Shown: positions 1 to 43,002 of the stretch, in pieces
Layout of the letters: every line of letters begins with the position of its first letter
Position numbering within the stretch: position 1 is the first letter of the stretch
Origin: Limisphaerales bacterium
GTDB lineage: Bacteria; Verrucomicrobiota; Verrucomicrobiia; Limisphaerales; SXTU01
DNA: 43,002 nucleotides
NCBI GenBank assembly: GCA_009773355.1
Contig: WRPG01000046.1
Location: 1 to 43,002, forward strand
Direction: 5' to 3'
The notes under the pieces: model-generated
What the model was told of the DNA's origin: nothing
Databases searched by the model: none
Seen by the model: the letters and a program-made list of their open reading frames with translations, nothing else
Position numbers and translations under genes: made by a program

Positions 1-682
1 GCGTTGACCATCAGCTACGCCACCCTCGCGGCGGCGGCGAACGCGGCCGACGTGGACGGAGACACGCTGTCCTTCCGCATCGAGGCCGTGTCGGGCGGCA
101 CGCTGACCAAGGGCGGTTCGGCCGTGACGCCGGGCACCACGCTGCTGGGCACAGGCGAGTCGCTGGTCTGGACGCCGGCGGCCGATGCCAACGGGACGCT
201 CAATGCCTTCACGGTCAAGGCCACGGACGGAACACTCGCCTCCGCTGCCGCCGTCCAGGTGCAGGTGGTCGTGGCGGCCGTGAACGACGCGCCGACGCTA
301 ACCACCGTGACCGCGCTCACCGGGGGGACGGAGGACACGGCGTTGACAATCACCTACGCCACCCTCGCGGCGGCGGCGAACGAGGCCGACGTGGATGTGG
401 GAGACACGCTGTCCTTCCGTATCGAGACCCTGTCGGGCGGCACGCTGACCAAGGGCGGTTCGGCAGTGACGCCGGGGACCACGCTGCTGGGCACGGGCGA
501 GTCGCTGGTCTGGACGCCAGCGGCCAATGCCAACGGGACGCTCAACGCCTTCACGGTCAAAGCCACGGACGGAACGCTCGCCTCCGCTGCCGCCGTCCAG
601 GTGCAGGTGACGGTCAACGCTGTCAACGACGCGCCCACGCGCACCGCCGGCAGCGTCGCCACGCTCACCGTGCTGGAGGACG
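1..682 (+). repeat. Tandem 339/342-nt cadherin-like module repeat
   Basis: The DNA from base 1 recurs from base 340 with only scattered substitutions and one 3-nt insertion (GTGGACGGAGAC becomes GTGGATGTGGGAGAC). Each unit encodes one 113-114-residue module. The near identity at DNA level points to recent duplication or gene conversion. The array probably continues upstream of the window. Confidence 0.85.
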
Positions 683-3270
683 CGGCGGCCACTGCGCTCG
701 GCCTGGGCCCGCTGGCCTATGCGGCCGGACCGGCGGACGAAGCTGCCCAGACGCTCACCTACACGGTCACGGCCGTGCCCGCCTCCACGCTGGGCGACGT
801 GGTGCTCACGGATGGCACCACGGTGGTGAGCGCGAACACCACTTACACGCTGGCGCAGTTGCAGGGGATGAAGTTCAAGCCGGCAGCCAATGCCAATGGC
901 GGGCCGGCCACGTTCAGCTTCACGGTGAAGGACAATGGTGGCACGACCAGCGGCGGCGTGGACACCCTCACCGAGTCGCTCACCGTCACCGCCACCCCGG
1001 TGAACGACGCACCCTCGGGCACCAACAGGACGTCCGGCTCGCGGGAGGGCCCGGTCACCACGCTGGAGGACACGGCCTACACCTTCGCGGCGGCGGATTT
1101 CGGCTTCAGTGATAACACAGACACCCCGGCGAACGCGCTGAAGGCGGTGAAGATCACCACCCTGCCAGCGGCGGGCGGGCTGGCGAACAATGGCGTGGCG
1201 GTGGTGGCGGGCGCTTTCGTGAGTGCGAGCGACATCAGCAGTGGCCAGCTCAAGTTCACGCCCGCGACCAATGCCAACGGCACGGCCTACGCCAGCTTCA
1301 CCTTCCAGGTGCAGGACGACGGCGGCACCGCCAATGGCGGCGTCGATCTGGACGCCTCGCCCAAAACGCTGACACTCAACGTCACCCCGGTGAACGACCC
1401 GCCTAGCTTCGCCCTCCCGCCCGGCAGCTCGGTCATAGTTTGGGGTCTTATCGGCTTTGCCCCCACCGAGATCCCCGCCAACCTCTCCGGCGTGACGGCC
1501 ATTGCCGCAGGTCATGTGGACACGGTGGCATTGAAGAGCGATGGCACCGTCGTGGCTTGGGGTCCTAGTGCGGCCCCCGTCCCCGCCACCCTCTCCGGCG
1601 TGACGGCCATTGCCGCCGGTGCTACTCACACGGTGGCATTGAAGAGCGATGGCACCGTCGTGGCTTGGGGTGATAACACCTCTGGCCAGACCACCATCCC
1701 CGCCAACCTCTCCGGTGTGACAGCCATTGCCGCCGGTGGGGACCACACGGTGGCTTTGAAGAACGATGGCACCGTCGTGGCTTGGGGTCGTAATGCCGAG
1801 GGCCAGACCACCATCCCCGCCACCCTCTCCGGCGTGACGGCCATCGCCGCAGGTGGTGCTCACACGGTGGCATTGAAGAACGATGGCACCGTCGTGGCTT
1901 GGGGTTGGAACTTCTCTGGCCAGACCACCATCCCCGCCAACCTCTCCGGCGTGACGGCCATTGCCGCAGGTGGTCTTCACACGGTGGCACTGAAGCGCGA
2001 TGGCACCGTCGTGGCTTGGGGTGCTAACAGCTATGGCCAGACCACCATCCCCGCCAACCTCTCCGGCGTGACGGCCATTGCCGCCGGTTATATGCACACG
2101 GTGGCATTGAAGCGCGATGCAACCGTCGTGGCTTGGGGTGATAACACCTCTGGCCAGACCACCATCCCCGCCAACCTCTCCGGCGTGACGGCCATTGCCG
2201 CAGGTGGTAATCACACGGTGGCGCTCGGTGCTTCGCAGCGTGACTTCATCCTTTCCTTCGCCGACGGCAACATCAGCAGCGGCTACCACGAACGCGATTC
2301 CTTCATAGCTAGCATATCGGGAGGCCCGGCCAACGAGGCCCACAATGGGCTGAGGTTCAACTTCTCTACCGACCTCCCGGAGCTCTTCACAGAAGCTCCT
2401 CATTTTGCAGGGAGTGACGACACAGTCCAATTCACATTGGCCTCCTTCAAGGCCGGCGTCGCCACTGTGACCGTGACGCTGACCGACGACAGCACGCAGG
2501 GCGGCCCGGCCCTCACCTCGGCAGCGGAGACGTTCACCATCACCGTCCTCGGGCTCGGTTGCCCGATTGTAGAGTTATTGAAGCCGCAGCCATCTCCGCA
2601 ATCAGTTTCGCCTCAGAGCCTTGGCCTCCGGGTGGCCGCTGATGTGGCCCCCGCCATCTCGCTCGCCACCTTCCACGCCCTGGAAGGGCTGCTGGGCGAC
2701 AGCGCGGAAGGGCGACGCCTGAAGAACCTGTATCGGGCGCACGGCACTGAGATTGTCCAAATCATGCAGGCGCAACCCGCCCTGCGGACGCAGATGACCA
2801 GTGTGATCACCAGTTTCCAGCCGCTCGTGGTGGCGCTGCTGTCCGGCCGCGCCCAGCAGGTCCAGATCACGCAGGCCATGACCGATCAGCTCAATGTCAT
2901 GTGGAACACGATGACGAACTTTGCCAGTCCCTCGCTCGCGGGGACGCTGAACACCGAGCGAACCCGTTTCAATGGCTTCCAGGACTTCGTGGGCCGTGAT
3001 TTCTCCCAATGGGCCGCGATGCTGCAAGTGCCGGCCCCCACCAAACCCCGGGTGAATATCTCCGACATTGGCCGCCCGACCAATGGGATGTTGAGCCTGG
3101 AGGCCAATCTGGTGGAAGGCGCGGACGTGGCGCTGTGGGGCAGCCCCGACCTGATCAACTGGAGCCCCGTGCCGGGTGCGGTGCGGCAGACCAACGGCTT
3201 CAGCCTGTGGTTGACCGACCCCAACCCCTCGAACCTGCGGCGCTTCTACCGTCTGCAAACCGGACCGTAA
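1..3270 (+). CDS. Secreted cadherin-like / RCC1 repeat protein, 5' end outside window
   Basis: The frame is open from the first base and begins in the middle of a repeat, so the protein starts upstream of the window. The visible 1089 residues hold four tandem-95/cadherin-like modules, each ending in a VNDAP or VNDPP motif near residues 93, 205, 335 and 466. An RCC1-type beta-propeller of seven nearly identical 39-residue blades (core LSGVTAIAAG...VALKxDGTVVAWG) follows at about 478-740. After it come a helical region and a C-terminal domain ending in RRFYRLQ, a tail style common on large Verrucomicrobial surface proteins. The family role is adhesion or extracellular scaffolding; the substrate is unknown. 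No membrane anchor is visible. The RCC1 block appears nested inside a cadherin-like domain, because sequence typical of that domain (ISGGPANEA) resumes after it. A strong hairpin follows the stop codon. Confidence 0.85.
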   Translation, partial: ALTISYATLAAAANAADVDGDTLSFRIEAVSGGTLTKGGSAVTPGTTLLGTGESLVWTPAADANGTLNAFTVKATDGTLASAAAVQVQVVVAAVNDAPTLTTVTALTGGTEDTALTITYATLAAAANEADVDVGDTLSFRIETLSGGTLTKGGSAVTPGTTLLGTGESLVWTPAANANGTLNAFTVKATDGTLASAAAVQVQVTVNAVNDAPTRTAGSVATLTVLEDAAATALGLGPLAYAAGPADEAAQTLTYTVTAVPASTLGDVVLTDGTTVVSANTTYTLAQLQGMKFKPAANANGGPATFSFTVKDNGGTTSGGVDTLTESLTVTATPVNDAPSGTNRTSGSREGPVTTLEDTAYTFAAADFGFSDNTDTPANALKAVKITTLPAAGGLANNGVAVVAGAFVSASDISSGQLKFTPATNANGTAYASFTFQVQDDGGTANGGVDLDASPKTLTLNVTPVNDPPSFALPPGSSVIVWGLIGFAPTEIPANLSGVTAIAAGHVDTVALKSDGTVVAWGPSAAPVPATLSGVTAIAAGATHTVALKSDGTVVAWGDNTSGQTTIPANLSGVTAIAAGGDHTVALKNDGTVVAWGRNAEGQTTIPATLSGVTAIAAGGAHTVALKNDGTVVAWGWNFSGQTTIPANLSGVTAIAAGGLHTVALKRDGTVVAWGANSYGQTTIPANLSGVTAIAAGYMHTVALKRDATVVAWGDNTSGQTTIPANLSGVTAIAAGGNHTVALGASQRDFILSFADGNISSGYHERDSFIASISGGPANEAHNGLRFNFSTDLPELFTEAPHFAGSDDTVQFTLASFKAGVATVTVTLTDDSTQGGPALTSAAETFTITVLGLGCPIVELLKPQPSPQSVSPQSLGLRVAADVAPAISLATFHALEGLLGDSAEGRRLKNLYRAHGTEIVQIMQAQPALRTQMTSVITSFQPLVVALLSGRAQQVQITQAMTDQLNVMWNTMTNFASPSLAGTLNTERTRFNGFQDFVGRDFSQWAAMLQVPAPTKPRVNISDIGRPTNGMLSLEANLVEGADVALWGSPDLINWSPVPGAVRQTNGFSLWLTDPNPSNLRRFYRLQTGP
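1431..2226 (+). repeat. 117-nt RCC1 blade repeats (seven units)
   Basis: Seven in-frame repeats encode RCC1-type propeller blades. The period is 117 nt: the GTGGCTTGGGG core recurs at 117-nt steps, for example around 1660 and 1777. Units differ mainly in the 3-4 codons after AWG (DNTS, RNAE, WNFS, ANSY), while the rest is nearly invariant. Seven units match the blade number of a closed RCC1 propeller. Confidence 0.85.
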
Positions 3271-3334
3271 CCAGTGCCTCGCAGCCGCCGAGGTCAGGAG
3301 GCGGACCGGATTTTGTCGGTCTGAGTGGACCGGC

Positions 3335-3377
3335 CACGGGCGGGAGTGAGAGCAGTCGTGTGCCACTCCCGCCCGTG
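3335..3377 (+). terminator. Strong hairpin after the RCC1/cadherin gene
   Basis: A perfect 14-nt inverted repeat (CACGGGCGGGAGTG at 3335-3348 against 3364-3377) with a 15-nt loop lies 65 nt past the stop codon. It is followed by GCTTTCC rather than a long T run, so intrinsic termination is likely but not certain. The rest of 3271-3500 holds no gene that I can support. Confidence 0.5.
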
Positions 3378-3500
3378 CTTTCCCCGGCCCGCGCCCGCGA
3401 ACTGAGTAGTTCGACATTGGAATTTCGAGCTGCACTCCTGTGTTCTTGGGGGGCAAGAACCCGGTTGTCGCCGCGCGCCGGGCGGGGTATGAATCGCGCC

Positions 3501-3740
3501 ATGTTAGCCAAGGTCTGTTCCGCCGCCGTGCAGGGCATCGAGGCGTATCCGGTCGAGGTGGAAGTCAACGTCGGCTGGGGCGACACAAAATTCACGCTGG
3601 TGGGGCTGCCCGACGCGGCGGTGCGTGAGTCGCTCGACCGTGTGACCACGGCGATGACGAACTCGGCATTCAAGTTCCCATTGGAGCGGACCACCGTTGA
3701 CTTCGCTCCGGCGAATGGAGGAATGAGGGCTGAACCTTGA
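3501..3740 (+). pseudogene. Truncated N-terminal copy of comM/yifB-like gene
   Basis: The frame from ATG 3501 encodes 60 residues identical to the N-terminus of the intact ComM-like protein at 24890-26413. About 19 further residues are only partly similar (TTVDFAPAN against TTINLAPAD), and the frame then stops. The P-loop AAA+ domain and the C-terminal domain are missing, so it cannot be a working ATPase. Across the 60 identical codons I count 11 nucleotide differences, all synonymous, so both copies were under protein-level selection for most of their separate history. The fragment sits directly upstream of a two-component kinase, while the intact copy sits just downstream of a related kinase and an mscS gene. 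An in-frame ATG at 3489 is an alternative start. Confidence 0.75.
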
Positions 3741-3831
3741 CCGGCTCCGGACGGGCAATCGGATTGTTCCCACGGTCAGCAAGTGCCAGCATGCGCTGCG
3801 GCGCTCAACCGGCACCTGTTTCCGCACCGGC

Positions 3832-5217
3832 ATGAACTCAATCTTAATCGTGGATGACGATGACCGGGGGCAGTTGACGTTGGAGGCGTTGCTCGCGGGG
3901 GAGGGTTGTCAGCTTCGGGCTGTCGCCGATGGCCCGGCTGCTTTGGCATCTGCGGCCGAATCGCCGCCCGACCTCGTGCTGCTGGATGTGATGATGGCGG
4001 GGATGGATGGCTTCGAGGTCTGCCGCCGGCTGCGAGCCGATGCTCGTCTGCGCGAGGTGCCGGTGGTGATGGTGACGACGCTCGATGACCGCGAGTCGCG
4101 GTTGCGGGGCATCGAGGCGGGGGCGGATGATTTCATCAGCAAGCCGTTTGACTCGGCGGAGCTGCGGCTGCGGGTGAGGAGCATCCTGCGGCTGAACCGC
4201 TACCGCCGGCTCGTCGGCGAGCGCGAGCGGTTTGAGAAGATATTTCAGCTTTCGGCCGAGGGGATTTTCATCGTGGACGGCGGCGGGGTGGTGAAGCTGG
4301 CGAATCCGGCCATCGAGCGGTTGATCGGCTTCGACGCCGAGACGCACATGGTCGGGCGCAACCTTATGGAGTTCATCGCGCCGGAGCAACTGGAGCACTG
4401 CATGACCTGCTTCCAGCGGCTCATCACCGGCACCGGCGAACCGGTGCGAATCGAGACTTGGTTCCGCCGCGCGGCGGGCGAGGCGGTCGCGGTCGAAGTG
4501 AACGCAGGCAAGTTCGAGTGGCTCGGCGCGCCGGCGGCACAGGTCTTCGTGCGCGACATCACCGAGCGACAGGCGCTCGCGCGGAAGGTGGTCGAAGCCC
4601 AGGAGGCGGAGCGGCGCTTTATCGCGCGCGAGCTGCATGACGAAATCGGCCAGCACCTGACCGGCTTGAAGCTGAGTGTTGAGCTGGCCGGTCAACTGCC
4701 GGCGGATGCGCTCCCCGCGCGGCTCGCGGAAACCCGCGCCCGCGTGGATGAACTGCTCGCCAAGGTGCGCGGCCTCTCGCTCGACCTACGCCCGCAGATG
4801 CTGGATGAACTCGGCCTGCTGCCCGCGCTGGAACTGCTCTTCGACCGCTTCACCGCGCAGACGCGGGTGCGCGTGGACTTCAAACAGGTTGGCCTGAGCG
4901 AGCGCCTTGCGCCCGAGATTGAAACCGCCGCCTACCGCGTCGTGCAGGAGGCGCTTATCAACATCGCACGCCACGCGAAGGTGACGAAGGCCGACGTGCG
5001 GCTTTGGCTGGCCGGTGGCGCGCTCGGCATCCAAGTGGAGGACGAGGGCGCGGGCTTCGACGTGGAGGCGGCGGCGCGGCGCACCCACTCCTGCGGGCTG
5101 GCCGGGATGCGCGAGCGGCTCGTCCTGCTCGGCGGCAGCCTGCGGATTGACTCCGCGCCGGGAGCGGGAACCTGCCTTGTCGCCACGCTGCCACTCAAGT
5201 CCGCGCCCGCGAGCTGA
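3832..5217 (+). CDS. Receiver-PAS-histidine kinase (NarX/DegS type)
   Basis: A 461-residue cytoplasmic sensor kinase. An N-terminal receiver domain (about 1-125) has acidic residues DDDD at 8-11, phospho-acceptor Asp52 in LLDVMM and the Lys of SKPFD. A PAS domain spans about 136-245. The HisKA_3-type dimerisation domain carries His269 in ARELHDEIGQ, and a HATPase_c domain follows with N-box and DEGAGFD motifs. No transmembrane segment is visible. HisKA_3 kinases pair with NarL/LuxR-type regulators, and exactly such a gene starts 8 nt downstream, so the two form one operon. The receiver in front of the kinase implies input from another phosphorelay. The receiver closely resembles that of the 22382-24001 protein (shared LDDRESRLRGIEAGADDFIS), so the two are paralogues. 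The signal is unknown. Confidence 0.9.
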   Translation: MNSILIVDDDDRGQLTLEALLAGEGCQLRAVADGPAALASAAESPPDLVLLDVMMAGMDGFEVCRRLRADARLREVPVVMVTTLDDRESRLRGIEAGADDFISKPFDSAELRLRVRSILRLNRYRRLVGERERFEKIFQLSAEGIFIVDGGGVVKLANPAIERLIGFDAETHMVGRNLMEFIAPEQLEHCMTCFQRLITGTGEPVRIETWFRRAAGEAVAVEVNAGKFEWLGAPAAQVFVRDITERQALARKVVEAQEAERRFIARELHDEIGQHLTGLKLSVELAGQLPADALPARLAETRARVDELLAKVRGLSLDLRPQMLDELGLLPALELLFDRFTAQTRVRVDFKQVGLSERLAPEIETAAYRVVQEALINIARHAKVTKADVRLWLAGGALGIQVEDEGAGFDVEAAARRTHSCGLAGMRERLVLLGGSLRIDSAPGAGTCLVATLPLKSAPAS

Positions 5218-5225
5218 CCGCCCAC

Positions 5226-5873
5226 ATGACCACCATTGTCATCGCTGAAGACCACCACGTTGTGCGCGACGGCCTGCGCGCCTTGCTCGCGGCGCAGAAG
5301 GATTTCCAGCTCGTCGGCGAGGCGGCGGACGGCTTGGAGGCGGCGCAGCTTGTTGAGAAACTTCAGCCCGACGTGCTCGTGCTCGACCTCACGCTGCCGC
5401 GCCTGCACGGGCTGGAAGTCGCCCGGCAGGTGAAGAAGTCGTCGCCGAAGACGCGCGTGCTCATTCTTTCCATGCACGCGAACGAAGCCTACGTGCTCGA
5501 AGCGCTGCGCAACGACGCGGCGGGTTATCTCCTCAAGGATTCCACCGGCGCGGAACTCGTCCGTGCCGTCCGCGACGTGGTGGCGGGCCGCCGCTACCTC
5601 AGCGGCTCGCTCTCCGAGCTGGCGATTCAGGCCTACATCCAGCGCAAGACCACCGACACCGCGCAGGACATGTATGAGGCGCTCACCGACCGCGAGCGCG
5701 AAGTCCTCCACCTCGCCGCCGAGGGACTGAACAACCCGGACATTGCGAGAAAACTCTTCATCAGCCCGCGCACCGCCGAGACGCACCGCGCGAACGTGAT
5801 GCGCAAGCTGAACTTCAAAACCCAGACCGACCTCGTCCGCTTCGCCATCCGTCGCGGGATTCTGCCGATGTGA
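5226..5873 (+). CDS. NarL/FixJ-family response regulator
   Basis: A 215-residue two-domain transcription regulator. The receiver domain (1-120) has Glu8/Asp9, phospho-acceptor Asp54 in VLVLDLTLP and a conserved Lys in LLKDS. The C-terminal LuxR/GerE helix-turn-helix (about 150-210) has LTDREREVLHLAAEGLNN and the recognition segment ISPRTAETHRANVMRKL. It starts 8 nt after the kinase gene and is its expected phospho-acceptor. Target genes cannot be read from the window. Confidence 0.92.
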   Translation: MTTIVIAEDHHVVRDGLRALLAAQKDFQLVGEAADGLEAAQLVEKLQPDVLVLDLTLPRLHGLEVARQVKKSSPKTRVLILSMHANEAYVLEALRNDAAGYLLKDSTGAELVRAVRDVVAGRRYLSGSLSELAIQAYIQRKTTDTAQDMYEALTDREREVLHLAAEGLNNPDIARKLFISPRTAETHRANVMRKLNFKTQTDLVRFAIRRGILPM

Positions 5874-5893
5874 AACTGCGCGCGGCCGCGCCG

Positions 5894-6385
5894 TCACTTG
5901 CCTCCCTGCTCGGCCAGCTTCTGCCGGAGAAACTCCCGGTCGAGCGCGTCCTTCTCGCGGTAGGTTTGCTTCATTCGCAGCATCAGTTTGGCAGAGGCAA
6001 ACGGAATGGGCACCCCGCCAATGGTGCGCGTCTCCACTTCCGGCAGTGCTTCGTCGTAGGTCACGCCGCAGGTCTCCAGCATCAAGTCCACGACGATTTC
6101 ATCCGCGATACGGACAACGATGTAGTTGTCGAGGTCATCGGGTTGCATCTCGCGCACCGCCTTGTCGGGAAGAATTTCCAATGCCAGCCGGACGCGCTCC
6201 TGGTTTGCACGCGATGGTTCAATGAGCAGGTCAATGTCCTCGGTCGCGCGGACCAGCCCGTGCTGGTTGATGGCCATGCCGCCGACCACGACGTAGCGCG
6301 CGCCCCGCTGGTTCAACTCGCGGCAAAGTCGCGCGAGGTCTAGCTGCTCGGGCGGGCGCGGCGGAGGGAGGTCTGCATTTTCCAT
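5894..6385 (-). CDS. MNT-type nucleotidyltransferase (AbiEii/DUF6036-like)
   Basis: A 163-residue protein read leftward from ATG 6385. It has the nucleotidyltransferase fold signature: GG at 35-36 (VVVGGMAIN), the DxD pair in ATEDIDLLIE (Asp50/Asp52), and a later carboxylate in EIVVDLMLE. This matches small polymerase-beta-superfamily enzymes that occur in toxin-antitoxin or abortive-infection pairs (AbiEii, MNT), which transfer nucleotides to RNA or partner proteins. The C-terminus (PFASAKLMLRMKQTYREKDALDREFL) is typical of the group. Its start lies inside the upstream small gene (46-nt overlap), so the two are translationally coupled. The open frame extends upstream to 6889, but this ATG fits the domain start. 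It converges on the response-regulator gene, with 20 nt between the stops. Confidence 0.8.
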   Translation of the reverse strand: MENADLPPPRPPEQLDLARLCRELNQRGARYVVVGGMAINQHGLVRATEDIDLLIEPSRANQERVRLALEILPDKAVREMQPDDLDNYIVVRIADEIVVDLMLETCGVTYDEALPEVETRTIGGVPIPFASAKLMLRMKQTYREKDALDREFLRQKLAEQGGK

Positions 6386-6525
6386 TCGTTGAACTCCTCG
6401 AATGTCTTGAACCGAAACACTCCCTTGGGCCCGACGCCGCAGCCCAGGAGCTGATGCGACGTGCGTTGCAGGCGGTCGAAACGCTCGCCCGGCGCGGGCA
6501 GATTGCGACCGCCGATGACTTTCAT
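6340..6525 (-). CDS. Small partner gene of the nucleotidyltransferase
   Basis: A 61-residue protein starting at ATG 6525, preceded by an AAGGG Shine-Dalgarno-like sequence; a GTG at 6537 is the alternative start. It contains the segment GVFRFKTFEEFNEWK, a pattern I associate with small proteins encoded just ahead of nucleotidyltransferase or HEPN-type genes. It overlaps the downstream nucleotidyltransferase by 46 nt, so the pair is one transcription unit. A role as antitoxin or regulator of the enzyme is inferred from gene order only; no known DNA-binding fold is evident. Confidence 0.6.
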   Translation of the reverse strand: MKVIGGRNLPAPGERFDRLQRTSHQLLGCGVGPKGVFRFKTFEEFNEWKMQTSLRRARPSS

Positions 6526-6593
6526 CTCGCCCTTCACGCCTGCAGGCTACCACACGCTGCGAAGCCGCCGCAACCCACCTTCCGTCTCCGGGC

Positions 6594-6626
6594 ATTCCCC
6601 GCTGCGTTTCCGTAAGTGCCCGAATG
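6594..6626 (+). repeat. Dispersed repeat shared with 22282-22313
   Basis: About 33 nt (TTCCCCGCTG...GTGCCCGAATG) recurs at 22282-22313 with a few substitutions and one-base shifts. Both copies lie in the non-coding leader of a rightward gene (6663 and 22382). They look like fragments of a dispersed element rather than operators, because the second copy adjoins a palindromic element. Confidence 0.6.
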
Positions 6627-6662
6627 CTCCTTGGCCGCCCGCTCCCGTAGCGTCGGCGGCCT

Positions 6663-7289
6663 ATGAGAACAACCTGTTCCACTAACGGCCCTCGCAATTG
6701 CGAAGGGAAAACCAACTGCAACCTCCGCCAGCGCTTCGCCGACTTCGTCGCGCGATGCGTGAACTGGTTCCGCTCACGCTTCACGCGACGCGCATCGCTC
6801 TGGGCACTGGCCGCGTGGCTGGCGCTCGGAGCGACTGGCGGCCATGCGCTCGCGCAGGACCAAAGCGGCCTCACCGCGATGCTGGTCACGATGAAAGTCG
6901 TGCCGCTCGCGGATGGCCAAGAGCGGCTCGTTCACGCCCGCGAGGCCCGTCCCGGCGAAACGCTCCACTACGTCGCGACCTACCGGAACGCGTCGGCCTC
7001 TGGCATCCGCGAACTGCAACCGGTGCTGCCGATTCCTGCCGGGATGCAATATGTCTCCGGCTCCGCCACGCCGCAGCCCACGCACGCCAGCCTTGATGGC
7101 CGCATATTCGCGCCGCTCCCGCTCAAGCGCCTGGTGAAGCTCCCCGACGGCTCCACGCGCGAGGAACTTGTCCCCGCCGCCGAGTATCGTGCGCTCCGCT
7201 GGTCGCTCGGCGACCTCGCCACCGGCGCTTCCACCAACGTCTCCGCCCGCGCGCGGCTCCTCCTGCCGGGCGAAACAGCCGCCAAGTAA
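6663..7289 (+). CDS. Small secreted DUF11-like protein
   Basis: A 208-residue protein with a long basic N-region and a signal-peptide core (ASLWALAAWLALGATGG, about 46-62), with likely cleavage after HALAQ. The mature part is a single beta-rich module with the DUF11/uncharacterised-repeat pattern: a paired-strand start (GETLHYVATYRNASASGIRELQPVLPIPAGMQYVSGSA) and a late ALRWSLGDLATGASTNVSARARL. It is the first of four co-directional secreted proteins with related modules and probably belongs to the same surface structure. No anchor or sortase-like signal is seen. Binding partner and function are unknown. Confidence 0.75.
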   Translation: MRTTCSTNGPRNCEGKTNCNLRQRFADFVARCVNWFRSRFTRRASLWALAAWLALGATGGHALAQDQSGLTAMLVTMKVVPLADGQERLVHAREARPGETLHYVATYRNASASGIRELQPVLPIPAGMQYVSGSATPQPTHASLDGRIFAPLPLKRLVKLPDGSTREELVPAAEYRALRWSLGDLATGASTNVSARARLLLPGETAAK

Positions 7290-7317
7290 TCCACCACCGC
7301 GTTCGCTCCCGCGCGCC

Positions 7318-7362
7318 TTCTCCCTCTCCCCCATCGGGGTAAAGGGCCGGGGTGAGGGGCAA
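7318..7362 (+). repeat. REP-like CCCTCTCCC/GGGTGAGGGG hairpin
   Basis: The segment between the DUF11 genes reads CCCTCTCCCCCATCGGGG followed by GGCCGGGGTGAGGGG. It belongs to the same palindromic family as the two copies at 16531-16680. Here it lies between the stop at 7289 and the start at 7417, where it may also act as a transcript-end or mRNA-stability hairpin. Confidence 0.6.
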
Positions 7363-7416
7363 CGAGCACCCACGATTCCCCAACAACACCAACCAAAAAC
7401 CTAAACTGAGAAATCC

Positions 7417-10098
7417 ATGAAACTGAAAACTACTGAAACCCTCCGCTCGCGCCTCGCGCGCCTCGGACGACACGTCACGCAACTGAAACCCCGCGCGCTC
7501 CTGCGCCAAGGCACCGCGCTGTTCACGCTCGCGGCGTTCCTCAACTGGTCGGCGCACGCCGCCGCGCCGCCTGCCGGCGCGACCATCGGCAACCAGGCCA
7601 GCGCGACCTACACCGACGGCTCGAACACCAAGCGCACCGTCACCTCGAACGTCGCCGTGACCATTGTGCAGCAGGTCGCGAGCTTCACGCTCACGGCGGA
7701 CAACGCGAAGACCGCGTCGCCCGGCGGACAGGTCACGTTCCCGCACACGCTGGTCAACACCGGCAACGGCTCCGACGCCTTCGCGCTGTCGCTCGCGAAC
7801 CTCACCGGTGATGACTACGACTTCACCGGTCTCGCGATTTACGCCGACGCGAACGGTGATGGCATCGCCGACAACGCGACGCCCATCACCACGAGCGGCC
7901 CGCTCGCCGCCGGCGCGGTGTTCCAGTTCGTCGTCGCGGGCATCGTGCCGGCCACCGCATCGGCCAGTCAGGCGGGCAAGGCGCGCGTCACGGCCACGAG
8001 CGGCTTCGACGCCACGCAGACCGCGTCGAACACCGACACCGCCACGGCCAGCGCGAACGCCGTCATCAGCGTGAGCAAGGCCGTCAGCGTCGGCTCCGGC
8101 CCGTCGCCCAGCGGCCCCTACAGCTACACCATCACGTATCAGAACTCGGGCAACACCGCCGCGACGAACCTCACCCTCACGGACATCATCCCGACGGGTT
8201 TGACCTACGCGACGAACAGCGCGCGCTGGAGTGTGACCGGCTCGGCCGTCCTCACCGACGCGAGCAATCTCGACGCGCAGGGCACCACGCCGAACACCGT
8301 CACCTACGACTTCGGCATCACCGCGCCCGGCCGCGTGACGGCGGTCATCGCAAGCGTCGCGCCCGGCCAGTCCGGCACGCTGACGTTCCAGGTGAACGTG
8401 AATTCCGGCGTCGCTCCCGGCCCCATCAACAACCGTGTCAGCTACAGCTACAACGACGGCGCAAACCCGGTCGGGCCGTTCGACAGCAACCCCGCCGTCT
8501 TCACCGTGCAGCAGACTGCCAGCGTGACATTGAGCGGCTCCACGGTCGCGAGTGCGTCGCAAGGCGGCACGGTCACATTTACCAACCTCCTCACCAACAC
8601 GGGCAACGGCACCGACACGTTCGACATCACGGTGGATTCGAGCAGCTTCCCCGCTGGCTCGACGGTCGCGATTTTGCAGCCCGACGCGAACACGCCGATG
8701 ACCGACAGCAACGGCAACAACCGCCCCGACACCGGTCCGCTCGCACCCGGCGCGGCCTACAACGTCGTCGTGCGCGTCACGCTGCCGCCCGGCGTGACCG
8801 GCGGCGGGCCTTACGCGTTGAGCAAGCGCGCCACGTCCGCGAACAACAGCGCCGTCTCCGCGACCGCGAGCGACACGCTCACGACCATCGCGCCGAACAC
8901 GGTGGACTTGAGCAACAACTCCGCCGGCTCGGGCGCGCCCGGCTTCGGCAACCCCGGCGCGGGCAGCGGCAACGGCCAGCCGGAAGCCGCCGCCGTCACG
9001 GTGAACACCAACGCGCCCGGCACCACCTCGCGCTTCACGCTCCACGTGAACAACACGAGTTCGTCCTCGGACACCTACAACCTCGCGGCCAGCACCGACT
9101 TGGCCTTTGCGGCGCAGACCTTGCCCGCTGGTTGGAGCGTCGTGTTCCGTGACGCGAGCGAAGCAGTCGTCACCTCGACCGGCGTGATTCTCGCCGGTGG
9201 CAACAAGCTCGTGTATGCCGACATGACGATTCCCGCGAACCAGACGCCCGGCACGACGGACATTTACTTCCGCGTGGCTTCGCCCACGACCGGCGCGTCC
9301 GACCGCAAGCACGACGCTGTGACCGTCAGCACCGTGCGCCGGCTCTCGCTCACGCCGAACAACTCCGGCCAGGTCTATGCCGGCGGCTCGGTGGTTTACC
9401 CGCACACGCTCGTCAACCAGGGCAACGTGCTCGAAGGCGACGGCAGCGTGAGCACCATCGCGCTCGCCACTGCGGATTCGCAGACAAGCAGCGGCTTCAG
9501 TTCCGTCATCTACCGCGATGCGAACGGCAACGGCGTGCTCGACACGGCGGACCCGGTGGTCAGCAACTTGAGCGGCCTCGGCGGTCTCGCCCCCGGTGCG
9601 AGCGCGACATTGTTTGTGAAGGTGTTCGCTCCCGCCGGCGCTTCACCCGGTGCCGTGGACGTGACCACGCTCACCGCGACGACCGCGAACGGCACTTACA
9701 CCACGCCCGTGCCGGCCGCAGTTTCGGTCACGGACAACTCGTCCGTCATCTCCGGCGACCTGACCATCCTCAAGGAGCAGGCGCTCGATGCGAACAACGA
9801 CGGCATCGCCGACGGACCGTTCACCACGCAGGACATCAGCACCGGCGCGACGCCCGGCAAGGGCATCGTCTATCGGCTTACCGTCACCAACACCGGCGCG
9901 GCCAACGCCACGTCCGTCGTGGTCTATGACGCCACGCCGACGTTCACGACGTATTCGAGCGCGACGCCCGCCGCGACCACGCAAGGCACCGTCACCGCGC
10001 CCGCCAACGGCGCGGCCGGCACCATCGCCGCCACCATCGGCACGATGACACCCGGCCAGACCGTGACCGTGACGTTCGGGGTGAACATCAACAACTAG
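7417..10098 (+). CDS. Secreted DUF11 repeat protein
   Basis: An 893-residue exported protein. The signal peptide has a basic N-region and the core GTALFTLAAFLNWSAHA (to about residue 48). The rest is a string of Ig-like beta modules. Clear DUF11 units lie at about 215-345 (YSYTITYQNSGNTAATNLTLTDIIP) and 785-893 (IVYRLTVTNTGAANATSVVVYDATP). Between them are related modules with the motif VTFPHTLVNTGNGSD and Ca-binding-like loops (DANGDGIADN, DANGNGVLDTADP, DANNDGIADG). There is no membrane segment, LPXTG signal or PEP-CTERM signal, so the mature protein is probably secreted or held non-covalently. It lies 127 nt after the previous DUF11 gene and 75 nt before the barrel-containing 2082-residue protein, which could anchor it. 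Confidence 0.85.
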   Translation: MKLKTTETLRSRLARLGRHVTQLKPRALLRQGTALFTLAAFLNWSAHAAAPPAGATIGNQASATYTDGSNTKRTVTSNVAVTIVQQVASFTLTADNAKTASPGGQVTFPHTLVNTGNGSDAFALSLANLTGDDYDFTGLAIYADANGDGIADNATPITTSGPLAAGAVFQFVVAGIVPATASASQAGKARVTATSGFDATQTASNTDTATASANAVISVSKAVSVGSGPSPSGPYSYTITYQNSGNTAATNLTLTDIIPTGLTYATNSARWSVTGSAVLTDASNLDAQGTTPNTVTYDFGITAPGRVTAVIASVAPGQSGTLTFQVNVNSGVAPGPINNRVSYSYNDGANPVGPFDSNPAVFTVQQTASVTLSGSTVASASQGGTVTFTNLLTNTGNGTDTFDITVDSSSFPAGSTVAILQPDANTPMTDSNGNNRPDTGPLAPGAAYNVVVRVTLPPGVTGGGPYALSKRATSANNSAVSATASDTLTTIAPNTVDLSNNSAGSGAPGFGNPGAGSGNGQPEAAAVTVNTNAPGTTSRFTLHVNNTSSSSDTYNLAASTDLAFAAQTLPAGWSVVFRDASEAVVTSTGVILAGGNKLVYADMTIPANQTPGTTDIYFRVASPTTGASDRKHDAVTVSTVRRLSLTPNNSGQVYAGGSVVYPHTLVNQGNVLEGDGSVSTIALATADSQTSSGFSSVIYRDANGNGVLDTADPVVSNLSGLGGLAPGASATLFVKVFAPAGASPGAVDVTTLTATTANGTYTTPVPAAVSVTDNSSVISGDLTILKEQALDANNDGIADGPFTTQDISTGATPGKGIVYRLTVTNTGAANATSVVVYDATPTFTTYSSATPAATTQGTVTAPANGAAGTIAATIGTMTPGQTVTVTFGVNINN

Positions 10099-10173
10099 CC
10101 CGCCCCGGCGGAGGGGAGGAGATGCACCTCCTCCTCTCCGCTCCATTTCAACTCCTCGAATCTCCGCCCTCCC

Positions 10174-13100
10174 ATGCGCCCCGCCCCCACCATGTCTCCG
10201 CCAAACGCGGCGTGGCGCATTTGGAGCGCGGCTGGGTGTGGAGTGCGGGGACTTGTCACCGCTTTCCGCAGGCGACTTGTCGCCGTCGAAGCACTGAGCG
10301 CGTTGGGAATTCTACGAACCGCTCCGCGCGGTTCTGCTTCGCCGACAAGTCGGCGAAGCGGTGAAAGCGGCGACAAGTCGCCGCACTCCAAAGCGGTGCT
10401 ACTTCTCGCGTCCTTATGGTTCGCCGTCTCATCGCCCGCCTCCGAAGCCCCCTCTCGCATCGTCAACCAGGCTTCCGGCCAGTTCCACAACCGCACCGGC
10501 GTCCGCGAGCAAATACACTCGCAGCCGGTCACGGTCCTGCTTCAGCGCGGCGAGGCCATCGCGCTGACGCCGGACCATCAGCTCACGTTTCCGCCCGGCG
10601 CGACCGTCTCCCTCGCTCATCGTCTCGAAAATCCCGGCAGCTTCACCTCCACCTATCGTCTCGACTTCGCAAACCTCCCCGGCGACGACCATGACCTCGC
10701 CAGCCTCACCCTCACGCTCGACGCCGACGCCAACGGCATCGCGGACGCGGGTGAACGCCGTCTGGCCAACGGCGACAAGCTCACCCTGCCGCCGGGCGAA
10801 GCCGTCGCCCTCGTCCTCACCGGTGTGATTCCTGCCAACGCCCCGGCCGGCACGCGCGCCCGGCTCCAGCTCACTGCCACCATCGCCACGCAAGCGGCCC
10901 GCCAGCCCGCTGCGCTCTCCACCGCGCAAACCATCAGCGCCACCAACACGGACACGCTCACCGTCGGCGACGGCATTGCTTCCCTGAAGCTCACCAAGTC
11001 CGCGTCGCGTCTCGCTGCGCAGCCCGGCGATGAAGTCACCTTCACCCTCACCGGCAGCAACACGGGCAACGCGCCCGCCACCGGCGTTCCGGTCACTGTG
11101 GACGGCGTGCCCGCCTCGCTCGTGCTCGTGCGCGACGCCATCCCGCGCAACACCGTGTTCAGCGCCATCGCGGGCGCAGGCTCCGCCCGCGTGCTCTTTC
11201 ATCACTGGGGCGAGCCGGACACGGCCTTCCGCACCCAGCCGCCCGCTGACCTCGCCCTGCTCGACGCGGTGGCGTTCGCGTGGCCGGAACTGATGGTGAA
11301 ACAGAGCTTCAAGGTCGCCTTCACTGTCCGCGTGGGCGCGAATGCCAGCGGCGACTTTCGCAACACGGCTCACGCTCACTTCAGCGCTGGTGGCAGCGCG
11401 AACGAGGAGCTTTCCAATCCCGTTGTCATCTCGGTGCCCACCGCCGGGGCGCGGATTGCGAATCACCTCTCCAACCGGTTTGCGCAGGCCGCGCCGGTCG
11501 TGAGTCTTGGCTCGCCACTGTTTCTGCGGGCGAGCGCAGCCGGTTGCAACACGCGGTCCGGCGAAGTCGAGCGGCGCCGGGTTTTCATCACCTCCACGCT
11601 CACCGGTGACCGCGAGGTGTTCTGGGCTGAGGAAACCGGGCCAAACACGGGCCTGTTTCACGTCCTGCCCGGCGTCGAGACGCGCGATGCAGCGGCGCAG
11701 CCCGGCGACGGCGTCATGCAAACGTGCAAGAACGACCGGCTGCTCGTCGAGTTTGACTGCGGCGACCACACCGTCTCGACCACGGTGCTGATTGACCCGT
11801 TCGGCATCGTCTTCAACAGCCGCGACAACACGCCGGTCGCGGGCGCGGTCGTAACGCTCATTGACGTGACCGGCGCGGGCAACGGCGGGCAACCGGGCCG
11901 GGGTGCCACGGTGTTCTTCGCCGATGGCGCGACGCCTGCGCCCAGCACGGTCACGACCGGCGCGGATGGACGCTTTGATTTTCCGCTTGTGCCGCCGAGC
12001 AGCTACCGGCTCGAAGTCGCGCCGCCCGCCGGGCTGAAGTTTCCTTCGGCGGTTGCGCCGGGCGCGTTGTCCGCGTCGCGCACGCTCAACGCGAGCGGCT
12101 CCTTCGGCGGCAATTTCCCCGTGGACGCCACGACTGGCGCGGTGAATCTCGACGTGCCGGTGGACCCCGCGCCCGTCGGCACCGGACTGTTTGTCGAGAA
12201 GACCGCGTCGCGCACGGCGGCGGAGCTGGGCGACCTCGTGGGCTTCAGCATCCGCGTGCGCAACACGACGAGCACGCTGCTCACCGGGCTGCGCGTGGCG
12301 GATGATTTGCCGGCGGGCTTCCGCTACGTGCCCGGCTCCGCGCGGCTCGACCGGCTGCCGCTCGCGGACCCGGCGGGCGGCGTGGGGCCGCGACTCGATT
12401 TCGACCTGGGCGCACTCGCGGGCCAGGCGACGGTGACGCTCACGTATCAAGTGCGCGTGGGCGTGGGCGCGTTGCAGGGCGACGGCATCAATCGCGCGCG
12501 GGCCAGCACCATGGCTCCGGCGGGCGCGAGCAATCTCGCGACGTGTCGCGTGCGCGTCGAGCCGGGGGTCTTCACCGACCAGGGCGTCGTGCTCGGCAAG
12601 GTCTTCGTGGACGCCAACACGAACCGCGTGCAGGACGCGGGCGAACCGGGCGTGCCCGGCGTGCGGCTCTATTTGGAGGACGGCACGTTCGTCATCACCG
12701 ACGGCGAAGGGAAGTTCAGCCTCTACGGCCTCCGCCCGCGCACGCATGTGCTCAAGGTGGACAACACCACGCTGCCGCCTGGCGCGAAGCTGCTCGTGCT
12801 CTCCACTGACAACGCGGGCGACGCTGGCAGCCGTTTTGTGAACCTCAAGAAGGGCGAGCTGCATCGCGCCAACTTCGCCATCGCCTCAACGCCCGAAGCG
12901 CTGGCCAACGTGACGGCCCGCCGCGCGAAAGGCGACGTGCGGGTCGCTGAAATCGAGAAGGGATTGGCAGAGCGCCTCTCCCCCGACGGCGAGCACGCAA
13001 CGACAGGCGATGTGAAGTCGCGCCCGGCGAACGGACTTCTGGGTAGCACAGGCGACTCGCCTGTGCCGGTCGGCGACCTCGCCGACCGGAATGACAAGAA

Positions 13101-16100
13101 GCAATCATCTCAACAAGGCTCGATGAATTACGACGGACGCGCCACCAGTGCTGCCCGGCGAGTCGCCGGGCAGGACGGGCGGGTCGCCCGTGCCACCCCG
13201 GAGTCGGAGACCGGCGCTCCGAACTACACGAACCTTCTCCCGCCGAACACACTCAACGGCGACAACTCGCGTCTGCCCTCGTCGCCCGTTGCGAGCGCGC
13301 CGCGTGTGAACTTGGAGCAATCACTCACCAACCTCACCGACAACGCCCTCGGCTTCCTTGACCTCAAGGACGGCGACACGCTGCCGATGGCGCAGGCGAA
13401 CGTGCGCGTGAAGGGTGTGCTCGGCGCGACGTTCGTCCTGCGCGTCAATGGCCAGGCTGTGCCAGACAGCCGCATCGGCAGGCGGGCTACGCTCGAAGCG
13501 AAGCGGCTTCAGGCATGGGAGTTTATCGGCGTCAGTTTCCAGCCCGGCACGAACGCGCTCGAATTGCTCCAGCAGGATTCCTTCGGCAACGCGCGCGGCT
13601 CGGTGTCCATCACCGTCCGCGCGCCGAACAAGCTGGGGCGCACCCAAATCCTCCTGCCGAAGTCGGAGCAACCCGCCGACGGCGTGACGCCCGCGCGCAT
13701 CACCGTGCGGCTCACGGACGCGGACGGCGTGCCGGTCACATCGCGCACACCGCTCACGCTCGAAGCCAGTCACGGACGCTGGCAGACAGAGGACTTGGAC
13801 CCGCGCGAACCAGCCACGCAGGTCTTCATCGAGGGCGGACGCGGCGAGTATTTGTTGCTGCCGCCTGCTGAACCGGTCACGGCGGAGATTCGTGTCAGCA
13901 GCGGCGTGCTCGGTGCCCGCGCCGAGCTGCCGTTCCTCCCCGACCTGCGCCCGTTGCTCGCGGTTGGTGTGGTCGAGGGCGCGATTAACCTCCGCAGTTT
14001 GAGCATCAGCTCGCTCGTGCCCGCGCGGTCACGCGACGGCTTTGAGGAAGAGTTGCGTTCCTTCGCCACGAGCAGCGCGGACGGCAAGGTGCAGGGCGGC
14101 GGTCGCGTCGCGTTCTTCATCAAGGGCAAAATCAAGGGCGACTACCTGCTCACCGCCGGTTACGACTCGGACAAGGACACGCGCGAGCGGCTTTTCCGCG
14201 ACATCCGGCCGGACGAGTTTTATCCGGTTTATGGCGACGCGTCGGTGCGCGGCTTCGACGCGCAGTCCACGGGCCGGCTCTACGTGCGCGTGGACAAGCG
14301 CAAGAGCTACCTGCTCTACGGCGATTTCAACACCGCGTCGCCCGCGCTGGAGGGCCGTGGTCTCGCGAACTACAGCCGCAGCCTCACGGGCATCAAGGAG
14401 CACTTCGAGAACCGTCGCGTGCGCGCGAACGTGTGGGCCAGCGAGGACAGCACGCGGCAGGTGGTGGAGGAAATCGCGGGCAACGGCACGTCCGGCCCGT
14501 ATCGCTTCCGCACTGGCAACGCGCTCGTGAACAGCGAGCGGGTCGAGGTGCTCACGCGCGACCCGAACCATCCCGACATCATCCTCCGGGCGCAGGCGAT
14601 GGCGCGCTTCACGGACTACACGTTCGAGCCGTTCACGGGCGAGCTGCTCTTCAAGGCGCCGGTGCCGAGCCTCGACGCGAGCCTGAATCCCATCTCGATT
14701 CGCGTGACCTACGAGACCGAACAGGGCGGCGACCGGTTCTGGGTCTATGGCGGCGACGCACAGTTGAAACTGACGGAGCGCGTGGAAGTCGGCGGCTCGG
14801 CGGTGCGTGACGAAAATCCGCTGAACCATTATCAGCTCTACAGCGCGAACATGACGCTTAAGCTCGCGCCGCAGACGTTCCTCTTTGGCGAAGTGGCGCG
14901 GAGTGAATCCGAACTCGGCGGCATCGGCGACGCGGGGCGCGTGGAGTTGCGGCACAAGTCAGCGGGCACGGAACTGCGCGCGTATTTCGGCGAGACGGCG
15001 GGCACGTTCACCAACGCCGGCTCGATTCAGTTGCCGGGCCGCATCGAGGGCGGGTTGAAGTTGTCGCTGCGGCTTGATGAGAAGACACGCGTCACGGTGC
15101 AAGGCGTGTTGACCGACGAAACGCAGACGGGCAGCACACGGCGCGGCGTGGGCGTGGATGTGGAGCGAACTCTGCCAGGCAACGTGCGCGTCGAGGTCGG
15201 CGGGCGCGTGAGCGAGGAGACGACCGCCACCGGGACAGGCGGCGGCGCGCGGAACGATGTGCGCAGCGCGAAAGTGAAAGCAACCGCGCCCGTGCCGAAG
15301 CTGCCGGGCGCATCGGTGAACGCGGAATACGAGAACGACCTGGTCGCGACGGAGCGGCGCACGGTGGCGGTGGGCACGGATTATCAGTTGCGGAACAAGA
15401 CGCGGCTTTATGCAAAGCACGAGTTTGTGTCCGACCTCGCGGGACCGCTGGAGGCAAACGCCTTTGGCCAGCGCAACACGACCGTTGTCGGCCTCGACAC
15501 CGAATACATGCGCGACGGGCAGTTGTTCAACGAATACCGCGCGCGTGACTCCGTGAGCGGGCGCGAGGCAGAGGGGGCCATTGGCTTGCGCAACCTCTGG
15601 CACGTCGCGGACGGCTTGCGGCTGAACACGACCTTCGAGCGCGTCATGGCGATGCAGGGTGACGGTCGCAATGAGTCCACCGCCGGCACCGCCGCCATCG
15701 AATACACGCGCGACCCCGACTGGAAGGGCACCGCCCGCCTCGAACTGCGCGACGGCGCGAACAGCGACAGCCTGCTCAACACGCTCGGCTACGCGCGCAA
15801 GCTCGACCGCGACTGGACGTTCCTGGGCAAGACCATCCTCTATCTCGTGGACAACTCCGCACCAGGTTCGCACGACCGCGTGCAGGGGCGCCTCCAGACC
15901 GGCCTCGCGTGGCGGCAGACGGACGTGGACCGCTGGAGTGCGCTGATGAAATACGAATTCAAATACGAGGACGGCGACGTGTTCGACGCGACGAGCAGCC
16001 TGCGCCGGCAGGTTCACATTCTCTCGCTCCACGCGAACCACAAGCCGAGCGCCGAGTGGACGTTGAGCGGGCATTACGCGGGCAAGCTCTCGCTCGACAC

Positions 16101-16422
16101 CGCGCCGCAGCGCTCGACCTACCATGCGCACCTGTTGTCGGGCCGCGCGCTGTATGAGCTGACCTCGCGCTGGGACGTGGCGCTGAACGTGAGCACGCTC
16201 TTCAGCGAGCGCATGGCGAGTGCGCAGTTTGGGGTCGGCCCGGAAATCGGCGTCACGCTGCGGCGCAACCTGCGGCTGGGCATCGGCTACAACTTCCTTG
16301 GTTTCCGCGAACGTGACTTGAGCGAGCAGGCCTACACGTCGCACGGCGTGTTCATCGCGCTGCGGCTGAAGTTTGATGAAGGGCTGTTTGCTCTGGGGCG
16401 GAAGCAGGAGGAGGCGAAATGA
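10174..16422 (+). CDS. Giant DUF11/SdrD-like protein with outer-membrane barrel-like C-terminus
   Basis: A 2082-residue frame. A signal-like core (AVLLLASLWFAVSSPASEA) begins only at about residue 74, because a palindromic element (10239-10390) sits in frame before it. The functional start may be GTG 10396. Modules in order are: a DUF11-related module similar to the preceding protein; DUF11 near 275-410; an SdrD/SpaA-like unit near 545-665; DUF11 near 675-790; an SdrD_B unit near 805-900 (VFVDANTNRVQDAGEPGVPG); an insert made of palindromes; and invasin-like Ig domains near 1050-1270. A C-terminal stretch from about 1310 has the alternating pattern of a beta-barrel (RLYVRVDKRKSYLLYGDFNT, then many amphipathic strands to the end). 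This suggests an outer-membrane-anchored surface protein. It overlaps the next gene by ATGA. The function of the cluster is unknown. Confidence 0.85.
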   Translation: MRPAPTMSPPNAAWRIWSAAGCGVRGLVTAFRRRLVAVEALSALGILRTAPRGSASPTSRRSGESGDKSPHSKAVLLLASLWFAVSSPASEAPSRIVNQASGQFHNRTGVREQIHSQPVTVLLQRGEAIALTPDHQLTFPPGATVSLAHRLENPGSFTSTYRLDFANLPGDDHDLASLTLTLDADANGIADAGERRLANGDKLTLPPGEAVALVLTGVIPANAPAGTRARLQLTATIATQAARQPAALSTAQTISATNTDTLTVGDGIASLKLTKSASRLAAQPGDEVTFTLTGSNTGNAPATGVPVTVDGVPASLVLVRDAIPRNTVFSAIAGAGSARVLFHHWGEPDTAFRTQPPADLALLDAVAFAWPELMVKQSFKVAFTVRVGANASGDFRNTAHAHFSAGGSANEELSNPVVISVPTAGARIANHLSNRFAQAAPVVSLGSPLFLRASAAGCNTRSGEVERRRVFITSTLTGDREVFWAEETGPNTGLFHVLPGVETRDAAAQPGDGVMQTCKNDRLLVEFDCGDHTVSTTVLIDPFGIVFNSRDNTPVAGAVVTLIDVTGAGNGGQPGRGATVFFADGATPAPSTVTTGADGRFDFPLVPPSSYRLEVAPPAGLKFPSAVAPGALSASRTLNASGSFGGNFPVDATTGAVNLDVPVDPAPVGTGLFVEKTASRTAAELGDLVGFSIRVRNTTSTLLTGLRVADDLPAGFRYVPGSARLDRLPLADPAGGVGPRLDFDLGALAGQATVTLTYQVRVGVGALQGDGINRARASTMAPAGASNLATCRVRVEPGVFTDQGVVLGKVFVDANTNRVQDAGEPGVPGVRLYLEDGTFVITDGEGKFSLYGLRPRTHVLKVDNTTLPPGAKLLVLSTDNAGDAGSRFVNLKKGELHRANFAIASTPEALANVTARRAKGDVRVAEIEKGLAERLSPDGEHATTGDVKSRPANGLLGSTGDSPVPVGDLADRNDKKQSSQQGSMNYDGRATSAARRVAGQDGRVARATPESETGAPNYTNLLPPNTLNGDNSRLPSSPVASAPRVNLEQSLTNLTDNALGFLDLKDGDTLPMAQANVRVKGVLGATFVLRVNGQAVPDSRIGRRATLEAKRLQAWEFIGVSFQPGTNALELLQQDSFGNARGSVSITVRAPNKLGRTQILLPKSEQPADGVTPARITVRLTDADGVPVTSRTPLTLEASHGRWQTEDLDPREPATQVFIEGGRGEYLLLPPAEPVTAEIRVSSGVLGARAELPFLPDLRPLLAVGVVEGAINLRSLSISSLVPARSRDGFEEELRSFATSSADGKVQGGGRVAFFIKGKIKGDYLLTAGYDSDKDTRERLFRDIRPDEFYPVYGDASVRGFDAQSTGRLYVRVDKRKSYLLYGDFNTASPALEGRGLANYSRSLTGIKEHFENRRVRANVWASEDSTRQVVEEIAGNGTSGPYRFRTGNALVNSERVEVLTRDPNHPDIILRAQAMARFTDYTFEPFTGELLFKAPVPSLDASLNPISIRVTYETEQGGDRFWVYGGDAQLKLTERVEVGGSAVRDENPLNHYQLYSANMTLKLAPQTFLFGEVARSESELGGIGDAGRVELRHKSAGTELRAYFGETAGTFTNAGSIQLPGRIEGGLKLSLRLDEKTRVTVQGVLTDETQTGSTRRGVGVDVERTLPGNVRVEVGGRVSEETTATGTGGGARNDVRSAKVKATAPVPKLPGASVNAEYENDLVATERRTVAVGTDYQLRNKTRLYAKHEFVSDLAGPLEANAFGQRNTTVVGLDTEYMRDGQLFNEYRARDSVSGREAEGAIGLRNLWHVADGLRLNTTFERVMAMQGDGRNESTAGTAAIEYTRDPDWKGTARLELRDGANSDSLLNTLGYARKLDRDWTFLGKTILYLVDNSAPGSHDRVQGRLQTGLAWRQTDVDRWSALMKYEFKYEDGDVFDATSSLRRQVHILSLHANHKPSAEWTLSGHYAGKLSLDTAPQRSTYHAHLLSGRALYELTSRWDVALNVSTLFSERMASAQFGVGPEIGVTLRRNLRLGIGYNFLGFRERDLSEQAYTSHGVFIALRLKFDEGLFALGRKQEEAK
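10239..10390 (+). repeat. In-frame palindromic element with GGCGACTTGTCGCC core
   Basis: Arms of 28 nt, TGGAGTGCGGGGACTTGTCA... at 10239-10266 and its inverse at 10363-10390, differ at two positions. Nested inside are a second pair of GCGACTTGTCG cores and the small palindrome AACCGCTCCGCGCGGTT. The element occupies codons 22-72 of the giant DUF11 gene without a stop or frameshift. It lies between the only upstream ATG codons and the signal-peptide core. Confidence 0.85.
13041..13196 (+). repeat. In-frame cluster of four hairpins in the giant gene
   Basis: Four back-to-back hairpins share a GGCGAnTCGCC-like centre. GCACAGGCG/CGCCTGTGC is at 13046-13066, CCGGTCGGCGA/TCGCCGACCGG at 13066-13089, CTGCCCGGCG/CGCCGGGCAG at 13151-13173, and ACGGGCG/CGCCCGT at 13175-13191. 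The second pair of hairpins is an inverted relative of the first pair. The encoded peptide (LLGSTGDSPVPVGDLADRN..., ...AARRVAGQDGRVARAT) is unlike the flanking beta-rich domains and looks like a linker between the SdrD unit and the invasin-like units. Confidence 0.85.
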
Positions 16423-19400
16423 ATGACCTGACTGATGGCAACCGACGTGGGGAGGCACAGAGACCCCGAGCAGGCGGGAGGAACAATCTTGGCTACTTGG
16501 AGCCGAATGGGTTTGCAACAGGCTCTTCCCCCTCACCCCAGCCCTCTCCCTCCGGGAGAGGGAGCGACGCACTCCGCATTTCGAGAACACCAAGCGCTGG
16601 GTTCACGAGCCAACCTTCCGAACCAACGGAGGCGCACGAATGCTGTCCCCTCTCCCAGCGGGAGAGGGTCAGGGTGAGGGAGAGCGGGTGCTGTGAGGCA
16701 CGGCTCGTTACCAACTCTCATCGTGTTCCCTTCGCAACGCGCTGCGTGCGGCTACTCGTCCTGCTGCTTGGGTTGTGCTTCCTCGGCTCCTCCGTTTCCG
16801 CCAAGACCTGCGTGGACACGGCGTGCGTGCAAATCAGCAGCCGGCTGGCGTCCGTCAGCAGCGAGCGCGGCGTGCTGCTCAACGCGCTTTCCAGCACGCT
16901 GCTCGATTCGCCGGTCAACGTCACCTCTGGCGACTGGCAGACGCTCGCGCAGACGCCGCTGAACTTGCAGAAGTTCGTCGAGCGCCTCCAGGCCCGCACC
17001 GGGGCTGCCACGCCGGACGCCGCACTCGCCGCGAGCGTGTCGCTGGTGACGGTCATTGATGCGGCGCGCGACGCGCTCATCGAACAGGGCCAGACCACTG
17101 CTGCGAACGCGCTCGCGCCGTTGCGCGATGCCGCGAGCCGACTCACCGGCACGTTCCGCCTCAGCGACATGCTCGATGCCTGCGCGGACTGCGGCGCGCT
17201 GGAGAACATGAGCCTGTCCACGCTCGATTTCATGTCCGGCAGCATCTCGCTCTACAACTACAAGAACGGCCCGAGCACGCCGACGCCCGTCACGATTTCC
17301 GGCAGCAGCCTCGGCTTGGGCGACACGGTGAACTCAATTGAGTTCTATGCGTCCGCAACCGAGCCGCCGCGCATCGTCTGCGGCCCGGCGGGCACGAAGT
17401 TTTACTCGTCCGCGAACCGCTACAAGTTCGCCGTGGACCTGGTGGACAAGAACCTCACCGGCGCGTTGAACACGCAGCTTGCCGCGAGCGGTGTCGCGCT
17501 GCCGGTCGGCGCGACGGACTTGCAGGTGCAACTCGGACGGCTGGAGTTTTACGCCGCCACGGCGCGCGCCGAGGGCACGATTCAATCCGTCAACGCGCTC
17601 GCCCAAGCCGTCACGGTGCAGGCCCGGCCCGGCGTGGCGGACCTGTATCTGGGCCGCATCGAGGACAACGTCTTCTTCGACAAGTCCCGCACGCTCCAGC
17701 CGGCGACGGACTTGCAGTTCGGCGAAATCGGCACGCTCACGGCAAACCTCGCGGGCACGCCCGTCACGGCGGTGATTCGCGCGAAATCCTCGGCACATGG
17801 CCAGTCGCCGACGAGCACGACGCTCAATTTCACCGGCCCGTTTCCGCAGACGCAGACCGCGTCGAGCGGCGCGGGCTTCACGGACAACCTCGTGCAAAGC
17901 CTCGTCAACAATCTCGAACTCGAAGTCGTCGCCACGTCGCCGTCGCCGATGGACGCCGCGACGCAGACAGCCTTCGATTCGCTTGTCACCGCGCTTCAGC
18001 CCGGCTTGAAGACGGTGTTTCAGCAGGCGCTTTCGCCCGTGCTCTCGACGCTCGTCACGCAGGCGGTGAACCCGGTGCTGGAGCTGAACGGCGTGCGGCT
18101 CGGGGAGGCGGACGTGACGGTGTTGAGCGTGTCGCAGGAATGCACGTTCGACGTGTCGGGCCGCGTGTATCTCGACGCGAACCGCAACGCCACGCGCGAC
18201 GAGGCCGAGGCCGGCACCGCGCTGACGCTCTACGCAAAACTCGTGCCTGGCGGCACGCCGGCCGGTCCCGCGACGCAAGCGGTGGCGGTGAACCCGGTGA
18301 GCGGCGCGTTCGCGTTCACGGGTGTCGAAGCGGGCACGAATGTCATTGTGCTCGATGACAACGCCACGCTGACGGACGTGACACCAACGATTCCCGCCGG
18401 CTGGGTGGGCACGGAAAGTCCGTTGCTCAAGCGCACCGTCGTCACGGCGCACACGGATTTATTGAACCAGAACTTCGGCCTGGTGAACGCCACCACGCTC
18501 AAGGGCACGGTCTTCAAGGATAATGGCGCGGGCAGCGGCACGGCCAATGACGGTGTGAAGAACGGCGCGGAAGCCGGTTTTGCTGGCGTGACGGTGAGGC
18601 TGACGGACGCAACCGGCGCGACCGTTCACGACACCGCGACGACCGATGGCAGCGGCAACTACACGTTGTTCATCCCCGCCTCGGTCGCCGCCGGAGCGAC
18701 GCTCAAGGTCGTGGAGGAGAATCCGGCGAGCCACGTCTCCACCGGCGCGAGTGTCGGGGACACGGGTGGCAGCTATGACCGCGCGACTGACACAGTCACG
18801 TTCACGCGCGCAGCGGGTGTGAGCCACAGCGGCGTGAACTTCGGGGATGTGCCGGAGAGCCGCCTGCTCACGGACGGTCAGCAGGCCGGGTTGCCCGGCA
18901 GCGCCGTGTTCTACACGCACCAGTTCGTCGCGGGCACGGCGGGGCAGGTCACGTTCAGCACGGCAAACACGGCATCGCCTGCGAACTCCGGCTGGTCGCA
19001 CGTCCTCTACCGCGACGCGAACGGCAACGGGAAGATTGACGCTGGCGAGCCGGTGGTGAGCGGGCCGGTTCCCGTGGTGGCGGATGAGAAAGTGTCGCTC
19101 ATCGTAAAGGAGTTCATCCCCGCCGATGCGCCGTTCAATGCACAAGACCAGGTCAAGCTCACGGCCGGTTTTGCTTTCGCCAATGCCAGCCCCGCGCTCA
19201 CCGCAACGCTCACGCGCACCGACCTCACGACGGTGGGTTCCCCCACGACCGCCGGGTTGACACTCGTGAAGACCGTGGACAAAAGCACCGCCGCGCCCGG
19301 CGAAGTCATCACCTACACGCTGGCCTACGCGAACCAGAGCAGCGAACCGCTGGCGAGCATCGTCATCAGCGACGCCACGCCGGCCTTCACGACTTTTGTC

Positions 19401-19553
19401 GTCGCCAGCAACGGGCCGCTGCCGCAAAGCCTGACCGCCGTGTCCGTCACCGCGCCCGCCAGTGGTGCGAGCGGGCCGTTGCAATGGACCTTCACCGGCA
19501 CGCTCGCTCCCGGCAGCAGCGGCACGGTGAGCTTTCAGGTGAGGTTGCAATGA
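16419..19553 (+). CDS. Secreted SdrD/DUF11 protein, start uncertain
   Basis: The frame opens with ATG 16419, overlapping the previous stop as ATGA, which suggests translational coupling. However, the first 109 residues run through two inverted palindromes, and a typical signal peptide (CVRLLVLLLGLCFLGSSVSA) starts only after them. GTG 16746 or GTG 16674 may be the real start. The mature protein begins with a Cys-containing helical region (CVDTACVQ, DACADCGALENM). It continues with beta-rich modules, two SdrD_B/SpaA-like units (VYLDANRNATRDEAEAG; VFKDNGAGSGTANDGVKNGAE), a Ca-binding-like module (YRDANGNGKIDAGEP) and a C-terminal DUF11 domain (ITYTLAYANQSSEPLASIVISDATP). No anchor is visible. 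As the last gene of the DUF11 cluster it is probably co-transcribed with the giant barrel protein. Confidence 0.8.
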   Translation: MNDLTDGNRRGEAQRPRAGGRNNLGYLEPNGFATGSSPSPQPSPSGRGSDALRISRTPSAGFTSQPSEPTEAHECCPLSQRERVRVRESGCCEARLVTNSHRVPFATRCVRLLVLLLGLCFLGSSVSAKTCVDTACVQISSRLASVSSERGVLLNALSSTLLDSPVNVTSGDWQTLAQTPLNLQKFVERLQARTGAATPDAALAASVSLVTVIDAARDALIEQGQTTAANALAPLRDAASRLTGTFRLSDMLDACADCGALENMSLSTLDFMSGSISLYNYKNGPSTPTPVTISGSSLGLGDTVNSIEFYASATEPPRIVCGPAGTKFYSSANRYKFAVDLVDKNLTGALNTQLAASGVALPVGATDLQVQLGRLEFYAATARAEGTIQSVNALAQAVTVQARPGVADLYLGRIEDNVFFDKSRTLQPATDLQFGEIGTLTANLAGTPVTAVIRAKSSAHGQSPTSTTLNFTGPFPQTQTASSGAGFTDNLVQSLVNNLELEVVATSPSPMDAATQTAFDSLVTALQPGLKTVFQQALSPVLSTLVTQAVNPVLELNGVRLGEADVTVLSVSQECTFDVSGRVYLDANRNATRDEAEAGTALTLYAKLVPGGTPAGPATQAVAVNPVSGAFAFTGVEAGTNVIVLDDNATLTDVTPTIPAGWVGTESPLLKRTVVTAHTDLLNQNFGLVNATTLKGTVFKDNGAGSGTANDGVKNGAEAGFAGVTVRLTDATGATVHDTATTDGSGNYTLFIPASVAAGATLKVVEENPASHVSTGASVGDTGGSYDRATDTVTFTRAAGVSHSGVNFGDVPESRLLTDGQQAGLPGSAVFYTHQFVAGTAGQVTFSTANTASPANSGWSHVLYRDANGNGKIDAGEPVVSGPVPVVADEKVSLIVKEFIPADAPFNAQDQVKLTAGFAFANASPALTATLTRTDLTTVGSPTTAGLTLVKTVDKSTAAPGEVITYTLAYANQSSEPLASIVISDATPAFTTFVVASNGPLPQSLTAVSVTAPASGASGPLQWTFTGTLAPGSSGTVSFQVRLQ
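16531..16680 (+). repeat. Two inverted REP-like hairpins at a gene start
   Basis: CCCTCTCCC-TCC-GGGAGAGGG at 16542-16562 and CCCTCTCCC-AGC-GGGAGAGGG at 16648-16668 are flanked by CCTCACCCC and GGGTGAGGG respectively. The two copies therefore face each other and form a 150-nt composite palindrome. A related copy lies at 7318-7362. The composite sits in the open frame between ATG 16419 and the signal-peptide core. Confidence 0.85.
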
Positions 19554-19627
19554 AACTTCACGTGCCTTGCTGTTGCAGGCGCGATTGTTGATAGTCTTGC
19601 TCCCTTGGCCGCCAGCGACGTTCAACT

Positions 19628-22156
19628 ATGACACCTGCCTCGATTCCAGAGAACGAAGCCGCGCGCCTCGCCGCACTCGCCCGCTACGATGTGCTCGACA
19701 CGCCGGCCGAGCCGGCCTTCGACGACCTGACGCTGCTGGCGGCGCACATCTGCCAGACGCCCATCGCGCTGGTGTCGCTGGTGGACGCGGACCGGCAGTT
19801 CTTCAAGTCGCACTACGGCCTCGACGCGACGGAGACGCCACGCAAGGTGTCGTTCTGCGCCCACGCCCTTCATGAGCCAGAGCTGCTCGTGGTGCCCGAC
19901 GCGCTCGCGGACGAGCGCTTCGCCGACAATCCGCTCGTGACCGCCGCGCCGAGCATCCGCTTCTACGCGGGCGCTCCGTTGCGGACGCCGGACGACTTCG
20001 CCGTGGGCACGCTCTGCGTGATTGACCGCGTGCCGCGCACGTTGTCGCCGCAGCAGGAAGAGGCTTTGCGGGCGTTGAGCCGGCTGGTGGTGAGCCGGTT
20101 GGAATTGCGCCGCACGCTGGCAGAGAAGGCGCGGACCGAGGCGGCGCTGCGCAAGTCGGACGCCTTTCAGAAAGCGATTCTCGACGGTGCGGACTACAGC
20201 ATCATCTCCACCACGGCAGACGGTGTCATTACGACGTTCAACGCGGCGGCGGAGCGGATGCTCGGCTACGTGGCGACGGAAGTCATCGGGCGAAAGAGCC
20301 CCGTGCCCATTCACGATGCCAATGAAGTGAAGCAACGGGCGGAGGAACTGTCCGCCGAACTGGGCCGTCGGGTTGAACCGGGCTTTGAAGTGTTCGTGGT
20401 GAAGTCGCGCGGCGGCCAGCCGGAGGAGCGGGAGTGGAGCTACATCCGCAAGGATGGTTCGCGCTTTCCGGTCCTGCTTTCAGTCACGGAGTTGCGCGAC
20501 GACGGCGGCCAGCCCATCGGCTTCCTTGGCATCGCGCGCGATATCACGGAGCGCAAACGGATGACCCAGTCGTTGCAGGAGAGCGAGGCGCGCAAGAGCG
20601 CCATCCTCGAAGCGGCGCTGGACTGCATCATCACGATGGACGAGCGCGGGTGCATCGTGGAGTTCAACCCGGCGGCGGAACGGACGTTTGGCCACCGGCA
20701 GGCGGACGTGGTCGGCGCGGAGCTGGCGGAGAAAATCATCCCGCCGCACTTGCGTGAGGCGCATCGGCGCGGGCTGGCGCACTATTTCAAGACCGGCGTC
20801 GGGCCGGTGCTGGGCAAACGCGTCGAGGTCATGGCGATGCGCGCAGACGGCGCGGAGTTTCCCGTCGAGCTGGCCATCACGACGATTCAGGCGGGCAGCC
20901 GGCGGCTCTTCACGGCCTACTTGCGCGACATCACGGAGCGCAGGCAGCAGGAGGAGGTCCTGCGCCGCGCGAAGGAAGTGACGGACGCCGCGAACGCCGG
21001 CCTCGCGCGCGCGGCGCGGCTCAAGGACGAGTTCCTCGCGAACATGAGCCACGAGCTGCGCACGCCGTTGAACGCGGTGCTCGGCTTGTCGGAGGCGCTG
21101 CTGGAGCAGGTCTCCGGGCCGCTGAACGAGCGGCAGGCGAAGTCGCTGCGGGTGATTCGCGAGAGCGGCGCGCATCTGCTCGAACTCATCAACGACATCC
21201 TCGACCTCTCGAAAATCGAGGCGGGCCGCGTGGACTTGCAGCTCGACACCGTGCCGGTGGAGCCGCTCTGCCGCGCGAGCCTGCGGCTGGTGAAGGAGGC
21301 GGCTTACAGGAAGAACCTCGACGTGAAGCTGGCCGTCGCGCCGGGCGTGGCCGCCGTGCGCGCGGACGAGCGGCGCTTGAAGCAGGTGCTGGTGAACTTG
21401 TTGAGCAACGCAGTGAAGTTCACGCGCGAAGGCGGCGCGCTCGGATTGGACGTGGCGCTGAACGCGGAGCGAGGCGCGGTGGAGTTCGCAGTTTGGGACA
21501 CGGGCATCGGCATGGCGGAGGAAGATTTGGGCAAGCTGTTCCAGCCGTTCGTGCAGCTCGACAGCGGGCTGGCGCGGCATCATCAGGGCACCGGCCTCGG
21601 CCTCGCGCTGGTGCGGCGGCTGGCGGAACTGCACGGTGGCAGCGTAAGCGTGACGAGCGAGCTGGGACGCGGCACGCGCTTCACGGTGGTGATTCCGGCG
21701 GGGAAGACTGCCCCGGAACCGGTGAGCGAAAAGTCTCGGCTTGGGATTCCGTCCGCACCGGTGACCGGAGCAACCGCTTCCTCGTCCACCGGCCCGCTCG
21801 TGTTGCTCGCCGAGGACAACGAGGCAAACGTGCTGACGCTCCGCGATTATCTCGAAGCGCGCGGCTACCGCCTGCTCGTCGCGCGCGACGGTGCGGAGGC
21901 CGTGGCGCTGGCGCAGACCCACGCGCCGCAGCTCATCCTCATGGACGTGCAGATGCCGGACGTGGACGGACTTGAAGCCACCCGCCGCATCCGCGCGCTG
22001 CCGGCGCTGCGGACCACGCCCATCATCGCGCTCACCGCGCTCGCCATGCCCGGCGACCGCGAGCGCTGTCTCGCTGCGGGCGCGGATGATTATCTCTCCA
22101 AGCCCGTCGAGCTGCGCACGCTGGCCGCGCGCATCGCGGAGCTGCTCACGCGCTGA
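19628..22156 (+). CDS. GAF-PAS-PAS hybrid histidine kinase with receiver
   Basis: An 842-residue soluble hybrid sensor kinase. An N-terminal GAF domain (about 20-165) has the motif LVDADRQFFKSHYGLD. Two PAS/PAC units follow (about 175-310 and 320-440, each ending in RDITER). The HisKA domain has His475 in NMSHELRTPLNAVLG. The HATPase_c domain has the N-box NLLSNAVKFT and G-boxes DTGIGM and GTGLGLALV. A C-terminal receiver (about 715-842) has phospho-acceptor Asp773 in LILMDVQMPDVDGL. There is no transmembrane segment. Hybrid kinases of this kind pass phosphate through an Hpt protein; none is fused here, but a stand-alone Hpt-like gene lies at 26428-26790. The ligand is unknown. Confidence 0.92.
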   Translation: MTPASIPENEAARLAALARYDVLDTPAEPAFDDLTLLAAHICQTPIALVSLVDADRQFFKSHYGLDATETPRKVSFCAHALHEPELLVVPDALADERFADNPLVTAAPSIRFYAGAPLRTPDDFAVGTLCVIDRVPRTLSPQQEEALRALSRLVVSRLELRRTLAEKARTEAALRKSDAFQKAILDGADYSIISTTADGVITTFNAAAERMLGYVATEVIGRKSPVPIHDANEVKQRAEELSAELGRRVEPGFEVFVVKSRGGQPEEREWSYIRKDGSRFPVLLSVTELRDDGGQPIGFLGIARDITERKRMTQSLQESEARKSAILEAALDCIITMDERGCIVEFNPAAERTFGHRQADVVGAELAEKIIPPHLREAHRRGLAHYFKTGVGPVLGKRVEVMAMRADGAEFPVELAITTIQAGSRRLFTAYLRDITERRQQEEVLRRAKEVTDAANAGLARAARLKDEFLANMSHELRTPLNAVLGLSEALLEQVSGPLNERQAKSLRVIRESGAHLLELINDILDLSKIEAGRVDLQLDTVPVEPLCRASLRLVKEAAYRKNLDVKLAVAPGVAAVRADERRLKQVLVNLLSNAVKFTREGGALGLDVALNAERGAVEFAVWDTGIGMAEEDLGKLFQPFVQLDSGLARHHQGTGLGLALVRRLAELHGGSVSVTSELGRGTRFTVVIPAGKTAPEPVSEKSRLGIPSAPVTGATASSSTGPLVLLAEDNEANVLTLRDYLEARGYRLLVARDGAEAVALAQTHAPQLILMDVQMPDVDGLEATRRIRALPALRTTPIIALTALAMPGDRERCLAAGADDYLSKPVELRTLAARIAELLTR

Positions 22157-22162
22157 TGCGAT

Positions 22163-22268
22163 GGAGCGCGGCATTCATGCCGCAGAAACGAGCTGACAAG
22201 GAAGCACCTCGGTGACTCCTTAACGCCTCCGCCTTTCCCAGCCTTCTGCGGCGTGAACGCCGCGCTCC
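22163..22268 (+). repeat. Palindromic element, GGAGCGCGGCATTCATGCCG type
   Basis: The 25-nt arms at 22163-22187 and 22244-22268 are inverted copies with three mismatches (GAGCGCGGCATTCATGCCGC against GCGGCGTGAACGCCGCGCTC). They enclose about 56 nt. The element fills most of the gap between two kinase genes and is followed by the short repeat shared with 6594-6626. The remaining 22314-22381 has no recognisable gene. Confidence 0.85.
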
Positions 22269-22281
22269 CGCCCTACGGGCT

Positions 22282-22313
22282 TTCCCCGCTGACGTTCCGT
22301 AGGTGCCCGAATG
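22282..22313 (+). repeat. Dispersed repeat shared with 6594-6626
   Basis: TTCCCCGCTGACGTTCCGT followed by AGGTGCCCGAATG closely matches the sequence at 6594-6626. It adjoins the palindromic element on its left and the leader of the following kinase gene on its right. Confidence 0.6.
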
Positions 22314-22381
22314 GGGTGATGCGGCGATTTCTCCTACGTTGTCTAGCGAACGATTTAACCAGCGTTCGCCATGACAACAAA

Positions 22382-24001
22382 ATGAAACTCACATCCGCCG
22401 CCTCCCTCACCAACCACAACCTCCCGCTCCCCGTCGTCCTCCTCGTGGACGATGACCGTGCCAACCTCGAAACCCTCACGCAGCTCCTCGCGGGCGAGTC
22501 GTGCCGCATCGAAACCGTCACCAACGGTCCCGATGCGCTGGCCCGCGCCGCCGAACTGAATCCCGACGTGGTCCTGCTCGACGTGATGATGCCGGGCATG
22601 GACGGCTTCAGGGTCTGCGAACGGCTGCGGGCCACGCCGGCACTTGCCGAAGTGCCCATCGTGCTCGTCACCGCTCTGGATGACCGCGAGTCGCGGCTGC
22701 GCGGCATCGAGGCGGGCGCGGACGACTTCATCAGCAAGCCGTTCGACGGCACTGAGCTGCGCGCGCGGGTGCGGGCGCTGCTGCGGTTGAACCGCTACCG
22801 GCAGCTCTTGGAGACGCGCGAGCACCTGCTCCGGGCGCAGCGGCTCGAAAGCATCGGCCTGCTCGCCGGCGGCATTGCGCATGACTTGAACAACATCCTC
22901 GCGCCGGTGCTGATTTCGTCGCAGTTGCTCGAGCAGCGCCTCGCGGACGAGTTCGACCGGCAGCTCGCCGGCAACATCCGCGTCTCGGCGGAGCGCGGCG
23001 CCGGCGTCGTGCGGCAGGTGCTGAACTTCGCGCGCGGGCTGGACCGTCAGCCGGCCGAGTCGCAGCCGCGCCAAATCATCCGCGAAATCTCAAGCTTCGC
23101 GCAGGACACATTTCCCCGCTCCATCGAGGTTCGCCACGACCTGCTGCGCGACGTGTGGCGCGTGCCGCTGGAGCCGACGCTGCTGTATCAAGTGCTGCTG
23201 AACCTCTGTGTGAACGCGCGCGACGCCATGCCCGACGGCGGCACGCTCAAGTTCGCGGCGGTGAACGTGGTTTCGCAGGGACGCCTCGGACAGTCCGGCG
23301 CGCCGCTGTCAGCCGGCGAATACGTGCTGCTCTCCGTGGGCGACACGGGCACGGGCATCCCGCCGGAAATTCTCGCGCGCATCTGGGAGCCGTTGTTCAC
23401 CACAAAGGCTCCGGGCAAGGGCACCGGCCTCGGGCTCGCCACGGTCGCGCGCATTGTGCGTGAGCACGATGGGCACATCGCGGTGGACAGCGTGGTCGGC
23501 AAGGGCACGACGTTTCACATCTACCTGCCGGCGGTGCGGTCCAAGGCCGACGCGATGCTCCTGCTCCCGCCGCCGCCGATTCCCGGCCGGGGCGAACTGC
23601 TCCTGTTCGTGGACGACGAGGCAACCATCCGCGAAGTGGCGCGTGTGGGCCTCGAAAGCAACGGCTATCGCGTGCTGACGGCGGCGGACGGCATCGAGGC
23701 GATTCTCCTCTTTGGCCAGCACCGGGATGAAATCGCCGCCGTGGTTCTCGACTTGAGGATGCCGCATCGCGACGGCCGCTCGACCTTGCATGCACTTCGC
23801 CAGGCAGACGCTCGTGTGAAGGTGCTCGTCACCAGCGGTGAGGCGGGCGCGCGGAGTGCGTTCCCCGAGTTCAGCGAGGGACTGCGCTTCCTGTCCAAGC
23901 CCTACGACTCGGCGCAACTGCTGTGCTGCCTCCACGCGCTGCTGCACGGCTCGAACGCAGAGGAGAAATCAACGCCCGACCTCATCGCGTGCGCAGCCTG
24001 A
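22382..24001 (+). CDS. Receiver-histidine kinase-receiver protein
   Basis: A 539-residue protein from ATG 22382; the open frame continues upstream only through a palindromic element. Receiver 1 (about 17-135) has Asp67 in LLDVMMPGMDGF. The HisKA-type domain has His167 in GGIAHDLNNILAPV, as in NtrB/HydH-like kinases. The HATPase_c domain has NLCVNARDAMP, DTGTGI and GTGLGLATV. A C-terminal receiver (about 410-530) has Asp457 in AVVLDLRMPHRDG. Receiver 1 is a paralogue of the one in the 3832-5217 kinase. No membrane segment or DNA-binding domain is present, so output must go to other proteins. The following mscS-like gene starts 40 nt later and may be in the same operon. Confidence 0.9.
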   Translation: MKLTSAASLTNHNLPLPVVLLVDDDRANLETLTQLLAGESCRIETVTNGPDALARAAELNPDVVLLDVMMPGMDGFRVCERLRATPALAEVPIVLVTALDDRESRLRGIEAGADDFISKPFDGTELRARVRALLRLNRYRQLLETREHLLRAQRLESIGLLAGGIAHDLNNILAPVLISSQLLEQRLADEFDRQLAGNIRVSAERGAGVVRQVLNFARGLDRQPAESQPRQIIREISSFAQDTFPRSIEVRHDLLRDVWRVPLEPTLLYQVLLNLCVNARDAMPDGGTLKFAAVNVVSQGRLGQSGAPLSAGEYVLLSVGDTGTGIPPEILARIWEPLFTTKAPGKGTGLGLATVARIVREHDGHIAVDSVVGKGTTFHIYLPAVRSKADAMLLLPPPPIPGRGELLLFVDDEATIREVARVGLESNGYRVLTAADGIEAILLFGQHRDEIAAVVLDLRMPHRDGRSTLHALRQADARVKVLVTSGEAGARSAFPEFSEGLRFLSKPYDSAQLLCCLHALLHGSNAEEKSTPDLIACAA

Positions 24002-24041
24002 AACCCCGGCCCGGAAACTCAATTCAACTCAGCAAACACAC

Positions 24042-24845
24042 ATGAACTCAACCTCCGCGCTTCCGCACATACTCAAGCAACTCACCTTGGGCAGCTTCCT
24101 TTGGATGGTGGCCGCCGTCATCGCGGCGCGCATGACCACCGCCGTCATCAAGTCGGTCTTCACGTTCCTCGCCGAGAAGACGCCGCCGCGCTGGCGCATT
24201 CGGATTCTCGGCTGGATGCCCATCGCGCGGCTTGCGGTCGTGCTGGCGACGACGGCCTTCATCGTCTCGCAGCTCATTGTGCCATCGTGGCAGAACGTCG
24301 TGGCACTCACCGCCGGGGCCGGGTTGGTCTTGTCCTTCGCGTTGAAGGACTACGGAAGTTGCCTGCTCGCTGGAGTGGTGACGATTTTCGAGCGCACCTA
24401 CCAACCTGGCGACTGGGTCGAGGTGAAGGGTGCTTACGGTGAAATCCGCTCAGTGGGCTTGCGCGCCGTGCGTTTGGTCACGCTCGACGACACCGAGGTC
24501 ATCGTGCCGCACTCGGCGCTGTGGGACTCGCCCATCTTCAACGCCACCAGCGGCGGCCACACCGTCCTGTGCGTGGCGGAGTTTTTTCTGCATCCCGACC
24601 ACGACGGCCTGCTCGTGAAGCAGCGGCTCCGCGAGGTCGCAGTCACCAGTCCGCTTTGGCTCCCGGAGAGCGACGTGGTCATAACCGCCGAAGAGCAGCC
24701 TTGGGGCACAAAGTATCGCCTGAAAGCCTACGCCCGCGACAGCCGCGAGCAGAGGAATTTCACCACCGACCTGACCCTGCGCAGCAAGGCTGTCCTTCGC
24801 GAGCTGGGCATCCGGCCCGCGCAGGCGGTCGTGGCGGCGCGGTAG
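24042..24845 (+). CDS. MscS-family mechanosensitive channel, short form
   Basis: A 267-residue membrane protein from ATG 24042. Three hydrophobic segments lie near 15-38, 55-80 and 85-105. The last (VALTAGAGLVLSFALKDYGSCLLAGVV) matches the pore-lining TM3 of MscS in its Ala/Gly pattern. The beta domain follows with YQPGDWVEVKGAYGEIRSVGLRAVRL and the VIVPHSALW motif, then the cytoplasmic alpha/beta domain. The size is that of minimal MscS channels, which release solutes on osmotic downshift. It lies 40 nt after a kinase gene. Confidence 0.88.
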   Translation: MNSTSALPHILKQLTLGSFLWMVAAVIAARMTTAVIKSVFTFLAEKTPPRWRIRILGWMPIARLAVVLATTAFIVSQLIVPSWQNVVALTAGAGLVLSFALKDYGSCLLAGVVTIFERTYQPGDWVEVKGAYGEIRSVGLRAVRLVTLDDTEVIVPHSALWDSPIFNATSGGHTVLCVAEFFLHPDHDGLLVKQRLREVAVTSPLWLPESDVVITAEEQPWGTKYRLKAYARDSREQRNFTTDLTLRSKAVLRELGIRPAQAVVAAR

Positions 24846-24889
24846 AGAATGCGTTGCCCGGCGGCGGTCGGTTTGGCTAGGCTGCGGCC

Positions 24890-26413
24890 ATGTTAGCCAA
24901 GGTCTGTTCCGCTGCCGTGCAGGGCATTGAGGCGTATCCGGTCGAGGTGGAAGTCAACGTCGGCTGGGGCGACACCAAGTTCACGCTGGTGGGCCTGCCG
25001 GACGCGGCGGTGCGCGAGTCGCTCGACCGCGTCACCACGGCGATGACGAACTCGGCGTTCAAGTTCCCGATGGGCAAGACCACCATCAACCTCGCGCCCG
25101 CCGACGTGCGCAAGGAGGGGCCGAGCTTCGACCTGCCCATCGCGCTGGGCTGGCTGGCGGCGAGCGAGCAGATCGAGTCCGACCAGCTCGACAACTTCGC
25201 GATGGTCGGCGAACTGGCGCTGACCGGTGGAGTGCGCCCGGTCAAGGGCGTGCTGCCCATCGCGCTGCGGGCGAAACAGGACGGCAAGGCCGGTGTGCTG
25301 GTGCCGGCGGAAAATGCCGCCGAGGCCGCCGTGGTGCAGGGTTTGCAGGTCATTCCCATCCGCAACCTGCGCGAGGCCGCCGGCTTCCTCGAAGGCGAGG
25401 TGAAGATCGCGCCGGCGAAGGTGGACTTGGAGAAAATCTTCGAATGCGTCACTGACGAGTTGGTGGACATGGCGGATGTGAAGGGCCAGGAGTCCGTGAA
25501 GCGCGCGCTCGAAATCGGTGCGGCTGGCGGCCATAACCTGCTGCTCATCGGCCCGCCGGGAACGGGCAAATCCATGCTGGCCAAGCGGCTGCCCACCATC
25601 CTCCCGCCGCTCACGCTCGACGAGGCGCTGGAGACCACGAAGATTCACAGCATCGTCGGCGCGCTCGCGGCGGGGCAGGCGCTGGTGACGCAGCGGCCGT
25701 TCCGTTCACCGCATCACACCGCGTCGGACGCCGGCTTGCTGGGCGGCAACATCAACCCTACGCCGGGTGAAATCTCGCTCGCGCACAACGGCGTGCTTTT
25801 CCTCGATGAGCTGCCGGAGTTTAAGCGCACCGTGCTGGAGACGATGCGCCAGCCGCTGGAGGACGGCCGGGTGACCATTTCGCGCGCGGCGGGCACGATG
25901 ACGTTCCCCTCCCAGTTCATGCTGGTGGCCGCGATGAACCCGACGCCGGATGGCAAAATGCCCGGTGAGTCAAAGTCCTCGCCCCGCGAGATTCAAAACT
26001 ACCTCGGGCGCATCTCCGGGCCGCTGCTCGACCGCATTGACCTGCACGTCGAGGTGCCGCAGGTGAAGTTCCGCGAGATGCAGGCGGCGAAGCCGGGCGA
26101 GACTTCGGCGCAAGTCCGCGAGCGCGTCATCGCGGCCCGGCGCATCCAGCAGCAGCGTTTCACCGGCAAGAAAGTCACCTGCAACGCCCGCATGGGCAGC
26201 CGCGAGTTGAAGGAGTTTTGCCAGCTCGACGAGGCGGCCGGCGAGCTGCTCCGCCACGCGATGACCGAGATGGGGTTCAGCGCCCGCGCCCATGACCGCA
26301 TCCTGAAAGTCGCGCGCACCATCGCCGACCTCGCCGCCAGCGCGGGCATCACGGCGGAGCATCTGGGCGAGGCGATCCAGTATCGCTCGCTGGACCGGCA
26401 GTTGTGGGGGTGA
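24890..26413 (+). CDS. comM: ComM/YifB-family AAA+ ATPase
   Basis: A 507-residue cytoplasmic protein of normal family length. The N-terminal ChlI-like domain (1-175) is followed by a Mg-chelatase-type AAA+ core with Walker A GPPGTGKS at 221-228, the family motif RPFRSPHHTASDAGLLGG, and Walker B in VLFLDELPEF. The C-terminal Mg_chelatase_C helical domain (about 395-500) has ARAHDRILKVARTIADL. ComM is known in naturally competent bacteria as a branch-migration helicase that aids integration of transformed DNA, and it is also common in non-competent species. It begins 44 nt after the mscS gene. The first 60 residues are duplicated in the fragment at 3501-3740. Confidence 0.93.
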   Translation: MLAKVCSAAVQGIEAYPVEVEVNVGWGDTKFTLVGLPDAAVRESLDRVTTAMTNSAFKFPMGKTTINLAPADVRKEGPSFDLPIALGWLAASEQIESDQLDNFAMVGELALTGGVRPVKGVLPIALRAKQDGKAGVLVPAENAAEAAVVQGLQVIPIRNLREAAGFLEGEVKIAPAKVDLEKIFECVTDELVDMADVKGQESVKRALEIGAAGGHNLLLIGPPGTGKSMLAKRLPTILPPLTLDEALETTKIHSIVGALAAGQALVTQRPFRSPHHTASDAGLLGGNINPTPGEISLAHNGVLFLDELPEFKRTVLETMRQPLEDGRVTISRAAGTMTFPSQFMLVAAMNPTPDGKMPGESKSSPREIQNYLGRISGPLLDRIDLHVEVPQVKFREMQAAKPGETSAQVRERVIAARRIQQQRFTGKKVTCNARMGSRELKEFCQLDEAAGELLRHAMTEMGFSARAHDRILKVARTIADLAASAGITAEHLGEAIQYRSLDRQLWG

Positions 26414-26427
26414 CCTCCGCCCGGAAG

Positions 26428-26790
26428 CTACCGCGCCTCGAACTCCGCGCGCCTTTCCAGCAGCCGGGGTTTGACCTCGCCGATCGCCGTTTCGAGTGCG
26501 GCCAGCCGCGACGCGACAGCCGCGCCATCGCCGGCGTGCGCCAAGTCTTCGATTTCCACCGCGAGCGCCCGCACGGCTGCCGCGCCGACATGGCCCGCGC
26601 ACGTCCGCAACGGGTGCATCGCGTCCTCGACGCCCTGCCAGTCGCCTTTGCGCTCCGCAGCCTGCGCCGCCGCGAGCTTGGTCGGGGCGAAGTCGAGGAA
26701 GAGGTCCACCATGTTGCCGGCGAACTTCGGCCCGCCAATCCGCAGGAGCTTGGCGAGCGCCTCCTCGTCGAGGCTGGGCACCGGTTGCAT
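26428..26790 (-). CDS. Stand-alone Hpt-like phosphotransfer protein
   Basis: A 120-residue all-helical protein read leftward from ATG 26790. The Hpt consensus AHxLKGxxxxxGA appears as MHPLRTCAGHVGA, with the phospho-acceptor candidate His59 kept but Lys replaced by Arg and Gly by Thr. The preceding FLDFAPTKLAAAQAAERKGDW and the following VEIEDLAHAG fit the four-helix bundle. Hpt proteins relay phosphate between the receiver of a hybrid kinase and a final regulator. Candidate partners nearby are the hybrid kinases at 19628-22156 and 22382-24001. The gene converges on comM, with 14 nt between the stops. Confidence 0.75.
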   Translation of the reverse strand: MQPVPSLDEEALAKLLRIGGPKFAGNMVDLFLDFAPTKLAAAQAAERKGDWQGVEDAMHPLRTCAGHVGAAAVRALAVEIEDLAHAGDGAAVASRLAALETAIGEVKPRLLERRAEFEAR

Positions 26791-26862
26791 GGGCAATTGT
26801 TTTCGCGCCCGTCCGCGCGCCGCAAGCATTGAAATCCGCCGGCCCTCTGTCACTCTCGGCCC

Positions 26863-29040
26863 ATGAAACTCTCGTGGTCCAATGCGCTCGTTCTGTCGCT
26901 GGCCGTCGCTTCCAGCACCGTCAAGGCCCAGGTCGTCGAGGCCGACCTCTGCATTTTTGGCGGCACGTCCGGCGGCATCGCGGCGGCGGTGCAGGCGGCG
27001 CGCATGGGCAAGACCGCCGTCATCGTCAACCCGACGAAATATCTCGGCGGCCTCACCACCGGCGGCCTCGGGGCGACGGACATCGGCAACAAGGCGGCCA
27101 TCGGCGGCATTTCGCGCGACTTCTACCACCGGCTCGCGCAGCACTACGCGCAGGACGCGTCGTGGACGCTGGAGACCGCGCCGGATTACTTCGCCAAGCG
27201 CCGCGGCGGGCAAGCGGGCGCGAGCGCACTGACCGGCGCGGACGCGACGATGTGGACCTTCGAGCCGCGCGTGGCGGAGAAGGTTTATTTCCAGATGCTC
27301 GCCGAGTCGAAGACGCCGGTCTATCTGGAGCAGCGCCTCAAGTCCGTGACCAAGGCCGGCCCGCGCATCACGGAAATCACGATGGAGAATGGCCGCGTCT
27401 TCCGCGCGAAGATGTTCATGGACGCGACCTACGAAGGCGACTTGCTGGCGAAGGCGGGCTGCTCATTCCACGTCGGGCGCGAAGCGAATGCGACTTACGG
27501 CGAGACGCTCAACGGCGTCCGCGCCAGCACGCCGCATCACCAGTTCACCGTGCCGGTGGATCCGTATGTGAAGCCCGGCGACGCGGCGAGCGGCCTGCTG
27601 CCCTTCATCCAGCCCGGTGACGGCGGTAAGCCCGGCGACGGCGACAAGGCCACGCAGGCTTACAACTACCGCCTCTGCTTCACGACCGACCCGAAGAACC
27701 GCCTGCCCGCGCAAAAGCCGCAGGGCATGCCGCAGCCGAAGTGGGACGCGCTGCTCAAAGCCGCGAACGGCAGCCTTCCTGTCACGCCGCCCGCCAACTA
27801 CGACGCGAAGCAGTTCGAGCTGCTCGGCCGCTACCTCGTGGCGCTCGTCGCCGCGAACAAGAACCCGCGCCTCGCGCAGTTCTGGAACCCGATCTGGATG
27901 CCCAACCACAAAACTGACATCAACAACAACGGCGGCTTCAGCACGGATTTCATCGGGCGCAACTACGATTATCCGAACGCCGACTACGCCACGCGTGAGC
28001 GCATCGCGAAGGAGCACGAGGCTTATATCCGCGGCTTTTGCACCTTCCTCGCCACCGACCCGCGCGTGCCCGAGGACATGCGCCGCGAGATGCAAGGCTG
28101 GGGGCCGAGCCGGGACGAGTTTCTCGACACCGACGGCTGGTCCCGCGAGATGTATGTCCGCGAGGCGCGCCGGCTCGTGGGCGAATACGTGATGAGCGAG
28201 AAGAACTGCCGCGCCGTGGAGACCATCACCGACTCCGTGGGCCTCGGCGCCTACAACATGGACTCGCACAACTGCCAACGCATCGTGAAGAACGGCAAGG
28301 TGGAAAACGAGGGCGACGTGCAGGTGCCGCCGATGAAGCCCTACCCCGTCTCCTACCGGTCCATCATCCCGAAGGCCGCCGAGTGCGACAACCTGTTCGT
28401 CCCCGTCTGCCTCAGCTCGTCGCACATCGCCTACGGCAGCATCCGCATGGAGCCGGTCTTCATGGTGCTCGGCCAGAGCGCGGCGACGGCGGCGGCCATC
28501 GCGATTGATGACAAGGTGCCGGTGCAGAAGGTGAACTATGACAAGCTCCGCGCCCGCCTTGTCGCCGACAAGCAAGTCCTCGACTGGACCGGCGGCGGCA
28601 CCGCGTCCGGCGGTGGCAAGTTCATTGACCCGAAGTCGCTCGCCGGCATCGTGCTCGACGACGCGGACGCGAAACAAGCCGGCCATTGGAGCGAGTCCTT
28701 CTCCTCCACCTGGCGCGTGGGCCGCGGCTACCATCACGACAGCAACGCGGGCAAAGGCGAGTCCACTGCCGTCTTCACGCCCGACATCCCTGCGGCGGGC
28801 GACTACGAAATCATCCTCTTCAACGCCCCGAACGCGAACCGCGCCAGCAACGTCCCCGTGACCGTGAGCATCTCCGGCCAGCCGGCGAAGACGGTGAAGG
28901 TGGACCAGAAGTCGAAAGGCGAAATCTCGCTGGGCAAGTTCAAGCTCCCCGCCGGCAAGACCACCACCGTGACCGTTTCCAACAAGGACACCGACGGCTA
29001 CGTCATCCTCGATGGCGTGCAGTTCAAGCCGGTGAAATAG
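26863..29040 (+). CDS. Secreted FAD-dependent oxidoreductase with golvesin-like C-terminus
   Basis: A 725-residue exported protein with a signal peptide (1-22, cleavage near VKA-Q). An FAD_oxidored-type Rossmann domain begins with a dinucleotide-binding glycine motif in its variant form, GGTSGG at 33-38 (CIFGGTSGGIAAAVQAAR), followed by YLGGLTTGGLGATD. Further family motifs are FMDATYEGDLLAKAG, IIPKAAECDNLFVPVCLS and GQSAATAAAIA. The last 130 residues (GRGYHHDSNAGKGESTAVFTP...GYVILDGVQF) resemble the golvesin/xanthan-lyase carbohydrate-binding-like domain. Such secreted flavoproteins are abundant in Verrucomicrobiota and Planctomycetota and are often linked to polysaccharide breakdown; the substrate here is unknown. 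It diverges from the Hpt gene across 72 nt. Confidence 0.9.
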   Translation: MKLSWSNALVLSLAVASSTVKAQVVEADLCIFGGTSGGIAAAVQAARMGKTAVIVNPTKYLGGLTTGGLGATDIGNKAAIGGISRDFYHRLAQHYAQDASWTLETAPDYFAKRRGGQAGASALTGADATMWTFEPRVAEKVYFQMLAESKTPVYLEQRLKSVTKAGPRITEITMENGRVFRAKMFMDATYEGDLLAKAGCSFHVGREANATYGETLNGVRASTPHHQFTVPVDPYVKPGDAASGLLPFIQPGDGGKPGDGDKATQAYNYRLCFTTDPKNRLPAQKPQGMPQPKWDALLKAANGSLPVTPPANYDAKQFELLGRYLVALVAANKNPRLAQFWNPIWMPNHKTDINNNGGFSTDFIGRNYDYPNADYATRERIAKEHEAYIRGFCTFLATDPRVPEDMRREMQGWGPSRDEFLDTDGWSREMYVREARRLVGEYVMSEKNCRAVETITDSVGLGAYNMDSHNCQRIVKNGKVENEGDVQVPPMKPYPVSYRSIIPKAAECDNLFVPVCLSSSHIAYGSIRMEPVFMVLGQSAATAAAIAIDDKVPVQKVNYDKLRARLVADKQVLDWTGGGTASGGGKFIDPKSLAGIVLDDADAKQAGHWSESFSSTWRVGRGYHHDSNAGKGESTAVFTPDIPAAGDYEIILFNAPNANRASNVPVTVSISGQPAKTVKVDQKSKGEISLGKFKLPAGKTTTVTVSNKDTDGYVILDGVQFKPVK

Positions 29041-29140
29041 GTCGGGGGTTGCCAGCGCGACCTTCCAACTCACAACAACCGCTCAAGCGGGGGATATTGC
29101 ATGGCAGGACAGGCGAGACGCACGGCCCTACCCATGAACC

Positions 29141-29206
29141 GGAGCGCCGAGCATTTCTCGGCAGGAGCGGACAAACACCCCAAAACCGAGCAATGCTCGG
29201 CGCTCC
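29141..29206 (+). repeat. Palindromic element, GGAGCGCCGAGCATT type
   Basis: The 21-nt arms at 29141-29161 and 29186-29206 are inverted copies with one mismatch and a 24-nt loop. The element lies in the 331-nt gap (29041-29371) between the convergent FAD-oxidoreductase and Sel1 genes. The rest of the gap shows no gene that I can support. The hairpin could also serve as a bidirectional terminator. Confidence 0.85.
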
Positions 29207-29371
29207 GCCCCGGTTCGGGGGCCGAAATCGCGGCGGTCGGCGGGCTGTGGATTTCCTCCCCGCTTGGGTGGGAGAGGAAGTCGGGGCCGAGATGCGCCCC
29301 GCGTCAACCTGCTCGCGCGGCGAACAAAGAAGGAACGCCGGCCTCCGACGGCCGCGGACAGCTCAAAACGC

Positions 29372-31054
29372 TCACTTCGAGCGGTGCATCTTGAAGCTGC
29401 TCGCGTGGGCCTTGGCCGGCTCGGGGTTCCACTCCGGCAGGCTGGTCTTGGGCGCCGGGGCCGGCGCGGCCAAGGCGAGCTGCTCCACCTGGTGCATCAT
29501 CGCGGAGAGGTTCACGTTGGCCTTGGACAACTCGAACTGCGCCTTCTTCAGCTCCGCCTCCAAACCCCGCAGCCGGGTTTGAAACGCATAAAGCATGTAG
29601 ATGCCCAGAAACAGAATGGCAGCGGAGATCAAGGCGCTGACGATGGCAATCCACTTGAGATCATTGTCGCTGCCGGGATGCGGGGCTGCGGTGGTCGCAG
29701 GCGCGGCTTCCCGGGGGCGCAGCTCTGGCTGTGGTTCGCGGGCCCGGGCCGGTTCAGTGAACAGGCTGCCGGGGTTGGTGTCCGTGCCACTGGGCGGGAG
29801 GGTGAACAGGTCGCGCGTGGCGGTGGCTGGCGCAGGTTCCTTCGCTCCGGGTGGCGGCGTGAATGGTGGCAAGCTCGGCTCCTTCCCGGTGGTGTCGGCC
29901 ACGGCTGGCTTGGTGGACGCCGGGGCCATCGCCTTGCCGGGAGGCGGGAGCGTGGGCGTGGCGGGCAGCGGCTCTCTCATGCCGATGGCCGAGGGGTTCA
30001 AGTTCGTGTCCTGACCGGGCGAGGAAAACGTCAGTCCGCTGGTGAACGGCGGTGCGGTGAAAGGAACTTCCCTGCCCGTCGCTGTCGGACTGGAAAACGC
30101 GGCGGACGGAGTTCTGCCGATTCCCTGCCCGGATGCCGCAGCGGTCATCGGTGACACGACCGGAGGCGTGCCGGACGCGGTGGCTGGCGGATTGCGATCC
30201 ACCTGCGCAAGATACTGAATGGCTGGCTTATGGCCAAAGGCTGCCGCCTTCTCCATCCACGCACGGCCTTCCGCCTCGTTCCGTTCCGTCCCCTCCCCGG
30301 CGAGCAGCGCACGTCCGTAGTCGAACTGTGCTTCGGGCCAGCTTTGCAGCGCCGCCTTGCGAATCCACTTCGTGGCTGTCTCCAAGTCCATGGTAACTCC
30401 CTCGCCCAACTGATACAGCCGACCGAGGAGAAACTGCGCCCGCGGATCATCCTGATAGGCCGCCCGCCGCAGCCAGGAGGCCGCCTCCACACGGTCACGC
30501 TCAACTCCGTTGCCATGCACATAGGCCAGCCCAACATTGCACTGGGAACGGGCGTCCCCCTGTTCCGCTGCCTTGCGGAACCAGTCGAAGGCTTTCTTCG
30601 TGTCCTTGGGCACCCCCTCGCCCTTCAAGTAGCAGAGCGCGATGTTGTATTGCGCGTCTGGCAGGCCCTGCGCCGCAGCGAGTCCATACCACTTCACCGC
30701 TTCGCGGAGATCGGCGGGCACGCCCTCGCCCTGATCGTAGAGGGTGCCCAACACATACTGCGCAAACGGGTCGCGCTGGTTTGCTGCTAGCCGCAGCCAG
30801 CGGATGCCTTCGGCAAGATCCTTCGTGACGCCCTCTCCGCTGAGGTAGGCGTTGGCCACCAGCCGTTGCGCAATGACATCCCCCTTCGTCGCCGCGTCCC
30901 GGAGTTCACTCAAGGAACGGGCTGCGGGGCCGCGCCCCAGGAGCGACTGCGCCCCCGTCTGTGCGCTGAAGTTGAAGAAGACCGCCGCCACCACCGCCAT
31001 CCCCAACCGGACAAGGGGGAATCCTGGCCGGAAGGACGCGAAAAGTTTGCTCAT
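29372..31054 (-). CDS. Sel1-repeat protein with C-terminal TM segment and coiled coil
   Basis: A 560-residue protein read leftward from ATG 31054. The N-terminus has a basic stretch and the hydrophobic core LGMAVVAAVFFNFSAQTGAQ (signal peptide or anchor). Six Sel1-type TPR-like repeats (about 45-275) carry the pattern AQYxLGxLYxxGEGVxxDxxEAxKWxxxAA. A Pro/Thr/Ala-rich linker of about 170 residues follows. Near 475-500 is a transmembrane helix (WIAIVSALISAAILFLGIYML), and after it a charged coiled coil (LRGLEAELKKAQFELSKANVNLSAMM). Sel1 repeats mediate protein-protein contacts, often in envelope stress or secretion assemblies. It is divergent from the hydrolase at 31187. Longer upstream starts would put non-signal sequence before the hydrophobic core. 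Confidence 0.85.
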   Translation of the reverse strand: MSKLFASFRPGFPLVRLGMAVVAAVFFNFSAQTGAQSLLGRGPAARSLSELRDAATKGDVIAQRLVANAYLSGEGVTKDLAEGIRWLRLAANQRDPFAQYVLGTLYDQGEGVPADLREAVKWYGLAAAQGLPDAQYNIALCYLKGEGVPKDTKKAFDWFRKAAEQGDARSQCNVGLAYVHGNGVERDRVEAASWLRRAAYQDDPRAQFLLGRLYQLGEGVTMDLETATKWIRKAALQSWPEAQFDYGRALLAGEGTERNEAEGRAWMEKAAAFGHKPAIQYLAQVDRNPPATASGTPPVVSPMTAAASGQGIGRTPSAAFSSPTATGREVPFTAPPFTSGLTFSSPGQDTNLNPSAIGMREPLPATPTLPPPGKAMAPASTKPAVADTTGKEPSLPPFTPPPGAKEPAPATATRDLFTLPPSGTDTNPGSLFTEPARAREPQPELRPREAAPATTAAPHPGSDNDLKWIAIVSALISAAILFLGIYMLYAFQTRLRGLEAELKKAQFELSKANVNLSAMMHQVEQLALAAPAPAPKTSLPEWNPEPAKAHASSFKMHRSK

Positions 31055-31186
31055 AAAAGCGACCGGCACCGCGCTCACCTGACAAAGGAAATTCTGCTGC
31101 GGGCCAAGCGGCGGCATCGTGTAAGTCGTCATTGGCAGTGTCAAGGTCGCGCTTGCCCGGCACGCTCCGGGCGCTACGCTCCCGCC

Positions 31187-33508
31187 ATGCGCTCCCAGTT
31201 TTACGCCTCGCTCGCCCTCGGTTTCCTCGGTGCCTGCTGCCATGTTTTTGCCGCGCCGCTGCCGGGCACCGCCCCGCTCACGCGCACGGGCGACTACTCC
31301 GAGCAGATGGTCGCCGGCATCCAGAGGTTCCTGCTGCGCGAGACGGAGAACTCGGTCGTCGCGCGGGCGCAGTTCTGGAAGCGCGATCTCAGTTCGCCCG
31401 AGGCTTACAACAAATCCGTCGAGCCGAACCGCCAGCACCTCGCGCAGATCCTCGGCGTGGTGGACAAGCGCGTGCCGTTCAGGGCGCTGGAACACGTTGC
31501 CTCCACGCGTGACTCGGCGGTGGTCGCAGAGACGCCCGATTACACCGTGTTCGCCGTGCGCTGGCCGGTGCTGGAGGGCGTGACCGGCGAAGGTCTTCTG
31601 CTCGAACCCAAGCGGACGCCGACGCCGCGCGCGCAAGTCATCGCGATGCCCGACGCCGACCAGACACCAGAGCAGCTCGCGGGCGTCGCGCCCGGCAGGA
31701 ACGCCTGGGCGCGCTCGCTCGCTGCCGCCGGCTGCCGCGTCGTCATCCCGACGCTCATTGACCGGCGCGACGAATGGTCCGGCAACCCGCGCATCCGGTT
31801 CACCAACCAGCCGCATCGCGAATGGGTTTACCGGCAGGCGTTCATGCTGGGCCGCACCGTCATCGGCTACGAAGTGCAGAAGGTGCTGGCGCTCGTGGAC
31901 TGGTTGGAAGCGCGGAACGCGGAACCCGGAACGCGGAAAGCCCCGGTCGGCGTCGCCGGCCAAGCCGAAGGCGGCTTGCTCGCACTCCACGCCGCCGCGC
32001 TGGACACGCGCATCTCCGCCGCGCTGGTCAGCGGCTACTTCGATTCGCGGCAGGGACTTTGGAAGGAACCCATCTACCGGAATGTCTTCGGCCTCCTCCG
32101 CGAGTTCGGCGACGCCGAGCTGGCCAGCCTCATCCATCCGCGCCCGTTGCTCATTGAGCACAGCTCCGGGCCGACCATCACCGGCCCGCCCGTCGCGCGC
32201 GCGGGCCGCTCCGGCGGCGCGGCTCCCGGCAAGTGGAGCCTGCCGGACTTGTCGTCCGTGCAAGCCGAGGCCGCCCGCGTGGGCAAGCTGACCGGCAAAG
32301 CCCCGGAAGTTTTCCACGGCAACGGCGGGGCCACCACCGGCCCCGGCTCCATCCGCACGCTGGAGGCATTGCTCAAGTCCGTCGGCGTGAACGCGCGCCT
32401 GGACTTCCCGCCCGAGCAACCGCTCGGCGACGCGCGCAAGGACTTCAGCGCTGACGACCGCCAGCGCCGGCAGGTGAAGGAGCTGGAGAACTACACTCAG
32501 AACTTGCTTCGCGTGGCGACCTACATGCGCGACGAGTCCTTCTGGGCGAAGGCCAAGGTGCCCAACGCCGCCGCGTGGGACACGGCGCGCAAGCCGTGGC
32601 AGAGCAACTTCTGGCACACGGTCAACGGCAAGCTCCCTTCACCGAACATCCCGGCCAGCGCGCGCTCGAAGGAGATTCTGAACACCGCCAAGTTCACCGG
32701 CTACGACGTGACGCTCGACGTGCTGCCGGATGTGTTTGCGTGGGGGATTCTTTTGCTGCCGAAGGACCTCAAGCCCGGCGAGCGCCGCCCCGTGGTCGTC
32801 TGCCAGCACGGCCTCGAAGGCGTGCCGATGGACACCGTGACGACAAACAAGGCCGACCGCGCCTGGGCCGCCTACAAGGGTTTCTCCACCGCGCTCGTGG
32901 AGCGGGGCTTCATCGTCTTTGCGCCGCACAACCCGTATCGCGGCAAGGACGAGTTCCGCAACATCCAGCGGCTCGCCAACCCGCTCGGCACGCACCTCTT
33001 CTCCGTCATCTTCGCCCAGCACGAGCGGATTCTGGAGTGGCTCGGCGCGCAGCCGTTCGTGGACAAGTCGCGCATCGGCTTCTACGGCCTGAGCTACGGC
33101 GGCAAGTCCGCGATGCGCATCCCGGCGGCGCTCGACGGCTACTGCCTCTCGATCTGCTCGGCGGACTTCAACGAGTGGGTCTGGAAAAACGCGACCGTGG
33201 ACTGGCGCGGCAGTTACTTGTTCACCGGCGAATACGAGATCTTCGAGTGGAACCTCGGCCACACCTTCAACTACGCGGAGATGGCCGCGCTCATCGCGCC
33301 GCGCCCGTTCATGGTCGAGCGCGGGCACGAGGACGGCGTGGGCATTGACGAGTGGGTCAACTTCGAGTTTGCGAAGATCCGACGCTTCTACAACAAGCTC
33401 GGCATCGGCGACCGCGCGGAGATCGAGCACTTCGACGGCCCGCACACCATCAACGGCCAGGGCACCTACGACTTCCTGCACAAGCACCTGAACTGGCCGA
33501 AGCGGTGA
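31187..33508 (+). CDS. Secreted tandem alpha/beta-hydrolase, first domain lacking the serine
   Basis: A 773-residue protein from ATG 31187 with a signal peptide (SLALGFLGACCHVFA, cleavage near residue 23). It has two alpha/beta-hydrolase-like halves. In the first, the nucleophile elbow reads GVAGQAEGG with Ala260 where GxSxG has Ser, so this half is probably non-catalytic. In the second, the elbow GFYGLSYGG has Ser636, and the late FDGPHTINGQGTYDFLHKHL supplies the probable catalytic His; HEDGVGIDEW is a candidate region for the acid. It resembles Verrucomicrobial and planctomycetal dienelactone-hydrolase/acetyl-xylan-esterase-like proteins, so an ester or glycoside-decoration substrate is plausible but unproven. 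It is divergent from the Sel1 gene. Confidence 0.85.
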   Translation: MRSQFYASLALGFLGACCHVFAAPLPGTAPLTRTGDYSEQMVAGIQRFLLRETENSVVARAQFWKRDLSSPEAYNKSVEPNRQHLAQILGVVDKRVPFRALEHVASTRDSAVVAETPDYTVFAVRWPVLEGVTGEGLLLEPKRTPTPRAQVIAMPDADQTPEQLAGVAPGRNAWARSLAAAGCRVVIPTLIDRRDEWSGNPRIRFTNQPHREWVYRQAFMLGRTVIGYEVQKVLALVDWLEARNAEPGTRKAPVGVAGQAEGGLLALHAAALDTRISAALVSGYFDSRQGLWKEPIYRNVFGLLREFGDAELASLIHPRPLLIEHSSGPTITGPPVARAGRSGGAAPGKWSLPDLSSVQAEAARVGKLTGKAPEVFHGNGGATTGPGSIRTLEALLKSVGVNARLDFPPEQPLGDARKDFSADDRQRRQVKELENYTQNLLRVATYMRDESFWAKAKVPNAAAWDTARKPWQSNFWHTVNGKLPSPNIPASARSKEILNTAKFTGYDVTLDVLPDVFAWGILLLPKDLKPGERRPVVVCQHGLEGVPMDTVTTNKADRAWAAYKGFSTALVERGFIVFAPHNPYRGKDEFRNIQRLANPLGTHLFSVIFAQHERILEWLGAQPFVDKSRIGFYGLSYGGKSAMRIPAALDGYCLSICSADFNEWVWKNATVDWRGSYLFTGEYEIFEWNLGHTFNYAEMAALIAPRPFMVERGHEDGVGIDEWVNFEFAKIRRFYNKLGIGDRAEIEHFDGPHTINGQGTYDFLHKHLNWPKR

Positions 33509-33511
33509 GCT

Positions 33512-33607
33512 GTGCCGACGGTTTGCAACCGACGTGTTGAGGGGCTGAAACAACCGATCCGTTTCAAAAGCCGGCGCCTTCGGACGGCGGTTACAAACCG
33601 CCGGCAC
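33512..33607 (+). repeat. Palindromic element, GTGCCGACGGTTTGCAACCG type
   Basis: The 23-nt arms at 33512-33534 and 33585-33607 are inverted copies with three mismatches. An inner TGAAAC/GTTTCA stem lies at 33545-33566. The element starts 4 nt after the hydrolase stop codon and ends 11 nt before the tRNA fragment, so it fills the gap at the chromosome/mobile-element border. Confidence 0.85.
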
Positions 33608-33617
33608 AAGGGGAAAT

Positions 33618-33674
33618 TGGCGGAAGGAGTAGGATTCGAACCTACGGTTCGTTTTCGACCGAAGCCGTTGTCAA
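33618..33674 (-). tRNA. 3' fragment of a tRNA-Ser-like gene (attachment-site remnant)
   Basis: On the minus strand the sequence has a T-arm (GTAGGTTCGAATCCTAC, complement of 33629-33645), a long variable arm that can pair (GGTCG-AAAA-CGAACC), a 7-nt acceptor strand TCCTTCC, discriminator G and an encoded CCA ending at 33618. A long variable arm with discriminator G fits tRNA-Ser. No matching 5' half (GGAAGGA acceptor strand) exists to the right, where the integrase gene begins. This is therefore the displaced 3' end left when the element integrated. The point where tRNA identity stops, near 33674, is approximate. Confidence 0.7.
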
Positions 33675-33734
33675 TTTATTGGATTTCTGATAGCTCTAAA
33701 CACCGTTGACAGAACTAGTTGTTATGCAAAAGTT

Positions 33735-34937
33735 ATGCCGATTATGGCGAGCTTGCATCGACAACCCGGCAAACCGAACTGGTTCTGCGCCTACACAACT
33801 CCGGATGGCGTCAGGCGCTTCCGATCCACCCAGACCTCCGACAAGAAGCAAGCGTGGCAAGTCTGCAACACATGGGCCAAAGCGTCCACGTTAGGCGGGA
33901 AGCTGACACCAGAGCGAGCGCGAGAAGTGATCGCGGCTGGCGTAGCGGATGTCCTAATGGCAACCGGACAAACCCTGCCCAGCGCAACCATCCGCGCTTG
34001 GTTCAAGCGGTGGCTGGAATTTAAGGAAGTAGAGAACGAACAGCGAACACATGAGCGGTATGAACTGTCGGTCCGCCGGTTTCTGAACTATCTGGGAAGT
34101 AAAGCGGACAGGGATTTGACGACACTTACTGCTGATGAGCTGATTCGATTTCGTGACGAAACCGCGAAGTCCCTTTCGGCCACATCCTGCAACATGGACC
34201 TGAAAGTGATTCGCGCATGCTTGGGTTCGGCCGTGCGGCAAGATTTGATCGAGAAAAACGCGGCCAAGAACGTCGCCGTTTTGAAGCAGCGCGGGGAACA
34301 CAAGCGACGGGCGTTCACTTTGGCTGAAATACAGAAAGTGCTGACTGTTTGCGATGAACGCGGCGGGGAATGGCGAGGACTGGTGCTGACCGCCGTTTAC
34401 ACGGGGCAACGACTTGGCGACGTCGCGCGGCTTACCTGGCAGCAGGTTGACCTGTCAAAGCGGCAAGTCTCGTTTGTCACAGAGAAGACCGGAAAGCGGC
34501 TGTCACTCTCAATGGCCAAGCCGCTCTTCGATTTCCTAGAATCGTTGCCTTCGTCGGATGATCCCAAGGACTTTGTGTTTCCCCACGCCGCCGCTGCCGT
34601 TGAAAAGCGGACGGGCACCATGTCCACTAAGTTTTACGATGAGATCTTGGCTCCGGCCGGCTTGGTGCCGGTGCGGTCCAAGCAGCGTGCTGACGACGGG
34701 AAAGGTCGTGCAGCGCGGCGAACCCAGAGCGAGATTTCCTTTCATTCGTTTCGGCACACGTTGACGACCTGGTTGAAAAGCGCTGGAGCAAGCAATGCGT
34801 TGGCGCAAATGATCATCGGGCACGACAGCGAAGTAGTTTCCCGAGGCTACACCCATCTGAGCGCCGACGACACGATGGATTCGATCAACAAATTGCCAGA
34901 CGTAACTGGTAAGAAGAACCAACCGAAGGCGGGATAA
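33735..34937 (+). CDS. Tyrosine recombinase (phage-type integrase)
   Basis: A 400-residue integrase. It has an N-terminal arm-binding-like region, a core-binding SAM-like domain (about 88-170, ERYELSVRRFLNYLG) and a catalytic domain. Catalytic residues are Arg226 (YTGQRLGDVARL), a candidate Lys in TEKTGKRL (about 250), His337 and Arg340 (SFHSFRHTLTTWL), His363 (GHDSEVVSRGYTH) and the nucleophile Tyr372. All are present, so the enzyme should be active. It begins about 60 nt from the tRNA 3' fragment and reads into the element, the usual layout for tRNA-targeted islands. ATG 33735 was taken; ATG 33744 is also possible. Confidence 0.93.
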   Translation: MPIMASLHRQPGKPNWFCAYTTPDGVRRFRSTQTSDKKQAWQVCNTWAKASTLGGKLTPERAREVIAAGVADVLMATGQTLPSATIRAWFKRWLEFKEVENEQRTHERYELSVRRFLNYLGSKADRDLTTLTADELIRFRDETAKSLSATSCNMDLKVIRACLGSAVRQDLIEKNAAKNVAVLKQRGEHKRRAFTLAEIQKVLTVCDERGGEWRGLVLTAVYTGQRLGDVARLTWQQVDLSKRQVSFVTEKTGKRLSLSMAKPLFDFLESLPSSDDPKDFVFPHAAAAVEKRTGTMSTKFYDEILAPAGLVPVRSKQRADDGKGRAARRTQSEISFHSFRHTLTTWLKSAGASNALAQMIIGHDSEVVSRGYTHLSADDTMDSINKLPDVTGKKNQPKAG

Positions 34938-34956
34938 GGTTCGTGATCGAACCGCC

Positions 34957-35024
34957 ACCACATCGACGCCGAGACCAAGCGCAAGGCCGTGGACAAGATG
35001 CCGGACATCTTCCTCGGCAAGTAA
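34957..35024 (+). pseudogene. C-terminal remnant of a second integrase-like gene
   Basis: Within the 210-nt gap after the integrase, one frame reads HHIDAETKRKAVDKMPDIFLGK before a TAA at 35022-35024. This resembles the end of other tyrosine recombinases after the catalytic YTH (YTHxDAETKRxAxxxMPDI). No recombinase sequence precedes it, so it looks like the tail of an earlier or replaced integrase. Only about 22 codons are involved, so the call is tentative. Confidence 0.4.
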
Positions 35025-35111
35025 CCAGTGAACGCTTCCATGGTAACAGGCTCGGTGGCGTTGGTTTCGGTGTAATCCAAGCTCTCCCATCGTCGTCTTC
35101 GTTTACGGTTT

Positions 35112-35140
35112 TGTAAGAATCTCCGCTGCTTTCTCGCTGT
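35112..35140 (+). promoter_or_regulatory. Putative ECF promoter, copy 1
   Basis: TGTAAGAA at 35112-35119, a 15-nt spacer and CGCTGT at 35135-35140. The -10-like element ends 7 nt before ATG 35148 of the excisionase-like gene, so the transcript would be leaderless or nearly so. It shares the -35-like octamer and exact spacer with three other copies in the element. Confidence 0.6.
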
Positions 35141-35147
35141 TGAGGGC

Positions 35148-35471
35148 ATGAAGATGAACGCAACGACAACCGCAGCAGCACAAGCCGACAATCAACCGTC
35201 AATCACCCCCGAGTTCATCCGCTTACCAAAGCCAGGCACGCTTTGTCGCTGGACCGGCCTTTCCCGCAGCAAGCTCAACGAATTGATCCTCCCCAGCCCG
35301 TTGAACAGCTTCAAACCGCCCGTCCGGTCGTTGTCGTTGAGGAATCGCGGCCAGATCAAGGCGGTGCGGTTGATCGTGCTGGAATCCCTCCTCGGCTACC
35401 TGCGCGGCCTCCTTGAACAGCAGTCCACCGAGGCCCACAGCGGATACTCAACGGCTTGTGGCGCGTCGTGA
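35148..35471 (+). CDS. Small DNA-binding protein, excisionase/AlpA-like
   Basis: A 107-residue protein. Its central part (RLPKPGTLCRWTGLSRSKLNELI...PVRSLSLRNRGQIKAVRLIVLESLLGYLR) fits the winged-helix layout of excisionase/MerR-type proteins: an N-terminal helix-turn-helix (LCRWTGLSRSKLNELI), a beta wing (VRSLSLRNRGQIKAVRLI) and a closing helix. Genes of this type near a tyrosine recombinase usually encode the recombination directionality factor or a repressor; which of these applies is not shown by the sequence. A motif shared with the ECF-sigma region lies directly upstream. ATG 35148 and ATG 35154 are both possible starts. Confidence 0.75.
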   Translation: MKMNATTTAAAQADNQPSITPEFIRLPKPGTLCRWTGLSRSKLNELILPSPLNSFKPPVRSLSLRNRGQIKAVRLIVLESLLGYLRGLLEQQSTEAHSGYSTACGAS

Positions 35472-35638
35472 ACCTCCAGCAAACGCGTCTATGCAGGTTC
35501 AACGAATCAAAACAGCGGGAAGGCGGCGGTTGCTCGATCCAGCCAGCTCCGTTACGGTCGCCACAGGAACCCAGCGCGGAAATCCGGCTTTGAAATCCTG
35601 GCACCGGCGGGGTTGCTCAAACTGATAGGCGAAATCGA

Positions 35639-35881
35639 ATGAAAGCCATCGAACAGGAAATGCCGGATGACGTTTACCAAAAGCTGGAAAGCTTGGCGTC
35701 GCACGATCATCAACGGGTGGATGCGTTCGCGCGGCAGAAGCTGGAGGAGCTGGTGGGGGCCGTGGAGAACTTCGCGGAGCTGGAGCGTCGTGCGCAGCGG
35801 GGCAACATCGACAAGTTTCGCGCCGCCATGGCCCAGGTGCCCAACGTGCCGCCAATGCCAGGGGATGAGTTGCCGCGATAG
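35639..35881 (+). CDS. Antitoxin-like small protein
   Basis: An 80-residue helical protein with an N-terminal PDDVYQKLESLASHDHQRVDAFARQKLEEL segment, similar in layout to ribbon-helix-helix or SpoVT-type antitoxins. Its C-terminal tail, AQVPNVPPMPGDELPR, is of the kind seen in small Verrucomicrobial and cyanobacterial antitoxins. A PIN or other toxin gene would be expected next to it, but the following gene is on the opposite strand and unrelated. It is therefore either an orphan antitoxin or a small protein of unknown role. Only the gene call itself is reasonably firm. Confidence 0.6.
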   Translation: MKAIEQEMPDDVYQKLESLASHDHQRVDAFARQKLEELVGAVENFAELERRAQRGNIDKFRAAMAQVPNVPPMPGDELPR

Positions 35882-35945
35882 GGAAACAGAAGCCCTGACG
35901 AGCCACTGGAAGGCATAAGCAGCCTCCCAGCTTACAGGTGAGCGA

Positions 35946-36725
35946 CTACCGGATGAGCTGAAAAGCCAAGCGCTGGGAGAAATGCTTCCACTTGGCCGAG
36001 TCGATGAGGAGTTCCGCCCCCAAGCAAGCCAGGCCCATCAATCCCACGACAACGGCCAGCATGTGCAATCCGCAGAAGCCAATGTAGAGGAAATCGCGTG
36101 CAAAGAAGCGGAACGTCACGATTGTCAGGTAGGTCGGACGCACGGCAAGGTGGAAGATGGGAAACAGCAGCACCACGCCAGCGAGGTAACGTGCTTGGCA
36201 AAGAGCAGCTACCATTGGCCGTTGCGTTTGCGGCTGCCAGCGAATCAGTCTGGCCGCTCCCCACGCAATGAACCCGATGTAGAAGCCACCGAGGCCGTTG
36301 AGGAAATTGGCGGCGCTGAAAGGCAACATCACTTCCGCGAGGTCGACCGGCTTGCCATCAAGCTCTAGGCGGTAATAGACGTCCAGCACCGTCAGCCAGG
36401 CTATGAAGAAACTGGCCGCGAGGAAAATCACCACCCGCTCGGTCTGGTAACGGCGGTAGGTGAGGATTCGCAACAGCCAAGGTCGGCGTAAGCTCTTGGC
36501 GACAGCCTTGACCGGGCCAAAGGCTTCAATGGCACGTTGCTGGGCAGCATCGGTGCTCAAGTTCAACGCCACGCCCTCCCGCCATTTCTCCTGTAGATGC
36601 GTCGCCAGTTCGTGCGCCCTCAACGGCCATTCGTCGTAATCCAAGGCCGCCCGCTCACAAACTTCCGAGGCGAGCCGTTCAAAGGCTAGGCTGACTGCGG
36701 GAGGGATTCGCTCGCCAGAATCCAT
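35946..36725 (-). CDS. Membrane protein with HAAS/permease-prefix N-terminus
   Basis: A 259-residue protein read leftward. The first 85 residues are soluble and helical, with the pattern HLQEKWREGVALNLSTDAAQQRAIEAFGPVKAVAKSL. This is typical of the HAAS (DUF1700/permease prefix domain 1) module that accompanies PadR regulators. Four or five transmembrane helices follow (VVIFLAASFFIAWLTVL; FLNGLGGFYIGFIAWGAA; ARYLAGVVLLFPIFHLAV; LYIGFCGLHMLAVVVGLMGLACL). It starts 6 nt after the PadR gene, so the two are one operon. PadR-HAAS pairs are known as regulator/membrane-partner modules, and HAAS proteins are thought to work with the regulator. Any transport or anti-sigma role is inference. Confidence 0.8.
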   Translation of the reverse strand: MDSGERIPPAVSLAFERLASEVCERAALDYDEWPLRAHELATHLQEKWREGVALNLSTDAAQQRAIEAFGPVKAVAKSLRRPWLLRILTYRRYQTERVVIFLAASFFIAWLTVLDVYYRLELDGKPVDLAEVMLPFSAANFLNGLGGFYIGFIAWGAARLIRWQPQTQRPMVAALCQARYLAGVVLLFPIFHLAVRPTYLTIVTFRFFARDFLYIGFCGLHMLAVVVGLMGLACLGAELLIDSAKWKHFSQRLAFQLIR

Positions 36726-36731
36726 GTTGCT

Positions 36732-37193
36732 TCATGCCTTCTTGAGCAGCATTTCCGCCCAAGCCCCAGTTTCGGCCTGAATCGCTGACTTCTCGGCCAA
36801 CCGCAGACCACCGGCATCCGTCAGCCGATACATCTTCAGCATCCGAGTGCTGCTTTCCCGCCATTCCCCTTGCAGCAAGCCGGAGGATTCCATCGTTGCC
36901 AGCAATCCGTAAATCGCGCCTTCGCCTTGGCCAGCCAACCGAAATAGCCCCTGGTTGAGCTTGCTGATCAACTCGAATCCATCGGCGGGTTGTTCAGCGA
37001 TGAGCCTCAGCAACAGCGCCTCCATCTGCTTCTCGGACAACTCCTTGGGCAGCGGAAACTCCTCGTTCAGCACCCGCTCAAATGCAGCCCGCACCCGGTC
37101 AGGCTGTCCAGCCGGCGGGTCCGCCAGCTTGTTGACGAGCGGCCCCACCTGCTTCAGCAGGGCTTCCAGCTTCAGTTTTTCAGCATCATTCAT
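36732..37193 (-). CDS. PadR-family winged-helix regulator, extended N-terminus
   Basis: A 153-residue protein read leftward from ATG 37193. The C-terminal 90 residues are a PadR-type winged helix: LRLIAEQPADGFELISKLNQGLFRLAGQGEGAIYGLLATMESSGLLQGEWRESSTRMLKMYRLTDAG contains the helix-turn-helix and the wing, with the usual GxxY-like core. The N-terminal 65 residues form an extra helical segment rather than the usual immediate start. PadR proteins repress genes encoding envelope or efflux functions, often their own operon. It lies 32 nt after the sigma gene and 6 nt before the HAAS membrane gene, and a sigma-type promoter motif sits in the 32-nt gap. Confidence 0.82.
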   Translation of the reverse strand: MNDAEKLKLEALLKQVGPLVNKLADPPAGQPDRVRAAFERVLNEEFPLPKELSEKQMEALLLRLIAEQPADGFELISKLNQGLFRLAGQGEGAIYGLLATMESSGLLQGEWRESSTRMLKMYRLTDAGGLRLAEKSAIQAETGAWAEMLLKKA

Positions 37194-37201
37194 CCGGGTA
37201 G

Positions 37202-37230
37202 ATAACGGGATCGTTCCAACGCTTCTTACA
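37202..37230 (-). promoter_or_regulatory. Putative ECF promoter, copy 4 (before PadR)
   Basis: On the minus strand TGTAAGAA covers 37230-37223, the spacer is 15 nt, and CGTTAT covers 37207-37202. The octamer includes the stop codon of the sigma gene. The -10-like element ends 8 nt before the PadR ATG. This would give the PadR-membrane pair its own sigma-dependent promoter inside the operon. Confidence 0.65.
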
Positions 37231-37795
37231 GCAAAAGTTCATCTTTCTTCAGAATCTTGTGCAGGGCCTCCAACCCCCGCTGCAAATACACGCCGATGGA
37301 ACCGATTTTCAGCCCATGTTTGTCAGCAATCTCCTGCTGGGTGAGGCCGTTGAAGTAGGACTCCTCCACGACTTTCCGGTATTGCTCAGAAATCTGCCTC
37401 AAAGCCTCCCTTACCATTGCGGCCCGTTCTCCGTGGATAACCGCCACATCGGGCTGCTGCTGGCTTTGATCGGGAGCGTTGCTTACTTCCGTGTCCTCCG
37501 GTTCCACCAGCTTGCCTCCGCCGTGCTTCAGGGTTGAACGCTGACGAAAGATGTCGAGCAGTCGGTTCTTGCTGATGGTTGAGACTAGTTTTTTGCACTC
37601 CTCGAAGCTGCTGGCAGTCTTCACGTATTTCACGACCTGGGTGATGGCCTCAATAGCAACATCCTCGTGAGCGTGGTGGTTGAGGTCTGGGGCCGTTGAG
37701 CAGCAGACGCTCAGGCTGATGGCTTTGAGAATCGCGTAGGCCCGGTCCCACGCGTTCCGATCCCCAGCTTTCAGTTGTTCGATTTCAACGTCCAC
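37226..37795 (-). CDS. ECF-type RNA polymerase sigma factor
   Basis: A 189-residue sigma-70-family protein read leftward. Region 2 runs to about residue 90 and ends with the promoter-melting helix STISKNRLLDIFRQR. A 45-residue acidic linker (VEPEDTEVSNAPDQSQQQPD) follows. Region 4 (about 120-185) has the helix-turn-helix YFNGLTQQEIADKHGLKIGSIGVYLQRGLEALHKIL. There is no region 3, which defines the ECF group. No classical anti-sigma gene adjoins it; the PadR and HAAS membrane genes 32 nt downstream take that position. Four copies of a promoter-like motif lie within about 2.9 kb of it, in front of its own operon's later genes and two other genes of the element. Confidence 0.85.
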   Translation of the reverse strand: MDVEIEQLKAGDRNAWDRAYAILKAISLSVCCSTAPDLNHHAHEDVAIEAITQVVKYVKTASSFEECKKLVSTISKNRLLDIFRQRSTLKHGGGKLVEPEDTEVSNAPDQSQQQPDVAVIHGERAAMVREALRQISEQYRKVVEESYFNGLTQQEIADKHGLKIGSIGVYLQRGLEALHKILKKDELLL

Positions 37796-37925
37796 CGGCT
37801 GCTCCGTTGCAAGAAAATCGCTGCTGTTGGGTGAACGTATCGCCCCCAGTATTCCTGATGTGGAATGTTTGCTGGGATTCTTCCCCCGTTGGTTGTCGTC
37901 GCTGGACTACCTCCCAAACAACGCC

Positions 37926-37954
37926 TGTAAGAAATCGCTGAACAACCCCGTTGA
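37926..37954 (+). promoter_or_regulatory. Putative ECF promoter, copy 2
   Basis: TGTAAGAA at 37926-37933, a 15-nt spacer and CGTTGA at 37949-37954. It ends 13 nt before ATG 37968 of the isopentenyltransferase-like gene. It is the first of two tandem copies in front of that gene and lies in the region divergent from the sigma gene. Confidence 0.6.
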
Positions 37955-37967
37955 TACAGCAACGACG

Positions 37968-38837
37968 ATGAACACGAAGCCGACAACCAGCCAGGACCGC
38001 AGCGGAAAACTTCCCTGTAAGAAGTCGCTCAACTTTCTCGCTGATGACGGTGTGAAACAATCACCCTCAACAGCGGGCGCAAAACAACGGGGCGAGCTTC
38101 AGCCTGCCTTCCGCCCGGTTGTCATTCTCGGGCCAACTACCGTGGGCAAGGCGGAGGTGGCTTTTGGTCTGGCCCGACGCCTCAGCACGGAAGTCATCAA
38201 CGCCGACAAGTTCTATCTCTATGATGCCTTGCCGGAGGTCACGGGTCAGTCCGATGCCGACCAATACCCAGATGTCGCCAGCCATCTCTACGGGGTGCTG
38301 CAGCCGGAGGACAGTCTGTGGAGCCAGGCCAAATACAGCAGCGAACTGAAGGCTTGTCTGCCCGGCATCCGCTCACGCGGTCGCGCACCGATCATCGAAG
38401 GTTGTTCCAACGGCCTCATTGGCGCTGCCCTCAACGCACTGAACTCGGCGGCGGAATCACCTGAGGATGCCCCGTTGGTGATTGGCCTGCGGTGGAAGCA
38501 CGCTGGCAACCTGGCAGCCGACTGCGAACGGCGGGCGGCGAAGATGTTCTCGCAAGGGATGCTACCCAGCTTCCGCGAGGCCTGCGCCCAGCGGATGACC
38601 GAAACCTACCTGCTGCGGAAGTGCTTCGCCAGGGAGCCGCTGCTGGCGCACCAGCGCCGCACCTTGTCCCGGTCACGCTGCCAGCATCGCGTCGCCGAGC
38701 TGTTGGAACGTCATGCGCGCCGCCACTACGAGATGCTGGGGCGGATTCCTAATGTTCATTGGATCGACCATGACCGGCAGTGTCCAGAAACCACCATTGA
38801 ACGAATCCTCACGGTGCTGGGGCAACTCGCCAGATGA
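37968..38837 (+). CDS. MiaA/isopentenyltransferase-like P-loop protein
   Basis: 289 residues from ATG 37968, or 261 from GTG 38052. The whole fold of the MiaA/IPT prenyltransferase family is recognisable: a P-loop near 55-62 (VVILGPTTVGKA); VINADKFYLYDALPEVTG, matching the catalytic-Asp segment (ISVDS...YKGMDIGT in MiaA, LDRVQ...LSTGSG in Agrobacterium Ipt); APIIEGCSNGLIGAAL; CERRAAKMFSQGMLPSFREA; and the end VHWIDHDRQ, matching MiaA VHWLDSEK. Family members transfer dimethylallyl groups to tRNA A37 or to free AMP (cytokinin). The P-loop here ends GKA instead of GKT/S, and the RYxQ-like region is weak, so activity or substrate may differ. Two tandem ECF-type promoter motifs precede the alternative starts. 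Confidence 0.72.
   Translation: MNTKPTTSQDRSGKLPCKKSLNFLADDGVKQSPSTAGAKQRGELQPAFRPVVILGPTTVGKAEVAFGLARRLSTEVINADKFYLYDALPEVTGQSDADQYPDVASHLYGVLQPEDSLWSQAKYSSELKACLPGIRSRGRAPIIEGCSNGLIGAALNALNSAAESPEDAPLVIGLRWKHAGNLAADCERRAAKMFSQGMLPSFREACAQRMTETYLLRKCFAREPLLAHQRRTLSRSRCQHRVAELLERHARRHYEMLGRIPNVHWIDHDRQCPETTIERILTVLGQLAR
38016..38044 (+). promoter_or_regulatory. Putative ECF promoter, copy 3
   Basis: TGTAAGAA at 38016-38023, a 15-nt spacer and CGCTGA at 38039-38044. It ends 7 nt before GTG 38052, the same distance as copy 1 has to its ATG. This favours GTG 38052 as one real start of the isopentenyltransferase-like protein. If ATG 37968 is used instead, the motif lies inside the coding frame. 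Confidence 0.55.
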
Positions 38838-38959
38838 CACACTTTCCCCTGGGACTCCAATCCGACCCGCTTGCCCAGGGGGATCAACTATACAGCGGGT
38901 TGGCGCTTGGGATAGTGGCCCTTCCCAGTGTCAAGTGCAGCGGGGTCACAATTAAAACC

Positions 38960-39388
38960 ATGAAGTTGCATCGCACAAAGAAAGCGTCCACCGCGACGCT
39001 CACACCCGAAGGGGCCTACGCCGCGACCGTTACGATGGTCACGTGCAAAGCCAAAGAGGGGACGGCAGAACCGGAAACGGTCGAGGTGCAGTTCACGCTC
39101 AACGAGGTGAACCAGCACATCACTCGGCCCTATCCGGCCAAGATCGAGGGCCGCAGCCCGTTGCTGCGTGACGCCAAGGTCATCCTCGGTCGCGACCTGA
39201 CGCGCGCGGAGGATGAGGAGGGGTTCGACCCGGTCATCCTGAAGGACCGCACCTGCCGCGTGGTCGTGGCTCACCGCCGTGGCTCCAACGGCAAGCTGCA
39301 GGCACAGGCCACCACGGTATTGGCCCCGGTTGCTGCCCCGGTCGCTGCTGCCCCAGCGGTTGAGGCGGTCGCTGCGGTTACTGCCTAG
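38960..39388 (+). CDS. Conserved small protein of replication module, unknown function
   Basis: A 142-residue protein from ATG 38960, with a beta-rich core (GAYAATVTMVTCKAKEGT...VEVQFTLNEVNQHITRPYPAKIEG, CRVVVAHRRGSNGKLQAQATTVLAP) and an Ala/Pro/Val-rich tail. The layout recalls small phage proteins encoded next to helicase/primase genes (DUF669-like or OB-fold single-strand-binding accessory proteins), but I do not recognise a definite family. It is followed 67 nt later by the SF3 helicase gene. The open frame extends upstream to 38834 without good coding character. Confidence 0.65.
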   Translation: MKLHRTKKASTATLTPEGAYAATVTMVTCKAKEGTAEPETVEVQFTLNEVNQHITRPYPAKIEGRSPLLRDAKVILGRDLTRAEDEEGFDPVILKDRTCRVVVAHRRGSNGKLQAQATTVLAPVAAPVAAAPAVEAVAAVTA

Positions 39389-39455
39389 CACCAACGCCCT
39401 GTCGCTCGGGTCAAACCGGGCGGCAGGGCTTCACTCCTTCAACCTACAAAACACC

Positions 39456-40676
39456 ATGAAGAAGCCCACTCTGACAGCCAGCCACACCAGCAAGCCCACC
39501 ACCAGCCAGCCAGCAACGCTCGATCCACAGACAGCCGCAGTGGGTTTTCTTCAAACCAATCAGCTGGCGTTCCACGATGATCCGAAGCGCTTCTTCATCT
39601 TTGTTGAAAAACAGCAGGCCTGGCACCCCATCACCATCAACCAGCTCCATCGGCGGTTGAAGAGCTGGGTGTTGGAGACGCACAAGAACAGCGTCTCGGC
39701 GGCAGCGTTGAAGAAGATGGTGGCTGAACTCGAAGTGGCCGCTCCCTGCTGGACCCCGACGTTGAAGCCCGGCCAGATGGTCGTCGCCAATGGGGTGCTG
39801 GATGTTACAGCAGCCACCCCGTTGTTCTCAGCCAAGGATCAAAACACCCACTTCGCCGACACCCTGACGATCAACTACCAGCCAGCCGCCCAGTGTCCCA
39901 AGTTCCGGCAGTTCCTCGCTGATTCGCTGGCGATCAACGATGCCTCATTGGTCCAGAAGTGGGCTGGTTCGTTGCTAGCCGGCCCGAACCAGTCGCAGGT
40001 GATCTTGATGCTGCTGGGAGCCTCTGGCACCGGCAAAGGGACGTTGGTGTCAATCCTGACGCGGCTGGTAGGGGTAGAGGCGGCAGCAGAGTTGAGGGTT
40101 GGTCAACTGGATGGACGCTTTGAGATGTCGGCGCTCGTCGGGAAGCGGCTGTTGGTCGGCATGGAGATCAACCCCAACCTGCTCAACGGAGACGGGTTGG
40201 GTCGGCTTAAAGCGTTGGTCGGCAATGATCGTATGGAGGCAGAGCTGAAGGGACGTAACCGGCGCGCCTCCATCAACGGCGATTTCCACGTCGTCCTCTA
40301 CGGCAACCAGCTCAATCAGCAGCAGTGGTCGGCCGATTTGGACGCGTTTCGACGCCGCTTGTTGATTGTTGAGTATTCCAAGCAGCCGCCAGCCACCATC
40401 ATCCCTAACCTCGCTGATACGCTTTGGCTGGAGGAAGGCAGCGGCATCCTCAACTGGGCCGTGGAAGGGGTTGGCTGTTACAGGGCTGACTTGCAACAGG
40501 CCGGGCGGTTTGTGCTCACGGTTGATCAACAGCGACGGGTCAACCGCGTCATCCCTCCGCCTCCCGTTGCTGTAGAAGTATCGCCTTCCACTCCACCCGC
40601 AGCACCAGGATCAACGTGGCGGCGATGGATGATGGCCCTACGGCGGCTCTGGCAATCACTGATCCCTGCCAAGTAA
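39456..40676 (+). CDS. SF3 (D5/P4-type) replicative helicase
   Basis: 406 residues from ATG 39456. A D5_N-like region (about 95-180, ending FADTLTINYQPAAQCPKFRQFLADSL) is followed by the superfamily-3 helicase core. Walker A is GASGTGKG at 188-195, Walker B lies in KRLLVGMEIN, and sensor/motif C in FHVVLYGNQLNQ, followed by the arginine-rich FRRRLLIVEY. No primase (prim-pol) domain is fused, unlike P4 alpha, so the element must use host primase or another protein. SF3 helicases unwind origins of phages and plasmids. The initiator gene with iterons follows after 12 nt, so both act together in element replication. Confidence 0.88.
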   Translation: MKKPTLTASHTSKPTTSQPATLDPQTAAVGFLQTNQLAFHDDPKRFFIFVEKQQAWHPITINQLHRRLKSWVLETHKNSVSAAALKKMVAELEVAAPCWTPTLKPGQMVVANGVLDVTAATPLFSAKDQNTHFADTLTINYQPAAQCPKFRQFLADSLAINDASLVQKWAGSLLAGPNQSQVILMLLGASGTGKGTLVSILTRLVGVEAAAELRVGQLDGRFEMSALVGKRLLVGMEINPNLLNGDGLGRLKALVGNDRMEAELKGRNRRASINGDFHVVLYGNQLNQQQWSADLDAFRRRLLIVEYSKQPPATIIPNLADTLWLEEGSGILNWAVEGVGCYRADLQQAGRFVLTVDQQRRVNRVIPPPPVAVEVSPSTPPAAPGSTWRRWMMALRRLWQSLIPAK

Positions 40677-40688
40677 CGGCCAACGTCG

Positions 40689-42839
40689 ATGAGCACCCCG
40701 ACGCAAACCACCGAGGACGAGGCGACAATCGTCGAATCTTCACAGCCAGCACCCTCGCAACCGCCCCCCAGTCTCACCAAAGAGCAAGTCAGGGCGTATT
40801 TGAAGTCTCTCGGCAGGCCAGCAGCGCCAGCCACCTCAGTTGTGGCAGCACCCCCAAATCCTGAGCCTTCAACCCTCGTTGAACCACCCGTTAACCCGCC
40901 GCCGTCGGAACCTTCATCTAAAGCAGTCCACGCGGTTGACGAAGAAATAGTGGCAACCAAAGAGGCGAAGCCCAAGGAACATTCGCTATCAAATACCGTG
41001 GCTGGTCGGTTGGGCTGTCCGGCTGCGGTATTGCTCAAATACCTCGATTATGTGGTCCGCAAGAAAGGCAAGGAGAAGGACGGTCACAAATGGTATCGGG
41101 TCACCTTGGATCATCTGGCTGTAGTTTACCCCTATCTGGGCCGCACCTGCATCGAGGAGACGCTGCAAAAGCTGACTGACGGCGACCAGTCCCCGCTGCT
41201 CGTCCACCACCGCAACTACCACGGTTACGACCGCACCGGTAATTATGCAATTCGGGACCGGCAGCTTGGCGCTCAGAGTCGCACCAACCTCCGCTACTTC
41301 CGAGCTGATGACGCGCTCAGCCATGGCATTCCTGCCGCCCTCCTGCTCCACAACCTGCGCTATTGGGCCAGCCGTAACGACGCGGCAGATGATGGCTGGC
41401 AGGCGGTAAAGGTCGGTGAGCTTGCCAAAGTGCTGCCGTTGACGACGAAACAGATCCGCGACGCGCTCAAAAGCCTCGTCGCAACGGGGATGCTGGAACG
41501 CACTGCACCCGCTGGCAAGCATCGGTGCTGGCGCTACCGGCTGGCGGAGCCAAAACCGGCCCAAGTGACAATTCCGGATACGACAGTGACAAAAGCGGAT
41601 ATGCAGGTGACAAATCCGGATATGGAGGTGACAAAAGCGGACAACTATAATAGTTATCAGTCTCAGTCAGCAGTCGGGGTTAGTCAGTCAATCAATTACT
41701 CAGTGCGCCCGGCTCCGCCGTCCGCGATGGGTGCTTGTCAAACTCACTCGGCAGAGGTTGAACAAGAGGCAAGCTCTACAACATTCAATGCTGAACAACG
41801 TCAAACCGCTCCAGTGACTCGTTCCGACCGGCAAACGGCATTGGTTGTTCCGGTTGATGATGGCAAACCACAGTTGGCTTGTTCCGATGCCACTGCAATC
41901 AGTCCTGTTGAAGCGACTACATCAACTGAGCTGGCCGTTCCGAAACCCTCAACTCTTTGGCCGCCGACAATCAAGGAGTTGCAAACACTGGCGTGGATTA
42001 AGTTCAGCAAGGTCGAGAAAGAGGCCAAAGCCAACCTTGAACTCCTTGTCGAACAGGAGTTGGATTTGCTGGTAAAATCGGAATCCATCGAAGCCCTCGA
42101 CCGCTATAGTCAAATGCTTAAGCTGGAAATCCTCTACACGGCATTGCAGCCGTTGGTCTCAACGCTTCAGTTCGATGCGGTTATGGATCGCGATGCATCA
42201 GTCCTCAACGCACTCAAACAACTGGCCATGATGTTCTTGGTGGATGCCTTCCGTTACTTTGACTCCCAACATCGGCATGGTGCCGGCCAACAGTATTCAT
42301 ATCGCATTCACCTCGATATGCTGCGCAAGCTACAACCGCTCCGCAAGGCCCGTATCGAGAAGCATAGGCAGCAGTTTGCTGCGGCGAAGCGGGCGGAGTG
42401 GGAGGCGAGGCGTCAACAACATCGCAGCCCGGATGAATCCTTGGAGGGTGACGCAGCACTGTCAGCAGCGAAGAAGGTAAAAGTGTTGGAGAACGCCATC
42501 AACGCACGGAATCTGACCGGTGTGCTGGACGATAAGTATCAACTCCACGCCAATCTGCTCAACTTCAACGCCAACTCATTGTTCAACGCCAAGGAGTTCT
42601 TCAACACCAACGCTGATGTTACGCCTGCACATTTACTCGAAGTGATGGATGTCTGTGCCGCCTACGTTGCCAACAACCCGCTGGAGGATGGCGAATACGA
42701 CGAGAACTACGAGCTTAGAAAGGGAACTCACCTGACCTCGCTGTTAAATTCGCTGCCGACCATCGTTGCTGCTTCCGGGCTGGGACAATCGATACGGGCT
42801 CTCATCGGTGTCAATACTGCCATTGAGGAAGAAGAATAG
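40689..42839 (+). CDS. Replication initiator with internal iterons
   Basis: A 716-residue protein. A Pro/Ser-rich N-terminus (1-95) leads into two winged-helix units, about 95-190 (RLGCPAAVLLKYLDYVV...LDHLAVVYPYLGRTCIEETLQKL) and 195-290 (IPAALLLHNLRYWAS...VKVGELAKVLPLTTKQIRDALKSLVATGMLER), typical of phage/plasmid Rep proteins. Residues 293-320 are a repeated VTxxD stretch encoded by four 21-nt iterons, followed by a low-complexity polar linker. The C-terminal half (about 430-716) is helical, with coiled-coil character around ARIEKHRQQFAAAKRAEWEARRQQ, and shows no family that I recognise. Gene order after the SF3 helicase and the embedded iterons point to origin binding in the manner of phage lambda O. 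The C-terminus probably recruits the helicase; this is inference. Confidence 0.8.
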   Translation: MSTPTQTTEDEATIVESSQPAPSQPPPSLTKEQVRAYLKSLGRPAAPATSVVAAPPNPEPSTLVEPPVNPPPSEPSSKAVHAVDEEIVATKEAKPKEHSLSNTVAGRLGCPAAVLLKYLDYVVRKKGKEKDGHKWYRVTLDHLAVVYPYLGRTCIEETLQKLTDGDQSPLLVHHRNYHGYDRTGNYAIRDRQLGAQSRTNLRYFRADDALSHGIPAALLLHNLRYWASRNDAADDGWQAVKVGELAKVLPLTTKQIRDALKSLVATGMLERTAPAGKHRCWRYRLAEPKPAQVTIPDTTVTKADMQVTNPDMEVTKADNYNSYQSQSAVGVSQSINYSVRPAPPSAMGACQTHSAEVEQEASSTTFNAEQRQTAPVTRSDRQTALVVPVDDGKPQLACSDATAISPVEATTSTELAVPKPSTLWPPTIKELQTLAWIKFSKVEKEAKANLELLVEQELDLLVKSESIEALDRYSQMLKLEILYTALQPLVSTLQFDAVMDRDASVLNALKQLAMMFLVDAFRYFDSQHRHGAGQQYSYRIHLDMLRKLQPLRKARIEKHRQQFAAAKRAEWEARRQQHRSPDESLEGDAALSAAKKVKVLENAINARNLTGVLDDKYQLHANLLNFNANSLFNAKEFFNTNADVTPAHLLEVMDVCAAYVANNPLEDGEYDENYELRKGTHLTSLLNSLPTIVAASGLGQSIRALIGVNTAIEEEE
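41565..41648 (+). other. Four 21-nt iterons, candidate replication origin
   Basis: Four direct repeats begin at 41565, 41586, 41607 and 41628. Consensus start is GTGACAAAnnCGGATATG; copies 1 and 4 are the most divergent. The fourth repeat runs into an AT-richer stretch (AACTATAATAGTTATCAG), then repeated CAGTC/GTCAGT words to about 41705. Iterons inside the initiator gene followed by an AT-rich region is the organisation of the lambda origin. The repeats are in frame and encode VTIPDTT, VTKADMQ, VTNPDME and VTKADNY. Confidence 0.7.
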
Positions 42840-43002
42840 GCTCTCCTTTCTTGCCTTTGACCGACAACTCTGAAATAATCGCTATAAGTGTTGGTAACAA
42901 GTGACTAGAAGCTATCTCACAAACGTGGGTGGGACGGTAAATGTCCCATTGGGTGAGCGAGCATGGGCGGATGAATGCACTGGCCCTTGGTCGGGAACTG
43001 AC

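Follow-up and report, generated by a model that had tools for sequence, protein, structure and literature searches.

Element-borne sigma factors are already known, and the nearest functional precedent for the locus described here is SigN (ZpdN) of the Bacillus subtilis plasmid pBS32, a weakly ECF-like sigma factor that has its own promoter consensus and an element-borne regulon, is held by chromosomal LexA and activates itself (PMC6751061). At type III-E CRISPR loci, the ECF sigma factor CASP-sigma occurs with the inhibitor Csx30, a TPR-CHAT protein and matching promoters (PMC10028731). The PadR-associated ECF sigma group ECF265 has PadR as a possible regulator and no known anti-sigma factor (PMC8999054), and short anti-sigma factors of the CnrY/NepR class have been described (PMC8103513).

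The DNA analyzed here, called the window (43,002 nt), carries an integrative island with an ECF sigma gene and four copies of TGTAAGAA-N15-CG[CT]T. Because the motif tracked the sigma gene, the four sites as a whole are best explained as promoters of the island's ECF sigma factor, which would run the induction switch of the element (probability roughly 0.8). The likeness to SigN/pBS32 lies in an element-encoded sigma factor with its own promoter and an element regulon, all four genome-wide motif copies (4/4) falling within the island, and in a sigma gene that is presumably under a repressor. Unlike SigN, the island sigma lacks a sigma-type self-promoter, its presumed repressor is island-encoded, with a palindrome common to the sigma gene and a Cro/CI-type gene, an anti-sigma-like gene is linked to it, and excision and replication genes are its predicted targets. 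CASP-sigma is approached by some related islands, which have sigma, a transmembrane (TM) anti-sigma-like gene and TPR-CHAT, whereas the window has no TPR-CHAT; in contrast to CASP-sigma, the islands' inhibitor candidate has a membrane segment and the TPR-CHAT looks secreted. A Cas7-11 effector was sought in L039, an island of the TPR-CHAT type, where the sole ORF above 1000 aa was TPR-CHAT itself. ECF265, compared by description only, also has PadR as neighbor to an ECF sigma, but the window's PadR is fused to a domain that has anti-sigma architecture elsewhere. P4-like satellites and tRNA-integrating islands likewise have an integrase, an excisionase-like gene, a P4-type primase and insertion at a tRNA 3′ end; the present island differs from P4-like satellites in its apparent induction by an ECF sigma, and its assembled part (right end missing) gave no sign of packaging genes or of dependence on a helper phage. 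Gut phages such as cr50_1 carry a SigW-type ECF sigma, but it is only 24–30% identical and belongs to a phage, not to an integrated island. No paper on such a switch in Verrucomicrobia was found in the literature searched, which included few subscription papers, nor was a match found there for the sigma family, its promoter, the excision-replication-anti-sigma regulon or the two-layer control proposed below.

Motif copies, sigma factor and island layout

The original prediction had placed four copies of the octamer TGTAAGAA in this element, each with CGYTRW 15 nt further on; all four were recovered at those positions (Table 1), the CGYTRW extension fitted each of them, and 100 dinucleotide shuffles of the window gave zero copies. 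For the octamer alone, the window has 4 occurrences where 0.15 would be expected. Motif ends lay 7, 8, 13 and 7 nt from the start codons for copies A, B, C and D, in agreement with the distances given originally. Over all 162 contigs of the genome (6.16 Mb), exactly four matches to TGTAAGAA-N15-CGYT were found, all inside 2.9 kb of the island, and permitting one mismatch over a longer pattern yielded no further copies in the host genome. Chance repeats were ruled out by the shuffles, the genome-wide count and the linkage to sigma in a second family (below). A sigma-70 promoter scan of 34900–39300 found none.

The gene calls made at the outset (ECF sigma, PadR, isopentenyltransferase (IPT)-like) were upheld by Pfam and NCBIfam. 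The sigma factor (189 aa) has only sigma2 and sigma4 domains, as defines the ECF class (group IV), and its family profile aligned end to end with SigW. Over 36 copies from related islands, the sites had the layout that characterizes ECF promoters, a defined −35 and a CGT-type −10 a constant distance apart, with a 15-nt spacer and an invariant −10 C and G throughout. The classical ECF −35 is AAC; here it is replaced by TGTAAGAA. Autoregulation is common among ECF sigma factors, though not required. It was considered here and rejected, as no motif lies upstream of the sigma gene, and a TGTAAGAA promoter 5′ of sigma was absent in all five genus islands covering that region. No relative of the sigma was found in the viral contigs searched, and phage and plasmid records held only remote ones.

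Table 1. Coordinates of island features in the window
Feature	Position	Strand	Basis
3′ tRNA fragment, presumed attL	33626–33646		T-arm sequence, adjoins integrase; equivalent tRNA 3′ ends in six other islands
TTGACA, presumed housekeeping −35 of integrase	33706–33711	+	Kept in 6/7 islands, TGGACA in the seventh
Tyrosine integrase	33735–34937	+	PF00589 3.9e-18; PHROG integrase 1.3e-49
Predicted sigma promoter A, 5′ of excisionase-like gene	35112–35140	+	Exact motif; 7/7 close homologs
Excisionase-like gene (putative HTH)	35148–35471	+	84–93% conserved among islands; divergent homolog weakly HTH_17/TIGR01764
Membrane protein, weak permease-prefix match	35946–36725	−	NF038403 under cut-off
Sigma-adjacent gene, ~48-aa anti-sigma-like domain (37047–37193) fused to PadR	36732–37193	−	PF03551 3e-12; N-terminal domain common to relatives
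Predicted sigma promoter B, overlaps sigma stop codon	37202–37230	−	Exact motif; same site 5′ of sigma-adjacent gene in 11 other islands
ECF sigma factor	37226–37795	−	TIGR02937 1e-15 and PF08281 9.4e-13, both above cut-off
Candidate palindromic operator 5′ of sigma, ACATTCC-N6-GGAATGT, 2 mismatches	37849–37868		Recurs in relatives
Predicted sigma promoter C, opens divergent operon	37926–37954	+	Exact motif; kept in 6 other islands
Predicted sigma promoter D, second promoter of divergent operon	38016–38044	+	Exact motif; kept in 6 other islands
IPT/MiaA-like cargo gene, start 37968 or 38052	37968–38837	+	TIGR00174 1.4e-16 under cut-off; matches solved IPTs
Conserved small gene, replication operon (true start probably 38960)	38834–39388	+	Island homologs; weak NGO0469 replication match
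P4-type primase (true start probably 39456)	39279–40676	+	TIGR01613 2e-34
Phage-type replication initiator	40689–42839	+	PHROG 11233 1.4e-12

The tRNA 3′ ends beside the integrase in the six other islands came from several different tRNAs, and island L101 retained a whole tRNA-Lys beside its integrase. The contig end (43002) precedes the right end of the window's island; its attR and the right ends of the other islands were sought and not found. The integrase is probably outside sigma control because it has its own conserved TTGACA. The window's own excisionase-like protein had no family match, its AlphaFold model was of low confidence (pLDDT 52), and a profile comparison of its family with distant HTH_17 excisionases gave no match. 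PADLOC reported no specific defense system.

Upstream of the sigma gene, a 20-nt block containing the palindrome ACATTCC-N6-GGAATGT was invariant across five islands. Island DNA totaling 215 kb contained 8 palindromes with ≤2 mismatches in 14, where 0.6 would be expected; they stood ahead of sigma in 5/5 islands and directly ahead of a Cro/CI-type gene in 3/3. This gene (67–68 aa, HTH_31 9e-11; 13123–13326 in L039) lies toward the right end of the three islands. In a genus-wide genome search, the exact block was found in islands only. On the simplest reading, the island-encoded Cro/CI-type repressor would control both itself and sigma, a proposal drawn from the relatives because the window's contig ends short of the repressor gene.

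Related islands and a second family

The search for the motif and for sigma was extended to ten more genomes of the genus. The motif was present in G001, G003, G007 and G010, all carrying sigma, and also in G004, with 0 copies in the other five; G004, assembled in short contigs, had three motif copies and the excisionase-like gene, with one gene copy broken and no close sigma detected. Genus-wide, the motif occurred only in genomes carrying sigma or its islands. All 36 copies from related tRNA-inserted islands had identical −35 and −10 boxes and diverged upstream flanks and spacers, a strict identity that is partly ascertained, many islands having been recovered via the exact motif. At class A sites (excisionase-like gene), the boxes were 100% identical, the spacers 58–69% and the upstream flanks 28–30%, which is chance level. 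The excisionase-like gene was also searched by protein, because the circularity of a motif-based search was to be avoided; 7/7 homologs (≥84% identity) had the site at the same distance and unrelated upstream DNA. In the genus islands, the start codon lay 36–37 nt (A, B, D) or 42–46 nt (C) from the first −35 base.

Three predicted targets are conserved in these comparisons, namely the replication operon and the genes for the excisionase-like and sigma-adjacent proteins. The target list of the original prediction is thereby supported and refined: the PadR gene is one version of the sigma-adjacent gene with the common N-terminal domain, and the 37926/38016 pair would serve the replication operon, the IPT-like gene being variable cargo.

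Sigma was searched by protein across the order, and the pattern search covered 49 genomes of a second family. Two of these genomes encode a sigma 34–38% identical to that of the window, scored at 35–38% in the order-wide search, and had 5 and 3 motif copies, all ≤~5 kb from sigma, against six single matches in the other 47. Around these sigma genes, too, a motif copy overlaps the stop codon of sigma and points into the gene that follows, one or two copies are oriented divergently to sigma, and another stands ahead of an HTH_17/TIGR01764 excisionase gene. Near 16 other ECF sigma genes, no TGTAAGAA was found within 1.5 kb. A third sigma (30% identical), in L101, had TGTAAGAA-N15-CGTAAT alongside, and L113 had TGTAAGAA-N15-CGATTT, which suggests that across these two islands the −35 is kept while the −10 drifts. 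The private sigma regulon first proposed for this element is supported by the confinement of the motif to the island, its recurrence at the same genes and its co-occurrence with sigma in a separate family.

In most related islands, the sigma-adjacent protein (~215 aa) begins with ~48 aa that form the same domain as residues 1–48 of the window's PadR protein; a single hydrophobic segment (WWIGLATATAAVVLVVVL) and a C-terminal part follow. This domain was always sigma-adjacent and usually followed by one TM segment. In distant islands it stands alone (56–58 aa) with the motif upstream, and the PadR-type gene behind it carries a second copy; a profile of the genus sequences run against 957 ORFs from four distant loci picked sigma-adjacent genes only. 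Judged by where it lies and how it is built, it is a putative anti-sigma factor, perhaps of the short CnrY/NepR class; AlphaFold modeled the TM candidate with low confidence (pLDDT 50). In TM-type islands, the gene after the sigma-adjacent one encodes a TPR-CHAT protein, and in several of the related islands sigma, the TM anti-sigma-like gene and TPR-CHAT are consecutive.

Alternative explanations and the proposed switch

Instead of being promoters, the sites might be bound by a different protein of the island: PadR, a replication initiator, or the excisionase or integrase at arm sites. All of these are encoded nearby, and some islands have PadR, but PadR is missing from most islands that keep the motif, and the distant sites lie near different excisionases, sigma being the common gene. 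The site itself consists of two direct boxes, the −10 being CG(C/T)T, that are always 15 nt apart and in the genus islands always face a start codon 36–46 nt away, and recognition by such a protein is therefore unlikely. Very unlikely, and already disfavored, is a nonfunctional origin in which recent recombination preserved cassette boundaries or the duplicated 5′ ends of genes: within each class, conservation does continue past the −10 into the opening codons, and downstream gene bodies are swapped among islands, but both boxes are unchanged on either side of a diverged 15-nt spacer, and the same boxes occur in islands with sigmas just 34–38% identical. A coding repeat was also considered: 3/4 copies share the frame of the next start codon and would specify a short CKK... 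peptide, C and D are a multiple of 3 apart in six islands, and in the five genus islands the reading frame runs through D without a stop; with copy B out of frame, stops upstream of copy A in several islands and C-D leader codon positions varying alike (23/23/30 of 175, no clear coding signal), the present data disfavor it as the main reason for the motif and leave it a minimal probability. That the sites are promoters for which the island borrows a sigma factor or activator of its host, an idea that the G004 copies without a detected close sigma would fit, is scarcely probable, because the motif tracks the island sigma across two families and, being absent from the remainder of each host genome, is used by no host regulon. 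Counting against promoters of the island sigma are the G004 copies, the lack of sigma autoregulation and the excisionase-like protein without a family match.

If the sites are promoters of the island sigma, the integrated island would be kept quiet by the Cro/CI-type repressor bound to ACATTCC-N6-GGAATGT 5′ of the sigma gene, and any sigma produced would be held by the anti-sigma-like domain of the adjoining gene, which is usually membrane-tethered and in the window forms a fusion with PadR next to a membrane protein. Once a signal had relieved the hold on sigma, sigma-RNA polymerase would initiate at starts estimated to lie 3–13 nt 5′ of the start codons. From site A, the excisionase-like protein would be made and would steer the separately expressed integrase to excision; site B would drive the anti-sigma gene as negative feedback, and sites C and D would turn on the replication operon. 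Because the start codons are so near the sites, the mRNAs would be leaderless or nearly so, provided that initiation occurs ~10 nt past the −10 C, which would place the starts near 35145, 37197, 37959 and 38049.

For the family of tRNA-inserted islands as a whole, we tentatively propose, at somewhat below even odds, a two-layer switch in which a Cro/CI-type repressor acts on the sigma gene and an exchangeable signal module holds sigma, the module being TM anti-sigma plus secreted TPR-CHAT in some islands and apparently PadR plus a membrane protein in others. Freed sigma would then activate excision, replication and its own anti-sigma, and mobilization would be tied to an extracytoplasmic signal instead of, or besides, DNA damage. 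The usual view is that integrative elements are induced via phage-type repressors or SOS. If the proposal is true, an ECF sigma, an anti-sigma domain, an excisionase and replication genes would form a private regulon that makes island mobility a sensor output, with promoter specificity high enough for the regulon to be read from sequence alone. The set of sigma, promoter and anti-sigma would be a natural and probably orthogonal one from uncultured bacteria, and a single anti-sigma-like domain fused to different sensors would offer a Rosetta-stone view of them. The relatives among the named genomes were metagenome-assembled; one was labeled Verrucomicrobiales, the labels differing between records.

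Spacing of the tandem divergent sites

Divergent motif copies (TGTAAGAA, a 15-nt spacer and CGYT) pointing away from the sigma gene are separated by 90 nt in the window (37926 to 38016) and by 105, 108, 99, 96 and 153 nt in the compared islands L037, L039, L041, L042 and L110, respectively, all six distances being divisible by 3. In the genus islands, the reading frame stays open across the second site. The stretch between the two sites may be a translated leader.

Island genes

The IPT/MiaA-like protein of the window has a counterpart in just one other island (L050, 61% identical); its P-loop half matches solved IPTs, and its C-terminal half matches them poorly. In islands L039, L040, L041 and L043, the TM-type sigma-adjacent gene is followed by a gene for a TPR-CHAT protein, which is ~1000 aa when complete and has a signal-peptide-like N-terminus. 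This arrangement echoes the TPR-CHAT/anti-sigma/sigma set of type III-E CRISPR. An NYN-type RNase gene lies directly downstream of the divergent promoters in distant island L110, and a small conserved, coiled-looking protein is encoded by a right-hand gene common to three islands.

Coordinates of island genes
Gene	Locus	Position	Strand
IPT/MiaA-like, island cargo	window	37968-38837	
IPT/MiaA-like, second island	L050	1-846	
TPR-CHAT	L039	2972-6274	-
TPR-CHAT	L040	1375-4407	+
TPR-CHAT	L041	3-3110	-
TPR-CHAT	L043	616-3134	-
NYN-type (Zc3h12a-like) RNase	L110	10121-10771	+
Small coiled-looking protein (MNDLKQYLKLKAAL...)	L050	6653-6913	-
Small coiled-looking protein (MNDLKQYLKLKAAL...)	L039	12005-12397	-
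Small coiled-looking protein (MNDLKQYLKLKAAL...)	L038	9264-9632	-

A probable decayed island and sites with possible other -10 boxes

At locus L047 (8199, +), an excisionase-like gene has the motif. Because neither an integrase nor a sigma gene is close by and a stop lies near the 3′ end of the gene, L047 is likely a decayed island.

Locus L101 encodes a sigma of a third lineage (30% identical) and holds two copies of TGTAAGAA-N15-CGTAAT (7927, + and 10006, +); an integrase and a whole tRNA-Lys adjoin this region. On two contigs of one genome, TGTAAGAA is followed by TTTCGATAAT with conserved downstream DNA (L049, 10316, + and L102, 8748, -), perhaps the promoter of a different sigma with another -10.
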